NCBI GenBank assembly: GCA_012719345.1
Contig: JAAYAN010000198.1
Span: 1 to 62,442, forward strand
DNA from: Ignavibacteria bacterium
Lineage (GTDB): Bacteria; Bacteroidota; Ignavibacteria; Ignavibacteriales; Melioribacteraceae
DNA length: 62,442 nt
Direction: 5' to 3'
Part shown: one piece after another, positions 1 to 62,442 of the stretch
Numbering within the stretch: position 1 is the stretch's first letter
Layout: each line of letters starts with the position of its first letter
The notes under the pieces: model-generated
What the model saw: the letters and a program-made list of their open reading frames with translations, nothing else
Databases searched by the model: none
Told to the model about the DNA's origin: nothing
Translations under genes and position numbers: made by a program

Positions 1-1
1 A

Positions 2-994
2 GTTATGTGCTTTCATACAGACTTAGTGAAAATCGGATTAGATTATTTTGAAGTCAAAAACACAGTTGATTATTGGTTAGGTATTTATGCAGCAGAAAAT
101 AATATACCTGTAATATGTGCCAAAAGAAATCGGGGTTGGATTCAGCAGCAGGAAATAGATAAAACCACTACGATATGGACGCAGAATAATGAACAATCGA
201 AAATAAAAATTATAACTGATATATTAAAAAAACGATTCCCAGCTCAAAAATGGCAAAATAAATCACCAGATAAAATGAAAATATCAATAGTTATTACCGC
301 ATATCAAAGTCAGGATTTTTTAGAAACCTGCCTGAATTCGATAAAAGAACAGACATATTTGAAAAATAAAAATAATGAAGTAGAAGTATTACTTGGGATT
401 GATGGCTGCCCAGATACATTGAAAAAAATAAATGAATTGCGAGGTAATTATAATTTCCTTAGAATATTCTATTCAGATATAAATGTAGGAACTTATACTA
501 TACGGAACTCACTTGTCAATAAAGCAAGTTCAGAAAATATTCTATTCTTTGATTCAGATGATTTTATGCAACCGATTATGCTGGATACACTTGCTCCTTG
601 CTTCAACAAATACCAAATAACGAGATATTGTTTTAATAAAGTTAGCAAAGAAAATAATAAATTTGTTGTAAATACAAAATTCCGAAAGAATCCCTTCTAT
701 GCAATGGGGTCATTCGCCATAAGTAAAAAGCTTTTTATGGAAACAGGTGGCTTTCTTCCCTGGGTATGTGCAGCAGATTATGAATTTATGATTCGATGCG
801 AAAAAAACAATATCCCATTTCGTTATTTAAAAAAGAATTTGTTTTTCTATTTAGTCCATAATAATAATTTAACGAGAGGGAAAAATACTGGGATGGTATC
901 TTTCAAAAGAAATAAATATCACAGGTATATTCAAAGGAATACAAACTGGAATATTCCTATTCATACTTGCACTACGAACTTAATTGATATTTAA
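2..994 (+). CDS. Glycosyltransferase, 5' truncated: tail of one GT domain followed by a GT-A (family 2-like) domain
   Basis: Open from the first bases, so the true start lies outside the window. Roughly the first 90 residues (HTD, a WLGIYA stretch, an ICAKR stretch) resemble the C-terminal part of the glycosyltransferase begun at 62019. A second domain starts near residue 91 with an ISIVITAYQS strand typical of GT2 enzymes, followed by a GIDG stretch and the metal-binding FDSDD near residue 185. The ATG at 275 has no clear ribosome-binding site, so one tandem two-domain protein is more likely than two separate ones. The likely role is transfer of sugars onto a surface glycan or virion protein. 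Substrate cannot be read from sequence. Confidence 0.75.
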   Translation, partial: VMCFHTDLVKIGLDYFEVKNTVDYWLGIYAAENNIPVICAKRNRGWIQQQEIDKTTTIWTQNNEQSKIKIITDILKKRFPAQKWQNKSPDKMKISIVITAYQSQDFLETCLNSIKEQTYLKNKNNEVEVLLGIDGCPDTLKKINELRGNYNFLRIFYSDINVGTYTIRNSLVNKASSENILFFDSDDFMQPIMLDTLAPCFNKYQITRYCFNKVSKENNKFVVNTKFRKNPFYAMGSFAISKKLFMETGGFLPWVCAADYEFMIRCEKNNIPFRYLKKNLFFYLVHNNNLTRGKNTGMVSFKRNKYHRYIQRNTNWNIPIHTCTTNLIDI

Positions 995-1042
995 ATTATA
1001 GGTAAACGATGATACTCACTATTTATATTTATTCGGTATAAA

Positions 1043-1753
1043 ATGATTGTTTTAAAAAACGATATTGAATTTAAAGTTTCGGAAGAAACGAACAAATTCG
1101 GTTGGTGGCATCATTACGAGAACGAATGGGAAACATTTATTTTAGCTGCAATAGATAAGTATCTGAATAAAGATAATTGTTTTTTGGATGTTGGAGCTTG
1201 GAATGGGGCAGTCTCTCTTTATGCCTGTCAAAAGTGCAAAGAAGTATATGCTTTCGAACCTGATGACGTTGCTTATCAGGATTTAAAAGAAAATATTGAA
1301 TTAAATAATTTCAAAAATATTCACTTATTAAATATTGCATTGTCAGATAGCAAGGGGAAAGCTAAACTTTATGCTGACCAGTTTGGTTATTCTATATCTT
1401 CATTAATTAATGTAAATCCAGAAGAATATAAGAGTAATGAAGTAGAAACGGAGTTGCTGGAAAATATAATTAATAAGTATAAGATTGAAAATATTGGCTT
1501 AATCAAGATTGATATTGAAGGTGGTGAGAAAAAGTTAATTCCAAATATTACAACTTTTTTAAAAAGCAATTTAGTTCCAGTGCATTTATCTTTGCATCCG
1601 GACATCATCGGATTAGAAACTATAGCCAAAATACTTGAGCCACTCCAAATTGTTTATCAATTTGAAAATGAATTGGGGGAGATATTGGCTTTGGAAGAAA
1701 TCATAGAACAAGAAACAAGTGAAATACTGCTAATAAACAATAACAAACAATAA
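1043..1753 (+). CDS. FkbM-family SAM-dependent methyltransferase
   Basis: 236 residues with a Rossmann methyltransferase core. Motif I is FLDVGAWNG near residue 48, the acidic end of strand 2 is AFEPDD near residue 71, and the FkbM hallmark KIDIEGGE lies near residue 156. The FkbM family typically O-methylates sugars in glycans or small molecules. It follows a glycosyltransferase closely, so methylation of the same surface glycan is a reasonable inference. No signal peptide; cytosolic. Confidence 0.85.
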   Translation: MIVLKNDIEFKVSEETNKFGWWHHYENEWETFILAAIDKYLNKDNCFLDVGAWNGAVSLYACQKCKEVYAFEPDDVAYQDLKENIELNNFKNIHLLNIALSDSKGKAKLYADQFGYSISSLINVNPEEYKSNEVETELLENIINKYKIENIGLIKIDIEGGEKKLIPNITTFLKSNLVPVHLSLHPDIIGLETIAKILEPLQIVYQFENELGEILALEEIIEQETSEILLINNNKQ

Positions 1754-1895
1754 AATTAAAAGATATGGTCAGGGCTGTGTCTTCCCCCTCTCGAAAGGGA
1801 AAGAGAAATGTGTTAAAATTTAAGAAAACCCTTGCTTTTCTCAAATAAAAACCTTACGTTGGCTGTGTAATTATTTGCAAATTAAGAGAATAAGA

Positions 1896-2369
1896 ATGAT
1901 TCAATACTTCGCTTATGGTTCGAATATGAACGAAAAACGAATGGAAGAAAGGGATATTAGATTTTCAAAAAAGCAAAAAGCAATTCTACCTGGTTGCCAA
2001 TTAGTATTCAATAAAATTGCCTGTTACAACAATAATCAGGGATATGCTAATATCCAGCTGCATCCGTCTAACAATGTGGAAGGTATTTTATACAATATTC
2101 CAAACGAAGACTTACAGAAATTAGACATTTTTGAGGGCTTCCCAACTCATTATGAACGTTGGGAAGTTACATTATTGGTAAAGGAAAAGCAAGTAAATGC
2201 AATTACTTATATTGCTCATCCTAGCAAAACGGCAAAAGGATTGCGTCCAACAAGGGATTATCTGAATCATTTACTTGCAGGAAAGAGCTTTTTAAGTAAA
2301 GAATATTTTGATAAATTGGAGAATACTTCGGTTTATGAAGATAGTTATGACGGATTATTTAGATATTGA
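1896..2369 (+). CDS. Gamma-glutamylcyclotransferase-like protein (GGCT/AIG2 fold)
   Basis: 157 residues. The N-terminal YFAYGSN motif is the diagnostic substrate-binding loop of the GGCT fold, and the Glu in DIFEGFPTHY matches the catalytic glutamate position. The ATG at 1896 is chosen because it directly precedes the conserved strand and has a purine-rich AAGAGAA upstream. GGCT-fold enzymes release 5-oxoproline from gamma-glutamyl compounds. A second, different GGCT lies at 31644 beside an amidoligase, so the two may act on related gamma-glutamyl products. The substrate is unknown. Confidence 0.85.
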   Translation: MIQYFAYGSNMNEKRMEERDIRFSKKQKAILPGCQLVFNKIACYNNNQGYANIQLHPSNNVEGILYNIPNEDLQKLDIFEGFPTHYERWEVTLLVKEKQVNAITYIAHPSKTAKGLRPTRDYLNHLLAGKSFLSKEYFDKLENTSVYEDSYDGLFRY

Positions 2370-2409
2370 GGAAAAATGAATAAATATTATCCGGTTAAAA
2401 TATAAAAAA

Positions 2410-2491
2410 CCACATCTACTCTATTTTACAGCTATTTAATTAATATTCTAAAACTCATAAATCCGCACCTACTCTATTTTATCGGTATTTA
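2410..2491. repeat. Two 29-bp direct repeats separated by 24 bp
   Basis: Positions 2410-2438 and 2463-2491 share 24 of 29 bases, including the run CTACTCTATTTTA. The spacing (29-bp units, 24-bp gap) recalls a one-spacer CRISPR, but the copies are diverged, have no clear internal palindrome and no third copy was found. They may instead be operator or duplication remnants. Confidence 0.55.
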
Positions 2492-2571
2492 TTGTATATT
2501 ATTTAATAAAAAATAAAAATAATTCTAATTTCTTCGTAAAATTATCAAAAAAAAGTGGAAAAAAACGTATA

Positions 2572-2591
2572 TTTTCACAAAAAAGTGAAAA
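2572..2591. promoter_or_regulatory. Inverted repeat TTTTCAC-N6-GTGAAAA, candidate operator
   Basis: Perfect 7-bp arms around six A residues. A second site with the same TTTCAC-N6-GTGAAA core lies 75 bp downstream, and the two flank a promoter, as expected for a repressor that binds both sides. Confidence 0.55.
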
Positions 2592-2605
2592 TAATTAAAA
2601 AATAA

Positions 2606-2637
2606 TTTGGATATTAAATAAAAATGTGTTATATTTG
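2606..2637 (+). promoter_or_regulatory. Bacteroidota-type promoter TTTG-N20-TATATTTG
   Basis: TTTG at 2606-2609 and TATATTTG at 2630-2637 with 20 bases between them match the -33/-7 consensus of Bacteroidota vegetative promoters. Transcription would start near 2644 and run into the accessory block starting at 2711. Confidence 0.75.
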
Positions 2638-2646
2638 TATTAGAAA

Positions 2647-2666
2647 GTTTCACAAAGTTGTGAAAC
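2647..2666. promoter_or_regulatory. Inverted repeat GTTTCAC-N6-GTGAAAC, candidate operator
   Basis: Perfect 7-bp arms placed at the expected transcription start of the 2606-2637 promoter. It shares its core with the upstream inverted repeat at 2572-2591. A protein bound here would block initiation; alternatively it is an mRNA 5' hairpin. Confidence 0.55.
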
Positions 2667-2679
2667 ATTAAAAACAAAA

Positions 2680-2697
2680 GCCGGCGGGCGTAAAACG
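2680..2697 (+). repeat. 18-bp GC-rich element, copy 1
   Basis: Eighteen bases (GCCGGCGGGCGTAAAACG) identical to 4308-4325. Both copies sit in the leader just upstream of an ORF, and both contain GGGCGTAAAACG, which can form a small CGT/ACG hairpin. It is strikingly GC-rich for this genome. Function unknown. Confidence 0.7.
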
Positions 2698-2710
2698 CAG
2701 GAGATATAAA

Positions 2711-3310
2711 ATGAAAAACTCAAATCAAAACACAGAAAAACAAACAGAATTTGGCAGATTTGAAATCTTCGTCCCTGATTCAGAAGAATATAACGAAGAT
2801 TTTATGTATTCGTTTTTGAACAATTTAGTTCAAAAATATGGAATTCAGTATGAAGTATATGCAGAAGATCAAGACACTGGATTTGGGACTGAATATTTGG
2901 TTAATTACTCATTGCCCGAAACTATGGGCTTTGATGATAGCAACTTTACAGCAATATCCGATTTTAATGATTTTCTACAAAAAGAATGGTTTATATATTG
3001 GCAAATATTCACTGGCATTGATATTCAAAGATGGGATGCTGCGAACAACGGATATGACGAAATTGAAATAGGGATTGATTGCTTAAAGGCAATTTACAAA
3101 ATGCGTGGCATCAAATCAAATCCGATAGAAGATTTATATTCAATTTATTTTGAAGATTATTTCGAGGGGAATGATGAACAAAAAGCCGAGTTGATAGCTG
3201 AAGTAGAAAACGACTCAAGTTTAAATATTTGGAAAAAAGGGAATATGATTACTTCTCACGTATATATTGATGGATTTGGAGAAGGTGAAATCAATTTAGA
3301 TAAATTATAG
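2711..3310 (+). CDS. Acidic protein of unknown function
   Basis: 199 residues, very rich in Asp and Glu (for example EDYFEGNDEQ), with no signal peptide or membrane segment. The start has AGGAG nine bases upstream. It is the first gene after the 2606-2637 promoter. The stop codon TAG forms the first bases of a tRNA-like element. No family is recognised. Strong negative charge and location beside a CRISPR-like locus would fit a DNA-mimic or anti-defence protein, but that is inference only. Confidence 0.75.
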   Translation: MKNSNQNTEKQTEFGRFEIFVPDSEEYNEDFMYSFLNNLVQKYGIQYEVYAEDQDTGFGTEYLVNYSLPETMGFDDSNFTAISDFNDFLQKEWFIYWQIFTGIDIQRWDAANNGYDEIEIGIDCLKAIYKMRGIKSNPIEDLYSIYFEDYFEGNDEQKAELIAEVENDSSLNIWKKGNMITSHVYIDGFGEGEINLDKL

Positions 3311-3352
3311 CCGTTTAGGAAGCACGGGGGTTCGAGTCCCCCGGCGGTTTCA
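3309..3352 (+). ncRNA. tRNA-like minihelix 1 (acceptor stem plus T arm)
   Basis: AGCCGTT at 3309-3315 can pair, with three G-U wobbles, with GGCGGTT at 3343-3349. Between them a perfect T arm is visible: GGGGG, the loop TTCGAGT, CCCCC. The D and anticodon arms are missing, with only ten bases (TAGGAAGCAC) joining acceptor and T arm. The element overlaps the stop codon of the preceding gene. Could be a tRNA remnant, a processing signal for RNase P/Z, or a recombination site. Confidence 0.6.
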
Positions 3353-3385
3353 AAGATTTTGTTTAATTTTTATATAGGAGAAAAA

Positions 3386-3763
3386 ATGGAAAATCCAAAG
3401 TTTATCGTAGCTCTTTTTAAAAGAGATAGTATTCAACTTGCATTTAAATGCAATAAAAATAAAGAAGTTGATGAACTTATAAGCAATACTTTATCGAATA
3501 AAGATGATTATATGTATTACGATGATGAAATTATCAAAAATTTCAAAAAAGATGATGAAGATTACGATGACGAGTTCTACACTGGCGAGGGCTGGTATAG
3601 TTCGAATAGTAAAGAAATTGTTTGGGTTAATGGGCAAGATACTGCTTTTAATTATGATAATTATAAAATTAGGGTTTTTGAAAATGATGAAGTTGATTGG
3701 TTCCTGGAGAAATACCCAGACGTCTTTTTGCATATATTTAATAATAATAGATTTGATATATAG
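3386..3763 (+). CDS. Small acidic protein of unknown function
   Basis: 125 residues with an extremely acidic middle (KKDDEDYDDEFY). The ATG at 3386 is chosen over an upstream TTG because AGGAG lies immediately before it. It lies between two tRNA-like elements, and its TAG stop overlaps the second. No family recognised; the pattern of small acidic ORFs divided by identical elements suggests modular accessory genes. Confidence 0.7.
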   Translation: MENPKFIVALFKRDSIQLAFKCNKNKEVDELISNTLSNKDDYMYYDDEIIKNFKKDDEDYDDEFYTGEGWYSSNSKEIVWVNGQDTAFNYDNYKIRVFENDEVDWFLEKYPDVFLHIFNNNRFDI

Positions 3764-3805
3764 CCGTTTTGGAAGCACGGGGGGTTCGACTCCCCCAACG
3801 GCTCA
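3762..3805 (+). ncRNA. tRNA-like minihelix 2 (acceptor stem plus T arm)
   Basis: AGCCGTT (3762-3768) pairs perfectly over 7 bp with AACGGCT (3797-3803). Inside is a T arm GGGGG-TTCGACT-CCCCC with the canonical TTCGANT loop. The linker TTGGAAGCAC replaces the D and anticodon arms. Closely similar to the element at 3309, and again it contains the stop codon of the preceding gene. Confidence 0.65.
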
Positions 3806-3834
3806 AGTTTATTAACTATTTTGAAAGGTAAATT

Positions 3835-4305
3835 ATGAAAGAAAGAAAACAATACAAAATTGATGCAGATGAGTTCTTGCTACTTAATACTGAAGCAAGA
3901 ATTAATCCAGAGGTAGCAAGCAGGCGTCCATTTGTTACAGAGCGGGACATTGCACGATATTATTCACTTTTATCTTTCATTGCAAGGAATATTGATATTA
4001 GCAAAGAAGAATTTATTTTGATTTGCGACTCCTACAACGGAGTTATTCCGAGCAAAAGCGACCCACTCCTTTATGCTCGTGTTTTTAGTTTGAATATTGA
4101 AGATAATATCAAACTTAATAAAGCTGATGAACGTTTTGCCGTTGAGGGAAAAACGTTGCTTGAGAAAATTGAAAAAATGTCAATAGCTGAACGTCTTTGT
4201 TTGCTTGACGCTATTGAAATGTTTTTTGTCAAAAAGCCAGAAATTCAATTTGACACATTTCAAGAGTTTTATCAAAATTTAATAAAACTTAATTCACAAA
4301 ATTAA
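3835..4305 (+). CDS. Hypothetical protein of the accessory block
   Basis: 156 residues, mostly helical by composition, no membrane segment. The start is preceded by GAAAGG at good spacing. It follows a tRNA-like element and is followed by the 18-bp GC-rich element, so it is delimited like its neighbours. No family recognised. Confidence 0.7.
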   Translation: MKERKQYKIDADEFLLLNTEARINPEVASRRPFVTERDIARYYSLLSFIARNIDISKEEFILICDSYNGVIPSKSDPLLYARVFSLNIEDNIKLNKADERFAVEGKTLLEKIEKMSIAERLCLLDAIEMFFVKKPEIQFDTFQEFYQNLIKLNSQN

Positions 4306-4307
4306 AT

Positions 4308-4325
4308 GCCGGCGGGCGTAAAACG
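4308..4325 (+). repeat. 18-bp GC-rich element, copy 2
   Basis: Identical to 2680-2697 over all 18 bases. It sits three bases after the preceding stop and ten bases before the next ATG, so it occupies most of the ribosome-binding region of the 4335 gene and may affect its translation. Confidence 0.7.
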
Positions 4326-4334
4326 TGCAAAGAA

Positions 4335-4835
4335 ATGGAAAACGCAGAAACAAATCAAGGAAACAGTATTTTGAACGCACTCAAAAAACTCGAAAGAGCT
4401 GGCAGTGAGGGTTCAAAGACGGTTCAAAAACTCAAAGATGCAACATACAAAGTTGCTGATTTTATCGCGGAGCAAATAGATGCGGTAATAGATTTAGACA
4501 GGTCAGGTGGATTGTATATTACAGGAGAGTTGCTTTCTTGGATGGAACTTTTTGATGACTATGAACTGCATATCCGCCGCTTTAAAAATGTCGAATGGTA
4601 TACAAAAGCAATTCTACAAAAAGACAATTGCTGTTTCAACGCTACAAGCGAAGAAATTGAGCAACTTGATGACAATGAAGAATTGAGAGGAACGTGTAGA
4701 AAAGATGCTTTGTTTTTTTCAAGCGACATAGCAAACGGCTTGCTTGACAAAATTGCCGAAATGCTTGAAAAAAAGAACAAAAAGAGTATAACCGCATTTG
4801 AGACAATTGAAAAGGAAATACCCAAAGAAAACTAA
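4335..4835 (+). CDS. Hypothetical protein, helical, acidic C-terminal half
   Basis: 166 residues. The N-terminal half is basic and helical (LKKLERAGSEGSK region). The C-terminal half contains an acidic stretch and two Cys (near residues 97-98) plus another near 117. No family recognised. Its 3' end overlaps by four bases the 3' end of the minus-strand HTH gene, so the two are convergent. Confidence 0.7.
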   Translation: MENAETNQGNSILNALKKLERAGSEGSKTVQKLKDATYKVADFIAEQIDAVIDLDRSGGLYITGELLSWMELFDDYELHIRRFKNVEWYTKAILQKDNCCFNATSEEIEQLDDNEELRGTCRKDALFFSSDIANGLLDKIAEMLEKKNKKSITAFETIEKEIPKEN

Positions 4836-5023
4836 TCTTTATCAATTATTTTTATACCGTATTTATTGAGGCATAGTTCAATGGACTGTGCCTCTTTTAC
4901 GTTTAGTTCAGTCCCACGCCTGATTTTTGCCAATAAAGTAAGTTCTTTTATTCCAGTCTCACGTGATATTGCCGATATATTCAATATCGGCGACAATTCT
5001 TTTATTTTCTTTATATCAATCAT
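4832..5023 (-). CDS. Small helix-turn-helix DNA-binding protein
   Basis: 63 residues. The stretch LNISAISRETGIKELTLLAK reads as a helix-turn-helix, followed by a C-terminal helix, like the short HTH proteins common in Bacteroidota mobile elements. It is divergent from csf1 with about 90 bases between starts, which makes it the obvious candidate regulator of the csf operon. A TATTTTTG box lies only a few bases before its start on the minus strand, so its mRNA may be nearly leaderless. Confidence 0.75.
   Translation of the reverse strand: MIDIKKIKELSPILNISAISRETGIKELTLLAKIRRGTELNVKEAQSIELCLNKYGIKIIDKD
4868..4899 (+). terminator. Intrinsic terminator inside the antisense HTH gene
   Basis: GAGGCATAGT pairs with ACTGTGCCTC (ten pairs, one wobble) around a seven-base loop, followed by TTTTA. 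On the plus strand this would end transcription from the accessory block before csf1, while the same bases encode part of the minus-strand HTH protein. Confidence 0.6.
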
Positions 5024-5044
5024 AAATACAAAAATAAAAAATAA

Positions 5045-5076
5045 TTTGCATAATAATTAAAATATCACTACATTTG
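5045..5076 (+). promoter_or_regulatory. Promoter of the csf operon, TTTG-N20-TACATTTG
   Basis: TTTG at 5045-5048 and TACATTTG at 5069-5076 separated by exactly 20 bases, the Bacteroidota vegetative pattern. Predicted start of transcription is near 5083, giving a leader of about 30 bases before csf1, without a clear Shine-Dalgarno sequence. Confidence 0.8.
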
Positions 5077-5114
5077 TAAAAAATATATAACAAGTGTAAT
5101 AAACATATAACACT

Positions 5115-5822
5115 ATGCGCTCAACTGAACTAATATCAAAACATATAGATATAGAACTGAAAGAAACAGAAGGCGTCAATACTATATGCTGTTTCACTGG
5201 CAAACCAATTACGAAAGGAATCCATAAGAAGCATATCGTAGGGGTGAATTTTACGGATATTGAATATATAAAATATCCGAGTGATTATGTTTCACTTGAA
5301 ATTGCAAAATGTATTATGCCGGTTATTCCTTCATCAAACAAAGAAGGACGCTTAAATTCATTAAGGAACTATTCTTATCTATCTACTGAAAAAGAGCTTA
5401 AACTCCTTGCAAGAGAAGATTGTATTGAAATACTCAAAAATCCACCATCTCCACCTTTCGTTTTTGCATATACTTACAACAACAAAAAGCATACAACTTT
5501 TAAATCTAAAATTACTTTCAATACTTCAAATATATTTGTTACTACGGATATAAATGGAATTATTGAAATTAAAAAGGAAATATTTGATTTGTTATTTCCT
5601 ATTATTCAAAGTTGGTATTCTTTTGAAGAAAGTATGAAGACCACAGAAACATATTTTACTAAAGGTGAAATCCTTTTCGGAACTGACAATACAAGAAATA
5701 TTGAACGTTATGGGTTTGAAAAATTCTATTCAGAAACTAGTATCTTAAATAAATATCGCAATACACTAATTTTAGAACTATTGACAAGGTTTGTGAATCG
5801 TGAGAATAAAATTAACATTTGA
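5115..5822 (+). CDS. csf1: Csf1-like large-subunit protein of a type IV CRISPR-Cas effector
   Basis: 235 residues, close to the usual Csf1 size. Near residue 25 is a CCFTGKPITKG segment followed by an FTD stretch and another Cys near residue 64, the layout of the Csf1 zinc-ribbon region with fewer cysteines than usual. The PPSPPFVFAY stretch near residue 110 and the KKH about ten residues later match the characteristic Csf1 core. In type IV complexes Csf1 is the small Cas8-like subunit at the crRNA 5' end. It opens a seven-gene operon, and its end overlaps cas6 by 23 bases. Identification is by motif and context. Confidence 0.85.
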   Translation: MRSTELISKHIDIELKETEGVNTICCFTGKPITKGIHKKHIVGVNFTDIEYIKYPSDYVSLEIAKCIMPVIPSSNKEGRLNSLRNYSYLSTEKELKLLAREDCIEILKNPPSPPFVFAYTYNNKKHTTFKSKITFNTSNIFVTTDINGIIEIKKEIFDLLFPIIQSWYSFEESMKTTETYFTKGEILFGTDNTRNIERYGFEKFYSETSILNKYRNTLILELLTRFVNRENKINI

Positions 5823-6534
5823 TTTTAATGGAAAGTTAATTATTCCTTTTCGTTTCTTGGAAGATTATCAAACTTTCATTTACGAATTGCTCCAGAATTA
5901 TTCTGAAAAAGACTGGCTGCATAATGAAGGTATGAATAACGGCGGCAGGTCATACAAACCACTTGTTTATTCACATATCTACGGAGCAAGAGAAATTAAG
6001 AAGTATTCTATTCTGTATCACGCTCCAATTCATATTTGGATTGCAAGCCCTTATCCGAAATTAATCAATTCAATACAGGAACTAATAGACAAAAGAGCTT
6101 ATTTTAGATTTTTCAACCAAACAGTAGTAGTAAAAAATTATGAAGTAGAGGAAATAGAAGAAATCAAATCTAATACGTTCAAAACACTCTCTCCTATTGT
6201 AGTTTCAAAGCCAGTTCGATTATACAACGGTAAATTCAATACAAATTATTTGAGTGCATTTAGCAATGAATTTAGCAGGGTAGTTCAGGAAAATTTGATT
6301 AGGAAGGCAAAATCTTTTTACGATATGAATTTGAACGGGTATTTTAATATTATTCCAAAATTCAATTCAAATGACTATCAAAAAAGTTTTACGTATAAAA
6401 ATACTATAATTAAGGGCTGGGTAGGGGCATTCCAAATTATCGGTTCAAAAGATTATCTCTATGTGGCTGCTAATTGTGGACTCGGAAGTAAAAACGCTCA
6501 AGGTTTTGGGCTTATTGATATTATTAATAATTAA
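5800..6534 (+). CDS. cas6: Cas6-family crRNA-processing endoribonuclease
   Basis: 244 residues, starting with GTG inside the end of csf1. The C-terminal glycine-rich loop GLGSKNAQGFGLI near residue 227 is the Cas6 signature, and a His near residue 70 (YHAPIHIW) is a possible catalytic residue. Cas6 cuts CRISPR repeat RNA and may stay bound to the crRNA hairpin. CysH-associated type IV-B loci usually lack a cas6 gene, so its presence with a cysH-like gene is unusual. No local array was seen that would provide its substrate. Confidence 0.88.
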   Translation: MRIKLTFDFNGKLIIPFRFLEDYQTFIYELLQNYSEKDWLHNEGMNNGGRSYKPLVYSHIYGAREIKKYSILYHAPIHIWIASPYPKLINSIQELIDKRAYFRFFNQTVVVKNYEVEEIEEIKSNTFKTLSPIVVSKPVRLYNGKFNTNYLSAFSNEFSRVVQENLIRKAKSFYDMNLNGYFNIIPKFNSNDYQKSFTYKNTIIKGWVGAFQIIGSKDYLYVAANCGLGSKNAQGFGLIDIINN

Positions 6535-6546
6535 AAGGTTATGATT

Positions 6547-7989
6547 ATGGAAATAAAATACAAAATGACAGCAAAAAGCCCTCTTTATACCGGGGCTGGC
6601 AATCAAATCGGAATCAAATCCGAGCTTCGAAAGCAAAAAGTAAAAATTAAGAATCCTACAAAAGTCATATCAAAATTTATAAATGAAACGGATAGGGAAC
6701 TTGCTTTTGTAGATGTATTGACAATGCTATACGCTCATATATCTCCAGATTATCGAATGAAACGGGGGAAGGATATTTGGAAAGAGTTTAAAAGTGGTTT
6801 GCTGCAAGCTGCTGGCTGCAAGTCAATATCAAATTTCATTTCACGTTTTGCTTCTCGTTTCGATGTCGGATGCTATGATACCAAAATACTGCAATATTTA
6901 GAAATGTTTGACAATTCAGAATTTTTGCAATATTTGACTGACAATATTGATTATCTTATTACGAAAATGAGATTAACGCGTGAATCGAAAAACAATAATT
7001 TCAAGAAAATAAAAGAGATTGAAAAAGCAATGGAATTGCTGCTCATAGATTATAAAGAAGATGATATGTTTGGAGATGAAAAACGAAAAAAGCAAATAGA
7101 TGATTTGGCAAACGAGCAAAAACAACTTGAAACGAATGAAACAGGGCTTTTGTTTGATGTGAAAAGCTATGAAGTAACTAATTCAGAATTGGTATTTAGT
7201 AAAGATTTTGAGCAAGTGCCGTTATTCAGTGGAAATTCTATTGCTGGCATTATGAGGCGTATTGTTATGGCTGATTATTTCCAACGAATTGAATTGAACG
7301 ATTTGCTTGATTTTACGTATCATACATTTTTCACTGGTGGGAGTTTGACAACAAAAGTAGAAAACGAATTCACAGAAAAACTTGCTGAGTTTTCTGGGAA
7401 AATGGAAGATAAACTCAAAAAGGAAATTGACCATCAGCTTAAACTTGCTGGGAATGATAATTCTATAATAGATTTGAAAAAAGATGATGCCCTAGCTTAT
7501 TACTGCACTCCGTTACGTTTGTTTGGCTCGGCAACTGTAAATGCAATGGTAGAAAGTGAAATGATTGTTAGCAATGCACGGCTTGTTTGCAAAGAAAATG
7601 GGAATGGTGATATTTCACTATGGAGTTTGATTGAGGATATTGCTCATAGTCGTTTGGATAGTGAAAAGACAGAAAGAGATATAAATATTGAACAAACCAA
7701 TTCGCAAACTCAACAAATGCAATACTGGATGGAGACTATTATAGAGGGGGCAGAATTTGAACATTCATTTGTATTGAAATCGAAAGACCCATATATTGAA
7801 AATTGTTTTCACGCTTCTTTAAAGTTGTTTTGTGATTATCACAGAATTGGTGGCAAATCGGCACGTGGTCTTGGCGATATTGATTTATCTGAACTTGAAA
7901 AGCATATTGATTTGTTGAAGGTAAAAGCATATTATCAGCATTTGGAGGGGAACAAAGAAGAAATAAGAAGGTATATAACAGGTGAATAA
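6547..7989 (+). CDS. csf2: Csf2 (Cas7-like backbone protein), enlarged
   Basis: 480 residues, clearly longer than typical Csf2 (about 330-350). RAMP features: an N-terminal KSPLYTGAG strand-turn, VPLFSGNSIAGIMRR near residue 224 (the Cas7/Csf2 pattern of Pro-x-SGNSIRG-x-x-RR), and a C-terminal glycine-rich GGKSARGLGDI near residue 435. Residues about 60-215 form a long, largely helical insertion absent from ordinary Csf2. The second ATG (6547) has AAGG at proper spacing and is preferred over 6541. Csf2 would polymerise along the crRNA. Confidence 0.83.
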   Translation: MEIKYKMTAKSPLYTGAGNQIGIKSELRKQKVKIKNPTKVISKFINETDRELAFVDVLTMLYAHISPDYRMKRGKDIWKEFKSGLLQAAGCKSISNFISRFASRFDVGCYDTKILQYLEMFDNSEFLQYLTDNIDYLITKMRLTRESKNNNFKKIKEIEKAMELLLIDYKEDDMFGDEKRKKQIDDLANEQKQLETNETGLLFDVKSYEVTNSELVFSKDFEQVPLFSGNSIAGIMRRIVMADYFQRIELNDLLDFTYHTFFTGGSLTTKVENEFTEKLAEFSGKMEDKLKKEIDHQLKLAGNDNSIIDLKKDDALAYYCTPLRLFGSATVNAMVESEMIVSNARLVCKENGNGDISLWSLIEDIAHSRLDSEKTERDINIEQTNSQTQQMQYWMETIIEGAEFEHSFVLKSKDPYIENCFHASLKLFCDYHRIGGKSARGLGDIDLSELEKHIDLLKVKAYYQHLEGNKEEIRRYITGE

Positions 7990-8755
7990 AGATTATGAAT
8001 ATTGGAAGAAATTATATCTTGCTCATTCTGAAACTAATAGTTTTAAAAAGAATTTACAAAAGAGTAAAGATATAATTTCTGAATTTTTAGAATTAGGTAT
8101 TAAATCATATATTAGTTGGAGTTGCGGTAAAGATTCAACTGCTATGATGCACTTAATTTTGAATTTGAATAATGATATAAAAGTAGTTTCTGAAAAAGAC
8201 GATATGGATTTCCCTGAAGAAAAAGAATATTTAAATGAAATTGTTAAATTGTATAATATTGATATTGATATTATTTCTCCTGATGTGAATTTGTGGGATA
8301 TAATCATTAATCATAATATTGTAGAGGATATTCATTCAAAAGGAATTGACTTTTCAGAAAAATATTTTTATGATTTATTAAGAGGATATTCTGAAAAAAA
8401 CAAATATAAGGGGATTTTTCTTGGACTTCGAGCTGGTGAGAGTTGGGGACGTTTAATGAATCTCAAAGTTCATAGATATATTTATTACAATCAAAATTTT
8501 AAGCAAGTATTCTGCCAGCCGATAGCAGAATGGACAGCAAAAGATGTATTTGCTTATTTATTTTTAAACAACATACCAATTTTACCAGTTTATTTTAAAA
8601 CTAATTTTGTCAATAGTCCTGAGGATATAAGAAAAAGTTGGATATTACCGGGCAATAGGGCAAGCGAAGGGAATGCCTCTTGGCTACGATATTATTATCC
8701 AAATATATTTAAAAAGTTATGTATTATTCACCCTGAATTAAGGAGCTATACCTAG
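7982..8755 (+). CDS. cysH: CysH-like PP-loop (PAPS reductase family) protein
   Basis: 257 residues with a GTG start overlapping csf2 by eight bases. WSCGKDSTAM near residue 46 is the PP-loop of ATP pyrophosphatases of the PAPS reductase/DndC group. The C-terminal ECGxH catalytic motif of true PAPS reductases is absent (it ends HPELRSYT), so sulfate reduction is unlikely; adenylation or thiolation of a nucleic acid is possible. CysH-like genes are known companions of type IV-B loci, with unsettled function. Here it is translationally coupled to the effector genes. Confidence 0.82.
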   Translation: MNKDYEYWKKLYLAHSETNSFKKNLQKSKDIISEFLELGIKSYISWSCGKDSTAMMHLILNLNNDIKVVSEKDDMDFPEEKEYLNEIVKLYNIDIDIISPDVNLWDIIINHNIVEDIHSKGIDFSEKYFYDLLRGYSEKNKYKGIFLGLRAGESWGRLMNLKVHRYIYYNQNFKQVFCQPIAEWTAKDVFAYLFLNNIPILPVYFKTNFVNSPEDIRKSWILPGNRASEGNASWLRYYYPNIFKKLCIIHPELRSYT

Positions 8756-8757
8756 CA

Positions 8758-9126
8758 ATGATTAAAGATATAGAATTTAATAATATTCCAATAGAGATTA
8801 TAAATAATGCCAAAAAAGAAAATATATCATTTATGTTAAATGCTAAGTATTATGCTTACTATTTTAATAATGCAATAGTTGGAATATGTGCAATAATTAA
8901 AAATAGAAAGACAATTTTAAAATCAGCATTCGTATTACCAGAATTTAGGGGACGTGGTATATATAAAGAAATGGTAGATTATAGAATAAATCAATTAGAA
9001 TATCCTAAAGATTACCCGATTTTAGCAAGTGCATATTTTAAAGCAGCTAAACATTTAATTAAAATTGGATTTAAAGTAATTAAAAATTACAAAAAAGGTT
9101 ATTTATTAAGAAAGGATAAATTATGA
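8758..9126 (+). CDS. Small GNAT-fold acetyltransferase-like protein
   Basis: 122 residues. LPEFRGRGIYKEM near residue 60 is the acetyl-CoA pyrophosphate-binding turn (R-G-x-G) of GNAT enzymes; the flanking strands and the late ASAYFKAAKHLIKIGF helix also fit. The protein is very compact. Some phage GNAT-like enzymes, such as Mom, modify DNA bases rather than proteins, and its position between a PP-loop ATPase and a methyltransferase makes a nucleic acid substrate plausible. Substrate not determinable from sequence. Confidence 0.75.
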   Translation: MIKDIEFNNIPIEIINNAKKENISFMLNAKYYAYYFNNAIVGICAIIKNRKTILKSAFVLPEFRGRGIYKEMVDYRINQLEYPKDYPILASAYFKAAKHLIKIGFKVIKNYKKGYLLRKDKL

Positions 9127-9752
9127 TGTATGGAAACTCATGGGAAAAATATCCTATTGAAGAAAATGAAATTTGGAGCTATAAAGAAAACTTTATTTCA
9201 GTGCAAGACATAACAAAAGGGCTGCCTGATTATATGTATAAAGCAGATATGATTTATACTGATGCGCCTTGGACATTAGGCAACGTTAATATGTTTAATA
9301 AAAAAGCTGGAAGACAAAAAATGAATGACTACAAAGAATTTTATTCTCATCTTTTTCTACACATAAAAAACGTATCTCCAAAGGTTTGTTACTTAGAAAT
9401 TGGAAAAGAAAATATAAATTTATTTATTACAAAAATGTCAAAAATATTTAGCTATATAGAACAATGGGAAATTAAATACTATAATAAATTTATATGCTAC
9501 CTAATTAGAGGTGGAAATAAACCTTTTACAGGAAAAGATTTAAATAATTATGACGACACTTTAACACCGGAGATAGCTATATTAAATGAAAATCCTAAAA
9601 AAGTAGCTGATTTATGTATGGGGCGTGGACTTACAGCAATAGCAAGCCATAAATTAAATATAGAATTTGTTGGGACAGAGTTAATAAAAAGGAAATTAGC
9701 CGTTTTCATTGATAAAATGGCAAAAAATAATATATTATATCAAAAACAATGA
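9123..9752 (+). CDS. DNA methyltransferase-like protein (DAPW catalytic motif)
   Basis: 209 residues, start ATGA-overlapping the GNAT stop. Motif IV reads TDAPW (residues 46-50), a variant of DPPY/DPPW, and comes before the SAM-binding motif DLCMGRGLTA (near residue 163) with FVGTELIKRK after it. This is the permuted order of beta-class N4/N6 amino-methyltransferases. It lacks an obvious target-recognition domain, so specificity may come from partners. The change from Pro to Ala in motif IV is notable. Confidence 0.72.
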   Translation: MMYGNSWEKYPIEENEIWSYKENFISVQDITKGLPDYMYKADMIYTDAPWTLGNVNMFNKKAGRQKMNDYKEFYSHLFLHIKNVSPKVCYLEIGKENINLFITKMSKIFSYIEQWEIKYYNKFICYLIRGGNKPFTGKDLNNYDDTLTPEIAILNENPKKVADLCMGRGLTAIASHKLNIEFVGTELIKRKLAVFIDKMAKNNILYQKQ

Positions 9753-10360
9753 AAGTAATTCTAATGCGATATAAAGCAACATTCCATTTAAAGTCGCCAG
9801 TTATCTTTTATGAGCCACTCTTTTTCGATTCACTCCTTTTATATTGCTATATCAAAGATAAAATCGGATTCGTTCCAAGCAATATGTCAATAGATGAGCC
9901 GATTGAATTTGACTTGTTAAATCATCATTCAAGCGGAGTTTATATGGCTTCTGTTATGCAGTATGAAGAAAACTTTATCACCGATATAACGAATTTTACA
10001 AAACACTGGCATAAATCACATCAATATTTAGTTGGCAACAAAAAGACTTTTAAAATCAATCAAGGGGCTTACAAAAGCTATAACTTGCCTTATGAAACAA
10101 AAAATATTGATAAATGTTGGTTCGTTTTTGAAACTGAAAATATTGAAGATGTAAAAAGAATACTCAACACATATTGCTTTTCGTTAGGGAAGAAACGTAA
10201 CAGGGGATTTGGAGCTATAGAAAAAATTGAATTTGAAGAAACAACTGACGGAATTTTTAGACCAATACCTTGCGAGAGCAATCCGGATATCTATATACCG
10301 CTTAATCCACCATATTGGGAAGTGAAAAATTGTGTTGGATGTAAATTTGAGGGGATATAA
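9749..10360 (+). CDS. csf3: Csf3 (Cas5-like) protein of the type IV effector
   Basis: 203 residues, start ATGA-overlapping the methyltransferase stop. An N-terminal RAMP strand (ATFHLKSPV) is followed by FDSLLLY, matching the Csf3 DxLL pattern. The glycine-rich LGKKRNRGFGAIEKI lies near residue 147, and the C-terminus carries RPIP and the NPPYW motif before two Cys. In type IV complexes Csf3 caps the crRNA 5' region. It closes the operon; a strong terminator follows 80 bases later. Confidence 0.85.
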   Translation: MKVILMRYKATFHLKSPVIFYEPLFFDSLLLYCYIKDKIGFVPSNMSIDEPIEFDLLNHHSSGVYMASVMQYEENFITDITNFTKHWHKSHQYLVGNKKTFKINQGAYKSYNLPYETKNIDKCWFVFETENIEDVKRILNTYCFSLGKKRNRGFGAIEKIEFEETTDGIFRPIPCESNPDIYIPLNPPYWEVKNCVGCKFEGI

Positions 10361-10440
10361 ACTTGACTGATATTTGACTAAAGTAGTGTTAAAATACGTT
10401 AAGTTTTGTGAAGATTTGTGAAAATTCTTAATTAAGAAAA

Positions 10441-10474
10441 AAGCCGATGAATTAGGTTTCATCGGCTTTTCTTT
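10441..10474. terminator. Strong intrinsic terminator after csf3
   Basis: GCCGATGAA (10443-10451) pairs perfectly with TTCATCGGC (10458-10466) around a six-base loop. It is flanked by A residues upstream and TTTTCTTT downstream, so it could work for csf3 and, less well, for the convergent integrase. Confidence 0.85.
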
Positions 10475-10520
10475 GGTACTTCCTACAGGATTCGAACCTG
10501 TGGCCCACTGATTAAGAGTT
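10474..10520 (-). other. attP: attP core: 3' half of a tRNA-Lys(CTT) gene
   Basis: On the minus strand this reads from the anticodon loop (ACTCTTAATCAGT) through the T arm ACAGG-TTCGAAT-CCTGT to an acceptor strand ending CCA. The 5' half of the tRNA is missing: the bases before the anticodon loop do not pair with TCAGT. A tRNA 3' half directly downstream of a tyrosine integrase is the classical attP, able to restore the host tRNA-Lys gene on integration. Confidence 0.88.
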
Positions 10521-10547
10521 GTCGGCTTATATTTTGTTTTATTAGAG

Positions 10548-11428
10548 TTACCAAAATTTTTGAGGAGTATTTGACTGAACTGGATTTAAATATGCTCTGA
10601 TTGTTTTATCAAGCTGGACATAATCTGTGTAGTAATTGTCCATCAATTTACTGCTCGAATGACGAAGTAAATATTCAATCAAATTCTCTGGCATCCCCCT
10701 TTGTGCCATCCGCATTCTGAAAGTAACTCTAAACTCCTGTAAGCTCCTTTTACCTCTTTCAATTCCGAGTGATATCATTGCCTTGCTTAATCTTTTTGTT
10801 AATTTCGATTGCGATGAATAACTCCAAGAAAACACCTTCGCTTTATTCATTTTTTTCAAACGAAGTAAAATCTTAATAGCTTTTTTACTCGCAGGCCGGG
10901 CTTCTTCAAGTTTTGTAATTTTATTGAGCCAAGTAATCCGTTCATTTAAAAAATCTATTTGTTTCCATTCTAAAGTCAGCAAATCAACTACTCTTGCACC
11001 TGTTTCCAATTGTAACCAAATAAAATATGCCATTTCTTTATTATGCAACAAAAAATATTTCAATATACTGTAACATTCATTTCGAGTATAGGATAGAGCA
11101 TTATGTCTTTCTAATTTGAATGAATATTTGGATTTGAATTTAGTTTTTTCAAGCCATTTTCTTTCGGTGCAGTAGTTCAGAAAAATCTGGAATTGTGTAA
11201 GGTTTATATTGATTGTTACTTTAGAATGTTTTGTAGTCCTTAAATAATTCAAGATATACGCTTCAACATTTGTTAAAGTAATATAATCATCAATATTTTT
11301 TATAATCGTTTTAAAAGAGGATTCATAACTTTCAATAGTCCTCATTGCTTTATGCACTAATGTTTCTTTGTATTCACTCCAAGCTTCTCTGTATGTAACA
11401 GTTGTTTTATTTGGTCTTTAAAATCCAT
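10548..11428 (-). CDS. int: Tyrosine recombinase / phage integrase, 5' end frameshifted
   Basis: The intact frame begins with GTG at 11357 and encodes 269 residues. The catalytic Arg is in ETGARVVDLL; QEFRVTF stands where HxLRHTF is usual (His replaced by Gln); LLRHSSSK follows, and the nucleophile is in MDNYYTDY. A better start, ATG at 11428 with AGGAG upstream, opens another frame for 23 codons. The integrase frame is itself open upstream of 11357 and encodes a typical N-terminal TYREAWSEYKETL stretch, so a -1 shift near AAATAAAACAACTG would join them. Sequencing error, mutation or programmed frameshift are all possible. Confidence 0.85.
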
Positions 11429-11486
11429 AATCAAATCTCCTAAATATTAAATAAAAAAAATACTCTAAAATACTGCTAATCTATAT

Positions 11487-12167
11487 TTATGTAATTCTTA
11501 ATACAATTCTTACTACTCCAAATATACTGATTACATCGTTTTCTGATACAGGATATTGCAATTTTCCCCCATTCATTGAATATAATGAATAACTGTTTTC
11601 ATTTTTTTCATACATTTTTACTATTGGAACTCCATTATGCAATGCAAAAATATAATTCCCGCTTATTGGTTTTCTGTCTTTTTCTATTACTATTGTATCG
11701 CCGTCAAATATATGAGCGTCCCGCATTGAATCACCAATTACTCTTAATGCAATGCACTTATTCATATCTAATTTTAAACCGACAGATAACGGCATATAAG
11801 TATATGGTAAATCGTCAAAATGAACGGCTGTCCCTAAATTAGCATTTACAGGAAAATTGTAAAGCTTAATATTTGCAATATCGGAAATAGTATCTTTATC
11901 TGATATGTTAACGATATTATTATTTTCAAACTCCTGTATTTCCATATCACCAACGCCAGTTAAATACCAATTTTTATTTAATCCAGCAAGGTGTAATTTA
12001 TCTAGCTGCTTTTTAAAAACATTCTTTTTCCCGTTCCCAACATATTTATTGGCGTTTGAAACTAATTTATCTTCATTAATTAATCTAGCAAAATCATCAA
12101 ATGATATTTTTTTTAAATTTAGAAATATCTCTAAACGTTCCGCTGGTGTATGTTTTGAAGTATCCAT
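11487..12167 (-). CDS. CI/LexA-like repressor with S24 autopeptidase domain
   Basis: 226 residues: an N-terminal DNA-binding region (about 1-75), a linker, and a C-terminal S24 peptidase domain. The catalytic Ser is S147 in VIGDSMRDA, and the general-base Lys is K184 in VPIVKMY. This architecture means self-cleavage after RecA activation, hence SOS-inducible lysogeny. It is divergent from the ribbon-helix-helix gene at 12300 across a region with a promoter and a palindrome. The Ala-Gly cleavage site is not obvious. Confidence 0.9.
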   Translation of the reverse strand: MDTSKHTPAERLEIFLNLKKISFDDFARLINEDKLVSNANKYVGNGKKNVFKKQLDKLHLAGLNKNWYLTGVGDMEIQEFENNNIVNISDKDTISDIANIKLYNFPVNANLGTAVHFDDLPYTYMPLSVGLKLDMNKCIALRVIGDSMRDAHIFDGDTIVIEKDRKPISGNYIFALHNGVPIVKMYEKNENSYSLYSMNGGKLQYPVSENDVISIFGVVRIVLRIT

Positions 12168-12208
12168 AAAATTATTTTAATAATATTTTAAAAAACAAAA
12201 AAAAATAC

Positions 12209-12237
12209 TTGACAAACAAATTTTTTTTACGTATATT
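12209..12237 (+). promoter_or_regulatory. Promoter candidate TTGACA-N17-TATATT for the early genes
   Basis: A textbook sigma70-like pair with 17-base spacing lies in the repressor/RHH divergent region and reads towards 12300. It differs from the TAnnTTTG promoters elsewhere in the window. Confidence 0.6.
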
Positions 12238-12252
12238 AGTAATAAAGAAAAT

Positions 12253-12269
12253 AACATTTTGAAAATGTT
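12253..12269. promoter_or_regulatory. 17-bp perfect palindrome, lysogeny operator candidate
   Basis: AACATTTT-G-AAAATGTT lies just downstream of the 12209-12237 promoter and upstream of the RHH gene. Its position suggests binding by the CI-like repressor or by the RHH protein to shut off early transcription. Confidence 0.6.
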
Positions 12270-12299
12270 TAATTTTTATAACAAATTACAGGTGCTTAA

Positions 12300-12479
12300 A
12301 TGAAAAAATATGTAAGGTCAAAGAACAGCATGAAAGTTGTTAGCTTGACAGTTCCTCAGGAAATTCGGCAAAAAATAGAAGAAATGGCCGAAACCGAAGA
12401 CAGAACTGTGTCTTATATTAGCAGTCGTCTGCTCCGAAAAGGTTTAGAACTGTGCGAGCCAACTTTTGCTCAGAAATAA
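12300..12479 (+). CDS. Ribbon-helix-helix (CopG/Arc-like) regulator
   Basis: 59 residues. VVSLTVPQEI forms the N-terminal beta strand, and the two helices EEMAETEDRT and SYISSRLLRKGLEL follow, the Arc/MetJ pattern. First gene of the early transcription unit and divergent from the repressor, hence a plausible Cro-like partner. AGGTGC lies upstream of the ATG. Confidence 0.75.
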   Translation: MKKYVRSKNSMKVVSLTVPQEIRQKIEEMAETEDRTVSYISSRLLRKGLELCEPTFAQK

Positions 12480-12646
12480 CTAATATTTATTATATAAATA
12501 TTATTCTGCTTCCGTAAATATTTGATTAAAGTATATGTAATCTCTTGCATATTTTCTCAAATGTTAGTCAAATTTATATCAATTTACAAAATTATTTAAT
12601 TCTGTGCAAATATTTTGGACATATTTTTTAGGCAAAAGAAAAAAAA

Positions 12647-12862
12647 ATGGAAAAAACTACAAAATATAAAGAATTTTTTTCGAATACGAAAAAAGAGCGG
12701 GAAAGAACAAAAGATTTCCACGTTGTTCTGGACAAAGAATACCAGATAAAATTAACAGATATCAAGGAATCACTCAACATTAGAAAAGATTCACAATTCT
12801 TGCGTGGTGCAATTGATATGCTTTATGAGATTTCAATTCAAGGAAAAAGCCCAGTGATGTAG
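12647..12862 (+). CDS. Small ribbon-helix-helix-like protein
   Basis: 71 residues with a basic N-terminus and a DFHVVLDKEYQIKL strand-helix segment followed by a second helix (FLRGAIDMLYEI). This fits an RHH fold, less clearly than the 12300 gene. Its last codons form the left arm of a terminator. Confidence 0.6.
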   Translation: MEKTTKYKEFFSNTKKERERTKDFHVVLDKEYQIKLTDIKESLNIRKDSQFLRGAIDMLYEISIQGKSPVM

Positions 12863-12883
12863 GGGCATCAAAGGGCTTTTTTT
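12846..12883 (+). terminator. Intrinsic terminator overlapping the gene end
   Basis: AAAGCCC (12846-12852) pairs with GGGCTTT (12873-12879), with an inner GATG/CATC stem, followed by a run of T. It begins inside the coding end of the preceding gene. Confidence 0.8.
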
Positions 12884-12921
12884 ATATTACGAATAACCAT
12901 CACAAATATAAGGAAAAAATT

Positions 12922-13182
12922 ATGAATAACCAAATAATAATTCCAAAAAATATCCGGGTGCTATTGGATATTGCAGTTGAAAATATAGCAAGAGTGATGC
13001 ATATAGAGCATTGGGATGAAGTTGCTGAATATATGATAGAAGCAATGAAATTAAAAGCTGAACAGAAATATCAGCTACCAATAGCTGGAATGAAATATCT
13101 GGCAGACGTGAAAGAACATATAGAAAACTGTGAATCTAATTCAATTTATACCGTAAAAAAACAAAAAGAAATATATGCATAA
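12922..13182 (+). CDS. Hypothetical early protein
   Basis: 86 residues, mostly helical, with a single HWDE segment in the middle; AAGGAAAAAATT precedes the ATG. No recognised family. Possibly another small DNA-binding or regulatory protein, by location only. Confidence 0.6.
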   Translation: MNNQIIIPKNIRVLLDIAVENIARVMHIEHWDEVAEYMIEAMKLKAEQKYQLPIAGMKYLADVKEHIENCESNSIYTVKKQKEIYA

Positions 13183-13189
13183 GGTAATT

Positions 13190-13327
13190 ATGAAAATAAG
13201 TTATGCTAAATTCACAAGACCGCACTATTCTTTCATCATCCGTAAAGAAATAGCAAGGAATAGTGGATTAATCAAATTTATCGCATTTTTAATTATTGCA
13301 ATATATTTTATATGGAGATTACTTTAA
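13190..13327 (+). CDS. Small membrane protein
   Basis: 45 residues: a basic N-terminal part, then one strongly hydrophobic helix (IKFIAFLIIAIYFIW) near the C-terminus. AAGGTAATT precedes the ATG. Typical of the one-helix inner-membrane peptides encoded in phage early regions. Function unknown. Confidence 0.55.
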   Translation: MKISYAKFTRPHYSFIIRKEIARNSGLIKFIAFLIIAIYFIWRLL

Positions 13328-13334
13328 GAAGTTT

Positions 13335-13595
13335 ATGCTTAAGAATATAAAAAATAAAATAGAACAAAGATTGTATTCAGCAACGGATGCTCATAAATTC
13401 TTTGGTGGGAACATTGGCATAAACAAAATCAGGACGATGTTTGTTACAGGTGAAATCCCCGCTTGGAAAGAAGGTAACAAATATGTTACAACAGAAAGGC
13501 ATCTTGCTTTTTGGTTACGGAAAAAAAGTGCAGAAGCAGAAATGTTTTCTGAAAAAATTAAGAAAGAATCAGAGAATATATTCAGGGTAGCTTGA
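13335..13595 (+). CDS. Excisionase-like / MerR-type HTH protein
   Basis: 86 residues from the ATG at 13335. YSATDAHKFFGG and GEIPAWKEGNKYVTT form a winged-helix pattern of the HTH_17/excisionase type: helix, turn, helix, then a wing ending in a conserved hydrophobic residue. It could direct excision with the integrase or act as an early regulator. Confidence 0.6.
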   Translation: MLKNIKNKIEQRLYSATDAHKFFGGNIGINKIRTMFVTGEIPAWKEGNKYVTTERHLAFWLRKKSAEAEMFSEKIKKESENIFRVA

Positions 13596-13733
13596 GTTCC
13601 CTAGCAATCGGGATAATAGCCATCGCCGACTGCATTCTTTCACTCCAAATTTTGAATGCAGATAAACTCAAGGTTCGCTCATAACAGGATCACTCCTTTA
13701 AGTTGTGGGAAAACGTATATTTTTCCTCAATAG

Positions 13734-13760
13734 CGGGAGCTAGCAATAGCTCCCGTGTTT
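13734..13760 (+). terminator. Intrinsic terminator
   Basis: CGGGAGCTA and TAGCTCCCG form a perfect 9-bp stem with a GCAA tetraloop, followed by TGTTTT. Confidence 0.8.
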
Positions 13761-13781
13761 TAAAACGAAATCGTTATTTTT

Positions 13782-14036
13782 ATGAGAACTAAATATGATA
13801 AATTAATTAGCCCTACTCTAGGAGCAGCGCTCCTGTTTAAAATATTTCAGCAAGCAAATAAATTTAATACTGAACATCCAAAATATCTGGATAAGAATAC
13901 GATTATTGAGAATATAGCCAAATTTGAAGAATGCGATTCAATTAAAGCAGAACGCATATTCAATAAACTAATAATGCACAAAAAACTTGAATCTAAACGC
14001 GTTGCATCTTTTAGCTGGCTGTATAAGATTAAATAA
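13782..14036 (+). CDS. Hypothetical protein, possibly winged-helix
   Basis: 84 residues. Composition and the pattern TIIENIAKFEECDSIKAER followed by a basic C-terminus suggest a small winged-helix fold, but no family is recognised. The 3' flank has a GCCC-TGCT/AGCA-GGGC hairpin without a T tract. Confidence 0.55.
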   Translation: MRTKYDKLISPTLGAALLFKIFQQANKFNTEHPKYLDKNTIIENIAKFEECDSIKAERIFNKLIMHKKLESKRVASFSWLYKIK

Positions 14037-14119
14037 AAAAGCCCCTGCTGATAAGTTAGAAGGAAGCAAGGGCAAAACTAAATAAGTTTCAACCACAAAT
14101 ATACGAAAGGGCTACGAAA

Positions 14120-14398
14120 ATGCCAAACAAAATTTCAGAAGAAGAAAAGAATAATTTATTCGAGCAAATCGAAAAGCATTCGCACCGCAGAGTGCTAATA
14201 CAAAGCACAATTGAAAGAACTCAAAGAGATGGATTAATCCCTGCTGACGTAGAATCCGACTTACTCCAGTTAGAATTAGTTGAGATTTACGAACGAATCA
14301 ACAAAGCAAATAGCGAAGCTATTATTCCGCTGCTTATTCAGGCAAGGAATGAAGAAGACCAAACTATTTACAATCTTTTTTCAAGAATGAAGAGTTGA
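14120..14398 (+). CDS. Hypothetical helical protein
   Basis: 92 residues, predicted all-helical and charged, possibly a short coiled coil. AAAGGGCTACG precedes the ATG. No recognised family. Immediately followed by a small membrane protein gene. Confidence 0.6.
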   Translation: MPNKISEEEKNNLFEQIEKHSHRRVLIQSTIERTQRDGLIPADVESDLLQLELVEIYERINKANSEAIIPLLIQARNEEDQTIYNLFSRMKS

Positions 14399-14400
14399 TT

Positions 14401-14547
14401 ATGAGACCAGTGAAAGTAAAAAAACTGCATTATCTCTCTCCTATAGAATTGAGAGTAATACGCAAAGCTCAACGCATTATATATGCAAGCTTATTTTTAG
14501 CATTATCTATAATTATTTATATTTTTTTAACAATATTAGGAGAATGA
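14401..14547 (+). CDS. Small membrane protein
   Basis: 48 residues: a basic N-terminal half with a KLHYLSPIELR stretch, then a hydrophobic helix (YASLFLALSIIIYIF). Ends two bases before the ATPase start. Function unknown. Confidence 0.5.
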   Translation: MRPVKVKKLHYLSPIELRVIRKAQRIIYASLFLALSIIIYIFLTILGE

Positions 14548-14548
14548 C

Positions 14549-15550
14549 ATGTTTAATATAGTGAAAGCTAATGAGCCACTAATAATTAAGAATGTAAATA
14601 TATTAATTTATGGCGAGCCAGGAGTTGGTAAAACCAGCTTAGCTAATACGGCTATAAATCCACTTACACTCGATTTTGATAATGGAATCCACAGGAGCGA
14701 TAACAGAAAAGATGTATTTGTTGTTGAAAACTGGAAAGTTGTTAATAACAATATGAATGACTTTATGAAGTTGCTTAGTGGTTACAACACAATAATTATC
14801 GACACCGTAGATACATTGCTTGATTATATGGGCGCCTGGATAATAGAGCAAACTCCCAGATATTCACAGCCAAAATATAAACTTCAGTTTTATGGCTCTT
14901 TGAAAGACGAGTTCGCAAAATTAATAGGAAGATTAAGGACACTCGGTAAAGATGTTGTATGTCTCGCACATATGAAAGAAAAAGATGAAGGCGATTTAAG
15001 AATCAAGCGCCCTGCAATAACAGGCGGGAGCTATGACCGGGTGATGCAACTTTCAGATTTTGTTGGATACCTGTTTATTAAGGATAACAAAAGAACTCTT
15101 GATTTTAATCCTACTGACTTCTGGTTCGGAAAGAATTCTGCTAAATTTGACCAATTGCAAGTCCCGGACTTTAAATCTAACCCAGACTTCTTATCTAATC
15201 TAATTATTGAGATGAAGAATTCAATCAACAAGCAAACACAAGCTCAAGCAGAATCAGTTATAACTATTACGAAATACAATCAAAGAATCCAAGATTCAAA
15301 GAAGCCAGAAGATTTCAATTTTTTAATGAGCGAAATGAGCAACCTTAAAAATGGTGTTAAAGTTCAGCTATGGGAAAATATGCAAAAGAAAGCAAATCAG
15401 CTTGGTTTTGAGTTCTTAAAGAAAGAAAAGAAGTTCGTAGCGAAGCAGGAAGAAGTTACCACTACCAAAGAACTCGAACAAGATAATATTGATGAGTATT
15501 TAGATAATACTGACAAAGTTGTAGCTGATGATTCTGATTTCATTTTCTAA
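14549..15550 (+). CDS. Phage RecA-like ATPase (AAA_24 / Sak4-like)
   Basis: 333 residues. Walker A is YGEPGVGKTS near residue 27, Walker B is TIIIDTVDTL near residue 83, and a sensor stretch VVCLAHMKEKDEG follows. This matches phage AAA_24/Sak4 proteins, which act as small RecA-like recombinases with single-strand annealing partners. The C-terminal tail is acidic (DDSDFIF), as in proteins that contact SSB-like partners. Next to a nuclease-ATPase fusion, it likely forms a recombination module. Confidence 0.85.
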   Translation: MFNIVKANEPLIIKNVNILIYGEPGVGKTSLANTAINPLTLDFDNGIHRSDNRKDVFVVENWKVVNNNMNDFMKLLSGYNTIIIDTVDTLLDYMGAWIIEQTPRYSQPKYKLQFYGSLKDEFAKLIGRLRTLGKDVVCLAHMKEKDEGDLRIKRPAITGGSYDRVMQLSDFVGYLFIKDNKRTLDFNPTDFWFGKNSAKFDQLQVPDFKSNPDFLSNLIIEMKNSINKQTQAQAESVITITKYNQRIQDSKKPEDFNFLMSEMSNLKNGVKVQLWENMQKKANQLGFEFLKKEKKFVAKQEEVTTTKELEQDNIDEYLDNTDKVVADDSDFIF

Positions 15551-15567
15551 GAAAGAGAGTAAATGTA

Positions 15568-17562
15568 ATGTATAGAATATCAACAACTACACTCGAAGCG
15601 TTTCGAAGATATTCAGCTGATTTGATGGATGAAGCAGAATTAGTGAAGCAAATTAAAGGCGAGTTTATTCCTTCTCAAAAAATGAAGTATGGAGTTGCTT
15701 TTCACGATATAATCGAAAATATTCATGACAGATTCGATGGGAATAAATTCATTGCGAAAAACAAAGTTGAGTTCAAATATGAATTAATAACTGAATGCTG
15801 GGCATATTTAAAAAAACAACTTGATTTTGATGTTGCAACAAAAGAAATTAAAACTACAAGAATTATTTCTATTGGAAATAACGATGTTGAGATTGTTGCT
15901 AAAGCCGACTTAATGTATGGCGATATTGTTTTTGAAAATAAAACACGCTGGGAACAACTGCCAGATTATTATGAATACTACGATTCTTATCAATGGCGAT
16001 TCTATCTTTATGTATTCAAATCGGAAAAAGCAGTTTACAATATTTTTACGATGTCCGATAAACAAAAAGATATTGAACTTCTTAGCAAAGATACATATAC
16101 ATTCGAGTACTATCCCTCATTAAACTATGATTGCACCAGTTTAGTTAGCAACTTTTTAGAATATATAAAATTGAGAAATTTAGAAGATTATTTTCTTACA
16201 ACACAACCAGAATTATTTAATAAATCTAATATAATAAATTTAAAGGAACCAAAAATGAATATTCAAAGAATTAGAATATCAAATATACTCGGGATAGAAG
16301 AATTAGAATTCTCACCCGGGATATTCACTGAAATTGAAGGTAAAAATGGAAGTGGAAAAACTTCTGTACTTGAATCAATAAAAACAGTTTTAAATGGAGG
16401 ACATGATGCTAAATTATTACGTAACGGGGCAGAAAAAGGCGAAGTAGTCCTGATACTTGATGATGGAGTAAGACTTTCAAAAACTGTAACTGAAAAGAAA
16501 TCAGAACTCTTAGTTGTAGATAGCGAAGGGTATAAACTTGATAAGCCAAAATCTTATATTGATACCTTAGTAGATATTCTTTCTGTTAATCCCATTCAAT
16601 TTTTGACTGCAGATAAAAAGAATAGAGTTAATTGCCTGCTTGAAGCAATTCCGATGAAGCTAACAAAAGAGCAAATTGAAAATTCTCTGAATGGTATGGG
16701 TGAGAAAGTAAAAGATGATTTGTCTGGACATGCTCTTGAAGCAATAACAAGAATTCATAAACAATTTTATGATGAAAGAACGGGCGTTAATCGAGCATTG
16801 AAAGAAAAATCCGCTACTTTATCACAAATGGAAAAATCTATACCTGTTATCAATTATTCTGGCAATGAATTAAAAGAAAAACTCAAAGTGCTGGACAATG
16901 AAAAGCAATCTATGGAAAACAAAAAAAATGAATTTTTGGAAAAAGCAACTAATATCAGAATTAGCAGATTTGATGAAGAAGAGCAAAAATTTCAGGAATC
17001 AATGAAAGTACTTAGAGAACTGCACGAAAGGAATAGAGAACAAATACAAACAGAATTCGAAACAAACAAACAGAGTATCCAATCAAAGTTTAATGAGAAG
17101 TATTTACCTTTGATTGAAGAACTATCGAAATTAAATGAACAATACTCTCATATATCATCTTTCGAAAAGCAAAAAGAAATTTTAAATCAATTTAAAACTG
17201 AGTGCGATCAACTTGAGAAAGATTCCAATAACCTTTCTGAAGCTCTTAATAAGCTAAATGATTTGAAAAACGATTTGCTGAACGATTTACCTTTGCCGGG
17301 GCTTGAGATTCTTGATGGAGATATTTATTATAACAAAGTTATGTTCGATAAACTAAATACTGCTAAACAGGTCGAATTATCGGTTGAAATTGCAAAGTTA
17401 AGAGCAAAAGACATCGGAATTATATGTGTTGATGGTATTGAACGACTTGATAATGAAACCTATCAAGAATTCAAAAAGAAAGCTATTGAATCGGGATTAC
17501 AGATGATAGTAACCAAGGTTGCAAATAGTGAATTAAAAATACGAAGCGAACAATTTAATTAA
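15568..17562 (+). CDS. Fusion of PD-(D/E)XK exonuclease and SbcC/RecF-like ATPase
   Basis: 664 residues. The N-terminal 220 residues look like a YqaJ/Cas4-type nuclease: a GVAFHDIIE helix, then AKADLMYGDIVFENKTRW with the catalytic D...ExK spacing, and a QWRFYLYVF strand. From M230 an SbcC/Rad50-like ATPase starts: Walker A GKNGSGKTS, a short coiled coil (about residues 410-560), a degenerate signature near LNTAKQVEL and Walker B IICVDGIERL. AAAGGAACC precedes the in-frame ATG at 16255, so a separate ATPase could also be made. Likely double-strand-end processing during phage recombination. Confidence 0.82.
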   Translation: MYRISTTTLEAFRRYSADLMDEAELVKQIKGEFIPSQKMKYGVAFHDIIENIHDRFDGNKFIAKNKVEFKYELITECWAYLKKQLDFDVATKEIKTTRIISIGNNDVEIVAKADLMYGDIVFENKTRWEQLPDYYEYYDSYQWRFYLYVFKSEKAVYNIFTMSDKQKDIELLSKDTYTFEYYPSLNYDCTSLVSNFLEYIKLRNLEDYFLTTQPELFNKSNIINLKEPKMNIQRIRISNILGIEELEFSPGIFTEIEGKNGSGKTSVLESIKTVLNGGHDAKLLRNGAEKGEVVLILDDGVRLSKTVTEKKSELLVVDSEGYKLDKPKSYIDTLVDILSVNPIQFLTADKKNRVNCLLEAIPMKLTKEQIENSLNGMGEKVKDDLSGHALEAITRIHKQFYDERTGVNRALKEKSATLSQMEKSIPVINYSGNELKEKLKVLDNEKQSMENKKNEFLEKATNIRISRFDEEEQKFQESMKVLRELHERNREQIQTEFETNKQSIQSKFNEKYLPLIEELSKLNEQYSHISSFEKQKEILNQFKTECDQLEKDSNNLSEALNKLNDLKNDLLNDLPLPGLEILDGDIYYNKVMFDKLNTAKQVELSVEIAKLRAKDIGIICVDGIERLDNETYQEFKKKAIESGLQMIVTKVANSELKIRSEQFN

Positions 17563-17572
17563 TAAAGAACTC

Positions 17573-17640
17573 GCAGTATAGCAGTTCCTCCCCTTATGCT
17601 GCAAACTTCTTAACAAGCTGCTATACTGCATATTATTTTA
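17573..17640 (+). terminator. Long-stem hairpin, terminator candidate
   Basis: GCAGTATAGCAG and CTGCTATACTGC form a perfect 12-bp stem across a 33-base loop just after the ATPase gene, followed by ATATTATTTTA. It may stop or attenuate transcription, or protect the mRNA 3' end. Confidence 0.55.
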
Positions 17641-17644
17641 GAAT

Positions 17645-17956
17645 ATGAAAAAAATTGATAAGAATAACGAATTATTTCCAAAGCCAAAAAAGTGGTTTCG
17701 TAAAGTGCTGTCTAAAAAGAAAATGACAAAAGAAGAAGCTGCTCGGGCTATCGAAGTAGCCAGAAAGCAAAAGATTGAGTTGGCAGAAGAAATGATACTA
17801 ACTTATCAGAATATTAAAGAATTATCTATAATTGACCTGTGGATACTTCATCAAGGTGGATTCGCAACGAAAGAAGCATATATTGAATATTGTAAACAAG
17901 AAATAGATTACTGGATCTGGAAAATCAGCGAAGATTACAGTAGATTTTTAAACTAA
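17645..17956 (+). CDS. Hypothetical protein
   Basis: 103 residues with a basic N-terminal half (WFRKVLSKKKM, then AARAIEVARKQKIEL) and aromatic-rich C-terminal helices. Helical throughout, no membrane segment. No recognised family; follows the recombination genes. Confidence 0.6.
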   Translation: MKKIDKNNELFPKPKKWFRKVLSKKKMTKEEAARAIEVARKQKIELAEEMILTYQNIKELSIIDLWILHQGGFATKEAYIEYCKQEIDYWIWKISEDYSRFLN

Positions 17957-17969
17957 AAGAGAGAGCTTT

Positions 17970-18263
17970 ATGACTACATTTGAAATCATATTGATAACTG
18001 CAATGGTATTGCTCGCAATAGCAATAATATTACTTTATTATAAAATACCTTATTTAAAAGGCAAAGTTGAAACGATAAATGAAATTTCAGTAAACATACT
18101 GAATTCACAGGGTAAGGCATTTGATAATCTAACAAAAATAATTGAGAATATCACTTATAAGCAGAAATATAATAACTACAATAAAAATAACAATTTTAAG
18201 CATTACGATAATAATTACAACAATAACTATAAAAAAGATTATGAAGCAGAACAAAACCAATAA
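17970..18263 (+). CDS. N-terminally anchored protein with Asn/Lys/Tyr-rich tail
   Basis: 97 residues. Residues 4-25 form one hydrophobic helix; the C-terminal 40 residues are low-complexity Asn, Lys and Tyr with repeated NNYNNN-like steps. AGAGAGC precedes the ATG. Function unknown. Confidence 0.55.
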   Translation: MTTFEIILITAMVLLAIAIILLYYKIPYLKGKVETINEISVNILNSQGKAFDNLTKIIENITYKQKYNNYNKNNNFKHYDNNYNNNYKKDYEAEQNQ

Positions 18264-18549
18264 AGATTTTCATTATGGAAAAAATTGAATAATTATTAAG
18301 AGGTGAGTTATGATATGATGATTTAGCATATAGCAGTTGGATTAGCATTTATGCTAAATAAATATACAAGATATTGCTTGTTCGTGTTTAGTCAAATTTC
18401 ATAAATACGGCTCTCTAATTAACAATTTCCTTATCAATTATTTAATTAAATCTGAGAGCCGTTATAATTGAAAAAAGCAGCAAAGAATTAAAAAAATAAG
18501 TGGTAGGCGGGTGATACTGCATACCATTTCAAAAAGGAGAAAAATTAAA
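18264..18549. other. Non-coding gap with two strong hairpins
   Basis: TTTAGCATA (18322-18330) and TATGCTAAA (18350-18358) are perfect inverted arms with a further TTAGCAT copy in the loop. ACGGCTCTC (18407-18415) and GAGAGCCGT (18454-18462) form a second long-range stem. Candidates for terminators, operators or a small RNA; no ORF of note. Confidence 0.55.
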
Positions 18550-18656
18550 ATGAAAAACGTAACATTGCAAAATGTGTATGAGCATAGAACAGATTTTGAA
18601 GCAGCTTGTAAAAAAGCAATATAAAAATATAATTCCAGAATTATTTAATTAGAAAG
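18550..18656 (+). repeat. Repeat block copy A with a 24-codon ORF
   Basis: The block starts with an ATG preceded by AAGGAG and encodes a 24-residue peptide (MKNVTLQNVYEH start) ending at 18624, then a conserved AT-rich tail up to the next gene. It is nearly identical to 20806-20907; the tail recurs at 21124-21165. The coding part keeps its frame in both copies. Confidence 0.7.
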
Positions 18657-18661
18657 GTTTT

Positions 18662-18967
18662 ATGAACGAAGCATTAGAATATGTTGAAAAAGCGGTGAAA
18701 GAGTTTTGCGATATACCGCCAGTAGAAGATTATAATACAGCAACAATAATCTTACTTTTGCAAAGCGGGCACTTTAAGTTAATTCAATCGGAAATTATTG
18801 AAAAAGTGTATATGGATAAAAAAGAAAAACATATTTACAAAATTAAAGATAAATTTATTTCTATAATTGTAAATTATAGGAGTGAAAATTATAATTGTTA
18901 CGTTGAAGAATACGATTTAACAACAATAAAATTTGCTACTCAAAAAGAAGTAACAATATGGGATTAA
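18662..18967 (+). CDS. Hypothetical protein
   Basis: 101 residues, mixed alpha/beta, no membrane segment. GAAAGG precedes the ATG. It follows repeat block A directly. No family recognised. Confidence 0.6.
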   Translation: MNEALEYVEKAVKEFCDIPPVEDYNTATIILLLQSGHFKLIQSEIIEKVYMDKKEKHIYKIKDKFISIIVNYRSENYNCYVEEYDLTTIKFATQKEVTIWD

Positions 18968-18971
18968 TATT

Positions 18972-19157
18972 ATGAAAATAACCGAAAGACAAATTTACAT
19001 ATTACTGGAAATAGCAAAAGATTCTTTATATATTCAAGATAATGGTAAGCTTTTTTCATATAGCCCAGAACAGCGGTGTGCTATTATTAATGAGATAATA
19101 TCTCAATTTAATGATGAATTAGTAAAAGTAGAAGAAAAGGAGATTAAAGATGTTTGA
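18972..19157 (+). CDS. Hypothetical small protein
   Basis: 61 residues. The start KITERQIYILLEIAKDSL looks like an amphipathic helix pair. Overlaps the next gene by eight bases. No family recognised. Confidence 0.55.
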   Translation: MKITERQIYILLEIAKDSLYIQDNGKLFSYSPEQRCAIINEIISQFNDELVKVEEKEIKDV

Positions 19158-19482
19158 TTTATTAGATTCAGAAGGTTATCCTACAATAGAATTTTTGGAA
19201 AATATAAAAAATGCTAAAGTAAATATTATAGAAATATTTTCAACTATTGCAGATGCTTTTCATTCTTCTGGCTACGGCAAAGCTAAATGGAGTAATAACA
19301 ATAAAAGATTGAAACTTATTACAGGTGGCTGGTCAGGGAATGAAGATATTAAAAGTGCAATGTTTGAAAATGTATTTATCTCAATTTGCTGGTGTGCTTC
19401 AGTTAGAGGTGGTGTAAGTATTTGGGATTTGAGGGAAATAAGAGAAAAAGAAATTAAAGATTTGCAAAATGAATATAAATAA
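19150..19482 (+). CDS. Hypothetical protein
   Basis: 110 residues with a Trp- and Gly-rich centre (LITGGWSGNEDI) and a late ICWCASVRGG stretch. The fold is not recognised. Coupled to its upstream neighbour by overlap; AAGGAG precedes the start. Confidence 0.6.
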   Translation: MFDLLDSEGYPTIEFLENIKNAKVNIIEIFSTIADAFHSSGYGKAKWSNNNKRLKLITGGWSGNEDIKSAMFENVFISICWCASVRGGVSIWDLREIREKEIKDLQNEYK

Positions 19483-19494
19483 AGGAGTTTTAAA

Positions 19495-20301
19495 ATGGAA
19501 AAAATAATTAAAGCACTTCAAAAGAGAAATAGAAAGCAATATTTATATTTCATTAAAAAAGTAATTGCACTTATGAAAGAAAAGAATCAACTTCAAAATG
19601 AATTCGAACAAAAGAATGAAGCTATGCAAAAGAAAATTCATTCTTTGATAGAAGAAAATTCTGAATTGAAAGGAATTAATGAAAGAGATTGTGAAAATCA
19701 TATAGATTTAATTATGAAATATAATACTCTTTCTGAAATATATAAAGAACTCGAAGAAAGGAATGAAGCTCTTTTAAAGGAAAATTCTGAATTGAAAAGT
19801 ATAAATGAAACAAAATTAATTAATATGCTATATAAAAATTATAGTGATATACAAGAATATAATTATAATATTAACAAAAATTCAAAAATTAAAGAATATA
19901 AAGATATATTTGAAGAGGCGGGAAAGATTTATAAAGGAACTAAAATAGCAGAAAAAGCATTAAAATTAGCTAAGTATAACGGTTGGCAACAAATTAATAG
20001 TTATAGTAATTTGAAGGAATATAAACATTTATCAACAAATAAATTAAAAACACAAAAAGATTTAATTGAGATTTATTCTTCCTTTGATAAGTTGATGGAG
20101 TTATTTGTCAATATCAATACAAATCAAATTCTTAGTTATTGGGCTGAAATTGATAGTAATAAAGTTTCTTTGTTTGATGAATATGTCAATGAAGAAACAT
20201 TTTTTTATGGTCAAAAATCAGATGATAATATATTACAACAATTCAAGGAAGCCCTTATAGACTGCTTGCTAAAATATTTTGAAATAACAACAGGAGAGTA
20301 A
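19495..20301 (+). CDS. Coiled-coil protein of unknown function
   Basis: 268 residues. Residues about 20-110 are heptad-rich with two ENSELK repeats (one after LIE, one after LLK), indicating an extended coiled coil. A more globular Trp-containing region follows. AAAGGAG precedes the ATG. No enzymatic motif is visible. Part of a run of small genes of unknown role. Confidence 0.65.
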   Translation: MEKIIKALQKRNRKQYLYFIKKVIALMKEKNQLQNEFEQKNEAMQKKIHSLIEENSELKGINERDCENHIDLIMKYNTLSEIYKELEERNEALLKENSELKSINETKLINMLYKNYSDIQEYNYNINKNSKIKEYKDIFEEAGKIYKGTKIAEKALKLAKYNGWQQINSYSNLKEYKHLSTNKLKTQKDLIEIYSSFDKLMELFVNINTNQILSYWAEIDSNKVSLFDEYVNEETFFYGQKSDDNILQQFKEALIDCLLKYFEITTGE

Positions 20302-20303
20302 TT

Positions 20304-20702
20304 ATGAAAATAGTTTTTGAAATACAATTTGAAGTTCTTAATGTAGATGAGATAGGCGAAACACTAAGAGAGGCATCTTTAGATAATTATATAATGGATG
20401 ACGGGATTAGGAATGTAATTAATTCTATGAAAGATGATTATGTTGAAAGTAGAAAAGCAATTATTGAAGATATAATAGATAAAATTTACATGGAGTTTGG
20501 AACAGAATGTGATGATTTACAATTATTCAATTTTTGTCATTTTGAAAGTTTTTTTGATGTTTATGCCGATACAGAAGAGGAGCTTGACAAATTGGAGGAT
20601 AAAGTTAAACAATATTTAAATAATCTTGACAAAGAATATGAGGATATTCTTGAAATTAATTATTATGTATCAGATAGGGGTTTGGAGGAGGAGAAAGATT
20701 AA
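20304..20702 (+). CDS. Acidic hypothetical protein
   Basis: 132 residues, strongly acidic (DTEEELDKLEDK stretch), mixed alpha/beta. GGAGAG precedes the ATG two bases after the coiled-coil gene. No family recognised. Confidence 0.6.
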   Translation: MKIVFEIQFEVLNVDEIGETLREASLDNYIMDDGIRNVINSMKDDYVESRKAIIEDIIDKIYMEFGTECDDLQLFNFCHFESFFDVYADTEEELDKLEDKVKQYLNNLDKEYEDILEINYYVSDRGLEEEKD

Positions 20703-20709
20703 AATGTAG

Positions 20710-20787
20710 ATGTTTATTTATGACCCAGATACTAAACAATATGAAATTATATTTGACAAACAAGAAAAAAAGTATTTAAGAAATTAA
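20710..20787 (+). CDS. Possible 25-residue peptide
   Basis: A short ORF (MFIYDPDTKQYEII start) following the acidic gene. The upstream GGAGGAG at the end of that gene could serve as ribosome-binding site. Weak evidence. Confidence 0.3.
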   Translation: MFIYDPDTKQYEIIFDKQEKKYLRN

Positions 20788-20805
20788 TAAAGAAAGGAAA
20801 ATATT

Positions 20806-20907
20806 ATGAAAAACGTAACATTGCAAAATGTGTATGAGCATAGAACAGATTTTGAAGCAGCTTGTAAAACATCAATATAAAAATATAATTCCAGAATTAT
20901 TTAACTA
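20806..20907 (+). repeat. Repeat block copy B with a 24-codon ORF
   Basis: Near-identical to 18550-18656: the same 24-residue reading frame (ending KTSI rather than KKAI) and the same AT-rich tail. GAAAGGAAAAT precedes the ATG. The differences cluster at the last codons and the tail end. Confidence 0.7.
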
Positions 20908-20915
20908 AAAAAAAT

Positions 20916-21125
20916 ATGACAAATAAAGAAGAAATAGCAAATATTTTGATTAAAAATATAGAAATAATCAGTGAGAAAATAGCACAAGAACCTTGTTCTT
21001 ATTGTCAAGCTATACAACTTGATTGTGGACGTTGTTCCGACAGAAGTAGATTTAAACTTGGAGGTGTATCTAAATTACTTGCAAACAAAATAACAGAACA
21101 GATATTAAATTGTTTTACAAATTAA
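20916..21125 (+). CDS. Small Cys-rich protein, possible zinc binder
   Basis: 69 residues. PCSYCQAI and DCGRCSDR give two CxxC pairs spaced 11 residues apart, a plausible zinc ribbon. No family recognised. Located between repeat copies B and C. Confidence 0.55.
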   Translation: MTNKEEIANILIKNIEIISEKIAQEPCSYCQAIQLDCGRCSDRSRFKLGGVSKLLANKITEQILNCFTN

Positions 21126-21165
21126 ACATCAATATAAAAATATAATTCCAGAATTATTTAATTAA
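21124..21165 (+). repeat. Repeat tail copy C
   Basis: Matches the AT-rich tail of blocks A and B (including TATAATTCCAGAATTATTTA, itself a near palindrome), without the 24-codon ORF. It lies just after the Cys-rich gene, so that gene is bracketed by repeat copies, as if inserted by duplication or recombination. Confidence 0.7.
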
Positions 21166-21217
21166 ATCATACAATAAATTAGTTGCACCTTATTTTAAAA
21201 GAAAGGAAATAAAAAAT

Positions 21218-22201
21218 ATGAAATTAGAAGAAATAGGTTTTTATTCATTATCAGATGAGCGTGTATTAAATACATCTGGAACTTCACAAATGAAAAGATG
21301 TGAAATGATTATAACAGAATATTGTAATTTTAGATGTCCTTATTGTAGAGGATTAAAAGCAGATATATATGGCAAAAGGAAAATAAAAGAACTATCTTTT
21401 AAAGAAATAAAACACAATATAGATTTATGGTGTTTAAACGAACCGTTAGAAAATATTAGATTTTCAGGAGGCGAACCAACGCTGCATAAAAGCATAGTAG
21501 GAATTGTTAAATATGCAAAACACAAAGGAATAAAAAGAATTGCTATATCTACAAATGGCTCAAATAAAATAGAACTTTACAAACAACTAATAGACGCTGG
21601 CTGCAATGATTTCTCAATTTCTTTAGACGCTTGCTGCTCTGCCGATGGTGATATAATGTCTGGTAAAATAGGTAGCTGGGAAAAAGTAGTTGAAAACATT
21701 AAAGAAATATCAAAACTAACTTACGTAACCGTTGGAGTTGTTTTAACTCCTGAAAATATTGATAAAACAATAGAAACTATTCGTTTTGCACATAAACTTG
21801 GAGTAGCAGATATTCGTATTATTTCTGCTGCCCAATGGAATGAACCAATACCAAGATTGAATGAAGTTGAAACTGAAATAAAAGATGCACATCCAATATT
21901 GAAATATAGAATTAATAATTTTATGAATGGAAGAAACGTTCGAGGTATAAGTGAAAAGGATTCAAATAAATGCGCTTTAGTTTTAGATGATTCGGTTATT
22001 GCTGGTGATTATCATTTCCCTTGCGTAATTTATATGAGAGAAAAAGGTGAACCAATAGGCAAAGTTTCAGAAGCAATGAGAAAAGAAAGAATAGAATGGT
22101 TCAAAGAACACGATAGTTTTAAAGATGAAATATGCCGTGAAATGTGTCTTGATGTTTGTCGGGATTATAACAATAAATATAGAGAGTTATGTTTAAAATA
22201 A
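21218..22201 (+). CDS. Radical SAM enzyme with C-terminal Cys cluster
   Basis: 327 residues. CNFRCPYC (near residue 34) is the CxxxCxxC [4Fe-4S] site of radical SAM enzymes, FSGGEPTLH (near 83) binds the SAM methionine, and AISTNGS (near 108) is another core strand. The C-terminal part has at least six Cys (CREMCLDVC and others), suggesting a SPASM/twitch-type auxiliary cluster used by enzymes that modify peptides or proteins. The next gene, a GGDEF protein, overlaps its end. Substrate unknown. Confidence 0.88.
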   Translation: MKLEEIGFYSLSDERVLNTSGTSQMKRCEMIITEYCNFRCPYCRGLKADIYGKRKIKELSFKEIKHNIDLWCLNEPLENIRFSGGEPTLHKSIVGIVKYAKHKGIKRIAISTNGSNKIELYKQLIDAGCNDFSISLDACCSADGDIMSGKIGSWEKVVENIKEISKLTYVTVGVVLTPENIDKTIETIRFAHKLGVADIRIISAAQWNEPIPRLNEVETEIKDAHPILKYRINNFMNGRNVRGISEKDSNKCALVLDDSVIAGDYHFPCVIYMREKGEPIGKVSEAMRKERIEWFKEHDSFKDEICREMCLDVCRDYNNKYRELCLK

Positions 22202-22608
22202 TAAAAAAATGGAAAGAATTAGAATACTTAGCTTATCACGATTCTTTAACTGGGCTGCTTAATCGGAATTGGCTATATAAGAATATTAATAATATTAAGA
22301 CAAAGTATGTTTATTTTATTGATATTAATAACTTGCACAAAATTAACGAAAAAGGTCATACATTTGGAGACGAATATATGAAAAATATAATAGCAACTAT
22401 AAAACATAATGGAACGCTTTTAAGATATGCTGGTGATGAATTTATTCTGTTTTCAAATTACGAAAATGAAGTTAAAACTAATAAATATTATTCTGTTGGA
22501 TTTTCAGAAGTAAATCAAAATTTAATAGAAGCTATTCAAAAAGCAGATAACGAAATGATAAAATCAAAAAAATATAGTAAAACAAAATTAATAAATAATG
22601 AAAGGTAA
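22189..22608 (+). CDS. Minimal stand-alone GGDEF-domain protein
   Basis: 139 residues. HDSLTGLLNRN near residue 18 is the diguanylate cyclase entry motif. FIDINNLHKIN carries the metal Asp and substrate Asn, YAGDEFILF (near residue 84) is the active-site loop (AGDEF in place of GGDEF), and ADNEMIKSKK is the late AD-x-x-M motif. The segment between GGDEF and the final motifs is about 35 residues shorter than in ordinary domains, and there is no RxxD inhibitory site. Catalytic residues look intact, so nucleotide cyclase or oligonucleotide synthesis is possible; no sensor domain is attached. Confidence 0.83.
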   Translation: MFKIIKKWKELEYLAYHDSLTGLLNRNWLYKNINNIKTKYVYFIDINNLHKINEKGHTFGDEYMKNIIATIKHNGTLLRYAGDEFILFSNYENEVKTNKYYSVGFSEVNQNLIEAIQKADNEMIKSKKYSKTKLINNER

Positions 22609-22611
22609 ATT

Positions 22612-23034
22612 ATGTATTACTTCGGAATAGACCCAGATGTTAAAGAAAGTGGATTTGCTATTTGGGATAATAAAACAAAAGAAATTGATTATGGTAAATT
22701 ACCATTTTGGGATTTAATAAAAAAAATTGATTATTACGTAAGAAATTATGAAGTCATATTTATTATTGAAGCTGGCTGGCTTAATAAAAAAAGTAATTAT
22801 CATTCAAGACCATATCAAAGTAAGCTAATTGGAGAACGAATAGCAAAGAATGTTGGAAGTAACCATCAAGTTGGTAAATTGTTAGTTGAATATTGTGAAA
22901 AATATAAGTTAAACTACGAATTAAAAATACCTAAGACAAAAAAATATACATCATACTATTTAGAAAATTTAACTGGCATAAAAGTAAAAAATCAAGACAT
23001 AATAGACGCAATTATGTTAGTATGGGGGATTTAA
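22612..23034 (+). CDS. RuvC-like Holliday-junction resolvase (RNase H fold)
   Basis: 140 residues. GIDPDVKESGFAIWD gives the first catalytic Asp, IFIIEAGW the Glu, and DIIDAIMLVWG the C-terminal Asp pair, the RuvC order. GAAAGGTAAATT precedes the ATG. Phage resolvases cut branched DNA before packaging; it fits with the recombination module at 14549-17562. Confidence 0.85.
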   Translation: MYYFGIDPDVKESGFAIWDNKTKEIDYGKLPFWDLIKKIDYYVRNYEVIFIIEAGWLNKKSNYHSRPYQSKLIGERIAKNVGSNHQVGKLLVEYCEKYKLNYELKIPKTKKYTSYYLENLTGIKVKNQDIIDAIMLVWGI

Positions 23035-23120
23035 ATATGTATATGAAATTAAAAAAAATAGGTAACAATTATAATTATAAAGCAAGGGACTGAAGTAGTT
23101 AAATTAATTAGAAAGGTTTT

Positions 23121-23333
23121 ATGGAAATAACAAAACATATACCAATTACCATTCAAACATCAGACAAAGATAAGAAATTATGCAGTATAGCATGTGATTT
23201 TTTTGATTATGATGCGAAACGTGATGAGAGTAAAATCATTTGCAATTTATTTACAATTAATATTTTGGAATCACACTATACGGCATATCGTTGCAAACAA
23301 TGTATAACAGATTTTGGAGTTGGAGATGAATAA
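23121..23333 (+). CDS. Small Cys-containing protein
   Basis: 70 residues with Cys at several positions, ending in YRCKQCITDFG; a possible metal site with upstream CSIAC. GAAAGG precedes the ATG. Overlaps the next gene. No family recognised. Confidence 0.55.
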   Translation: MEITKHIPITIQTSDKDKKLCSIACDFFDYDAKRDESKIICNLFTINILESHYTAYRCKQCITDFGVGDE

Positions 23334-23541
23334 CACAATAGAAACTGCAAAAGCGTTTTGCAATAAATATTGCACTAATATATATGAAGTTCCAGAACTT
23401 ATGCTTAATTATCATAATGCTATAATTCAAAGCAAGATTGAGGAGTTGGAGAAAAAACTTAATACAGATGACGTTATAGAACAATATAGAATAGAAGAAC
23501 TTATTAATTTTTTAAAGGAGATGCAAAATGAAAGTATATGA
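23326..23541 (+). CDS. Hypothetical helical protein
   Basis: 71 residues from the ATG at 23326, which has GGAG directly upstream and overlaps its neighbour's stop. Helical, heptad-like C-terminal half. No recognised family. Confidence 0.55.
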   Translation: MNNTIETAKAFCNKYCTNIYEVPELMLNYHNAIIQSKIEELEKKLNTDDVIEQYRIEELINFLKEMQNESI

Positions 23542-23851
23542 TTATTTGACACTACAATTATTAAAAGTTAAACTTTCAGAATATCTTGATATTTTAGATT
23601 ATTTAGAAGAGAAATTTGGCATTGAGGATATAATTGAAGACTTCTATAATCTTCCTTTCACTCCAGACCTTATAACAAAGTTTTTTAAGGGGTGGGAAAA
23701 ATCTACTAATCTAAATTACAAATATAAAAGTTTTGTGGCATATTTTTATTCAAAAAATCATTATCAATTAAAAATGAGACACAATATGCCTATCGTTCTC
23801 AATGACTTTATAAGGGATTGTATTCTTGAAAAAATAGAATTGGAGATGTAA
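23528..23851 (+). CDS. Hypothetical protein
   Basis: 107 residues, helical, acidic N-terminal half and basic C-terminal half. AAAGGAG precedes the ATG, which lies within the previous gene's end. No family recognised. Confidence 0.6.
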   Translation: MKVYDYLTLQLLKVKLSEYLDILDYLEEKFGIEDIIEDFYNLPFTPDLITKFFKGWEKSTNLNYKYKSFVAYFYSKNHYQLKMRHNMPIVLNDFIRDCILEKIELEM

Positions 23852-23852
23852 A

Positions 23853-23933
23853 ATGAAACAATACAGATTTAAAAAAGATTTTGGTTATTGCAAAGCAGAC
23901 AGACAAAGAATATTTGTTCATAAAGGAGATTAA
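23853..23933 (+). CDS. Possible 26-residue basic peptide
   Basis: Short ORF directly after the 23528 gene (one base gap), preceded by GGAGATGTAA. Basic composition (MKQYRFKKDFGYCK start). Weak evidence beyond spacing. Confidence 0.35.
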   Translation: MKQYRFKKDFGYCKADRQRIFVHKGD

Positions 23934-23935
23934 AG

Positions 23936-24094
23936 ATGACAAAGAAAATTATCAGATTGCTATTCGTATTTGCAGTTATTCTATTCGCTTGGGGAAGTAT
24001 TGTAACGTGGCTGCTCGATGTTTGGGTAGGTATGTTCTTTATACTTTGCGCTATATTTTGTTTTTTAATTAGAAAGTGGAAAGGATTTGAATAA
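23936..24094 (+). CDS. Small two-helix membrane protein
   Basis: 52 residues with two hydrophobic segments (LLFVFAVILFAWGS and MFFILCAIFCFLI) and positive ends. AAGGAG precedes the ATG, and the stop overlaps the next start (TAATG). Function unknown. Confidence 0.6.
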   Translation: MTKKIIRLLFVFAVILFAWGSIVTWLLDVWVGMFFILCAIFCFLIRKWKGFE

Positions 24095-24228
24095 TGTTAT
24101 ACGTATTATCTGCAATATTTATTATTGGCTTTATATTCATATTCGGGATGTGGTTCGGTATGTCAATTTATGAAGCAGATGAGGAAATTCAAAAGGAGAA
24201 AATTAATGAGCAACGAAAAAATAGCTAA
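24094..24228 (+). CDS. Small one-helix membrane protein
   Basis: 44 residues: an N-terminal hydrophobic helix with glycine spacing (LSAIFIIGFIFIFGMW) and a charged tail. Coupled to both neighbours by overlaps. Function unknown. Confidence 0.5.
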   Translation: MLYVLSAIFIIGFIFIFGMWFGMSIYEADEEIQKEKINEQRKNS

Positions 24229-24505
24229 ATATCTTGATGACCTGCGGGCTTTTGAAAAAGAGCAGCATAAATTAAAAGATATATTATATAAATTTAATAT
24301 AGACATAATTAATTTTGATAACAAAGCTGTGGATTTGCTTATCTCAATGATAAGTGAAGTTTCTGGCATAAGTGAAGAAAATATTGAATATTATCTTTAC
24401 GAAATGGATTGTAATACTGGGCATTGTTTTTACGAAAAAGACAAACCAGTCATTTTTAAAAATACTATTGAATTTATTGAATGGATAAAAGGAATAGAAA
24501 AATGA
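24206..24505 (+). CDS. Hypothetical protein
   Basis: 99 residues from the ATG at 24206, chosen because AAAGGAGAAA lies directly upstream. Helical N-terminal half, acidic C-terminal half with a CNTGHCFYEK stretch. No family recognised. Confidence 0.6.
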   Translation: MSNEKIAKYLDDLRAFEKEQHKLKDILYKFNIDIINFDNKAVDLLISMISEVSGISEENIEYYLYEMDCNTGHCFYEKDKPVIFKNTIEFIEWIKGIEK

Positions 24506-24753
24506 AAAAAGCAATTAAAAAACTTGTAACGATGTTGCAGGAAAAGGATTGGCAACTCCTTAATTTGCAAAATGATTTACTCCAGTTGAAAGGGATTGAC
24601 AACTATTGGAAAAGACGTCAAACCGATTGGAATAATACGCTGTTCCATAAGGATAAGCTTATTAAGGCACTGCAAATTAAACTTATGCAGTATGATGAAA
24701 ATTATGTTTTTGAAATTCAGGATAGAATCAATGGTATTAATAAAGAATCATAA
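24502..24753 (+). CDS. Coiled-coil hypothetical protein
   Basis: 83 residues from the ATG that overlaps the previous stop (ATGA). Basic start, then heptad-like helices. No family recognised. Confidence 0.6.
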   Translation: MKKAIKKLVTMLQEKDWQLLNLQNDLLQLKGIDNYWKRRQTDWNNTLFHKDKLIKALQIKLMQYDENYVFEIQDRINGINKES

Positions 24754-24976
24754 AATAGATAACTTCAGTCCAAGAGATAAAATCATACCGCAATATATGT
24801 ATGGCAAGAACGCTGAGGACGGATTACGTTGCCGAAGCTGCAAACATAGCGAATTTGTAACTGTAAATGGGCATAAAACTTATGTTTGCAATGCAAGAAA
24901 AAACAAAAAAGGAGAGGTTTGTATTATACGATTAAACTTCTTCGCCTGTGATGAATTCTTTGAAATGAAAGGATAG
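24731..24976 (+). CDS. Small putative zinc-binding protein
   Basis: 81 residues from ATG 24731. CRSCKHSEF, YVCNARKN and later VCIIRLNFFAC provide five Cys, consistent with a small zinc domain. Overlaps the previous gene by 23 bases. Confidence 0.6.
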   Translation: MVLIKNHKIDNFSPRDKIIPQYMYGKNAEDGLRCRSCKHSEFVTVNGHKTYVCNARKNKKGEVCIIRLNFFACDEFFEMKG

Positions 24977-24983
24977 TGATATA

Positions 24984-25193
24984 ATGGGAATAACACCACC
25001 GCAATATTATCAAAAGAAAATTCAGGATAAAATGTTAGAAGAAGCAGAAAAAATTATAGCGAAAGCTGATGAAGAATTAAAAGAAGAAATAAATAAAGCA
25101 GTAATATACAACGATGAATTTTCCAGAAAACAATTAAAAAAGAAAGCTATTAAACTTTTAGAAGAAATAAAAGGGAATCAAAATGAAAACTGA
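24984..25193 (+). CDS. Hypothetical helical protein
   Basis: 69 residues, highly charged, one long helix by composition. AAAGGATAGTG precedes the ATG. Overlaps the next ORF by 11 bases. Confidence 0.55.
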   Translation: MGITPPQYYQKKIQDKMLEEAEKIIAKADEELKEEINKAVIYNDEFSRKQLKKKAIKLLEEIKGNQNEN

Positions 25194-25326
25194 AAATATT
25201 ATGATTAAAATTATCGCACTGATACTCGAAGAAAAATTGGTATTTAACGAATTCCTCTCAAGTAAAAAAGCACTTGATGAACTTGAGTTCCTTAAAGTAG
25301 AATTACTTAAAAATTTAGAAAACTAA
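25183..25326 (+). CDS. Small hypothetical protein
   Basis: 47 residues, helical and Leu/Glu-rich (LDELEFLKVELL near the C-terminus). The ATG lies in the end of the previous gene with AAGGGAA upstream. No family recognised. Confidence 0.45.
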   Translation: MKTENIMIKIIALILEEKLVFNEFLSSKKALDELEFLKVELLKNLEN

Positions 25327-25365
25327 AAATTTACAATTTATAAATCAATAATTATGAGGTGCTTA

Positions 25366-25965
25366 ATGGAAAATTACTTTTTGAAAAAATGCCCGCTCTC
25401 CGAAGAAGATAAAAAGCAATTGCAAAAAGAATTGCTGTACTACGGAAAGCAAGAAGAACAATACGAAGATGAACTCGAATCTATTCGGGAAACTCTTAAA
25501 TCTCAAATTAAAACGAAAGAATCGGAGATGATGTATGCGAAAACAAAGAGACGTGAAATCCAATCTATTCTCTCGAATGAATACAGAATGCTGGATGTTC
25601 CCTGCAAACATTTTATCGACCATGAACTGAAAAAGGAAATAACAATCCAGCTTCAAACTCTTGAATTACTTGACGTGAAAGATATTAATCCCTACGTAAA
25701 TTATACGCTTGAATTTGATGATTATAACGTTATCGAACTGAATGAAGACAATTTAAAAAAACTCATTACTTCAGAGCCGGAAGTTTTTGCTCAAATACCA
25801 AACAAACTCATTTATGAAGATAACAATATACTTGAATTTGATGATTACTTGATATTCGGATACGATATTGACATTAGATTAGTTAAATTAAGCAAGAATT
25901 TAACTTACGATACTTTACTGGATATTATTAAAAAAGAAGCTGTGAATTATTCTTTTGATATGTAA
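25366..25965 (+). CDS. Hypothetical protein
   Basis: 199 residues from the ATG at 25366; GAGGTGC upstream fits this start rather than ATG 25354. The N-terminal half is a charged helix, the C-terminal half contains repeated EFDDY steps and looks alpha/beta. Just upstream of the replication genes, role unknown. Confidence 0.6.
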   Translation: MENYFLKKCPLSEEDKKQLQKELLYYGKQEEQYEDELESIRETLKSQIKTKESEMMYAKTKRREIQSILSNEYRMLDVPCKHFIDHELKKEITIQLQTLELLDVKDINPYVNYTLEFDDYNVIELNEDNLKKLITSEPEVFAQIPNKLIYEDNNILEFDDYLIFGYDIDIRLVKLSKNLTYDTLLDIIKKEAVNYSFDM

Positions 25966-25969
25966 AATT

Positions 25970-26887
25970 ATGGCAAGACCATTAAAAAATGGATTAGAAT
26001 ATTTTCCTTTAGATGTTGATATTTTTGAAGACGAAAAAGTCATTCCTGTATCAAGCGAGTATGGCGCAAAAGGCGAATGTATTGTTATAAGGGTTCTCTG
26101 TGCGATATACCGAAATGGTTATTTTGCAGAGTGTTCTGACGCATTTAAATATAAAATTGCTAAACAATCAGGTCAGCCAGCCACTCTCGTGTCGGAAGTT
26201 ATCGCTGGGTTAGTTAAATGGGGCTTCTTCGATAAAGCCGTGTTTAATTCGTTTAGCGTCCTGACAAGTAGAGGAATTCAAAAAAGATGGTTAGAAGCAA
26301 CAAAAAGGAGAATAAAAAATAATGAATTGGTTTACTGGATTCTAAATGATGATTCAAACGTTTCTGCCGAAAATAGAGAGTTATTGCATACAGAAACTAT
26401 CCTAAATCGAACAGAAACTACCCTAAATCTGACAGAAACCGCACAAAAGAAAAGAAAAGAAAGTAAAAGAAAAGAAAATAAAGAAAAAATAAATAAAAAA
26501 GAAAATAATATTTTATTTTCTGATAATTCGAATTCTTCTTCTTTTGAAACAGAAATTAGTGAAGGTGAGCAATATGCTATTTTCTTTAAAAAACTTTTAC
26601 CTCAGACTCAAAAAGTTACGGATTCAGATATGAAAAGATGGGCGAAAACATTCGAAGATTTGGTAAAAGAAGATAAAAGAGAAAAAGAAGAAATATACAA
26701 AGTAACTGAATGGGCAAGGAAAGATGAATTCTGGAGTAACCATTTCTTATCTGCATGCAAGCTACGGAACAAATCGAAAGACGGAACTCGCTATTACGAT
26801 GTATTTTTACCACAATTTAAGAAAAGGAATAACAACAATGGAACAAGCTCAAATTACCAATACGAAAGACCTGATTGGGCATGTTGA
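25970..26887 (+). CDS. DnaD-like replication initiator (DUF4373 / Lin1244-like)
   Basis: 305 residues from ATG 25970. The N-terminal part (LEYFPLDVDIFEDEKV, then GAKGECIVIRVLCAIYRNGY) is the DUF4373 winged-helix signature common in phage replication proteins. A Lys/Glu/Asn-rich linker leads to a helical C-terminal domain with WARKDEFWSNHF. Likely binds the origin and loads the helicase encoded two genes later. Confidence 0.82.
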   Translation: MARPLKNGLEYFPLDVDIFEDEKVIPVSSEYGAKGECIVIRVLCAIYRNGYFAECSDAFKYKIAKQSGQPATLVSEVIAGLVKWGFFDKAVFNSFSVLTSRGIQKRWLEATKRRIKNNELVYWILNDDSNVSAENRELLHTETILNRTETTLNLTETAQKKRKESKRKENKEKINKKENNILFSDNSNSSSFETEISEGEQYAIFFKKLLPQTQKVTDSDMKRWAKTFEDLVKEDKREKEEIYKVTEWARKDEFWSNHFLSACKLRNKSKDGTRYYDVFLPQFKKRNNNNGTSSNYQYERPDWAC

Positions 26888-27161
26888 GAAAGAGCAGTTC
26901 TTAAAAATTATGGATGCTCTTTTCCCAGAGCAAGATTTGCTTAATGAGAAAAGTATGTATAGAAAAAAAGCTGATGCTACTATTGCTATAATGGTGAGGA
27001 ATAAATGGAAAGTAAAAGAGTTTAGAGGTACTATGCTTAAGTTTGAGAGTACGCATAGTTTTACGAACTGGATGCCAGCTAATATAATTTCAATTTGGTA
27101 TGAAGAATATGGACGCTTCGATGATGATGGCTATCCCATAGAAGATAGAATGATAATTTAA
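26838..27161 (+). CDS. Hypothetical replication-region protein
   Basis: 107 residues starting inside the end of the initiator gene (50-base overlap). AAAAGGAAT precedes the ATG. The C-terminal half is aromatic and acidic (IWYEEYGRFDDDGYP). The overlap suggests coupled translation and perhaps a helper in helicase loading; no family recognised. Confidence 0.6.
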   Translation: MEQAQITNTKDLIGHVEKEQFLKIMDALFPEQDLLNEKSMYRKKADATIAIMVRNKWKVKEFRGTMLKFESTHSFTNWMPANIISIWYEEYGRFDDDGYPIEDRMII

Positions 27162-27174
27162 TCAGTGGAGTGAA

Positions 27175-28977
27175 ATGCAACTAAAATTTGAAGATTTTGG
27201 AATTACAGGCATATCAAATAACGGCGTAGTAGAGCAGCGTACTTTATGTCCACGATGTTCTGCCCAACGTAAGAAAAAATTTGATAAATGCCTTGCCGTG
27301 AATTTGGAAAAAGGAACGTGGTTCTGTCATAATTGTAGCTGGAGTGGTAGCTTAAATTTGAGAGAAGAGAAAAAATTCATTCCTAAACCTGTTCCAACAA
27401 AAGCAATCCCACCAAGTGCGAATGCTTATCTCTGGTTTGCGAAAAGGAAAATACCAAGAGAGGTGATTGAACGAAATAAAATTACTCTTGAAAATATTTT
27501 CCTTACTCAAAGCAATAAGAATGAAAACTGCGTTTGTTTCAATTACTTCGTAAATGATACTTTGGTAAATATCAAATACCGAAGCCCACAAAAGCATTTT
27601 CAACAGGTGAAAGGAGGGCAAAAAGTATTTTACAAACTCAATGATATTCTTAATGAAACGAAATGTATTATTACTGAAGGAGAAATTGATGCTCTTTCCT
27701 TTGAAGTTGCCGGTTACAATTACGCAGTTTCTGTTCCAGATGGAGCTATTAATCCGAATGCAAAGAATATTACAACAAAATTGGAATATCTTGATAATTG
27801 CGCTGAATATTTCAATAACAAAACTAAAATATATTTAGCAACCGATACTGATGCTCCGGGAATCCGATTACGTGAAGAACTTGCACGGCGACTTGGAAAG
27901 TCAAAATGCTGGATTGTGAAATATCCGCAGGATTGCAAAGATGCAAACGATGTGCTGGTTAAATACAGCAAAGAGAAATTACAGCAATGTATTGAAAATG
28001 CAGAACAATACCCAATTGAAGGAGTTCAACTTGCGATTTCAAGATTTAACGAACTGAAAAACCTTTTTGAAAATGGAATACCAAACGGAGCTAATACTGG
28101 TTACAGTAAATTCGATGAATTATTTACTTTCTATGGCTCACAACTAACAGTGGTTACAGGAATTCCAAATCACGGGAAAACAAACTTCGTTGACCAGCTT
28201 TTACTTAAACTTGCAGTTAGATACGATTGGAAATTTGCAGTGTTTAGTCCTGAAAATGCAACGATTGAAATACATCTTATTCGATTATGTGAAATACTGG
28301 TAGGCAAACCATTCCTGCCAAATTATCATAACCAGATGACTAAAGCTGAATTAATTTCGGCAGTAGAATTTATAAACGAACATATTTTCTTTATTCTGCC
28401 AGACAATGTAGTCGATTTCAAACTCGATAAAATACTGAACGCAACTTCAGAATTGGTTTTGAGAAAAGGAGTAAAAGCTCTTATAATTGACCCTTGGAAT
28501 ACAATCGAACATCAAAAAGAACGTGGCGAAACAATTACAGATTACATCGGAAGAGCTTTAAATCAGGTGAAGTATTTTTCAAGAACTCACGATTTGCATA
28601 CAATCATTGTTGCACATCCAACAAAAATCAAAAAGCAGGCAAAAGACCCGGAATTGTTTGAAGTTCCAACACTTTACGATATTAGCGGTTCTGCTAACTG
28701 GTATAACGTAGTTGACAACGGGATAAGTGTATATCGTCAATTTACTAAAGAGCAGGGAATAAGTTATACAAAAGTCTATATTCAGAAAGTGAAGCATAAA
28801 TACATTGGAAGAATCGGATATGCTAAATTCGATTTCGATATTAGCTGCCAGCGATATTATGAAAAAGATACAAACGTAAAAAAGAATAATGAATTAGATG
28901 ATTATCTTGAATTAACTTCTGAAGGTTACCCAAAAGAATTTGATAATAATATTACTGAAGAAGAACCTGCTTTTTAA
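27175..28977 (+). CDS. Primase-helicase (T7 gp4 / Twinkle-like)
   Basis: 600 residues. An N-terminal zinc ribbon (CPRC near residue 24 and CHNC near residue 51) is followed by a TOPRIM domain with ITEGEIDAL near residue 163 and DTDAPG. The DnaB-type helicase domain has Walker A GIPNHGKTN near residue 328 and Walker B LIIDPWN. The active-site Glu and the DxD of the TOPRIM are present. It unwinds the phage fork and primes the lagging strand. Confidence 0.93.
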   Translation: MQLKFEDFGITGISNNGVVEQRTLCPRCSAQRKKKFDKCLAVNLEKGTWFCHNCSWSGSLNLREEKKFIPKPVPTKAIPPSANAYLWFAKRKIPREVIERNKITLENIFLTQSNKNENCVCFNYFVNDTLVNIKYRSPQKHFQQVKGGQKVFYKLNDILNETKCIITEGEIDALSFEVAGYNYAVSVPDGAINPNAKNITTKLEYLDNCAEYFNNKTKIYLATDTDAPGIRLREELARRLGKSKCWIVKYPQDCKDANDVLVKYSKEKLQQCIENAEQYPIEGVQLAISRFNELKNLFENGIPNGANTGYSKFDELFTFYGSQLTVVTGIPNHGKTNFVDQLLLKLAVRYDWKFAVFSPENATIEIHLIRLCEILVGKPFLPNYHNQMTKAELISAVEFINEHIFFILPDNVVDFKLDKILNATSELVLRKGVKALIIDPWNTIEHQKERGETITDYIGRALNQVKYFSRTHDLHTIIVAHPTKIKKQAKDPELFEVPTLYDISGSANWYNVVDNGISVYRQFTKEQGISYTKVYIQKVKHKYIGRIGYAKFDFDISCQRYYEKDTNVKKNNELDDYLELTSEGYPKEFDNNITEEEPAF

Positions 28978-28991
28978 AGAAAGGAAATTTT

Positions 28992-29291
28992 ATGATGCCA
29001 AAAATATATATTGCAGGGAAAATAAGTGGCGAGCATTATGACAAAATTTATAATAAGTTCAATAAAGCAGAATGCGAACTGTATTCTAAAAATTATGCAG
29101 TTATTAACCCAACTAAAATTATTGCTCAAGATACAGAATGGCAGGAAGCAATGCGTATATGTATTAAAGAACTTGTAGATTGCGATGTGGTTTATGCTTT
29201 ATTAGACTGGAAAGATTCTGAAGGAGCTAAAATTGAAATTGAATTAGCAAAAAAACTTGGGATTAAAATATTGTATCAAAACAAAAAATGA
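28992..29291 (+). CDS. DUF4406 nucleoside deoxyribosyltransferase-like protein
   Basis: 99 residues. YIAGKISG at the start and the late GAKIEIELAKKLGIKI are the DUF4406 pattern, a small relative of nucleoside 2-deoxyribosyltransferases. AAAGGAAATTTT precedes the ATG. Common in phage replication regions; probably acts on nucleotides. Overlaps the next gene by four bases. Confidence 0.8.
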   Translation: MMPKIYIAGKISGEHYDKIYNKFNKAECELYSKNYAVINPTKIIAQDTEWQEAMRICIKELVDCDVVYALLDWKDSEGAKIEIELAKKLGIKILYQNKK

Positions 29292-29629
29292 AAAAAATTA
29301 ATATAAAAAATTCAGAGCTTAACGAAAAAATATTTTATGAGCTTTTAAAAAAAGAAAGATTAACTGTTCCGATGAAGGAATATAGATTTTGTGAAAGAAG
29401 ATGGCGATTCGATTATGCTTTCCCGGAATATAAAATTGCATTGGAAATTGAAGGAGGCGTTTGGATTAACGGAAGACATACAAGAGGAAAAGGATTTATT
29501 AACGATTGCGAAAAGTATAACCGAGCCACAATTTTAGGTTGGAAAGTACTTAGAATTGTTCCTAATATGCTTATTTGTTATGAAACAATACAATTAATTA
29601 AACAAGCAATTAATAATAATTCAAAATAA
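29288..29629 (+). CDS. Vsr/DUF559-like PD-(D/E)XK endonuclease
   Basis: 113 residues. RRWRFDYAFPEYKIALEIEG carries the catalytic Asp and Glu-x-Glu of small PD-(D/E)XK nucleases, followed by an H-x-RG loop and DCEKYNRATILGWKVLRI. Such phage nucleases are found beside primase-helicase genes. DNA target unknown. Confidence 0.83.
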   Translation: MKKINIKNSELNEKIFYELLKKERLTVPMKEYRFCERRWRFDYAFPEYKIALEIEGGVWINGRHTRGKGFINDCEKYNRATILGWKVLRIVPNMLICYETIQLIKQAINNNSK

Positions 29630-29686
29630 AAAAAGAATATTGTTATACTCATTACGAATTTTTTATCTAAATAAATATGGTTACCG

Positions 29687-30043
29687 ATGAAAACTGATGC
29701 AATATTAAAATGCTTAAAAGAAAATGATTTACCAGAATCATTAGGGCTATTTGTCGATATAATGAAGGAAGCCAATGTAGAATCATTACAGCAGGAAGGA
29801 TTCTATTGCGGTGATGGGCTTGATGTGATTAGGTTGATGATTAAATATTTCGATGGAATGAACTTCACTGTTCCACAAATCAAATTAATCAAGCCATTAA
29901 TTGTTCGATATCTTAGCAAGCGAATGAAATTAGAGCCAGATATTCAAATTAAACGACTATGCCACGAAACTGGTATGTCTGAACGAACAATTAAAGAATA
30001 TTTGAAAAATATTGATACAAAAATAAAAGATAATGAGATTTAA
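29687..30043 (+). CDS. HTH protein, Mor/sigma-like regulator candidate
   Basis: 118 residues. The C-terminal IKRLCHETGMSERTIKEYL is a clear helix-turn-helix, and the N-terminal helical region could dimerise, as in Mor/C activators. Last gene before a 351-base gap, so it may control middle or late genes. Confidence 0.65.
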   Translation: MKTDAILKCLKENDLPESLGLFVDIMKEANVESLQQEGFYCGDGLDVIRLMIKYFDGMNFTVPQIKLIKPLIVRYLSKRMKLEPDIQIKRLCHETGMSERTIKEYLKNIDTKIKDNEI

Positions 30044-30394
30044 TTTGTTTAAGAAATAGCCACACAAATCGTCACAGTTGAATTTTTATTCTGGTAGCTG
30101 ATGGAATATATCAAGTAAAAAAAAAGAATTCAGAAATTACCAAATGAGGGTCGGTTTGTAAATTTTTTATAAAGAGAGAAATGTAAAAACTATCGAATCA
30201 GGCACACCTTATGGCGCCCCTACAAAACCTGTGCCTGAAACTAATAAATCAAGCTAAACAAAAAAATAAAAATTCTTTTAATTAGTTGAAAATAAATGAG
30301 TTATTTAAAAATATAACTTGACTTTCGATGTTTTATATGTTAAGTTGTAACCAAGTAAATTGATAATTAAATATTTGATATTAAAGAGGTTACA
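30044..30394. other. Non-coding gap with a hairpin before the amidoligase gene
   Basis: TCAGGCAC (30198-30205) pairs with GTGCCTGA (30231-30238) around a 25-base loop containing the palindrome GGCGCC. It is GC-rich against an AT-rich background and has no T run, so it is more like a structured leader or small RNA than a terminator. AGAGGTTACA precedes the next ATG. Nothing else recognised. Confidence 0.5.
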
Positions 30395-31378
30395 ATGACA
30401 ACAGAACAAATTTTAAACACAGTAAACAGGACGAAGACCTGGAGGATTAAGGAACTTTTAAGATTAGGGCACACCCGAATCGAAGTTGCAAACTTACTAA
30501 ATTGCAATTACGGATTTGTTCATAATGTTTATAAAAGTATTTACCCTGAACGAATTAGACAAACCAGACGGATTGCCGAAGTAATTGATGATGCCGAATG
30601 GGCTTTAACGAGCTTTGAATTCAATCATACTTTTGGAGTAGAGATTGAAGCTTACGGTATTAAACGAGAAGATTTGATTGAGGATATGAGAGCAGCCGGA
30701 ATTGAAATTGAAAGTGAAAGTTACAATCATCAAAGCAGAAGCCACTGGAAAATTGTAGGCGATAGTTCAGTTAGTGGAGAAAATTCTTTTGAATTAGTAA
30801 GCCCTAAATTAACAGGAGAAGCTGGCTTAAGAGAATTAAAAACAGTATGTATAATTTTGAAAGGAATCGAAACAAAAGTTAATCGTAGCTGCGGATTACA
30901 TATTCACTTAGACGCAGAAAATTTTAACTTACAAACCTGGAAAAATCTTTATCTCAACTATGCAAAATTAGAGCCACAGATTGATTCATTTATGCCTAAC
31001 AGCAGAAGAGAGAATTCAAATTACTACTTAAAAAGTAATCGGATTGACAATTATGAAAGAAAAATTAACGATGTTAATAATGTGCAATCAGTAGAAAATG
31101 GATTACGAATGATTCAAAGTAAATTTGGACGTGATGACAGATATTATAAACTCAACTCACAATCATACTGGAGACACAGAAGTGTTGAGTTCAGACAGCA
31201 TTCTGGAACGGTAGATTTTAAGAAAATATCAAATTGGATTATGTTTTTATCAAGATTAGTCGAGTTTTCAAAGAATGCTGTTGTAAGCGATAGTAACTGG
31301 TCGAGCTTCCAACGATTTTTACCAGATGAGCTTATAAGATATTTTCAAGAGAGAGCAAATCAATTAGCAAGTAACTAA
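30395..31378 (+). CDS. Amidoligase (Amidoligase_2) with N-terminal HTH
   Basis: 327 residues. The N-terminal 55 residues form a helix-turn-helix (RIEVANLLNCNYGFVHNVY). The amidoligase core shows FGVEIEAYG near residue 80, HWKIVGDSS, ELVSPKL, SCGLHIHLD near 165 and SVEFRQHSGT near 263, all hallmarks of COOH-NH2 ligases of the glutamine-synthetase-like fold. Such enzymes are predicted to join amino groups to gamma-carboxylates on peptides or proteins. A GGCT gene lies two genes downstream, the known association for this family. Confidence 0.88.
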   Translation: MTTEQILNTVNRTKTWRIKELLRLGHTRIEVANLLNCNYGFVHNVYKSIYPERIRQTRRIAEVIDDAEWALTSFEFNHTFGVEIEAYGIKREDLIEDMRAAGIEIESESYNHQSRSHWKIVGDSSVSGENSFELVSPKLTGEAGLRELKTVCIILKGIETKVNRSCGLHIHLDAENFNLQTWKNLYLNYAKLEPQIDSFMPNSRRENSNYYLKSNRIDNYERKINDVNNVQSVENGLRMIQSKFGRDDRYYKLNSQSYWRHRSVEFRQHSGTVDFKKISNWIMFLSRLVEFSKNAVVSDSNWSSFQRFLPDELIRYFQERANQLASN

Positions 31379-31414
31379 ATATATTTATAATTTTGTAAAA
31401 GAAAGGGAAATAAA

Positions 31415-31651
31415 ATGAAATTCAAATTATTAGGTGGCGGACAGATTGAAGCAGATTCAAACGAACAATTAATTAAGCGGTTAAACATAACTTCATTGTT
31501 TGGATATAAAAAAGATGTATTCCAATTTATGAAAAATACCGCTGATGCCTGTAAAACATTTAACGGATCAGAAATTGATTGTAGCAATTACGATAATTTT
31601 GTTATCGGATTAATTGAAAGCGGATATTTGACGGAGGTGGAGGATGCATAA
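31415..31651 (+). CDS. Small protein between amidoligase and GGCT
   Basis: 78 residues, FKLLGGGQIEADSNEQLI start, acidic end (YLTEVEDA). GAAAGGGAAAT precedes the ATG; overlaps the GGCT start by eight bases. It may be a substrate or partner of the amidoligase; this is inference from position. Confidence 0.65.
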   Translation: MKFKLLGGGQIEADSNEQLIKRLNITSLFGYKKDVFQFMKNTADACKTFNGSEIDCSNYDNFVIGLIESGYLTEVEDA

Positions 31652-32006
31652 AGTTTTTGTGTATGGAACATTAAAGCGTGGCTATGGCAACCACGCTTTA
31701 ATTAACAAATCCAAAGTAATATCATTGAAAGTAAATGCACCGGGAATTAATCTTTATTCCTCTGGTCCGCTCCCATTTGCTGCAAGAGGCAACGGGACTG
31801 CTATCGGTGAACTTTACGAAGTCGATGATATAGTTTTAGCTAAATTAGATAAACTTGAAGGGCATCCAGTATTTTATAAACGTGAAAAAACGAAAGTGCA
31901 GTTAGCATCAGGTGAAGTCGAAGCTTGGATTTATCTTTGTGATAAATATGCAAAACAAAATTTATTAATTCAATCAGGAGAATGGGAATATGATTCCAAA
32001 ATATAA
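31644..32006 (+). CDS. Gamma-glutamylcyclotransferase-family protein
   Basis: 120 residues. VFVYGTLKRGYGNH is the GGCT/AIG2 substrate loop and DKLEGHPVFYKR carries the catalytic Glu. GGAGG precedes the ATG inside the previous gene. With the amidoligase it suggests formation and cleavage of gamma-glutamyl-type bonds. Overlaps the next gene. Confidence 0.88.
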   Translation: MHKVFVYGTLKRGYGNHALINKSKVISLKVNAPGINLYSSGPLPFAARGNGTAIGELYEVDDIVLAKLDKLEGHPVFYKREKTKVQLASGEVEAWIYLCDKYAKQNLLIQSGEWEYDSKI

Positions 32007-32217
32007 TAAAATTGAAGTGCAGTTAACCGGTTTAGATGGAAATGCATTTAGCATTATAGGACGCGTAACAAATGCTTTAAAAAATGGATTAATAGAATAT
32101 TACGCTCTGGAAACAAATGAGATTAATAAAATAATTAAGGAATTTAAAGCTGAAGCAATGAAAGATAGTTACGACCATTTATTGCAAACAGTAATGAGTT
32201 ATGTCGATGTTAGTTAA
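31990..32217 (+). CDS. Conserved small protein of amidoligase loci
   Basis: 75 residues. IEVQLTGLDGNAFSIIG and SYDHLLQTVMSYVDV match a small protein commonly encoded beside phage amidoligases and GGCTs, from memory of such loci. CAGGAGAATGG precedes the start. Function unknown. Confidence 0.7.
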   Translation: MIPKYNKIEVQLTGLDGNAFSIIGRVTNALKNGLIEYYALETNEINKIIKEFKAEAMKDSYDHLLQTVMSYVDVS

Positions 32218-32267
32218 ATTCAATAATAAAGATGTGGCGCATCTAAATTTTATAATAAAAATATTTA

Positions 32268-32275
32268 TATATTTG
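32268..32275 (+). promoter_or_regulatory. Promoter -7 box TATATTTG
   Basis: Matches the Bacteroidota -7 element; no good TTTG lies 20 bases upstream, so strength is uncertain. Reads toward the membrane protein at 32310. Confidence 0.5.
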
Positions 32276-32309
32276 TATAAAGTTTTACTTATAAGGGAAA
32301 GGATTATTT

Positions 32310-32588
32310 ATGTCGATTAAAGAAAAATTTAAGTGGTTTGATTTTTCCTTCTTCTCATTAGTTCTTGGTTTAATAACAGGTTTAATTATTGGTTTAACTT
32401 GTTATAATCAATTAGTTAAAGATGATGAATTAAAACCAACTAAGCATACTTTCGAGCTTATCAGAACTCCTGTTGGTTTTGACGTCTATAAAAATGATAG
32501 TTTGCTATTCGAATTTACCAAGCAGAATACAGATAGCTTATCTCTTGAAACTTTAAAAGATATTTGGAGAGGTGAAAACAATGAATAA
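32310..32588 (+). CDS. N-terminally anchored membrane protein
   Basis: 92 residues; one hydrophobic helix (FFSLVLGLITGLIIGLT) near residue 14, then a soluble part with PVGFDVYKNDSLLFEF. GGGAAAGG precedes the ATG. No family recognised. Confidence 0.6.
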   Translation: MSIKEKFKWFDFSFFSLVLGLITGLIIGLTCYNQLVKDDELKPTKHTFELIRTPVGFDVYKNDSLLFEFTKQNTDSLSLETLKDIWRGENNE

Positions 32589-32841
32589 CGAAAAAAACGA
32601 AATGTTTAAAGATAATGATAGCACTTTTATATTCACTCCAGAGGAAATAGAAGAGCATTTTAAGAATTACAAAGATTATTTAGAAAAACAAAAAAAGTTA
32701 AAAAATATTTCTGCCGATTTATCCGATATAGCTAATAGACCTCCAGAAATAACTATTTCATTTGAAGAGCTGAAAGCTAAATTTGAAAAATCGGTAGCTA
32801 ACTGGATTCCATTTTCTAAAAGAAATGGTTTAACAAAATAA
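32581..32841 (+). CDS. Hypothetical acidic protein
   Basis: 86 residues from ATG 32581, with GGAGAGGTG upstream. Helical and acidic. Overlaps the membrane protein gene by eight bases, so probably a partner. No family recognised. Confidence 0.6.
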   Translation: MNNEKNEMFKDNDSTFIFTPEEIEEHFKNYKDYLEKQKKLKNISADLSDIANRPPEITISFEELKAKFEKSVANWIPFSKRNGLTK

Positions 32842-32856
32842 TTTGCCAAAAAAAGA

Positions 32857-32881
32857 TATGCCTAGCTAAACACTGGGCATA
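32857..32881. terminator. Weak hairpin between convergent genes
   Basis: TATGCC and GGCATA form six pairs around a 13-base loop in the gap between convergent transcripts. No T tract, so only a tentative terminator. Confidence 0.3.
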
Positions 32882-32936
32882 ATTGAGTGCAGGCAGCTTT
32901 AGTATAATTCATAATACTTATGTTAGAATGAAAAAC

Positions 32937-33527
32937 CTAAAACTGCTTGCCAATCCAGGCAGCAAATTTATCTCTAATCTCAATCAAATCCTCATCTTGC
33001 AAAACAAGATATGGGCGGGCGGGCATTTTAATATCGTGTGGTTTTGTGTATCGCACTGGGATGCCTTTTGCTTTTAATTCTTCTGCTTTTTTCTTTGAGA
33101 TAAAAATCATTTGGTTAGGCATAAAGCCGGCTTTCCTTTTTGTTGGTTTGAATGGTAAAAACGGAGTATCGCCGGGATGCTTAATCGTTCCGCCAAATTG
33201 ATGGATTCCAGCATATTTTTTATTTGAACCAACTCTTATTTTGAAATCACCACTTGCATTGAATTTAATTAAATCTTTAGCGTTTGCTTCAATCGTGATT
33301 TTAGCATCTGAACTTGCTTTCACCTGAATTGATGCAGCGAGTTGTCCAGTATCCTGTAAAGTTTTTCCGCCTTGTTTCCGGGCTCGTAATGATTTATGCC
33401 AGCGGGAGTTCCCACCACCAAATATACCTGCTCCGAAACGTCCTTCCTGTGCAAAATTCTCTTCAATAGAATTTCTAACTATATTTTCAAGAATTGGATT
33501 GAAACCGTCTAAGTTTATTGTTTTCAT
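32937..33527 (-). CDS. Phage virion morphogenesis protein (Mu gpG-like)
   Basis: 196 residues. WHKSLRARKQGGKTLQDTGQ and SNKKYAGIHQFGGTI are the pfam05069 signature, and MPARPYLVLQDEDL the conserved end. Completes the head-tail joining region. It is the last gene of the minus-strand packaging operon, separated from the MuF gene by a plus-strand insertion. Confidence 0.88.
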   Translation of the reverse strand: MKTINLDGFNPILENIVRNSIEENFAQEGRFGAGIFGGGNSRWHKSLRARKQGGKTLQDTGQLAASIQVKASSDAKITIEANAKDLIKFNASGDFKIRVGSNKKYAGIHQFGGTIKHPGDTPFLPFKPTKRKAGFMPNQMIFISKKKAEELKAKGIPVRYTKPHDIKMPARPYLVLQDEDLIEIRDKFAAWIGKQF

Positions 33528-33556
33528 ATTTTATTAAATTTACGTGTATAATATTA

Positions 33557-33588
33557 CTTGACTTCACCTTTTAAATGTGTTATATTTG
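33557..33588 (+). promoter_or_regulatory. Promoter CTTG-N20-TATATTTG of the moron
   Basis: TATATTTG at 33581-33588 with CTTG 20 bases upstream. Reads toward the isolated plus-strand gene at 33618, opposite to its neighbours. Confidence 0.65.
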
Positions 33589-33617
33589 TATAAGTTAAAT
33601 AAACAAAAAGAAATAAA

Positions 33618-33809
33618 ATGAAAACAGAAAAAGAAACAAAAGAAATCTGGCAGAAAATAGAAAAAGGTAAAGAGCTTGAGCCGTCTGAAATGTGCGAAGG
33701 ATTTTATATTGAAGATGGTGTCGCAACAGACCGTAAGCTCCACGGAGGTGTCGAGTGGGACGAAGAAGACGAATGGGCTGCAGAAGTATTCCGTAAGAAT
33801 ACAAAATAA
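33618..33809 (+). CDS. Moron: 63-residue acidic protein with its own promoter
   Basis: 63 residues, acidic (VEWDEEDEWAAEV), no membrane segment. It is the only plus-strand gene between 32937 and 40233 and has its own Bacteroidota-type promoter. It ends three bases before the opposing MuF gene's end. This insertion of one autonomous small gene into the late region defines a moron. Anti-defence or lysogenic function is possible; no family recognised. Confidence 0.7.
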   Translation: MKTEKETKEIWQKIEKGKELEPSEMCEGFYIEDGVATDRKLHGGVEWDEEDEWAAEVFRKNTK

Positions 33810-33811
33810 TA

Positions 33812-35278
33812 TTATTTTTTCTTTTTAGCATATTCGCGTCCAATCTGCTGTTGTTCTGAATCATTTAAATTGAAATATCCGAACCAATCTATATGTTTGC
33901 TAACTACTTTTTCTTTGAATTCTTCTATATCGATATTAAATTTTTGACAAAATTCTTTTGCTGCTATATAAAAGTATTTATCTTTTGAAAACATATTAAC
34001 AACATCAGTTTTATCTGCATTTTTACGTATTTTAAATTCTTTTATTATCTTGCTTGTAGTGTATTGTAAAAAGTCGCTATCGCCATTTAATTTGAACCCG
34101 TATCGTCCCCAAGCCCAACATCCAACGTCTATATTAGCGTGAAGTGTAATTTTATTAAATTTATCCTTTCCTAAGTATTCGTAAAAATCTAATTGATTAA
34201 TAAACGCTTGTTTGTATGAATCTTTTCCTGTATCATATAATTTATAATACGAATGTTCAACATATTCTTTTGAAAATATAAATTTTCTATCAAAAGTTCC
34301 ATCTCTACCTGTTCCTTTCATACTTCTAATATTAACTCCTTCAATATATCCGTCACGATGATAGCTCGCTTCAACAACTATTTGCCCAAAATCAATATCA
34401 TCGCGTCCGCCGAATATTTCTGTTATTTGTTTTTTGCTTAATCTCCTATTGTAGCCAATCAATTCTTGTAATGCTTCCCTTTCGTCTGTGTTCCAATCTT
34501 GTTCAAACTCTTCTTTACTGCAATTACTGAATAAACGTTCTTTTCTAATATCATCTTCAGATTTTGGTTTATTGTTTAATACCTTCCCCAGTTCATTCTT
34601 TATTTCCTTATCATACTTACTCAAATCAGGTTTCCAAGCTTCCACCGGATTGTTGTCAAAGCCCTTTGCTGTCGGATATTGTTTAGCAAGCTTACCACCA
34701 TCTGAAACTTTAAGATTATTCTTCTTTAAATAGTCGTCATCAACGGCAATTGTTCTTGACCTACATCCATAGTGAAGTGGTGGCGTATGTGTATCCCAGA
34801 AGCTATCGCTTGCTTTCACTACTTTATTATGCAATCCGCTGCAAACGTCAGTAGTGCGATTGTCTAAAACTGCGATAAATTTCCAGTAAGGGAAGGTTTC
34901 TTCTACTTCCTTTTGCTGCAAATACCTGCCAGCCATATAAGCAGTTTGAGTATTCGTTCTGTAAATCGTATCTAATCGCCACGCTTTACCATCAGCATTT
35001 TTAGAAAAACCAGCTGTTTGTAATTGTTGCTTAATGCTCTTTTTGAAGTCATTAAACGTAGTTCCCTTTTCAACTGACTTTACCAATTCATCTTTGAATA
35101 ACTGCAAAACGTCAGCCGAGCTTACCTTCGAAACCGTGAAAGAATGCTCTTTAATCGCCTGCAAACGTTCTTGCCAGTTCCAAGTTACTTTTATTTTCTT
35201 TGACTTCAAATATTCAACAGCTTCCTCCGGTGGCTTATTGAAGCAAAGAGCAAAATGTTTTAAAAGCTCCTTATTCAT
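33812..35278 (-). CDS. MuF-type minor head protein with large C-terminal extension
   Basis: 488 residues from ATG 35278, with GAGG at good spacing; it starts inside the portal gene's end. Residues about 1-230 are the MuF/SPP1 gp7 domain (RLDTIYRTNTQTAYMAGRY, LDNRTTDVCSGLHNKVV, PLHYGCRSRT). The C-terminal about 250 residues are an extra domain with NIDVGCWAWGRYGFK. MuF proteins often carry C-terminal effector domains that may be injected with DNA; the identity of this one is not recognised. Confidence 0.88.
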   Translation of the reverse strand: MNKELLKHFALCFNKPPEEAVEYLKSKKIKVTWNWQERLQAIKEHSFTVSKVSSADVLQLFKDELVKSVEKGTTFNDFKKSIKQQLQTAGFSKNADGKAWRLDTIYRTNTQTAYMAGRYLQQKEVEETFPYWKFIAVLDNRTTDVCSGLHNKVVKASDSFWDTHTPPLHYGCRSRTIAVDDDYLKKNNLKVSDGGKLAKQYPTAKGFDNNPVEAWKPDLSKYDKEIKNELGKVLNNKPKSEDDIRKERLFSNCSKEEFEQDWNTDEREALQELIGYNRRLSKKQITEIFGGRDDIDFGQIVVEASYHRDGYIEGVNIRSMKGTGRDGTFDRKFIFSKEYVEHSYYKLYDTGKDSYKQAFINQLDFYEYLGKDKFNKITLHANIDVGCWAWGRYGFKLNGDSDFLQYTTSKIIKEFKIRKNADKTDVVNMFSKDKYFYIAAKEFCQKFNIDIEEFKEKVVSKHIDWFGYFNLNDSEQQQIGREYAKKKK

Positions 35279-36968
35279 TGCCGACCTCATCATTTACCGA
35301 TAATCTACCCACAATATCAGCTGCAAATAAAACCTGTGTTAAATAATCCTCAAATTCCTTTGTATCTATTTTGCTTAATAATTCTGGTATGTTCTTTTCT
35401 GCTTCTTCAAAGCTATTAAAACTCTCGATTTTTTTAGCAATAAAACTTACAATGGTATTTTCAAATATATCATTATTTACTGCAATATCTACTTTGTCAT
35501 CAATTAGCTGCTGGTCGGGATATTCCTCAATAGCATTTGCATTAAAGAATTTACGTGTTAAACTATGCGCAAGCATTCTGAATTTATCAATTTGCAAATC
35601 TTTAGCTGCCTTCTCTTCTTCTGTATCCTCTTCAACCGGCTTTTCTTGCGGAGCAACTTCTTTCTCTTCCTGCATGTAAGTATCAATTACTTCAATATCT
35701 TCATCTTCAAAGCCATAAGTCTTTTTAAAATATTCGAGTGTTGGCTTCATACCTGCAAGAGAGAACACTGGAACGAGCATTGCATCACGTTGCGCCCAGC
35801 TCATATCCACATCTTCCTTTGCATACAAATCGAAGTGTGGCTTTTCGTTGCCTTCAAAATTAAAGAAATGTACCCAGTCGATTAATTTATTCCAAAATGC
35901 AATTGGGAATTTTTTATCAGAATCAATTATGTTTTGCCTTACATCTGTAGCAGTGGTATCGTTGCTTAATTTATCTCCGCTGGTGGATTCTGTTGCACCT
36001 GAATGACCGAGCTGCAATTTAGTATTTTGCTCATCGCATATACGAACTAATTTTTCATATATTTCTGCATTATCTGCCTGTCCGCTGCTTGCAATATCAA
36101 CTGAAGTGCCGTTAGGAAATACGATAATTCCATCTTTCGCCATTAGTGTTAGTTGCTGGAGCAGTAAAGTAGCTGCAGATTCCGGCTTCGTATTGTAAAA
36201 CTTCGATATAGTAATTGAATCATAATTTGCTTTTACCCATGGCATACCGAACTTTTCAGTGAATAAAGCCCAAAGTTTCATTCCATCTTTTTTAAAGCGG
36301 ACATTCCAATAGCAACGTGAAAGTAAGTTCTCGCCATAAGGATTTTCTAAACTGGGCTTATTGCGAAGCACAATAAATCTTGCAGGGTGCAGTGGTTTTT
36401 CAAAAGAACCATATTCGTTCAAAACGAGCAGCTCGCCATCATAATTGAATTTACATTCACTTGCGGGTATTTGTGAAATATTTACCGGCAAAAACGCATT
36501 ATTTACTTTTTTCCAAACCAAACCAAATACAGTTCTGCCAAATTGAGGCGTATCAAGAGTTTGATTGGTGATTATATCGTAAATTCCTTTGGAAAGAAGC
36601 GAATCAAAATATTTTTTAAAAAACTCAAGCTCATCTTGTGGACAGTCCGGGTTATCAATATACATCAAAAGAGATGTAACTCCGGGTTTACGATTGTTTT
36701 CGATAGCTCCGTAAAGTTGCGGGTCGCTTAAGATTTCTTTATAGTAATCAACGTCTTTCCCAAATCCCATTTTCTTCAAAACGGGGTCTGGATTGGGCAT
36801 AATATCTGTGAATCCATTAAATATACTTGCAGCTCCAAATTTCAAATTTTCTTCCAAATATTTAGCTGCCTGAATATCATTTGAGTTCGGGAACGAAAAG
36901 CCATCGAAACTATCAGGTATTTCGATTTTTTTATTGAAAAATGAAGTAAGCTTATTGATTAGTTCCAT
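35271..36968 (-). CDS. Portal protein (DUF935, Mu gp29-like)
   Basis: 565 residues. YYKEILSDPQLYGAIENNRK, FGRTVFGLVWKK, PYGENLLSRCYWNVRFKKDG and FGMPWVKANY follow the DUF935 portal order; an acidic Glu-rich linker (near residue 430) precedes the C-terminal domain. Forms the dodecameric DNA gate at the capsid vertex. Between TerL and MuF, as in Mu-like heads. Confidence 0.92.
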   Translation of the reverse strand: MELINKLTSFFNKKIEIPDSFDGFSFPNSNDIQAAKYLEENLKFGAASIFNGFTDIMPNPDPVLKKMGFGKDVDYYKEILSDPQLYGAIENNRKPGVTSLLMYIDNPDCPQDELEFFKKYFDSLLSKGIYDIITNQTLDTPQFGRTVFGLVWKKVNNAFLPVNISQIPASECKFNYDGELLVLNEYGSFEKPLHPARFIVLRNKPSLENPYGENLLSRCYWNVRFKKDGMKLWALFTEKFGMPWVKANYDSITISKFYNTKPESAATLLLQQLTLMAKDGIIVFPNGTSVDIASSGQADNAEIYEKLVRICDEQNTKLQLGHSGATESTSGDKLSNDTTATDVRQNIIDSDKKFPIAFWNKLIDWVHFFNFEGNEKPHFDLYAKEDVDMSWAQRDAMLVPVFSLAGMKPTLEYFKKTYGFEDEDIEVIDTYMQEEKEVAPQEKPVEEDTEEEKAAKDLQIDKFRMLAHSLTRKFFNANAIEEYPDQQLIDDKVDIAVNNDIFENTIVSFIAKKIESFNSFEEAEKNIPELLSKIDTKEFEDYLTQVLFAADIVGRLSVNDEVGNE

Positions 36969-36976
36969 TTTGCACC

Positions 36977-38194
36977 TTAATAATTATCGTAATTAGTTTT
37001 TTTATTAATTTTATTTAAATGAATATTCGGGAAGACCATTCCGATATCAGACCAGTATTTTTGTCCGTGGGTAAAAACTGCATAACGCATTGCATCGCAA
37101 GCGTGGTCATTAAATTTAACCGGCTCATCAACTTTGTTGCCGTTTTTATCCTGTTTCCATTTGTAAGTTCGTAATTCCTTGATTGTATTGATGGATTCTT
37201 TGTAAATATTGATTTTAAACCGCTGGCAGTAATCAATTCCAGCTTTAACTGACTTATCTGAAGAATAGATATTAAACCCTGACTGATGGATTTCTTCAAT
37301 TCGTTGCGGCTCGGCTGAGTCGGCATAGATGCAGTCGAATTTATTTGGAATAAGTATTTCAAGCTGCTCAATTAAATCTGAATTCGTTAATCTTCGTTCA
37401 TAGAGCAGCTCGTTAATGAAAATTTCATTTCCATCTCTGGAAATTTGCAAAAGCGTAGTCGGATTGTTGAATCCAAAATCTATTCCATAAATAATTTCGC
37501 CAAATGGTAACTGGTTTGTAACTGATATTTTATTATAAATCAAATCAGTAGAATGAGCAACATTGCCAAGCCCAAAAACCTGCCAGTAGTTTTCGTCTTC
37601 TTCTCTTAACCTTTCGATTTCTTCGATTTGTTCGGCTGGTAAAAATTGCTTGTTGTCAAGATAGCAAGATTGAATAAAGCAACAATCTTCACGTGGCAGG
37701 ACTTTTTCGTAAATCCAGGAGAATTCATCAACTGGATTATAATCAATAAATATTTTCTCACGTGTTCGCAGTGTTAATTGCTTCCATTCGTCGTAGCTTA
37801 AAAGATTTGCTTCGTTGATAAAAAGAATATCACGCCCGGAACCTCTTAACTTTGCAGAATTATCAGCAGAAAAGAACTCAATAATAGAACCATTTGGGAA
37901 TTGGTAAATCAAATCAGTTTTATTAAATGAATTTTCATTAAAAATATTCCAGTCATTCATAATTACTTTAAAATCACGGATTACACCTCTTTTCAAATGC
38001 GAGTGGGTAACAGAAACAACTGAAATAGTTCTCATTTTTTCTAATGCTAAATTGATTAAGTTTTGAGTAATAGAAAACGTCTTCCCTGAGCGTGTTCCGC
38101 CCTGATTAACAAAGATTTTGTATTGCGGCTGATGAAAATAGTACCAGTTCGCAAGATAAACAGGGGACGCTTTTATTTTTGGTAACTCAATCAT
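36977..38194 (-). CDS. terL: Terminase large subunit
   Basis: 405 residues from ATG 38194, which overlaps TerS. Walker A NQGGTRSGKTFS near residue 31, Walker B ILFINEANLL, and the nuclease domain with IDFGFNNPTT, IYADSAEP and FNDHACDAMRY (three acidic metal ligands). Translocates and cuts phage DNA during packaging. Confidence 0.94.
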   Translation of the reverse strand: MIELPKIKASPVYLANWYYFHQPQYKIFVNQGGTRSGKTFSITQNLINLALEKMRTISVVSVTHSHLKRGVIRDFKVIMNDWNIFNENSFNKTDLIYQFPNGSIIEFFSADNSAKLRGSGRDILFINEANLLSYDEWKQLTLRTREKIFIDYNPVDEFSWIYEKVLPREDCCFIQSCYLDNKQFLPAEQIEEIERLREEDENYWQVFGLGNVAHSTDLIYNKISVTNQLPFGEIIYGIDFGFNNPTTLLQISRDGNEIFINELLYERRLTNSDLIEQLEILIPNKFDCIYADSAEPQRIEEIHQSGFNIYSSDKSVKAGIDYCQRFKINIYKESINTIKELRTYKWKQDKNGNKVDEPVKFNDHACDAMRYAVFTHGQKYWSDIGMVFPNIHLNKINKKTNYDNY

Positions 38195-38795
38195 TAGCTT
38201 CTTTAATATCATTCAAAACTTTATTTAAAAGCGGGGAGTCCTCGCCATTGATTTCAATTGAAACATTAAAAGGTATTGTAGAGCCATTTGAAGTAAGGTC
38301 GATATTTTGCTTGCTAATATCTGTTGGAACACCTCTTGCTTTTCGTTCTGTATCTACCAAGCTTGGGAATTTTTCAGCAGTTTTATAAATATAGAACAGA
38401 ATATCTTTTAATGTCATATTCTCAAAATTTTCACCATATTTAGATTTGAAATTATTGATAAATTTTTCTACGGGCACAATCAGGGCATTCTCAATTGCCT
38501 GAGCATGATTGCTATGCCTTTTATTCATCTCATCAATTTCTTTCATTTTTATTTGCTGTCTCTTCTTATCGAGAAACAATTCATAAGCTTCTGCTCTTTC
38601 ACGCCATTTATACTGAGTAGCGAGTTTGAGTGCATAGCTAAATTTCCTGCCAGTCCTTTCGCAAGCTTCTTTGATTGAACGGTTAAGCCCTAAATCTCTG
38701 TAAACACGGAACAGCATAAAAGATTTGAGAGATTCATTCGCTTGCCTGTCCCAAAGCTGAATAACATCGGTGTTAAATTCTCTGTCGTTGTTCAT
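38187..38795 (-). CDS. terS: Terminase small subunit candidate
   Basis: 202 residues directly upstream of TerL with an eight-base overlap. The N-terminal half has an HTH-like region (SIKEACERTGRKFSYALKLA) and a basic helix; the C-terminal half is oligomerisation-like. No strong family motif, so the call is mainly by position and HTH. Confidence 0.75.
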   Translation of the reverse strand: MNNDREFNTDVIQLWDRQANESLKSFMLFRVYRDLGLNRSIKEACERTGRKFSYALKLATQYKWRERAEAYELFLDKKRQQIKMKEIDEMNKRHSNHAQAIENALIVPVEKFINNFKSKYGENFENMTLKDILFYIYKTAEKFPSLVDTERKARGVPTDISKQNIDLTSNGSTIPFNVSIEINGEDSPLLNKVLNDIKEAND

Positions 38796-38808
38796 AAATC
38801 ACCTGTAT

Positions 38809-40233
38809 TTATAAAAAATAATTTTCATCAATAGATTCACCATTAAGTTTAACAGTACATTCTTTACTATTGTCAGTGCAATATTTAAAGAAACGCTGCA
38901 CAATTACATCACAGAACTTAGGTTCATATTCCATTCCGTAACATTTTCTTTCAAGTTTATCTGAAGCAATAAGAGTAGAGCCGGAGCCCAAGAATAAATC
39001 CAAAACAATTTCTCCCTTTTGTGAAGAATTATGAATTGCTCTTCCTGCGAGTGCAACAGGTTTTTGTGTAGGATGGATATAACTCCCGTTATGGTCTTTT
39101 GGAATATCCCAAACTGTTGTTTCGTTTGCAGGTCCGAACCAACGGGCGCCATTCCCTGCACCATTAACTGCTCCTTTACCTGCAAATAAGCACGGCTCAT
39201 GGATTCTTTTATAATGCGCCCAGGAAAGTGGTGCAGCTTGCTTTTTCCAAACCAATGGCACTTTATCATAAGTAATATCATTTATTTCAAGTGCATCTAA
39301 AAGCTCACGGTAATAAGTTGTTGCATGCCAAATATAATAATGTCCGAATTCGATTAAATTTTCTTTCCCTAATCTTAAAAAATCAATTAAAAAATTCTTA
39401 TAATCGCTATCACTCATACTATCTTTCCATTCAGAACAATATTCAGCAGTCCAATCCTTGCCGGGTTGCTTCTCTTTATAACCTCTTTTCATATTAAATT
39501 CTGCATAATTTATATTATAAGGTGGGTCTGTGAAAATCATATGAGCTTTTTGTTTGTTCATTAATCTATCAACATCATCTTTTTTTGTAGAATCGCCACA
39601 AAGCATTCTGTGCCCGTTCATTTCGTATAAATCACCCCGGGCAGTCTTTGCAATTACTGGTGGCTCTTTATCAAAATTATCTTCCTCTACAATATCATTG
39701 CTTAAATCACTTAAATTATCAAAATTCAAATCAAGCAAATTATTAAAATCATCTTGTGAGAAAGGCATTGTTGAAAGTAAATCATCTTCAGGGAACTCAA
39801 TTTTTAAATCATTTAATATTTTAGATAATTTTTCAAAATTCGACTTAAATCTTGTTTCGTTAGTTTCAGTAGCAATTCTTTGAGCTTCAGCCAAACTAAT
39901 AGGTCCATGGTCATAAGCGATATAAAACTGCTTCCCAAGATTATCGCCCTCTTTTAAACGATGACTACCATTAATCACTTCATAATATCCGGTATTCAAT
40001 AATCGAAGTTGAATATTTTCGACCTGCCCAATCCTTTTCATATTGTTCCTAAGTTTTTCTCCGATAAGCTCATCGTCATCTTTATAATTCCAATCTGCTT
40101 CTACAAGGATTCCGCGTGGGAATATCTTATAATTGGAAAAAATATTAACATCATCTTCAGGGATACCAATTTGAAGAAGCATCTCGCCAGGTATAGCTTT
40201 AATTAGTTTTTTTAGTGATTCAAGTGTTCTCAT
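38809..40233 (-). CDS. ParB-like domain fused to N6-adenine/N4-cytosine DNA methyltransferase
   Basis: 474 residues. The N-terminal 200 residues are a ParB/sulfiredoxin fold (GQVENIQLRLL, INGSHRLKEG). The methyltransferase has FTDPPYNINY near residue 238 (motif IV DPPY) and DLFLGSGSTLIASDKL near residue 418 (motif I), the beta-class order. Such phage ParB-methylases modify the phage genome against restriction. First gene of the minus-strand packaging operon. Confidence 0.92.
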   Translation of the reverse strand: MRTLESLKKLIKAIPGEMLLQIGIPEDDVNIFSNYKIFPRGILVEADWNYKDDDELIGEKLRNNMKRIGQVENIQLRLLNTGYYEVINGSHRLKEGDNLGKQFYIAYDHGPISLAEAQRIATETNETRFKSNFEKLSKILNDLKIEFPEDDLLSTMPFSQDDFNNLLDLNFDNLSDLSNDIVEEDNFDKEPPVIAKTARGDLYEMNGHRMLCGDSTKKDDVDRLMNKQKAHMIFTDPPYNINYAEFNMKRGYKEKQPGKDWTAEYCSEWKDSMSDSDYKNFLIDFLRLGKENLIEFGHYYIWHATTYYRELLDALEINDITYDKVPLVWKKQAAPLSWAHYKRIHEPCLFAGKGAVNGAGNGARWFGPANETTVWDIPKDHNGSYIHPTQKPVALAGRAIHNSSQKGEIVLDLFLGSGSTLIASDKLERKCYGMEYEPKFCDVIVQRFFKYCTDNSKECTVKLNGESIDENYFL

Positions 40234-40578
40234 ATTTTACTTTAAGATAGTGAATAATTATAATTTTTATTTAAATCTTTTTTTCAGTGTGAGCAAAAAT
40301 TAACAAGCAGTTGAATTTTCGTTGATTTTTACGCTTCTAATATCTGTTTTCATTCAAAAAAGTCCTCTAAAAAACATATTTCTATGCAAAAATTGAAAAA
40401 AGCGATGGAAAACTACCTTGCACCGTTCTATGCACGGGAGCATGCTGTCACCGTATGCTGTCACCACATACCGTCACCGCATGCTGTCACCGCATACCGT
40501 GCTTCCTTGAACCGTGCATAAGAGTTTTCCAAAATGTGCTTGTAGTTTGCATTCAAGTAAGATAAATGATTGTAGAAT
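40234..40578. other. Divergent intergenic region between packaging and head operons
   Basis: 345 bases, AT-rich except for a GC-rich 100-base core of iterons at 40419-40518. Both late operons must be started from here, but no TAnnTTTG box was recognised, suggesting activator-dependent late promoters. The region is also next to the terminase operon, so it may hold the packaging start site. Confidence 0.6.
40419..40518. repeat. 13-bp iterons within nested inverted repeats
   Basis: Four full and one partial head-to-tail copies of ATGCTGTCACCGC-like units start at 40442, 40455, 40468, 40481 and 40494. They are flanked by GCACGG (40432) / CCGTGC (40497) and by TGCACCGTTC (40419) / GAACCGTGCA (40509). 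No spacers, so not CRISPR. The pattern fits a binding array for an initiator or terminase (ori or pac/cos). Confidence 0.85.
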
Positions 40579-41733
40579 ATGAAAAAATTAAACTTATTCG
40601 GACCTGTATATCCTTACGAAGATTGCGTAAATGCTTCTTCTGTAGCGAAGTTTCTAGCCGAATTGAATGAAAGCGAAGAATTTATTGTATATCTAAATTC
40701 TCCCGGCGGTTCTGTTTTCGAAGGACTTGCGATTTATAATCTCCTTGCAGAGCATCAGGAACAAATGACTATAAAAATAATTGGTGAAGCATTTTCAATC
40801 GCATCAGTTATTGCCTGCGCTGGCGCCAAAGGGAAAACTCTCATTGCCGAATCGGCTCTTATGCTCATTCATAAGCCCTGGACTTTTTCAATTATCGATG
40901 AGGATTATATTAAAAAACTAAATAAGCAACTTGGAACAATCAAGAATTCAATTATTAAGATATACTCCACAAAGTCAAGCAAAACCGAAGATGAGTTAGA
41001 CGAGATTATGACTGCGGCTGAATATAAAACTGCTGAAGAATGCGTTGAAATTGGGCTTGCAGACGCTACTTATTCGCCTTTGAAAGCGGATATTGAAATT
41101 CTAAAGAAATCTGAAAAAATTAAAAACGAAATTATAAATAAATATTCAATTCTGAATTTGAAAACTAATAACACAATGATTAATAGAGGAACCGAAATGC
41201 AAATGACAACAAAAACTCTTGACGAAGCTAACATAGAAATTGGGAAGCTTCAAGTACGTGCAGAAACTCTTGAGCTTGAGAACAAAAAAACTCTTGCGAG
41301 TTTGGATGAGTATCGGGCAAAATATGAAGAGAAAGAGCAAGCTATAAATGCTTTGAACGAAAAGTATTTAGCATTAGAAAAGGAACTAAATGATTTCAAA
41401 ACACTTAACAGCACAATGCAAAAAGAAAAATTTGTGATGGAAGCAAAAATGTTTTGTGAGAAAATGTTCCAAGAAGGGAAGCTTACACGTGCAGAAATCA
41501 ATGGCAAAGCGGATTTAAGTAAAGATGAATTGCCAGACAAAGTGAAAAAGCTAGTTGCTTTAAGAGAAACAAGCCAAGAGCTTTACGCTCTTGAGATTGC
41601 AGAAATTGAAAACAAGAACACAAGCGATTATGACTATCTATCTGAACCGCTAAGTACCCAAAATAACGGGCAGGGCAGCGACTTAGTTGCTTATGCTGAT
41701 GAATATTACAACAATAACAAGAAAGGAATGTAA
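40579..41733 (+). CDS. Head maturation protease (ClpP/S49-like) with scaffold C-terminus
   Basis: 384 residues. LNSPGGSVFEG near residue 40, the nucleophile Ser in GEAFSIASVIACAG and His in MLIHKPW give the ClpP-like triad region. Residues from about 205 are a charged coiled coil, the scaffold. An internal in-frame ATG at 41197 with AGAGGA at good spacing would make scaffold alone, like lambda Nu3 within gene C. Confidence 0.9.
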   Translation: MKKLNLFGPVYPYEDCVNASSVAKFLAELNESEEFIVYLNSPGGSVFEGLAIYNLLAEHQEQMTIKIIGEAFSIASVIACAGAKGKTLIAESALMLIHKPWTFSIIDEDYIKKLNKQLGTIKNSIIKIYSTKSSKTEDELDEIMTAAEYKTAEECVEIGLADATYSPLKADIEILKKSEKIKNEIINKYSILNLKTNNTMINRGTEMQMTTKTLDEANIEIGKLQVRAETLELENKKTLASLDEYRAKYEEKEQAINALNEKYLALEKELNDFKTLNSTMQKEKFVMEAKMFCEKMFQEGKLTRAEINGKADLSKDELPDKVKKLVALRETSQELYALEIAEIENKNTSDYDYLSEPLSTQNNGQGSDLVAYADEYYNNNKKGM

Positions 41734-41735
41734 AT

Positions 41736-42080
41736 ATGGCACTCTCTTTTGGACTCGAAGAATTAGGAACTGTTTCTTCAACAAACATATTTGCTTCAAC
41801 AAGGAATCCGCGTCAAATTGATATTGTAATTGCTGGTTCTCAGGGAGTATTAGCCAAAGGTACTTTGCTTCATAAAGCAGATGATGGCAAATATGAAGTT
41901 TATGATGGAACAAAAGCGATGGCTGGTGTTTTGAACGAAGAGTTCGACACAACCGACGGCGATGTAACCGCATACTTGCTTTTCGATTGCGATTTAGATG
42001 TAATCGCAATTGACGCTGCAACTACGATTAATGTGGGATACGACAAAGATAGTTTAATTAACTTTATGGAGGCACAATAA
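41736..42080 (+). CDS. Head decoration protein (lambda gpD-like)
   Basis: 114 residues: GSQGVLAKGTLLHKADDGKY and the DTTDGDVTAYLLFDCDLDV stretch match capsid decoration proteins. Next to capsid gene, overlapping it by one base (TAATG). Confidence 0.8.
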   Translation: MALSFGLEELGTVSSTNIFASTRNPRQIDIVIAGSQGVLAKGTLLHKADDGKYEVYDGTKAMAGVLNEEFDTTDGDVTAYLLFDCDLDVIAIDAATTINVGYDKDSLINFMEAQ

Positions 42081-43129
42081 TGCCAATACTGGTAGATTTA
42101 TATGACAACAGGAGTCTTACTGCGTTTATAAACAAAATAACAAAGGTTGACCCTTTTGTTTATCAAACTTTATTTAAAAACAACAAGCAAGACCACAATT
42201 CAGATATTATCGATGTAGAGACAATCTACGGCAACGAGAAAATAGCCCAGTTCGTTCATTCAGACGAAACTGCGCCTCGGATTACTGAAAAAGGTACTAA
42301 GAAAGTGCAGCAGGTTAAAATTCCTAAAACTTGGGAAGCTAAAATCTTTACTGCTCGTGAATTAGCTGAAATTAACCAAATCGGCAATATTTATGGCGAT
42401 GCTGTTTCTAAAAGGAATGCTCAAAAAGAATTCATTCGATTAGAACTCGAAGATTTACGTGAAAGAGTAATCCGCTTGCGTGAAAAAATGGCTTGCGATG
42501 CTATTGTGACTGGTAAAATTGCAGCTAGCCAAACAAATATCGATTTTGAAATTGATTTCAATTTTGTTAATGGCACACATCTAATCACTTTAACCAATAG
42601 TAATCTCTGGACGCATGCAGATTCCAATCCTACTTCAAAAATCAATGAATGGAAACGGCTCATTACCAAAGCGTGTAATGCCAGCCCAACTATAATGATT
42701 CTTGGCACTGCTGCCGCAGATGCCTTCCGTGCAAATACCAAAGTCGGAACGCTGCTTGACCAAAACAATACCCGTATGGGTGCATTGGAAATGACAGGAA
42801 AGTATAACGTAGGAGCTACATACATTGGGCGTCTGTATGGATTGGATTGCTATGAATATATGCAGCAATATGTAAATTCATCTGGAGTTGCAACCGATAT
42901 GATTTCAACTGACAGGGCAATTCTTATTGCACCTACTAAAGATTTCAGGACTCACTTCGGACCTGCATGGAGAATACAAAACAACAGCACTTCTGAACCA
43001 GTTTTTGGCGAATTTGTAGTTGAAGTTGACCATAACAGCAATAATCAAATGTTGCAATGGAATTGCGAGCAAAAGAGCTTGACTACAATTCACGACCCCG
43101 GATGTGTTATTTCTGCTAAAGTTGTGTAA
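42080..43129 (+). CDS. Major capsid protein (lambda gpE-like, HK97 fold)
   Basis: 349 residues. TWEAKIFTARELAEINQIGN, LREKMACDAIVTGKI and the late AILIAPTKDFRTHFGP region match the phage capsid family E. Expected to form the icosahedral shell with gpD-like trimers. Starts on the stop of the decoration gene. Confidence 0.92.
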   Translation: MPILVDLYDNRSLTAFINKITKVDPFVYQTLFKNNKQDHNSDIIDVETIYGNEKIAQFVHSDETAPRITEKGTKKVQQVKIPKTWEAKIFTARELAEINQIGNIYGDAVSKRNAQKEFIRLELEDLRERVIRLREKMACDAIVTGKIAASQTNIDFEIDFNFVNGTHLITLTNSNLWTHADSNPTSKINEWKRLITKACNASPTIMILGTAAADAFRANTKVGTLLDQNNTRMGALEMTGKYNVGATYIGRLYGLDCYEYMQQYVNSSGVATDMISTDRAILIAPTKDFRTHFGPAWRIQNNSTSEPVFGEFVVEVDHNSNNQMLQWNCEQKSLTTIHDPGCVISAKVV

Positions 43130-43558
43130 ATGGCATACTGTAACTTAAACGATATTAAATCAAGAATTCCAGAGAAAGTTCTTATCAACATTACACAGGA
43201 TGATAAAGCTATCGAGGAAATCAACGAAGAAAGAGTAAATGCAGCTATTCTTGATGCGGATGCTTTGTTTGATTCTAAAATCGGAACACGTTACGAAGTG
43301 CCGCTTGAAACGGTGCCAGACAGAATAAAGCGAATTAGTATCGACCTTGCTGTTTACTTTATGTATAAGGCAAGGTTCGATACTAAAATGCCGGAGACCG
43401 TCAAACTTAGCTATGATGATGCTATTTCATATCTAAACGATATACGCGACGCAAACGAAAACATAAGCGGACTAGAACTGAAATATGAATATTCAGTGCT
43501 TACTAATCAAACAAGAAGAGACAAATATTATTCAAAGAGAACGCTTCGCAGGATATGA
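43130..43558 (+). CDS. Head-tail connector (DUF1320, Mu gp36-like)
   Basis: 142 residues: MAYCNLNDIKSRIPEK start, ADALFDSKIGTRYEVPLETV middle and the basic end are typical of DUF1320. Builds the connector ring below the portal. Confidence 0.88.
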   Translation: MAYCNLNDIKSRIPEKVLINITQDDKAIEEINEERVNAAILDADALFDSKIGTRYEVPLETVPDRIKRISIDLAVYFMYKARFDTKMPETVKLSYDDAISYLNDIRDANENISGLELKYEYSVLTNQTRRDKYYSKRTLRRI

Positions 43559-44022
43559 CAACAGTTGAACTTGACATAGAAAACAAAATAGTTGAATACT
43601 TGCAGGAAGAAATCACTGATATAGACATAGAAGCATATAACAGCGACATTATATCGGTTTACAACAAAGCAAAGGAATGCAGAAACGGCCTTGTAGTTGT
43701 ATCAGCAGAAAACGGAAGCGACCCGAATGTAATTTCAAACAATGCAGTAAGAGGCGAACCAATTTACGAAATCGGTGTGCTGGCGGTCGTAACAATACTT
43801 ACTCACGACAGAAGAAATCGGGAAGGGAATGCCGTTTTTTACAATCAGATTCGGGATTTGCTTCATACTTTCACATACAATACTTACAGAGGTATTTTTA
43901 AATACTTCGAATACAAGCCAATTCGATTGTATGATATCGAAGAAGGATTGTGGAAAAGCGATATTGTAATAGAATTTATTTTAAACTATCCATTTGATTA
44001 CTTATTTGAAGAGGAAACATAA
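43555..44022 (+). CDS. Tail terminator / Mu gp37-like protein
   Basis: 155 residues: beta-rich, RNREGNAVFYNQIRDLLHTF helix, and a conserved-looking YDIEEGLWKSDIVIEF strand. Position after DUF1320 and weak similarity to DUF1834/gp37 suggest a tail terminator or head-tail joining protein. Confidence 0.72.
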   Translation: MTTVELDIENKIVEYLQEEITDIDIEAYNSDIISVYNKAKECRNGLVVVSAENGSDPNVISNNAVRGEPIYEIGVLAVVTILTHDRRNREGNAVFYNQIRDLLHTFTYNTYRGIFKYFEYKPIRLYDIEEGLWKSDIVIEFILNYPFDYLFEEET

Positions 44023-44378
44023 TGGCAAATGCACCGATAGTAATATTGCCCAAATATTCAATGACTGCGGATAAGGATATTGCAGTTGATTTGATGGAAA
44101 ACAACGAATATCCTGAATTCTTCGCAGTCGGTATCTGCTGGCGATTAGCAACAGGAACAGTCAATGGCACTGTAAAAATCTACGGAACTAACTACGCTCA
44201 CGATGATAATGATTATGTCCTTTTGGGGACTTGTGATATTAATGCAGCAAACAACGAATTAAATAAATATCAGCTTGTTGTTACGCAATACCCTTTTAGG
44301 AATTTGCTCATAAAATTTGCTAAAAATGGTATTACTGGTGGTGATTTGTATATTGATTTATATAAGAAGGATTTGTGA
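44022..44378 (+). CDS. Virion-associated beta-rich protein
   Basis: 118 residues, beta-rich (GTVNGTVKIYGTNY), no charge clusters. In the structural operon between joining and fibre genes; could be a minor tail or head fibre protein. No family recognised. Confidence 0.6.
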   Translation: MANAPIVILPKYSMTADKDIAVDLMENNEYPEFFAVGICWRLATGTVNGTVKIYGTNYAHDDNDYVLLGTCDINAANNELNKYQLVVTQYPFRNLLIKFAKNGITGGDLYIDLYKKDL

Positions 44379-44379
44379 T

Positions 44380-44877
44380 ATGGCTCTTGAAAAATATCCA
44401 CCGCTTACAGAAGAAGATGTAACGAATCTTGACAAATACACTCAAGCAGAAACTGATGCTTTGTTAAATACAAAAGCTGCTTCAGTCCACAATCATACTG
44501 AGAGCAATATTACTGACCTTGACAAATACACTCAAGCAGAAATTACAAATTTACTTGCTGGTAAACTTGATAAATACACTTCTTACGATAACGGCTCTTC
44601 CCTTGCTATTGATGGTGCTAATGGAACTTATTTTAAAATAGCAACTGGCGTAAATAGTTCGTTTACTTTCTCTAATTTAGCAACTGGCGTAGTATATGGA
44701 ATTTTAATTAAAAATTCAGATTTGGCAGATGATATAACAATAACGTTACCGAACACAGCTGATATATTGCCAGCTTTAATAGCGACCGTAGATATACCAG
44801 CAGGTAGTTATATTGAATTTTCAGTGTTTTATGATGGAACCAATAGAATTTGGCAAATATCTGAGGAGTTATCATAA
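44380..44877 (+). CDS. Fibre-like protein with DKYTQAE repeats
   Basis: 165 residues from ATG 44380. The N-terminal third repeats NLDKYTQAETDALL-type steps twice, with NHTES between, as in phage fibre stalks; the rest is beta-rich (TGVNSSFTFSNLATGVVYG). Likely a head or tail fibre segment that works with the next gene, whose ATG overlaps its stop. Confidence 0.65.
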   Translation: MALEKYPPLTEEDVTNLDKYTQAETDALLNTKAASVHNHTESNITDLDKYTQAEITNLLAGKLDKYTSYDNGSSLAIDGANGTYFKIATGVNSSFTFSNLATGVVYGILIKNSDLADDITITLPNTADILPALIATVDIPAGSYIEFSVFYDGTNRIWQISEELS

Positions 44878-46091
44878 TGTTTAGACGCCATTCATTAGTA
44901 GGTGAAATACACACAGCAACACACGGTTTTATGACCGAATGGACTGTAAGCGGAGATGCTGAAGGAAGAACTATAACACTCCCTTTGGTTGCTGGTTATA
45001 ACTACGATTGTGTAATTGATTGGGGTGATGGTAGTGCAAAGAATGTTGTAACTGCTTTTGATGATGTTAATAGAATACATACTTATTCAGTTGCAGGAAA
45101 ATACAAAGTAGAGATAACAGGAACATGTGAGGGTTGGAGTTTTAATAATGCAGGTGATAAACTTAAAATTACAAATATATTATATTGGGGTAACCCACTT
45201 AAATTTAATGATTTTAAAGATTTAACTGGTGGATTTTATGGCTGCACTGCATTGAAATCTTTAGGTAGAGGTTCAATATTATATAGTGGTTCTGGTGGAT
45301 TCTATGAAACGTTCAGAAATTGTATTTCTGTAACTTCTGTTCCCGTAGATTTATTTAAATACAGCACAGCGGTTTCAGAGAATGGGTTTCGGAGAACATT
45401 TTACGGTTGCAGTTCATTAGCTTCATTACCAGTAGATTTATTCAGATATAATACTTTAGTTTCAACAAACGGGTTTCGTGAGACTTTTTACGGTTGCAGT
45501 TTATTAGCTTCATTACCAGTAGATTTATTCAGATATAATACAGCGGTATCAACTTATGGATTCTATGCGACTTTTTACGGTTGCAGTTCATTAGCTTCAT
45601 TACCAGTAGATTTATTCAGATATAATACAGCGGTATCAATTTATGGATTCTATGCGACTTTTCGCGGTTGCAGAAAATTAGCTTCATTACCAGTAGATTT
45701 ATTCAGATATAATACAGCGGTATCAACTTATGGATTCTATGCGACTTTTCACGGTTGCAGTTCATTAGCTTCATTACCAGATGGTTTATTCAGATATAAT
45801 ACAGCGGTATCAACTGATGGATTTTACAGAACGTTTTACGGTTGTGTAAAATTGCAATTACACAAATGGATTTTCTATTTAACTGGGGAAGAAGGAACAA
45901 GATTTTTAAATAAAACATTATCTTTTGCTGAATGTTTCTTCTTAACATCATTTGCGGGAACAATAGGCGAAGCACCAGAATTATGGAATTGCAACTTTGG
46001 AACAGGCACACCAACTATAACAGATTGTTTTAATGGACATAGTATAAATTCTGTAAGCAATTACGCAGATATTCCAGCAGAATGGTTATAA
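44877..46091 (+). CDS. Surface protein with PKD-like start and seven 29-residue LRR/DUF285-like repeats
   Basis: 404 residues. Residues about 20-90 look like a PKD/Ig domain (DWGDGSAKNVV, HTYSVAGKYKVEI). Then FYGCSSLASLPVDLFRYNTA-type units repeat every 29 residues, the BspA/DUF285 leucine-rich pattern. It is probably displayed on the virion and binds host or glycan. No signal peptide, consistent with a virion protein. Confidence 0.8.
   Translation: MFRRHSLVGEIHTATHGFMTEWTVSGDAEGRTITLPLVAGYNYDCVIDWGDGSAKNVVTAFDDVNRIHTYSVAGKYKVEITGTCEGWSFNNAGDKLKITNILYWGNPLKFNDFKDLTGGFYGCTALKSLGRGSILYSGSGGFYETFRNCISVTSVPVDLFKYSTAVSENGFRRTFYGCSSLASLPVDLFRYNTLVSTNGFRETFYGCSLLASLPVDLFRYNTAVSTYGFYATFYGCSSLASLPVDLFRYNTAVSIYGFYATFRGCRKLASLPVDLFRYNTAVSTYGFYATFHGCSSLASLPDGLFRYNTAVSTDGFYRTFYGCVKLQLHKWIFYLTGEEGTRFLNKTLSFAECFFLTSFAGTIGEAPELWNCNFGTGTPTITDCFNGHSINSVSNYADIPAEWL
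45317..45925 (+). repeat. 87-bp tandem repeat array
   Basis: The GGTTGCAG-like start recurs at 45404, 45491, 45578, 45665, 45752 and 45839, exactly 87 bases apart, with a more diverged unit at 45317. The central units are nearly identical, so copy number and sequence may vary by recombination. Confidence 0.9.
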
Positions 46092-46111
46092 ATAATTAAG
46101 AAAGAACAAAT

Positions 46112-46378
46112 ATGTATTATTACATCGTAAATAATAGAATAGTTGCTCAGGAGAATGAAATGAACACTTCATTTTATACGTATCCACAATTGAATACTGA
46201 GCAAATAGCATTTTACTTAGCAAATCTAACTGCAAGCGTTTCTGAAGTTCTTGCAATGGAGTTAAATCCAATTCCAACACCGCCAGAACCGAGCAATGAA
46301 CCAACACTGGAAGAAAGAGTTGAAACAAATGAAGATGCTTTAGATGAACTTATTCAATATGTTTATGGAGGTGCATAA
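46112..46378 (+). CDS. Small fibre-associated protein
   Basis: 88 residues: IVNNRIVAQENE start, proline hinge (IPTPPEPSNEP), then a predicted coiled-coil end (LEERVETNEDALDELI). This pattern is frequent in short tail-fibre accessory proteins of XkdX-type neighbourhoods. Confidence 0.6.
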   Translation: MYYYIVNNRIVAQENEMNTSFYTYPQLNTEQIAFYLANLTASVSEVLAMELNPIPTPPEPSNEPTLEERVETNEDALDELIQYVYGGA

Positions 46379-46509
46379 TGAGACCAATAGTAAGATTTTA
46401 TTTAAAAAGATACCAACTTCACAAAATAGATGAAGAGGGACTTGAAAACTTAGTAACAATCAATGTTATTAGCAGCGAAGAAAAGCAATTAATTTTAGAA
46501 GGAGAATAA
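46378..46509 (+). CDS. Small hypothetical protein
   Basis: 43 residues, basic start (MRPIVRFYLKRYQ), acidic end. Starts on the previous stop (TAATG). Resembles short XkdX-like peptides by size and place; not confirmed. Confidence 0.5.
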   Translation: MRPIVRFYLKRYQLHKIDEEGLENLVTINVISSEEKQLILEGE

Positions 46510-46510
46510 A

Positions 46511-46885
46511 ATGTTTGAATGGCTAAAAAATAATTATAAAAGCATATTAACGTGGCTATATCGAAACATTGTCGTTGTTGGTATAGTTGCAATATGCTTG
46601 TTTTTCCTTATTCCAACAACCGACATAATACGAACAATATTGTTTTGTGTATTGTTTGAAGGAATTGCTTTATTCCTTTCTGGAGTAGCAGTGCATTTAT
46701 TTACTACTATCAGGTTTTTGGATAAAGTAAGCAATATTAAAGATATAATTAAAGGCGCTGATAAAAAGATTTCTGCTTATGAATTGCAGGCATATATGAA
46801 AGTCATTTCTACAATATTTCTTGCAGTTCATTTGCTTGTTGGCTTCTCAATATTATCAATTTATTTTATACAAGCAATAAAGTGA
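46511..46885 (+). CDS. Holin candidate, three membrane segments
   Basis: 124 residues with hydrophobic helices near residues 20-36, 42-63 and 98-120 and a charged region between the second and third (KDIIKGADKKISAYE). Directly before the endolysin with a four-base overlap, so a holin by context. AGAAGGAG precedes the ATG. Confidence 0.72.
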   Translation: MFEWLKNNYKSILTWLYRNIVVVGIVAICLFFLIPTTDIIRTILFCVLFEGIALFLSGVAVHLFTTIRFLDKVSNIKDIIKGADKKISAYELQAYMKVISTIFLAVHLLVGFSILSIYFIQAIK

Positions 46886-47469
46886 TTAAGCTAATTATCA
46901 TATTGCTTCTTATCTCATTAAGCTTGTTTAGTCAAGTCAAGTATGAATTGCCTTGTAACAAAGATTTATTAGAAAAGAGCCACGAGCTTGCTATTAGTCA
47001 AATTGGAGTTACTGAATTGACTAATATAAATGATGGTTATGAAATAGATAAATATCAAATAGCAGCTGGCTATTGGCGTGGATGTCAATACCCTTATTGT
47101 GCGTCAGGTCAATATTGGTGTTTTACCGAAGCTGCAAAGTTACTTAACTTTTGTAATTGTATGATTCCAATTTATCGGACTGGTTCTACTTATTTGATGT
47201 TTAACAAAGCAAAGCAAGTTGGTAAAAAAGTAAGTTACAAGCCTCAAAAGAATGACTTGCTTTTCTGGATTGTAACCACTACTGGACACGTTGAACGAAT
47301 AGATAGCGTGCTAAAAGGTGGCTGGGTAAAAACTATTGGATTTAACACTTCCTCTGGCACTGGCAACCAACGGGACGGCGAAGGAGTGTATTTAAGAAAA
47401 CGAAATATTTATCATATACTTTCACGTATGAAAGTGCGGGGATTAATCGGTTTTAAAAATTATGAATGA
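46882..47469 (+). CDS. Endolysin, CHAP/NlpC-like amidase with signal or SAR helix
   Basis: 195 residues from a GTG overlapping the holin stop. Residues 3-17 are hydrophobic (LIIILLLISLSLFS), a signal peptide or SAR anchor. A Cys in QYWCFTEAAKLL and a His in TTGHVERI match the Cys/His pair of CHAP/NlpC peptidases; a late RDGEGVYLRKR strand fits the same fold. Cleaves peptidoglycan cross-bridges at lysis. Confidence 0.82.
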   Translation: MIKLIIILLLISLSLFSQVKYELPCNKDLLEKSHELAISQIGVTELTNINDGYEIDKYQIAAGYWRGCQYPYCASGQYWCFTEAAKLLNFCNCMIPIYRTGSTYLMFNKAKQVGKKVSYKPQKNDLLFWIVTTTGHVERIDSVLKGGWVKTIGFNTSSGTGNQRDGEGVYLRKRNIYHILSRMKVRGLIGFKNYE

Positions 47470-47827
47470 AACTATCAATCTATTAGCGTTTGTGGTTACA
47501 ATAGTCGTTGTTGTAGGCACTACTTTATTTGGAGTTTACAAAGTGGTTTCTGCAACTGAGCAGCGTTCAAATAGCAATATCGACAAGTTACGAAATGACT
47601 TAATTAATCTGAATATTTGTATAAGAGATAAAAAGAACGATATGGAAAATCATTTTCAAGAGCAGATTACAGAAATTAAGGAAAAGCAAGCTCATTTTGA
47701 AAGCGACTTGCAAGATATTGACAGGATTTTTGAAGAAATAAACGTAATTAAAGAAACGATTAAAGATATTTATGATAAAATTAATAGCTTAACCAATAAA
47801 ATAATAATATTGTTAGAAAAGAAATGA
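47462..47827 (+). CDS. Membrane-anchored coiled-coil lysis accessory protein
   Basis: 121 residues: one N-terminal transmembrane helix (LLAFVVTIVVVVGTTLFGVY) and a long charged coiled coil, the shape of an i-spanin or a second holin-like protein. Overlaps endolysin and the next gene. Confidence 0.65.
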   Translation: MNETINLLAFVVTIVVVVGTTLFGVYKVVSATEQRSNSNIDKLRNDLINLNICIRDKKNDMENHFQEQITEIKEKQAHFESDLQDIDRIFEEINVIKETIKDIYDKINSLTNKIIILLEKK

Positions 47828-48225
47828 AACGAATTTTATTCATATTGGCAATATTGATTTACCTGACATCTTGCACTTGCGAGCCAGTAATTCAAAAGCA
47901 ATATATAAGGGACACTATAATTAGAATAGCTCCGCCAATTATTATTGATTCTGGTAAGCCACAAATTATTACTGACTCAATAATTCAGTATATAAGAGAA
48001 AAAGGCAAGGACACAATTATAAAAGTTCAGTATTTACCGAAGGAAAAAATTATTACTGTTTATGCGAAGCCCGACACTATTAATCTTTTTCAAACTGATA
48101 CTTTAATGATAACAGAAATCAAAGAAGTAATTAAAGAAAATGGAGTAGCAACAAATTTACTTTACATATTTGGAATTGGATTAGTTTTAGCATTAATATT
48201 TATTTTATTAAGGTTATTCAAATGA
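47824..48225 (+). CDS. Unimolecular spanin (u-spanin) candidate
   Basis: 133 residues. The N-terminal signal ends in LTSC, a lipobox whose Cys would be lipidated. Residues about 30-105 are beta-prone, and the C-terminus is one hydrophobic helix (LLYIFGIGLVLALIFILL). An outer-membrane lipid anchor plus an inner-membrane helix is the architecture of T1 gp11-type u-spanins, which fuse the two membranes. Confidence 0.75.
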   Translation: MKRILFILAILIYLTSCTCEPVIQKQYIRDTIIRIAPPIIIDSGKPQIITDSIIQYIREKGKDTIIKVQYLPKEKIITVYAKPDTINLFQTDTLMITEIKEVIKENGVATNLLYIFGIGLVLALIFILLRLFK

Positions 48226-48440
48226 GCAGTTTATTAAATGATGACACAGAAAATTGCTGTGAAGAATGCACTAAAAATATAATGTTTACAACGGCAATTT
48301 CTGTTTTTTCAGATTTGGTTAGAAAAGGCATTGTTTTGCAAAATATTGCAGAAGATATATTAATGGAGTATGAAAAGACAAAACGTTATTCTGCTCCAAA
48401 TTTTAAAAAAGTTGATGGAAAATATAAATTCAAAAGTTAA
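48222..48440 (+). CDS. Hypothetical small protein
   Basis: 72 residues with a Cys-rich start (ENCCEECTKN). Overlaps spanin and fibre genes, in the late operon. No family recognised. Confidence 0.55.
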   Translation: MSSLLNDDTENCCEECTKNIMFTTAISVFSDLVRKGIVLQNIAEDILMEYEKTKRYSAPNFKKVDGKYKFKS

Positions 48441-49792
48441 TGAAGCTAATAAAGAAAATAGAAACTACTACAGGTATTGAATATATTGGTGAAGAAGAAA
48501 CAACACCAGAGCATAATCAATTAGACGGCTTGCAAGGAGGAACAACTGATGAATATTATCATCTAACAGCAACAGAGCAAAGTAATTTACATACCCACAC
48601 AAACAAGGACATTTTAGACGGCATAATAGATACTGGAGATGGTGATGAGTTCTTAGCAGATGACGGGACTTACAAAACAATAGATGCGGGTTTAGAATAT
48701 TTTGATGAGAATAGAAATAATTCAAGCCCAAATGCAGCTGTGCCAGCCCACCAATTAATTGTAAAAGGTGACGAAACAAGTATTGATTTAGTTTTAAGTT
48801 CTAAAGGAGCTGGGGCGATAATAGCTCAAATACCTGATGGGACAGCTACAGGTGGAAACAAAAGAGGGAATAATGCGGTAGATTTTCAAAAAAAACGTAA
48901 TAATGCGAATCAAGTTGCAACCTCACTTGGTTCAGGAGTAATAGCGGGGGCAAACAATAGGGTAGGAACAAGCACTTCGGATACAGCTAATTACAGCTTT
49001 ATTGGTGCAGGTATAAACAATTATATAGCTGGCAGTTTGATTGGCAAAACGGGTCAGTTCATTGGCGCAGGAAGTGGAAATGCCTGTGATGTTAAGTGTT
49101 CGGGAATAATGGCTGGCGAAACCAATACAATACATACCTCCGATTATGGAGGTTCATGTGCAATAGCTGCTGGAAAATCGAATTATATCAATGTGCCATC
49201 AAATAATGGCAAAGGATATATGGCAATAGTTGCAGGTGAATCCAATTGGTGTGGTCAAACTCATTCTATTATTGGTGCAGGGCTTGGTAATTATATTGAT
49301 GGTGAATACGCTGGTATATTATCAGGCAGTTATGGCAAAGTTGAATTCTACGGGCAGCAAGCACACGCTTCAGGACGTTTTACTGCTCTTGGTGATGCTC
49401 AACGTTCTGATTATGTTTTAAGAGGAAATACGCTTACAACAAACTATTATAGATTATATTTAGATGGTTCAAGTGCATTAATAGACTTATCACAAACAGG
49501 AGCTTATTCAACTTGGCAATGCAAATTAAAAGTAACTGGAATAAGAAAATTAACTGGTTCAATAGACCACTATAATTCTGAACATAATTTTATGATTTAC
49601 AGAGAAAATTCTACTCCTGTAATAGCTGATTTAACAGAAATTCATACGCATCAAGTTGTAGGAAGTTCTGTAGCAACTGGAGTATCAATTACAACGAATA
49701 GTTTAGCAATAGACATAGCAACTACTGAAAACAATTGGCAGTTTGTAGCTCATTTGGAAACAGTAGAAACATTTTCAAGCAGTTTAGTTTAA
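48440..49792 (+). CDS. Tail fibre with adhesin-head-like repeats
   Basis: 450 residues. The start has a short attachment segment (DGLQGGTTDEYYHLT, HTHTNKDIL), common in Bacteroidota phage fibres. Residues about 140-320 repeat GAG-N-N and AGESN-type turns (IGAGINN, IGAGSGN, MAGETN, AAGKSN, VAGESN, IGAGLGN), the left-handed roll seen in YadA/Hep_Hag trimeric heads. The C-terminal 100 residues may bind receptor. Confidence 0.8.
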   Translation: MKLIKKIETTTGIEYIGEEETTPEHNQLDGLQGGTTDEYYHLTATEQSNLHTHTNKDILDGIIDTGDGDEFLADDGTYKTIDAGLEYFDENRNNSSPNAAVPAHQLIVKGDETSIDLVLSSKGAGAIIAQIPDGTATGGNKRGNNAVDFQKKRNNANQVATSLGSGVIAGANNRVGTSTSDTANYSFIGAGINNYIAGSLIGKTGQFIGAGSGNACDVKCSGIMAGETNTIHTSDYGGSCAIAAGKSNYINVPSNNGKGYMAIVAGESNWCGQTHSIIGAGLGNYIDGEYAGILSGSYGKVEFYGQQAHASGRFTALGDAQRSDYVLRGNTLTTNYYRLYLDGSSALIDLSQTGAYSTWQCKLKVTGIRKLTGSIDHYNSEHNFMIYRENSTPVIADLTEIHTHQVVGSSVATGVSITTNSLAIDIATTENNWQFVAHLETVETFSSSLV

Positions 49793-49813
49793 TATAAATA
49801 TAAGGAAAAAACA

Positions 49814-50059
49814 ATGAATGACACATCATTTTTAAACAATTTTAAAGCTATAACTAACAATTTAATAAATTGTATGAACTCAATAAATAGCTTTAATGCA
49901 GAATACACAGCCCTTGACAAAGGCAATACAATTAGTGAAGAAGCATTAACAGAATTAGGCATTACAAAAGGCGAATTTACAACAGCAGTAAGCTCATTTT
50001 TAGCTTTTAAATCGCTTTTTGAAACAGGACATAATACTAATCTTTACAAAGTAAAATAA
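49814..50059 (+). CDS. Hypothetical late protein
   Basis: 81 residues, helical, with polar Asn-rich start. ATAAGGAAAAAAC precedes the ATG. Probably fibre assembly or virion component by position. Confidence 0.5.
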   Translation: MNDTSFLNNFKAITNNLINCMNSINSFNAEYTALDKGNTISEEALTELGITKGEFTTAVSSFLAFKSLFETGHNTNLYKVK

Positions 50060-50197
50060 ATGAAACTAAACTTAACAACACAAGAGCAGATAGATTATTT
50101 ACAAGGAATTTTAGATTCAAAACACGCTGTTTTAGATAGTTATGAAAGAGCAGTGTATAAAGGAATAATTAAGAAATTAGAAAATCAAGTAAAATGA
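50060..50197 (+). CDS. Small hypothetical protein
   Basis: 45 residues, two predicted helices (TQEQIDYLQGIL, YKGIIKKLENQ). Coupled to the preceding stop and overlapping the glycosyltransferase start (ATGA). Confidence 0.45.
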   Translation: MKLNLTTQEQIDYLQGILDSKHAVLDSYERAVYKGIIKKLENQVK

Positions 50198-50928
50198 CAT
50201 ACAAACACTACATATTACTGCGTTTCAATCAGGAGTGGAAAAATTACAATAACCACCTTAATAAAGAGTGGATGCAGCAGCGTTTTGAACTATTTGAAAA
50301 GTATATGTTTCAATCATTGCTTGATCAAACGAATCAAAACTTTGAAGTGCTTTTTGCATTGCATCCCGATACCGCACCGGAATTTGTCTCAAAAGCATTT
50401 TATATGTTCAAAAATACAGACAACTTTTCAGTTGTTATGCTCAGAAAAGACGTGGACTTTAAAAATATAATTCATTCTAATGCCGATTACGTAATTACAA
50501 CACGTTTAGACAATGACGATATGGTTCATAAAAACTTTATAGATGCGGTGCAGCAAAACTTCATACCAATACACAAATTAGTTTTGAATCCGAATCCAGT
50601 TGTTATAAATTACGTTGAAACAAACGAGCAGTTTATACTCACAAAGCAAAGCAATCAATTCACTTCACTTGTTGAGGAAGCTGGTAAAATTGAAACGATT
50701 TATTTTACTCCGCATCCGCAGTTGATTAAAGATTGCGAACATTACAAGGAGGTATTTTTACCAACTTATGAACCGCTTGCTTGTTTTAACGTTCATAAAA
50801 CGAATACCTGCAATTTAGACAATAGATATGAAAATTATCGGAAGATAAAACGATATTTAGAATTTAAACTAACTGATTTTATAAAATTGGAAAATGTATC
50901 ACAAAAACAATTATTAAATGAAGTATAG
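50194..50928 (+). CDS. Rhamnosyltransferase-like glycosyltransferase
   Basis: 244 residues. YILLRFNQEWKNYN start, RFELFEKYMFQSLLDQTNQN and the metal-binding TTRLDNDDMVHKNF fit the putative rhamnosyl transferase family. It is inserted between fibre and tail tube genes, so glycosylation of virion proteins is a possibility; host surface glycan is the other. Confidence 0.78.
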   Translation: MTYKHYILLRFNQEWKNYNNHLNKEWMQQRFELFEKYMFQSLLDQTNQNFEVLFALHPDTAPEFVSKAFYMFKNTDNFSVVMLRKDVDFKNIIHSNADYVITTRLDNDDMVHKNFIDAVQQNFIPIHKLVLNPNPVVINYVETNEQFILTKQSNQFTSLVEEAGKIETIYFTPHPQLIKDCEHYKEVFLPTYEPLACFNVHKTNTCNLDNRYENYRKIKRYLEFKLTDFIKLENVSQKQLLNEV

Positions 50929-50968
50929 AATAAAAATAACTAATTTCTAATAAACAAAGGATAAAACA

Positions 50969-51682
50969 ATGGCATTATCAGTAGCACAGAAAGTAATACT
51001 AGCAGGTTCACCATTTGCCTGGGTTCATCGAATCGAAAGTGGTGCAATAGCAGACGAATGGCTTTTTGATAACTTGCAGTCATCGAACATCAAATTATTA
51101 AAAGCTGGTTCAGAAAGCGCAGCGGGCGAAAATATCGACATTAATCGTGCAGATGGCGCTATTTGGCGATTCAATAAAACGAATAAAATTCTTGACGGCA
51201 TCACCGAAGACGATATTACTCCGGCTGATGCATCCGATACCGCAACCAAGAAAGGAGAAATCACTCTTCTTATTAACGAAGCTCCGAACGAACTCAATAC
51301 TTGGACTGCATTCATAGACGAGCTAAAAACATATCAGGATTCATTCTGGTTTGTTACGATTGGCTCTGGTTTTTCGCATAAAGCAAGGACTACCGACAAA
51401 AAGCCAGAGGGATACTATCAGATGATTGGCAAAATAAGTAACGATATTGAGCAAGCACTTGCTAATGCTCCTACAACTTTATCGCTTACGTTTGCTTCCG
51501 ATAGTGGTTCTGAACTTGATGAAGATGAATTAACAAGTGGAACGCTATACAGTGCAATGACCTGGAAACTTGGTAACGGCAAAGATGTAACAGGGATTAA
51601 GCCGCCTACAATTACTTCAGGCGAAGAAACAATCATACTCGCAGGCGATGTAAACATTGTAACGGATATTACATATTCATAG
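50969..51682 (+). CDS. Major tail tube protein candidate
   Basis: 237 residues, beta-rich, no coiled coil. Position before large tail proteins and size suit a tail tube monomer. ACAAAGGATAAAAC precedes the ATG, a strong site. Family call by context only. Confidence 0.65.
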   Translation: MALSVAQKVILAGSPFAWVHRIESGAIADEWLFDNLQSSNIKLLKAGSESAAGENIDINRADGAIWRFNKTNKILDGITEDDITPADASDTATKKGEITLLINEAPNELNTWTAFIDELKTYQDSFWFVTIGSGFSHKARTTDKKPEGYYQMIGKISNDIEQALANAPTTLSLTFASDSGSELDEDELTSGTLYSAMTWKLGNGKDVTGIKPPTITSGEETIILAGDVNIVTDITYS

Positions 51683-51685
51683 TTT

Positions 51686-54058
51686 ATGAGGTATTTACAA
51701 CGATACGAATACTACGAATATATTGCTGGTTATCAAAAAATAACTTTCATAGTTTCCGATGATTACGAGGAGCTTTTTGAAGGTGATTATACTGAAACGG
51801 ATATATTTGTTTTAGGAAGCGTCAAGCAAGAACTCAATTTAGACGAGGGCAGTTTCGCGGTTGACGAACTGCCCTTTTCTATTAATCATTTAGCTTGCCG
51901 AAGCGATAGCGACGAAGAAGCGATGTATTTCGTTTTGGAAAGTGCAAGCACTAAAATCAATCGGTATTGTGCTGTTTTCTTCGGTGAAGAAACTACGCTT
52001 GCCAATCTTGTATTTTCTGGCAAAATAAATAACAATATTAGTGGTGAAGATTTGCTTTGGGCTGGCGACGAATACGCAACTGCTGTAAATCCAATGCGGG
52101 ATTATAGCTTTACTGCATATTCTTTTGATGTATCAATACTCGAAAAATGCAAATTCACTAAAAATATTTACGATTCTGAAAATAATAAAATCAATAATAT
52201 TTACGAGCAGTTTGAAAACGAAGCTTGGAGTTCAATAAAAAATATATACGAATGGCGAGACAGCTATATTACAAAGTTGCCATCTGATGAGAGTCCTTGG
52301 GATACTTATTTATATAAAATTACTCCGCTTGCAAATCTATATGACGTTTTAAGAGTATATTTCGATAAATCTGAAGCAATTATTGAGGAATTAATCAATA
52401 CAGAAGTTAATTTTAATATAACTCCATCATCGTTTGGAATCAAATCAAGCCCAATTAAGTATGAATTTGGTAGCGGCGTCTTTGATAATGATTTAGCATA
52501 CACAAGAACGAGCAATTTGGCAGTTGAACTGGAAATAACTCCGAATTTTAATACAGGTAAAAGCCCTGTTTATATTCAAAGGAAACTGATTAATCCAGAT
52601 TTTAATCCATTAGTTTCCGGTGCATCTGAAAACACATTGTCATTTAAAGATATTGATAATATGGCTGATTTACTTTATGCGATAGCAAGAGCATTTGCCT
52701 GTTACGTAATATTTACTTATACCACAAATACAGTTTTTAACGTAGAATTTAAATCAAGAAGCAGTTTAATTGAAAGTGAATATACACTTATAATCGGAGC
52801 AGAGCAAGCTAGCTTCGACACAAATTCAATAGCTGCCGAAGGAATAGAACAATTCAAAGGGCAATCTACAATCATAAGCATTGACGGTCATGATTTTGCA
52901 AGGAATAAGATAGGAAGTAACGATTATGAAGATTCTCAAAATTTTGCTGATTTAAAAACAAAAGAAAAATCCGACAAAGATAAATACAACATAACATACA
53001 AACAACTACTGTTCACTACTTCGAGTATAATCAGGCATATACGGCTCAACGCAACAAGAGCATTTTCATTAGCATTAAATACAACCCGAAATCCTAATAG
53101 TTATTGGAGTGAATCGCATTTTGTTTCTCAACTTGAAAATATCTATAATGAAGAATTATTATTTAATGGAATTTACGTAAAAATAAATGCTATTGACCAG
53201 CGGGATATAGATTTATTGGGGGATGACTATAAAGTATGGCGTCCCGTAGTAAAAGTATATTCAAATGTTGATGGAGCAAATGAAGAATTTAACACATTAA
53301 CAGAATTTGTAAATGCAGTATGCAGCAAGGATAGCGAATATTACAAAACTGAATATGAACTGACCGTGCCTTTTTGGAATGGATTCAAAAAAGCTGGTGG
53401 GAGTGCAAGTTGGAATAATATTAAATTAGGTAGCAAAATTCAATTAAGTGAAGTTGTTAAAACTTATGATAGTGATACTGGCGACTTTACTCCAAATACG
53501 ATTACAAAAGATTATTCAGTAGTTGGCATTGAAAGGAATTTAAGCAAACCGGAAACCAAATTGAAATTGCACAATCTCTCACGTTTTGCTTATGGTGAAT
53601 ATACAGGCACGCCCGTTGAAGAACAAAATGAAATAGAAGAAACTCCGATTTACGCTGGCGAAAATTTTTCTAATTACGAATTAGAAGATGGAGCTACGGT
53701 TTCGGTTGGGGACGCCGTAATGCTTTTAGATAGTGGTAAAATTGCAAGAAGCATACCTAATGCAAGTTATTATAATAAAACTATTGGGATTTGTGTAAAT
53801 ATTATTGATGACGTTTATATCGTTCAAAAAGCGGGTGAGGTTTTCTGCGAATATTACGATTTTGACATTACAAAGGAATTAGTATTTGTAAACGAAACCG
53901 GCAACGTATCGCCACCATTTAACGTTTCTCAAACTCCAATTGAAACACCAACTTATGATTATAATACATTCATAATATTGGGGAAAGTATTGACGGCAAA
54001 TACATTTTTATTAAATATTAAAGAATATTGTTTTGAAGAAAGTATTTATCAAAGTTAA
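51686..54058 (+). CDS. Large tail/baseplate protein
   Basis: 790 residues, mixed beta. The C-terminal part contains ENFSNYELEDGATVSVGDAV and GICVNIIDDVYIVQKAG, which looks like a DUF2190-like beta-barrel unit often found in virion proteins. No catalytic motif was recognised. Likely a distal tail or baseplate hub protein; context-based. Confidence 0.6.
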   Translation: MRYLQRYEYYEYIAGYQKITFIVSDDYEELFEGDYTETDIFVLGSVKQELNLDEGSFAVDELPFSINHLACRSDSDEEAMYFVLESASTKINRYCAVFFGEETTLANLVFSGKINNNISGEDLLWAGDEYATAVNPMRDYSFTAYSFDVSILEKCKFTKNIYDSENNKINNIYEQFENEAWSSIKNIYEWRDSYITKLPSDESPWDTYLYKITPLANLYDVLRVYFDKSEAIIEELINTEVNFNITPSSFGIKSSPIKYEFGSGVFDNDLAYTRTSNLAVELEITPNFNTGKSPVYIQRKLINPDFNPLVSGASENTLSFKDIDNMADLLYAIARAFACYVIFTYTTNTVFNVEFKSRSSLIESEYTLIIGAEQASFDTNSIAAEGIEQFKGQSTIISIDGHDFARNKIGSNDYEDSQNFADLKTKEKSDKDKYNITYKQLLFTTSSIIRHIRLNATRAFSLALNTTRNPNSYWSESHFVSQLENIYNEELLFNGIYVKINAIDQRDIDLLGDDYKVWRPVVKVYSNVDGANEEFNTLTEFVNAVCSKDSEYYKTEYELTVPFWNGFKKAGGSASWNNIKLGSKIQLSEVVKTYDSDTGDFTPNTITKDYSVVGIERNLSKPETKLKLHNLSRFAYGEYTGTPVEEQNEIEETPIYAGENFSNYELEDGATVSVGDAVMLLDSGKIARSIPNASYYNKTIGICVNIIDDVYIVQKAGEVFCEYYDFDITKELVFVNETGNVSPPFNVSQTPIETPTYDYNTFIILGKVLTANTFLLNIKEYCFEESIYQS

Positions 54059-54060
54059 AA

Positions 54061-54486
54061 ATGGATAGAATAGCATTATATTACGCAGACAGCCCTTTAA
54101 GCTCGTTAGAATTTGACGATGAAGCTGAGCAGCAGGAATTATTTGAAACTGTTAAAATCACCGACCCAATCATTACTACAACAAGAGTTCAGGGGACTCT
54201 GCTAAATGGTCGTGTTTATGACCATAAATTATATTCAAGGGAATTTGTTGAAGTTACGATTAGTGCAGATGAGATTGATGGTTCAATATTAAGTTTTCTA
54301 CAATCATTTTGGGCAGCAGAAGTTAGATATATTGCATATAAATCAACAATCTGGGGCGACTATATTCAGGTTTATACTGATAGCGGTGATTTCCCAATAA
54401 ATTATATAGAAGATTTACTCATTTTACGGGAAGTAACTTTCAAATTGTATTACGTTGATGTGGTATTAGAGGAGGGGGGAAGTTAA
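54061..54486 (+). CDS. Tail protein
   Basis: 141 residues, beta-rich; central ILSFLQSFWAAEVRYIAYKS. Two-base gap after the large tail gene and one-base overlap with the next. No family recognised. Confidence 0.6.
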   Translation: MDRIALYYADSPLSSLEFDDEAEQQELFETVKITDPIITTTRVQGTLLNGRVYDHKLYSREFVEVTISADEIDGSILSFLQSFWAAEVRYIAYKSTIWGDYIQVYTDSGDFPINYIEDLLILREVTFKLYYVDVVLEEGGS

Positions 54487-55019
54487 TGGCAAAAACAATG
54501 AATAATTATTTATATCAGCAATTTGCTGGTAACGTTGAATTAATGCCGATTAGAAGTATTGTATTACAGCAATTCGACCCTGACGATAAAGACATTTCAG
54601 TTTATAATGTTAATCTTGCAATTAATAATTTAGAAGCGGAATCGAATTTTAAAATCACTCCAATTACAAAAAATACATTTTGGGGACAGGTAAAAACTCT
54701 TTGTTACAGAGTAGATGCGACTGTTTACATCCCATACAATGAATATCAGACGAATAATTTAAGAACAATTTTTGAAAATGTTTTAATTTACGATTATCTA
54801 ATGTTTTTTTATTTGGGGAAAGCAGAGCCGACAATATCTGGATATAATCCACCAGACCCAATTAATTCTACTGCTGGTATGATTATCAATTTCTATCGAA
54901 ATGGCTATAATCCTTCGCATACAATTGAAATAGAGAGTGTAGAATACCGCCCGCGAATGATTTTAAAAATATCTCAATTATTACCGGATATAAGAAATAT
55001 AACTATTTTGAATTCATAA
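54486..55019 (+). CDS. Tail protein (DUF6046-like by context)
   Basis: 177 residues. Beta-strand rich with an NTFWGQVKTLCYRVDATVYI stretch. Its place just before the tail chaperone gene is typical for tail tip or tube accessory proteins. Family assignment uncertain. Confidence 0.55.
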   Translation: MAKTMNNYLYQQFAGNVELMPIRSIVLQQFDPDDKDISVYNVNLAINNLEAESNFKITPITKNTFWGQVKTLCYRVDATVYIPYNEYQTNNLRTIFENVLIYDYLMFFYLGKAEPTISGYNPPDPINSTAGMIINFYRNGYNPSHTIEIESVEYRPRMILKISQLLPDIRNITILNS

Positions 55020-55035
55020 ATGAAAGGAAATTTTA

Positions 55036-55509
55036 ATGGAAGAGTATGTTCCAATAGCACCACAAACATTTGAAAACAATGGTATTACTTACAAATACGA
55101 TTTTAATATACTTACAATTGAGCAGGCAGAACTAGCAAGAGAAGTTTGCGAGTTCAAATTCAATCAGTTGCAAAGTGCTCCCGATAACTTCAAACAGGTT
55201 ATCAAATCGAGAGGTGCAGAATGGTTGCAGATTGCGATGAGCTATCTTCTTCGTAGCGTAAAAAATAACAAAATTGAGCCGTTCAACAAAGATAAAGCAG
55301 AAAGCGATACTGAAAAGTTTGTAAGAACCCTACCTGTATCTTTTATGCCGGCGATTAAGGAGTGTATAAATGATTTTTTTACAGGTATCGGGAAAACGTC
55401 TCTTTCATTAACACTCTTTCAGAACGAAAAGAAAAAGAGCGGAATTCAAACGTTATTACCGATTTTAGCAAATCTTATGCAAACGAACTTGAAACAAGAC
55501 GCTTTATAG
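55036..55509 (+). CDS. Tail assembly chaperone G
   Basis: 157 residues, helical, GAAAGGAAATTTT before the ATG, directly upstream of the tape measure. Position and the overlapping -1 frame are those of the lambda G gene: G and its frameshift product GT coat the tape measure during tail assembly. Confidence 0.8.
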   Translation: MEEYVPIAPQTFENNGITYKYDFNILTIEQAELAREVCEFKFNQLQSAPDNFKQVIKSRGAEWLQIAMSYLLRSVKNNKIEPFNKDKAESDTEKFVRTLPVSFMPAIKECINDFFTGIGKTSLSLTLFQNEKKKSGIQTLLPILANLMQTNLKQDAL

Positions 55510-55697
55510 AAAAGCAGGAAAAAATTCAAAACTGCTTTAATGAAGGCGAACTGAATAAAAGAATAAGTAAAGTAATTTCAAGTATTTGGTATGTGCCGGT
55601 GCTTGCAAAAAATGATATTACTAAATATGAGCAGGTGCGTAAATCAACATTCGTTGAAGCTGTTTTAACTCTTGAACTTTTTATAAATTCAATATGA
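55380..55697 (+). CDS. T extension of the chaperone, reached by -1 frameshift
   Basis: The frame is open from the TGA at 55371 to a TGA at 55695-55697, running past the end of G (55509) without a usable own start. A slippery T-TTT-TTT (55374-55380) lies in phase in G; a second candidate G-AAA-AAG lies about 55 bases later. A -1 shift at the T run would give a GT protein of about 220 residues. The stop overlaps the tape measure ATG. Confidence 0.72.
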   Translation, partial: YRYRENVSFINTLSERKEKERNSNVITDFSKSYANELETRRFIEKQEKIQNCFNEGELNKRISKVISSIWYVPVLAKNDITKYEQVRKSTFVEAVLTLELFINSI

Positions 55698-58600
55698 ACA
55701 ATTACTTAGATATATTATTTAATATCGCAGTTGATTTTAAAACTGATAAATCGAAAGTTACCAAGCTTTCGCAGGAAATTGAAGCAATATTCAGTAAAAT
55801 CAGCCCGGCGATTGATATAAACGATAAAGCAATTAAACAGTCGCTGTCTTCGCTTACAGATATGCTCACTACGGGGCAATTGAGTGCAAAAGAACTCGCT
55901 GATGCGCTCAGTTCATTTGGATTCGATATCGATAGCGAAGAAGTTGTTGATTCTATAAAAGAAATCAGTAATCTAGCCGATTCTCTTGCTGAAGATTTCA
56001 AGCCATTGGAAGATGCTTTTAATAATATTGATACTACTCAATTAGAAGATGCATTTGTTGATTTAGATAAAGCAATGGATTCAATCGACCCAAAAGATTT
56101 TGAGAATGCAGTGCAAGGTTTGGCAGTTGAATACGACAAAGCAACTCAGGAAGCACAGGATTTAATCGATACTAATAATAAAGCTTTGGCTATGCTAAAA
56201 GCAAGTGGTAAAGAAGGAAGTGATGCATATAATAAATTAGAGCAGGAAATAAAAGCTGCTGAAAATGAATTAAATAAACTCGGTGTTTCCGCTAAAGATA
56301 CATCTTCTTTTTTCGATAAAATGGCAAAATTTGGGCTTGCTGCTCAAGGTATCGAACAAATAACGAATACCTTAAACCGATTCCAGGAGCCATTTATCGA
56401 ATTAGATAAACAAGTTAAGAACATAGGAACTCTTGGAGTAAAGAATTTTAATGAATTTGCAGCTGAGGCGACTAAACTTTCTAAATCTGTCCCCGATTCT
56501 GCTGGTGCGATTGCAGAAGGTGTATATGACGCTATTTCTGCAGGAACGATTAAAGTTACTGATGGAATGGCTGATTTAGATGAGGGTATGAAGTTCGTTG
56601 AGGTAGCTTCTAAACTTGCTACTGCGGGTCTAACTACTACGAAAGATGCTATTAACGGATTAACTTCCGTTATGAATGCTTATGGGTTGGAAGCAGGTAA
56701 AGCCGGTGAAATTGCTGATATTTTCTTCGGTGCAGTTAATGTTGGTAAAACGACTGTTCCAGAAATGAATGCTGCTATGTCGCAAGTTATTCCAACTGCT
56801 GCTGCCTTTGGTGTTGAATTTAATCAGGTAGCTGGTGCTATTGCTACAATGACCAAACAGGGTGTTCCAACGGCTCATGCATCAACTCAAATGAGACAGG
56901 CACTCGTTGAACTTGCTAAACCGGGCACTGAATTAGCCGCAATTATGACAAAAGCTGGTGTATCACTCGAATCACTACGAACTGAAGGATTGCAGGAAAC
57001 AATGCGGAAACTCGGCATTGCGATGGAAGAATCAGGGAAATCCGCTACTCAGGTATTCAGTTCAGTTGAAGCTGGGAGTGCTGCTCTTTTACTCTCAGGT
57101 AAAAATGCAGAAATGGCAGCTTCTGATTATATTGCCGTATCAGGTGCAATCGGTTCTACTGAAGCAGCTTTTGCAATTGCTTCCGAAGGGATTGGCAATA
57201 AAACAAAGATGATGCTCAATTCTATTCAGGCAGGTTTCAATGGACTTATGGGTATGATTGGAGGAGTCGGACAATCAGTTCTTGCTGCTACTACTCAGCT
57301 TGCTCCGATGGTTACTTCATTCGCAGGGCTTTCTAATCTAATCCCAAAAGGAACTTTCGATAAATTAGCTCAGTTTAAACAATCTTTAACTGGAGTTTCC
57401 AATCAGGCAACGCAATCAGCAGGTATAATCGGTAAAATGGGACCTATTGCCTTTAACCCATGGGTACTTGGAACAGCAGCTGCCGTTGCTGGGATGTATT
57501 TATTCCTGACAAAAACTGAAAAAGGACAGGCAATTTTGGGAAGGTGGGGCGAAGCAGGTGAAAGAATTTTGAATACACTCCAGCCGGTGATTAATGCTCT
57601 TTCCGATTTAGGGGAAACCGTTCTCGATGTCCTTATTGATGTAGGTGAAAATGTATTCGATTTATTAATCACGCCTTTTGAAAATCTGATGGATTTCATT
57701 GGAAGTATTGTCGGTGTAGTGCTTGAACTGGCAGGTGCCGCTGACAGCACTGGCGGAACGATGACGACTTTCGCAGATATAATCAATTTAGTTGGCGATG
57801 CCGTAAAAACTTATGGCGATATATTTGGAACGATTGTTACTGCAATCAAAACTGCAAATGATTTTATAGTTGGTTTCGTTCAGGGCATACCTCAATTACT
57901 TAGCATTGCTTTTGAGTATATTCAGTATTTCCTTAATCCAATCAACTGGGTTGCCGGCGATGCGGAATACGAAAAAGCACTTTCAGAAAAACTATTGAAT
58001 GCAATAGATACTATGAGCGGACGTGCAAAGGAACGAATTAGCAATGCAAAAATTGACAATGCATTGGAAAATGCACTTGAAATCAAAGGGGATTTAGATA
58101 AAAATAAAAAACTTGAAGAATTAGTAAAGAAATTTGAGGCAACGAATGACGAAATTGCGAAGCAGGGCATCGCTCAGGAAATTGCGAAGCAAATGCCTGA
58201 AGCTGTTGCTGGCTACAAAACTGTTATAGACGAAAATGGCAAACTCGTTGAAGTGATGGATGTTAGTATCGATAAAGTAAAAGAATTTGCAGAAAAAACA
58301 AAAGAGGCACTATCGGAGGATTTAGCAACTGAAAAATCGGCATTTACAGAAGTGCTTCAAGCTAAAGCAAATGAATATGATTTACTTTCAAAAAAAGCAG
58401 AAGAATTAGCAACAAAAATCGTTCAAGGGCAAATCAAGGGACAGGATACTTCTGCTTATGAAAAGCAATATAACGATATTGAAAAGACACTGCTCGAAAA
58501 AAGCCGTGATATGTCTAAAAATCTTGCCGAAGGTGCTAAAATAGGTATCGAATTCGATAAAATTAAATTCCCTGAAAATTTTGAGGCAGACTTCCAAAAT

Positions 58601-61318
58601 GAACTTAATGGTTTCCGTGAAGAAGTAAAAAATCAAAAATTTGGTGAAAAATTATCTGAGGTAGTTGCAATAAAAGGTGAAATTGTAGCAGCGGATGGAT
58701 TAGACAGCTTGGTGGAACAATACAACAATGCAACAGATGAGATGACCCGCAATTCAATCGCAGAAAAAATGAAGAAAATAGCACCTGACGCCGTTAAGCA
58801 GGTAGGAGTAATCGTTGATGCCGAAGGCAAACTTACAAAGCAATATGAAGTGCAAACTGATAAGGTAGAAGAATCTGCAAAAGCAAATCAAGCACGGTTA
58901 GGTCTTGATATGTTTAAAAAACAAAGAGAGTATTTAAATGGTTTGCAGGACGAAGCTGATTTATATACAGAAGGGAAAGACAAACTTGATGCACTCTTGA
59001 AAGAAATACAGGAAAAGCAAAAGCAAGGTGTTGATACTACTGAACTTGAAAAGGATTACGATAATTTATTTAAGCAATTGCAAGGCAATCAGGAACAACT
59101 GCTCGACTGGGGGCAGGATGCAATCGAAAATGGAATAAATCAAGAGAAAGTTTATCAAATGCTGGCGAAAGCACTCGGAGTGCCAATAGAAAAAGTGAAA
59201 GAATTAATCGGCAAACAGGTAGAAAGCAAAAAGAAAACTGAAGAACAAACAAAAGAGGTTAATAAATATGCAGAGGCGTGGGATAAGGCAAGAAAAAAAG
59301 CAAGTGACGCATTGAGCGAAGAAACTCAGACAGCAGCACAATTATTAGGTAAATTAAAAGGTAAAATTGCACTTGCAGAAGGCGAAACTCTTGAAGATTT
59401 AAAAAAGCAATATGATGAAACTATTGCATCAGCTCAAGAACATAATAAAGAGCTGAAAACATTAGAAGGACTTGAATACGAAGTAAAGGTTATAACTGGA
59501 CAAATTGTAAAAGAAGGGAAGAGCCGTCAGGAAATTGCCCGTGAAGAGCTGGAAAAAGTCCGTGCAGAAGTTGAACTAAAGAATAGGTTGTTGGATTTTC
59601 GAATGGAGGAGTATGAATATGCACAGAAACAGGATATATTAAGTAAAGGTCGCAATGTCGAAGAATATGATTTAATTGCAATTAGAACAAAACAAAATGA
59701 AACTTTAAAGCAACAAAAAGCAAACTTAGAAGAACTTTTAAAGTTAAAACTCAAACCAGCTGAAGAATTAGATATAAAAAAATCAATATTAGATATTAAC
59801 CAAAAATTACAGGATGAAACGCAAAACCTTAATTCTTTAAAGATTAAACTTGATTTGCAGGAAGAAGATATTAATAAACAAATTAAAGAATTAGAAAATC
59901 AAAAACTTGAATATGAAATTAGCATCGGAATTAAGCAGGAAGACTCTCTTCAATCAATTGTTGACGAATACAAAGCAATACTACAAGCCATACCACAGGC
60001 GATTAAAGAAAGCAACGAGAAAATCATTGCTCTTAACAAGGAAATGGAGGAGCAGCTTACGAATGCAAAAGATGAGAAAGAACGGGAACGAATTGAAATT
60101 TCGTTCAGAACTAAAATAAATACCGAAAAAGAAAAAAATATTAAACTTCAGCAGGAAGAATTTTCTCATCAGCAGACAATAACGAATTATCAGGTAAGGC
60201 AGCAGAAATCCCGTTTAGATAGAATAAAAGAAGATGAGACAAAGCAATTAGAAATAATTAGTAACAGATTAACTAATGAAAAGGCATTGCTTGAAAAATT
60301 CAATTCTGAATATCTAGCGGCGGTGAATAAAAGATATAGCAAGCTAGAATCATCTGAAGAAAAAGCCATTTCGAAGCAAGAAGAATCAAGAATGCAGGAA
60401 CTTGACAAATTAAAAGATTCTGAATTAATTAGTGCTGAAGAATACGAAAGACGAAAAACAGAGATACAGCGGAATGGTGAAGAAGAGCGGACAAAAATCG
60501 CAGAAGATTATGCTAATAAAATGGCAAATTTGGAATCAATGGCAAAAGGACGTTCAATTGCTTTAGATAACGAGAAAGCCGTTGAAGAAGCAATGATTCT
60601 GCAGAAATCTCTTGACGAACAAATTAGTGTGTATCGTGAGAAAATGCTTGAAGGACCGCTTTCATTTGAAGATAGCAAAGCACTTGAAGGATTGGAAGCT
60701 CAGCTAGAAGATGCGAATAATATTATCAGAGTAAAAGGTGAATTGCTTTATGTCGGTGCAGAGCAGTTAGGGGCTTCACTCAATGAATCACTTACCCGTA
60801 TGTTCGCAGGAGATAAAGAAGGAGCAGCAAAATCACTGCAGGACTTCTTTGTTACTATGTCTGGAATTATGGTAAAAGGACTAACCGACTATTTGAATCA
60901 TGTTATCCTTGAATTAGTATTAAAAATGTTACAATTTTCCAAAACAGATCCATTTGTAACATTAGCTTTAGCCCCAGTTTTATACTCTTTAGTATCTGGA
61001 GCTGTAAATGCCATTGCCCAGCCATTGCTTGCACCTCTTAGCTTTGCATCAGGTGGTATGGTTCAATCGCCTACACTCGCTATTGTTGGCGATTCAGCAA
61101 AACTCGGTGAAGATAATACTGAATGGATATTTAGGAATTCACAACTAATTGCAACAGTTCAAATGGCAGCAGCAAGTGCTAATACTTTGCTACTAAGAGA
61201 AATTCAGGAATTACGCAGTTTAATGGCAAGTCAGCAACTTACAACTACTTTAAAAGGGAGTGATATAAAGCTCTCTCTTCAAAGAACAAATTTTAAACAA
61301 AATATGAGAAGTATCTAA
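55694..61318 (+). CDS. Tail tape measure protein
   Basis: 1874 residues. A region near residues 250-450 has the PhageMin_Tail pattern (AEGVYDAISAGTIKV, ASKLATAGLTTTKDAINGL, AMSQVIPTAAAFGVEF). Hydrophobic patches lie near 530-560 and 590-600, and a very long charged coiled coil runs from about 800 to 1720, with a glycine-rich hydrophobic end. Sets tail length; at the usual ~1.5 angstrom per residue it implies a very long tail. Confidence 0.93.
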   Translation: MNNYLDILFNIAVDFKTDKSKVTKLSQEIEAIFSKISPAIDINDKAIKQSLSSLTDMLTTGQLSAKELADALSSFGFDIDSEEVVDSIKEISNLADSLAEDFKPLEDAFNNIDTTQLEDAFVDLDKAMDSIDPKDFENAVQGLAVEYDKATQEAQDLIDTNNKALAMLKASGKEGSDAYNKLEQEIKAAENELNKLGVSAKDTSSFFDKMAKFGLAAQGIEQITNTLNRFQEPFIELDKQVKNIGTLGVKNFNEFAAEATKLSKSVPDSAGAIAEGVYDAISAGTIKVTDGMADLDEGMKFVEVASKLATAGLTTTKDAINGLTSVMNAYGLEAGKAGEIADIFFGAVNVGKTTVPEMNAAMSQVIPTAAAFGVEFNQVAGAIATMTKQGVPTAHASTQMRQALVELAKPGTELAAIMTKAGVSLESLRTEGLQETMRKLGIAMEESGKSATQVFSSVEAGSAALLLSGKNAEMAASDYIAVSGAIGSTEAAFAIASEGIGNKTKMMLNSIQAGFNGLMGMIGGVGQSVLAATTQLAPMVTSFAGLSNLIPKGTFDKLAQFKQSLTGVSNQATQSAGIIGKMGPIAFNPWVLGTAAAVAGMYLFLTKTEKGQAILGRWGEAGERILNTLQPVINALSDLGETVLDVLIDVGENVFDLLITPFENLMDFIGSIVGVVLELAGAADSTGGTMTTFADIINLVGDAVKTYGDIFGTIVTAIKTANDFIVGFVQGIPQLLSIAFEYIQYFLNPINWVAGDAEYEKALSEKLLNAIDTMSGRAKERISNAKIDNALENALEIKGDLDKNKKLEELVKKFEATNDEIAKQGIAQEIAKQMPEAVAGYKTVIDENGKLVEVMDVSIDKVKEFAEKTKEALSEDLATEKSAFTEVLQAKANEYDLLSKKAEELATKIVQGQIKGQDTSAYEKQYNDIEKTLLEKSRDMSKNLAEGAKIGIEFDKIKFPENFEADFQNELNGFREEVKNQKFGEKLSEVVAIKGEIVAADGLDSLVEQYNNATDEMTRNSIAEKMKKIAPDAVKQVGVIVDAEGKLTKQYEVQTDKVEESAKANQARLGLDMFKKQREYLNGLQDEADLYTEGKDKLDALLKEIQEKQKQGVDTTELEKDYDNLFKQLQGNQEQLLDWGQDAIENGINQEKVYQMLAKALGVPIEKVKELIGKQVESKKKTEEQTKEVNKYAEAWDKARKKASDALSEETQTAAQLLGKLKGKIALAEGETLEDLKKQYDETIASAQEHNKELKTLEGLEYEVKVITGQIVKEGKSRQEIAREELEKVRAEVELKNRLLDFRMEEYEYAQKQDILSKGRNVEEYDLIAIRTKQNETLKQQKANLEELLKLKLKPAEELDIKKSILDINQKLQDETQNLNSLKIKLDLQEEDINKQIKELENQKLEYEISIGIKQEDSLQSIVDEYKAILQAIPQAIKESNEKIIALNKEMEEQLTNAKDEKERERIEISFRTKINTEKEKNIKLQQEEFSHQQTITNYQVRQQKSRLDRIKEDETKQLEIISNRLTNEKALLEKFNSEYLAAVNKRYSKLESSEEKAISKQEESRMQELDKLKDSELISAEEYERRKTEIQRNGEEERTKIAEDYANKMANLESMAKGRSIALDNEKAVEEAMILQKSLDEQISVYREKMLEGPLSFEDSKALEGLEAQLEDANNIIRVKGELLYVGAEQLGASLNESLTRMFAGDKEGAAKSLQDFFVTMSGIMVKGLTDYLNHVILELVLKMLQFSKTDPFVTLALAPVLYSLVSGAVNAIAQPLLAPLSFASGGMVQSPTLAIVGDSAKLGEDNTEWIFRNSQLIATVQMAAASANTLLLREIQELRSLMASQQLTTTLKGSDIKLSLQRTNFKQNMRSI

Positions 61319-62010
61319 TGAATCCAAATGAATACTTTGATAAAATCTATTGCATTAATCTTGAACGTAGAAAAGATAAATGGGTGCAGGTTCAGGAACG
61401 TTTCAAAAGGCATCAAATTGAAGTAGAGCGATTCGAAGCAATCGATAAACTCGGTTTAGAAGATGAATTTAATCAATTTTACGCTCAGAATAGCCATCGA
61501 ACTTACATAAAAACAAGCGGAACTTACGCTATTTTGAAAACTTATATTGCATTATATGAGCATATTTTAAGCAATCCCAATATTAACAAGGTATTGATTT
61601 TTGAAGATGATGTTCTTTTCTACATTAATTTCAATAATCATTTCAAAAACTCAGTTGAAAACATTCCATCCGACTGGGATATTTGGTATTTGGGCGGTTC
61701 GCAGTATAAAACTAAATTAGAAGAATACAATAAATACTTTAATTATGCAAAAAACCTTGATGGCTGCTTCGCAATAGCACTTCAAAGAAATATCATTAAG
61801 AAATTATTAAATGTATTAAAATTATATATATTACCATCGGATTCATCAATTTTATATAATTTTCAAAACGATGGCTATAAAGTTCTTGTATCTTCGCCTC
61901 ATCTGAATGCTCACGATTATGGCTATTCTGACAACTGGGATTATTATTTCGATAAAGATACTATAGAACATAAATACTGGCGAAAAATCAATACAGTCCT
62001 CTACAGATAA
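61318..62010 (+). CDS. Glycosyltransferase family 25-like protein
   Basis: 230 residues. YCINLERRKDKWVQVQERF start and VLIFEDDVLFY (DxD-like EDD) near residue 99 are the GT25 signature of LPS galactosyltransferases. The start overlaps the tape measure stop (TAATG), so it is expressed with tail genes. Confidence 0.88.
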   Translation: MNPNEYFDKIYCINLERRKDKWVQVQERFKRHQIEVERFEAIDKLGLEDEFNQFYAQNSHRTYIKTSGTYAILKTYIALYEHILSNPNINKVLIFEDDVLFYINFNNHFKNSVENIPSDWDIWYLGGSQYKTKLEEYNKYFNYAKNLDGCFAIALQRNIIKKLLNVLKLYILPSDSSILYNFQNDGYKVLVSSPHLNAHDYGYSDNWDYYFDKDTIEHKYWRKINTVLYR

Positions 62011-62018
62011 AAAGAAAG

Positions 62019-62442
62019 ATGAAAATATTTAACATTGCGACCTACAAACGAATACCGACTTTGTTAAAAACCATTGAGAGTATTTATTGCCAAGCAGACA
62101 AAATAAATATTGCATTCAATAGTATTGAGGATATACCTAATCAACTTATTGATAGTAAAATCAACATTATACGGACCGATAACTCGCTGGGTGCTGCCTA
62201 TAAATTCTTATTTTTAAAAGATGAAAATGGTTATTATTTTACGATTGACGATGATATTATATATCCTATTGATTATGCTGATTATACAATTAGCAAGATA
62301 GAAAGGTATAAAAGAAAAGCAATTATCACTTATCACGGGACTGTTTATCTAAAAACACCACCAGAAAATTACAGAGAAAATCTTGTAAATTTACATTTTT
62401 GTCAGAAATTAAGGAACGATACGCAAGTTGATATCGGTGGGA
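62019..62442 (+). CDS. Glycosyltransferase, 3' truncated by window end
   Basis: 141 codons visible. KIFNIATYKRIPTLLKTIE start, FTIDDDIIYPIDY metal motif near residue 78 and THYHG-like ITYHGTVY follow a GT-A enzyme of the phage/LPS type. The sequence ends with VDIGG, where related proteins continue with a segment like the first residues in this window (VMCFHTD). Joining ends would give a tandem enzyme of about 470 residues, apart from a one-base frame mismatch. Confidence 0.8.
   Translation, partial: MKIFNIATYKRIPTLLKTIESIYCQADKINIAFNSIEDIPNQLIDSKINIIRTDNSLGAAYKFLFLKDENGYYFTIDDDIIYPIDYADYTISKIERYKRKAIITYHGTVYLKTPPENYRENLVNLHFCQKLRNDTQVDIGG

Follow-up and report, generated by a model that had tools for sequence, protein, structure and literature searches.

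The window, by which we mean the whole stretch of 62,442 nucleotides analyzed here, corresponds to a circularly permuted and probably complete genome of a temperate phage, since the contig of a near relative is co-linear with it straight across positions 1 and 62442. An operon of small accessory genes (Table 1) occupies its hypervariable segment, and would be expressed from a putative promoter whose sequence recurs ahead of csf1 (5032-5078). Neither ORF1 nor ORF2 gave a match above the cut-off in the family search. The stop codon TAG is used by 7 of the 52 ORFs, and two of these seven are ORF1 and ORF2. Two imperfect 52-nt direct repeats (2396-2500), partly kept in the relative, lie 5' of the accessory-operon promoter and are a possible operator. 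Far from this region, five 87-bp tandem repeats (45399-45844) lie within the coding sequence (44877-46091) of a tail/late-region protein predicted to be repeat-rich.

Table 1. Genes, leaders and hairpin elements of the accessory region, with the likely attP of the phage.
Feature	Position	Strand	Description	Basis
Putative accessory-operon promoter	2593-2640	+	TTTG ... TAnnTTTG type	repeated sequence; promoter reading by interpretation
ORF1	2711-3310	+	199 aa, acidic, ends in TAG of element 1	ORF call, family search
Hypervariable accessory-gene segment	2732-4734		flanks 88-97% identical	alignment to relative
Element 1	3308-3353	+	TAG stop of ORF1 and minihelix	sequence, folding, descriptor, covariance model
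Element 1, acceptor 5' strand	3309-3315		AGCCGTT	
Element 1, linker	3316-3325		TAGGAAGCAC, 10 nt	
Element 1, T arm	3326-3342		GGGGG (3326-3330), loop TTCGAGT, CCCCC (3338-3342)	
Element 1, acceptor 3' strand	3343-3349		GGCGGTT	
Leader, element 1 to ORF2 start	3354-3385	+	AGGAG ribosome-binding site	
ORF2	3386-3763	+	125 aa, acidic, between the two elements, ATG at 3386	ORF call, family search
Element 2	3761-3807	+	TAG stop of ORF2 and minihelix	sequence, folding, descriptor, covariance model
Element 2, acceptor 5' strand	3762-3768		AGCCGTT	
Element 2, linker			TTGGAAGCACG, 11 nt, one G more than element 1	
Element 2, T arm	3780-3796		GGGGG (3780-3784), loop TTCGACT, CCCCC (3792-3796)	
Element 2, acceptor 3' strand	3797-3803		AACGGCT	
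Leader, element 2 to ORF3 start	3808-3834	+		
ORF3	3835-4305	+	156 aa, no assigned function	ORF call, comparison with relative
Likely attP	about 10474-10519	-	tRNA 3' half ending in CCA, reads as tRNA-Lys(CTT)	

Two hairpins of this operon resemble a tRNA reduced to one of its halves. These minihelices (3309-3350 and 3762-3803 on the + strand, 42-43 nt each) consist of a 7-bp acceptor-like stem, a linker of 10-11 nt with the common pattern T[A/T]GGAAGCAC, and a 5-bp G/C T stem carrying a TTCGANT loop, while the D arm and the anticodon arm are absent from both. The first base of each minihelix is the A of the TAG stop of ORF1 or ORF2, and the start codon of the next gene follows the element at a distance of 27-32 nt. 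A preliminary description of this DNA had seen two hairpins made of acceptor stem and T arm without D or anticodon arm, each starting in the stop codon of a different ORF; both statements are borne out by our reading of the sequence. The bases located 3' of the acceptor are TCAA in element 1 and CAAG in element 2, and no 3' CCA or RCC(A) is found in either of them.

A third copy of the element is carried by the near relative, IMG/VR contig 3300038675_000727 (21 kb). In that phage, a 331-aa frame likewise terminates in the TAG of the element, which is followed by an ORF 34% identical to ORF3. No pairwise similarity was detected among ORF1, ORF2 and the upstream ORF of the relative. The element itself is 93.5% identical to that of the relative over 62 nt, and element 1 together with its leader is 84% identical over 88 nt. 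Moreover, the leader behind the element of the relative resembles that of element 1, yet the gene downstream of it corresponds to the gene downstream of element 2 (ORF3). The alignable core of the two phages is about 94-99.6% identical, and identity goes down to 88-89% beside the accessory region. At 2.7-4.7 kb gene content differs between the two phages, the genes being replaced or diverged, and the hairpin is retained. The sole carriers of the element are two very close relatives, so that some of its similarity reflects recent common ancestry. Conservation between close phages is by itself no proof of selection; what carries information is the persistence of the element next to genes that change.

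In each of the three copies, all 12 pairs form (36 standard pairs in 36 cells), with 7/7 in the acceptor stem every time, and with Watson-Crick pairs throughout the acceptor of element 2. The preliminary description had noted that the acceptor 3' strands differ and that pairing is kept partly via G-U, which agrees with these counts. Variation within the acceptor affects the 3' strand at three positions and never the 5' strand (G-C/G-U, U-A/U-G), so that no pair differs in both bases, and the TTCGANT loop varies solely at position 59. Since three copies from two close phages without covariation are at hand, selection acting on the RNA cannot be proved from them. Using a descriptor of the minihelix (7/7 acceptor pairs, 5/5 T-stem pairs, TTCRA loop), the two elements of the window and the copy of the relative were retrieved, with no further match in 1.26 Mb of other phage loci. 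Nine matches were obtained in 0.70 Mb of sequence preselected for tRNA-like AGCCGTT-GGGTTCGA sequences, and the pattern matches inspected in that set resemble ordinary tRNAs. When the sequences following the stop codons of the 52 ORFs were folded, both elements were the most stable, with -18.5 and -17.4 kcal/mol against a mean of -4.8 kcal/mol (sd 3.9). The gain of the isolated folds over shuffled sequences is modest (z about -1.4 and -1.5), so that the case for the elements is made by their specific architecture and their copies rather than by energy. In silico, the acceptor stem of element 1 is weak and has alternative folds of equal energy. Taken together, the elements are real, beyond chance, and so is the stem pairing of the minihelix.

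The element is narrow in distribution and unusual. Three pattern scans of 2.9 million viral contigs gave, besides the phage and its relative, ordinary tRNAs or chance matches (80 of the 104 loci of the last scan were inspected). The same outcome was obtained in a pattern scan of genome contigs and in BLAST searches against phage and plasmid records. Using a covariance model, matches in 395 genomes of the phylum, 164 of the order and 79 of the family did not exceed 28 bits, to be compared with 70-77 bits for the copies, and those inspected were tRNA genes, tmRNA genes or hairpins within coding sequences. No relatives were recovered from viral contigs through the ORF1, ORF3 or Csf2 proteins; the neighboring cyclotransferase, used as query, had the same relative as its sole close match.

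The likeness to tRNA raises the question of whether the elements derive from a tRNA. ARAGORN calls no tRNA in them, Rfam gives nothing at gathering score, and the sole tRNA-like signal at permissive thresholds comes from the T arms, which reach about 16 bits with the tmRNA model. The cloverleaf with anticodon arm and the tRNA-model score that define a tRNA gene are therefore lacking, whereas the 7-bp acceptor and 5-bp T stem with T loop of a minihelix are present. An alternative, which we regard as rather improbable, is that each element is what integration events left of a foreign class-II-like tRNA, namely its 3' half, comprising an anticodon-stem strand GCCG, a variable arm GTTT-NGG-AAGC, the T arm and the acceptor strand; ORF2 would then represent a small insertion flanked by two att-like repeats. 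A tRNA 3' half of 44 nt that begins in the anticodon loop is a typical att core. A short variable-arm hairpin can indeed be drawn, direct repeats are found on either side of ORF2, and the phage carries a tRNA 3' half of this kind at its own attP. It also counts for a tRNA fragment that integration often leaves such pieces behind (PMC9897764). However, all seven bases of the upstream strand are paired with the acceptor strand in each of the three copies. Among 616 genuine tRNAs, upstream pairing of 7/7 occurs in 6 (1%) with linkers of 8-13 nt, and all-Watson-Crick 7/7 pairing at a linker of 10-11 nt, as in element 2, occurs in none. These counts favor a minihelix over accidental pairing within a tRNA 3' half, and support, at the level of structure, the mimicry of tRNA that had been among the first suggestions. 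Moreover, CCA is missing, and the piece containing ORF2 has no integrase.

The search for a donor tRNA points in the same direction. None was found among the 40 tRNAs of the host assembly that score above the Rfam cut-off, or by the covariance model in the family, order and phylum samples described above. The covariance search that the preliminary description had called for, as a way of exposing decayed host tRNA fragments, thus speaks against such an origin, as does the full pairing of three copies. Neither do the elements behave as attP, which is expected beside the integrase and identical to the 3' end of a host tRNA: they lie 6.7 kb from the integrase and share at most about 18 nt with host tRNAs. 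A separate tRNA 3' half adjoins the integrase, 28 bp past its stop codon and followed by a terminator-like hairpin, so that the minihelices are not attP, and the earlier idea of att remnants finds no support as far as the att site of this phage is concerned. A Lys(CTT) gene is absent among those host tRNAs that could be read. The best host matches, two tRNA-Leu genes, share with the elements a T arm of 17-18 nt and nothing else; a resemblance of the 5' end of the element to anticodon-stem strands is an artefact of the search pattern and carries no weight; and, judged by eye, the core sites of integron attC do not fit.

Downstream of the accessory operon, a type IV-B-like cluster (5115-10360) contains csf1, cas6, a cas11-csf2 fusion, cysH, an unassigned ORF, a methyltransferase gene and csf3, and no CRISPR array was found with it. 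A small antisense ORF lies ahead of csf1 (4832-5023, - strand), and its product looks like a small DNA-binding regulator; a similar ORF precedes csf1 in the same position in another genome, G420. The preliminary description had suggested guide-like RNAs for the nearby Cas6 as one possible role of the minihelices. In a fuller form of this proposal, they would serve as substrate or guide scaffold for Cas6 and the type IV complex of the phage in replacement of the missing array. In described type IV-B systems cysH is present and cas6 absent, and the RNA bound by the complexes is an open question (PMC8175902). A cluster of this type with an unusual cas6 and no array, located 1.3 kb downstream on the same strand, would fit the proposal, as would the fact that, in the relative, the stretch that aligns with the beginning of the Cas cluster adjoins the element. 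Nevertheless, the minihelices belong to another operon than the Cas genes, with a putative promoter of its own. Furthermore, G420 has a homologous csf1-cas6-csf2-cysH-csf3 cassette (Csf2 57% identical), of which two copies (L249 and L250), 4.8 kb long and 99.9% identical, stand in different surroundings, and the minihelix is absent in and around both copies. CRISPR repeats would flank guides and move with the cas6 operon; the two copies of the window flank an ORF. A guide role for Cas6 is consequently unlikely, and replacement of the array by the elements has a probability close to negligible.

Because the elements lie within an operon that has a putative promoter, they are probably transcribed, and a role at the RNA level has to be considered. 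It can be proposed that they are tRNA-mimicking processing signals: RNase P would cleave within UAG, where the acceptor stem has its base, and RNase Z perhaps on the 3' side. The cut would separate the messages of neighboring genes, possibly leaving an upstream mRNA devoid of a stop codon. Cleavage by RNase P or RNase Z is plausible, since hairpins composed of acceptor stem, T stem and T loop are known substrates of RNase P (PMC11143913). Bacterial RNase P also cleaves some operon mRNAs and phage RNAs (PMC11143913, PMC4919922), and the elements, which keep the 7-bp acceptor, the 5-bp T stem and the TTCGANT loop in all three copies, sit between cistrons of one operon. Nevertheless, the 3' RCCA that RNase P substrates carry beside the acceptor is replaced by TCAA and CAAG, a change that weakens such substrates and argues for weak cleavage. 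The conserved single-stranded linker of 10-11 nt is left without explanation, and the weak acceptor of element 1 competes with rival folds. We thus see RNA processing as a less likely candidate, with roughly a one-in-four chance of being the main function; it is compatible with the role at gene junctions discussed below. A broader version of the same idea, in which the stripped-down tRNA acts as operon punctuation, the element giving the stop codon, host tRNA-maturation enzymes cutting within it and tRNA mimicry controlling the message ends, perhaps together with ribosome rescue, appears doubtful. If the RNA is processed, the elements would represent a natural use, in mRNA punctuation, of a minimal tRNA domain that has so far been mainly a test-tube substrate.

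A transcription terminator or a hairpin stabilizing the 3' end, with a tRNA look arising as a coincidence of G/C-rich pairing, would account for the fact that no other stop codon of the genome is followed by a structure of such stability. However, no U-run follows either element, so that they are not ordinary terminators, and the terminator-like sites identified in the region include neither of them. The TTCGANT loop and the 7+5 bp two-stem layout are not features of terminators either, which makes this explanation very improbable.

The reading that we favor, tentatively and with a little less than even confidence, is that the elements are junction pieces, or 'caps', of small gene cassettes in the hypervariable accessory operon of a temperate phage. 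In the preliminary description, the list of possible roles did not include this one; of the roles in that list, structural tRNA mimicry is supported and processing is plausible, while att remnants and Cas6 guides find no support. The proposed unit would combine the TAG stop with the acceptor/T-arm minihelix and a short leader that contains a ribosome-binding site, and would end one gene and start the next. Successive joints share this stretch of roughly 45-80 bp, so that the genes between them could be inserted, deleted or swapped by homologous recombination; recombination between identical patches, by the phage or its host, would lead to gain or loss of cassettes of the ORF2 type. The element would thus be a place of exchange, and its tRNA-like fold may protect or trim the upstream mRNA end.

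Several observations support this junction role. The same element stands 3' of three unrelated ORFs and is duplicated around ORF2. The arrangements ORF-element-ORF2-element-ORF3 in the window and ORF-element-ORF3' in the relative are those expected from gain or loss of a cassette made of ORF2 and one element. All three upstream ORFs stop at the TAG of the element, which is a minority stop codon of the genome, and the element persists where the ORFs next to it differ between two phages of closely similar core. On the other hand, only two genomes, very close relatives, carry the element, the unrelated ORFs on both sides of conserved elements are seen in comparison with a single relative, and a pure DNA linker would need no perfect tRNA-like fold of 7+5 bp. 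It should also be noted that a second leader motif, GYC-GNNG-GRC-GTAAAAC, is found at other joints of the same operon, so that junctions exist there without the minihelix. If the junction role is true, phages unrelated to T4 would have built their own shuffling linkers from stop-carrying tRNA-like hairpins, and the element would provide a sequence handle for finding cassettes of accessory, often anti-defense, genes.

The second leader motif deserves a description of its own. In the window, GCCGGCGGGCGTAAAACG is located at 2680-2697 and 4308-4325. According to its consensus, a 3-bp hairpin with a loop of 4-5 nt is followed by GTAAAAC, a ribosome-binding site and the start codon. It was found at 17 viral-contig loci of 31-66% GC, often in tandem (L109: 10780, 11043 and 12350; L010-L025), and in several cases precedes genes resembling capsid scaffold genes. 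In the orthologous leader of the relative, both strands of the stem differ from those of the window (GCC/GGC to GTC/GAC). Rfam gave no match at the positions of the motif, which is possibly an unreported phage RNA motif. At locus L015, a tRNA-Ala-like sequence of about 70 nt ending in CCA, not called by ARAGORN, lies directly upstream of the motif (- strand).

The minihelices can be compared with several known systems. The tRNA 3' fragments found at the att sites of tyrosine integrases are alike in length and T arm; in contrast, the elements are fully paired upstream and have no CCA and no donor, and attP is elsewhere. The AT1-type minihelices used as model substrates of RNase P are engineered and contact the enzyme through a 3' RCC(A), whereas the phage hairpins have a linker of 10-11 nt and no CCA. 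The tRNA-like structures of the mascRNA/menRNA type are eukaryotic, whereas the minihelices described here belong to a phage. The start-associated sequences (SAS/ESAS) of Cluster K mycobacteriophages are short, conserved and contain inverted repeats, and they occur where some of the accessory genes start (PMC3203893). They lie just ahead of start codons and have no tRNA-like loop, whereas the minihelix begins in the stop codon of the preceding gene; SAS/ESAS are closer to the second leader motif (2680, 4308) than to the minihelix. The remaining comparison is with the PeSLs (promoter-early stem-loops) of T4-like phages. In a PeSL, the promoter lies between the stem-loop and the next gene. No promoter is found between the element and the next gene among the promoter-like sites of the region; moreover, the stem here is in two parts, acceptor and T arm, and carries the stop codon, and the phage is temperate and unrelated to T4. 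PeSLs of T4-like phages are reported to mediate gene shuffling between relatives (PMC4503421). Because a promoter is missing between hairpin and gene, the elements would work like a PeSL without being a member of that class. As with the PeSLs, stem-loops repeated directly after stop codons, here three copies in two phages, mark the gene joints of hyperplastic regions made of small variable genes.
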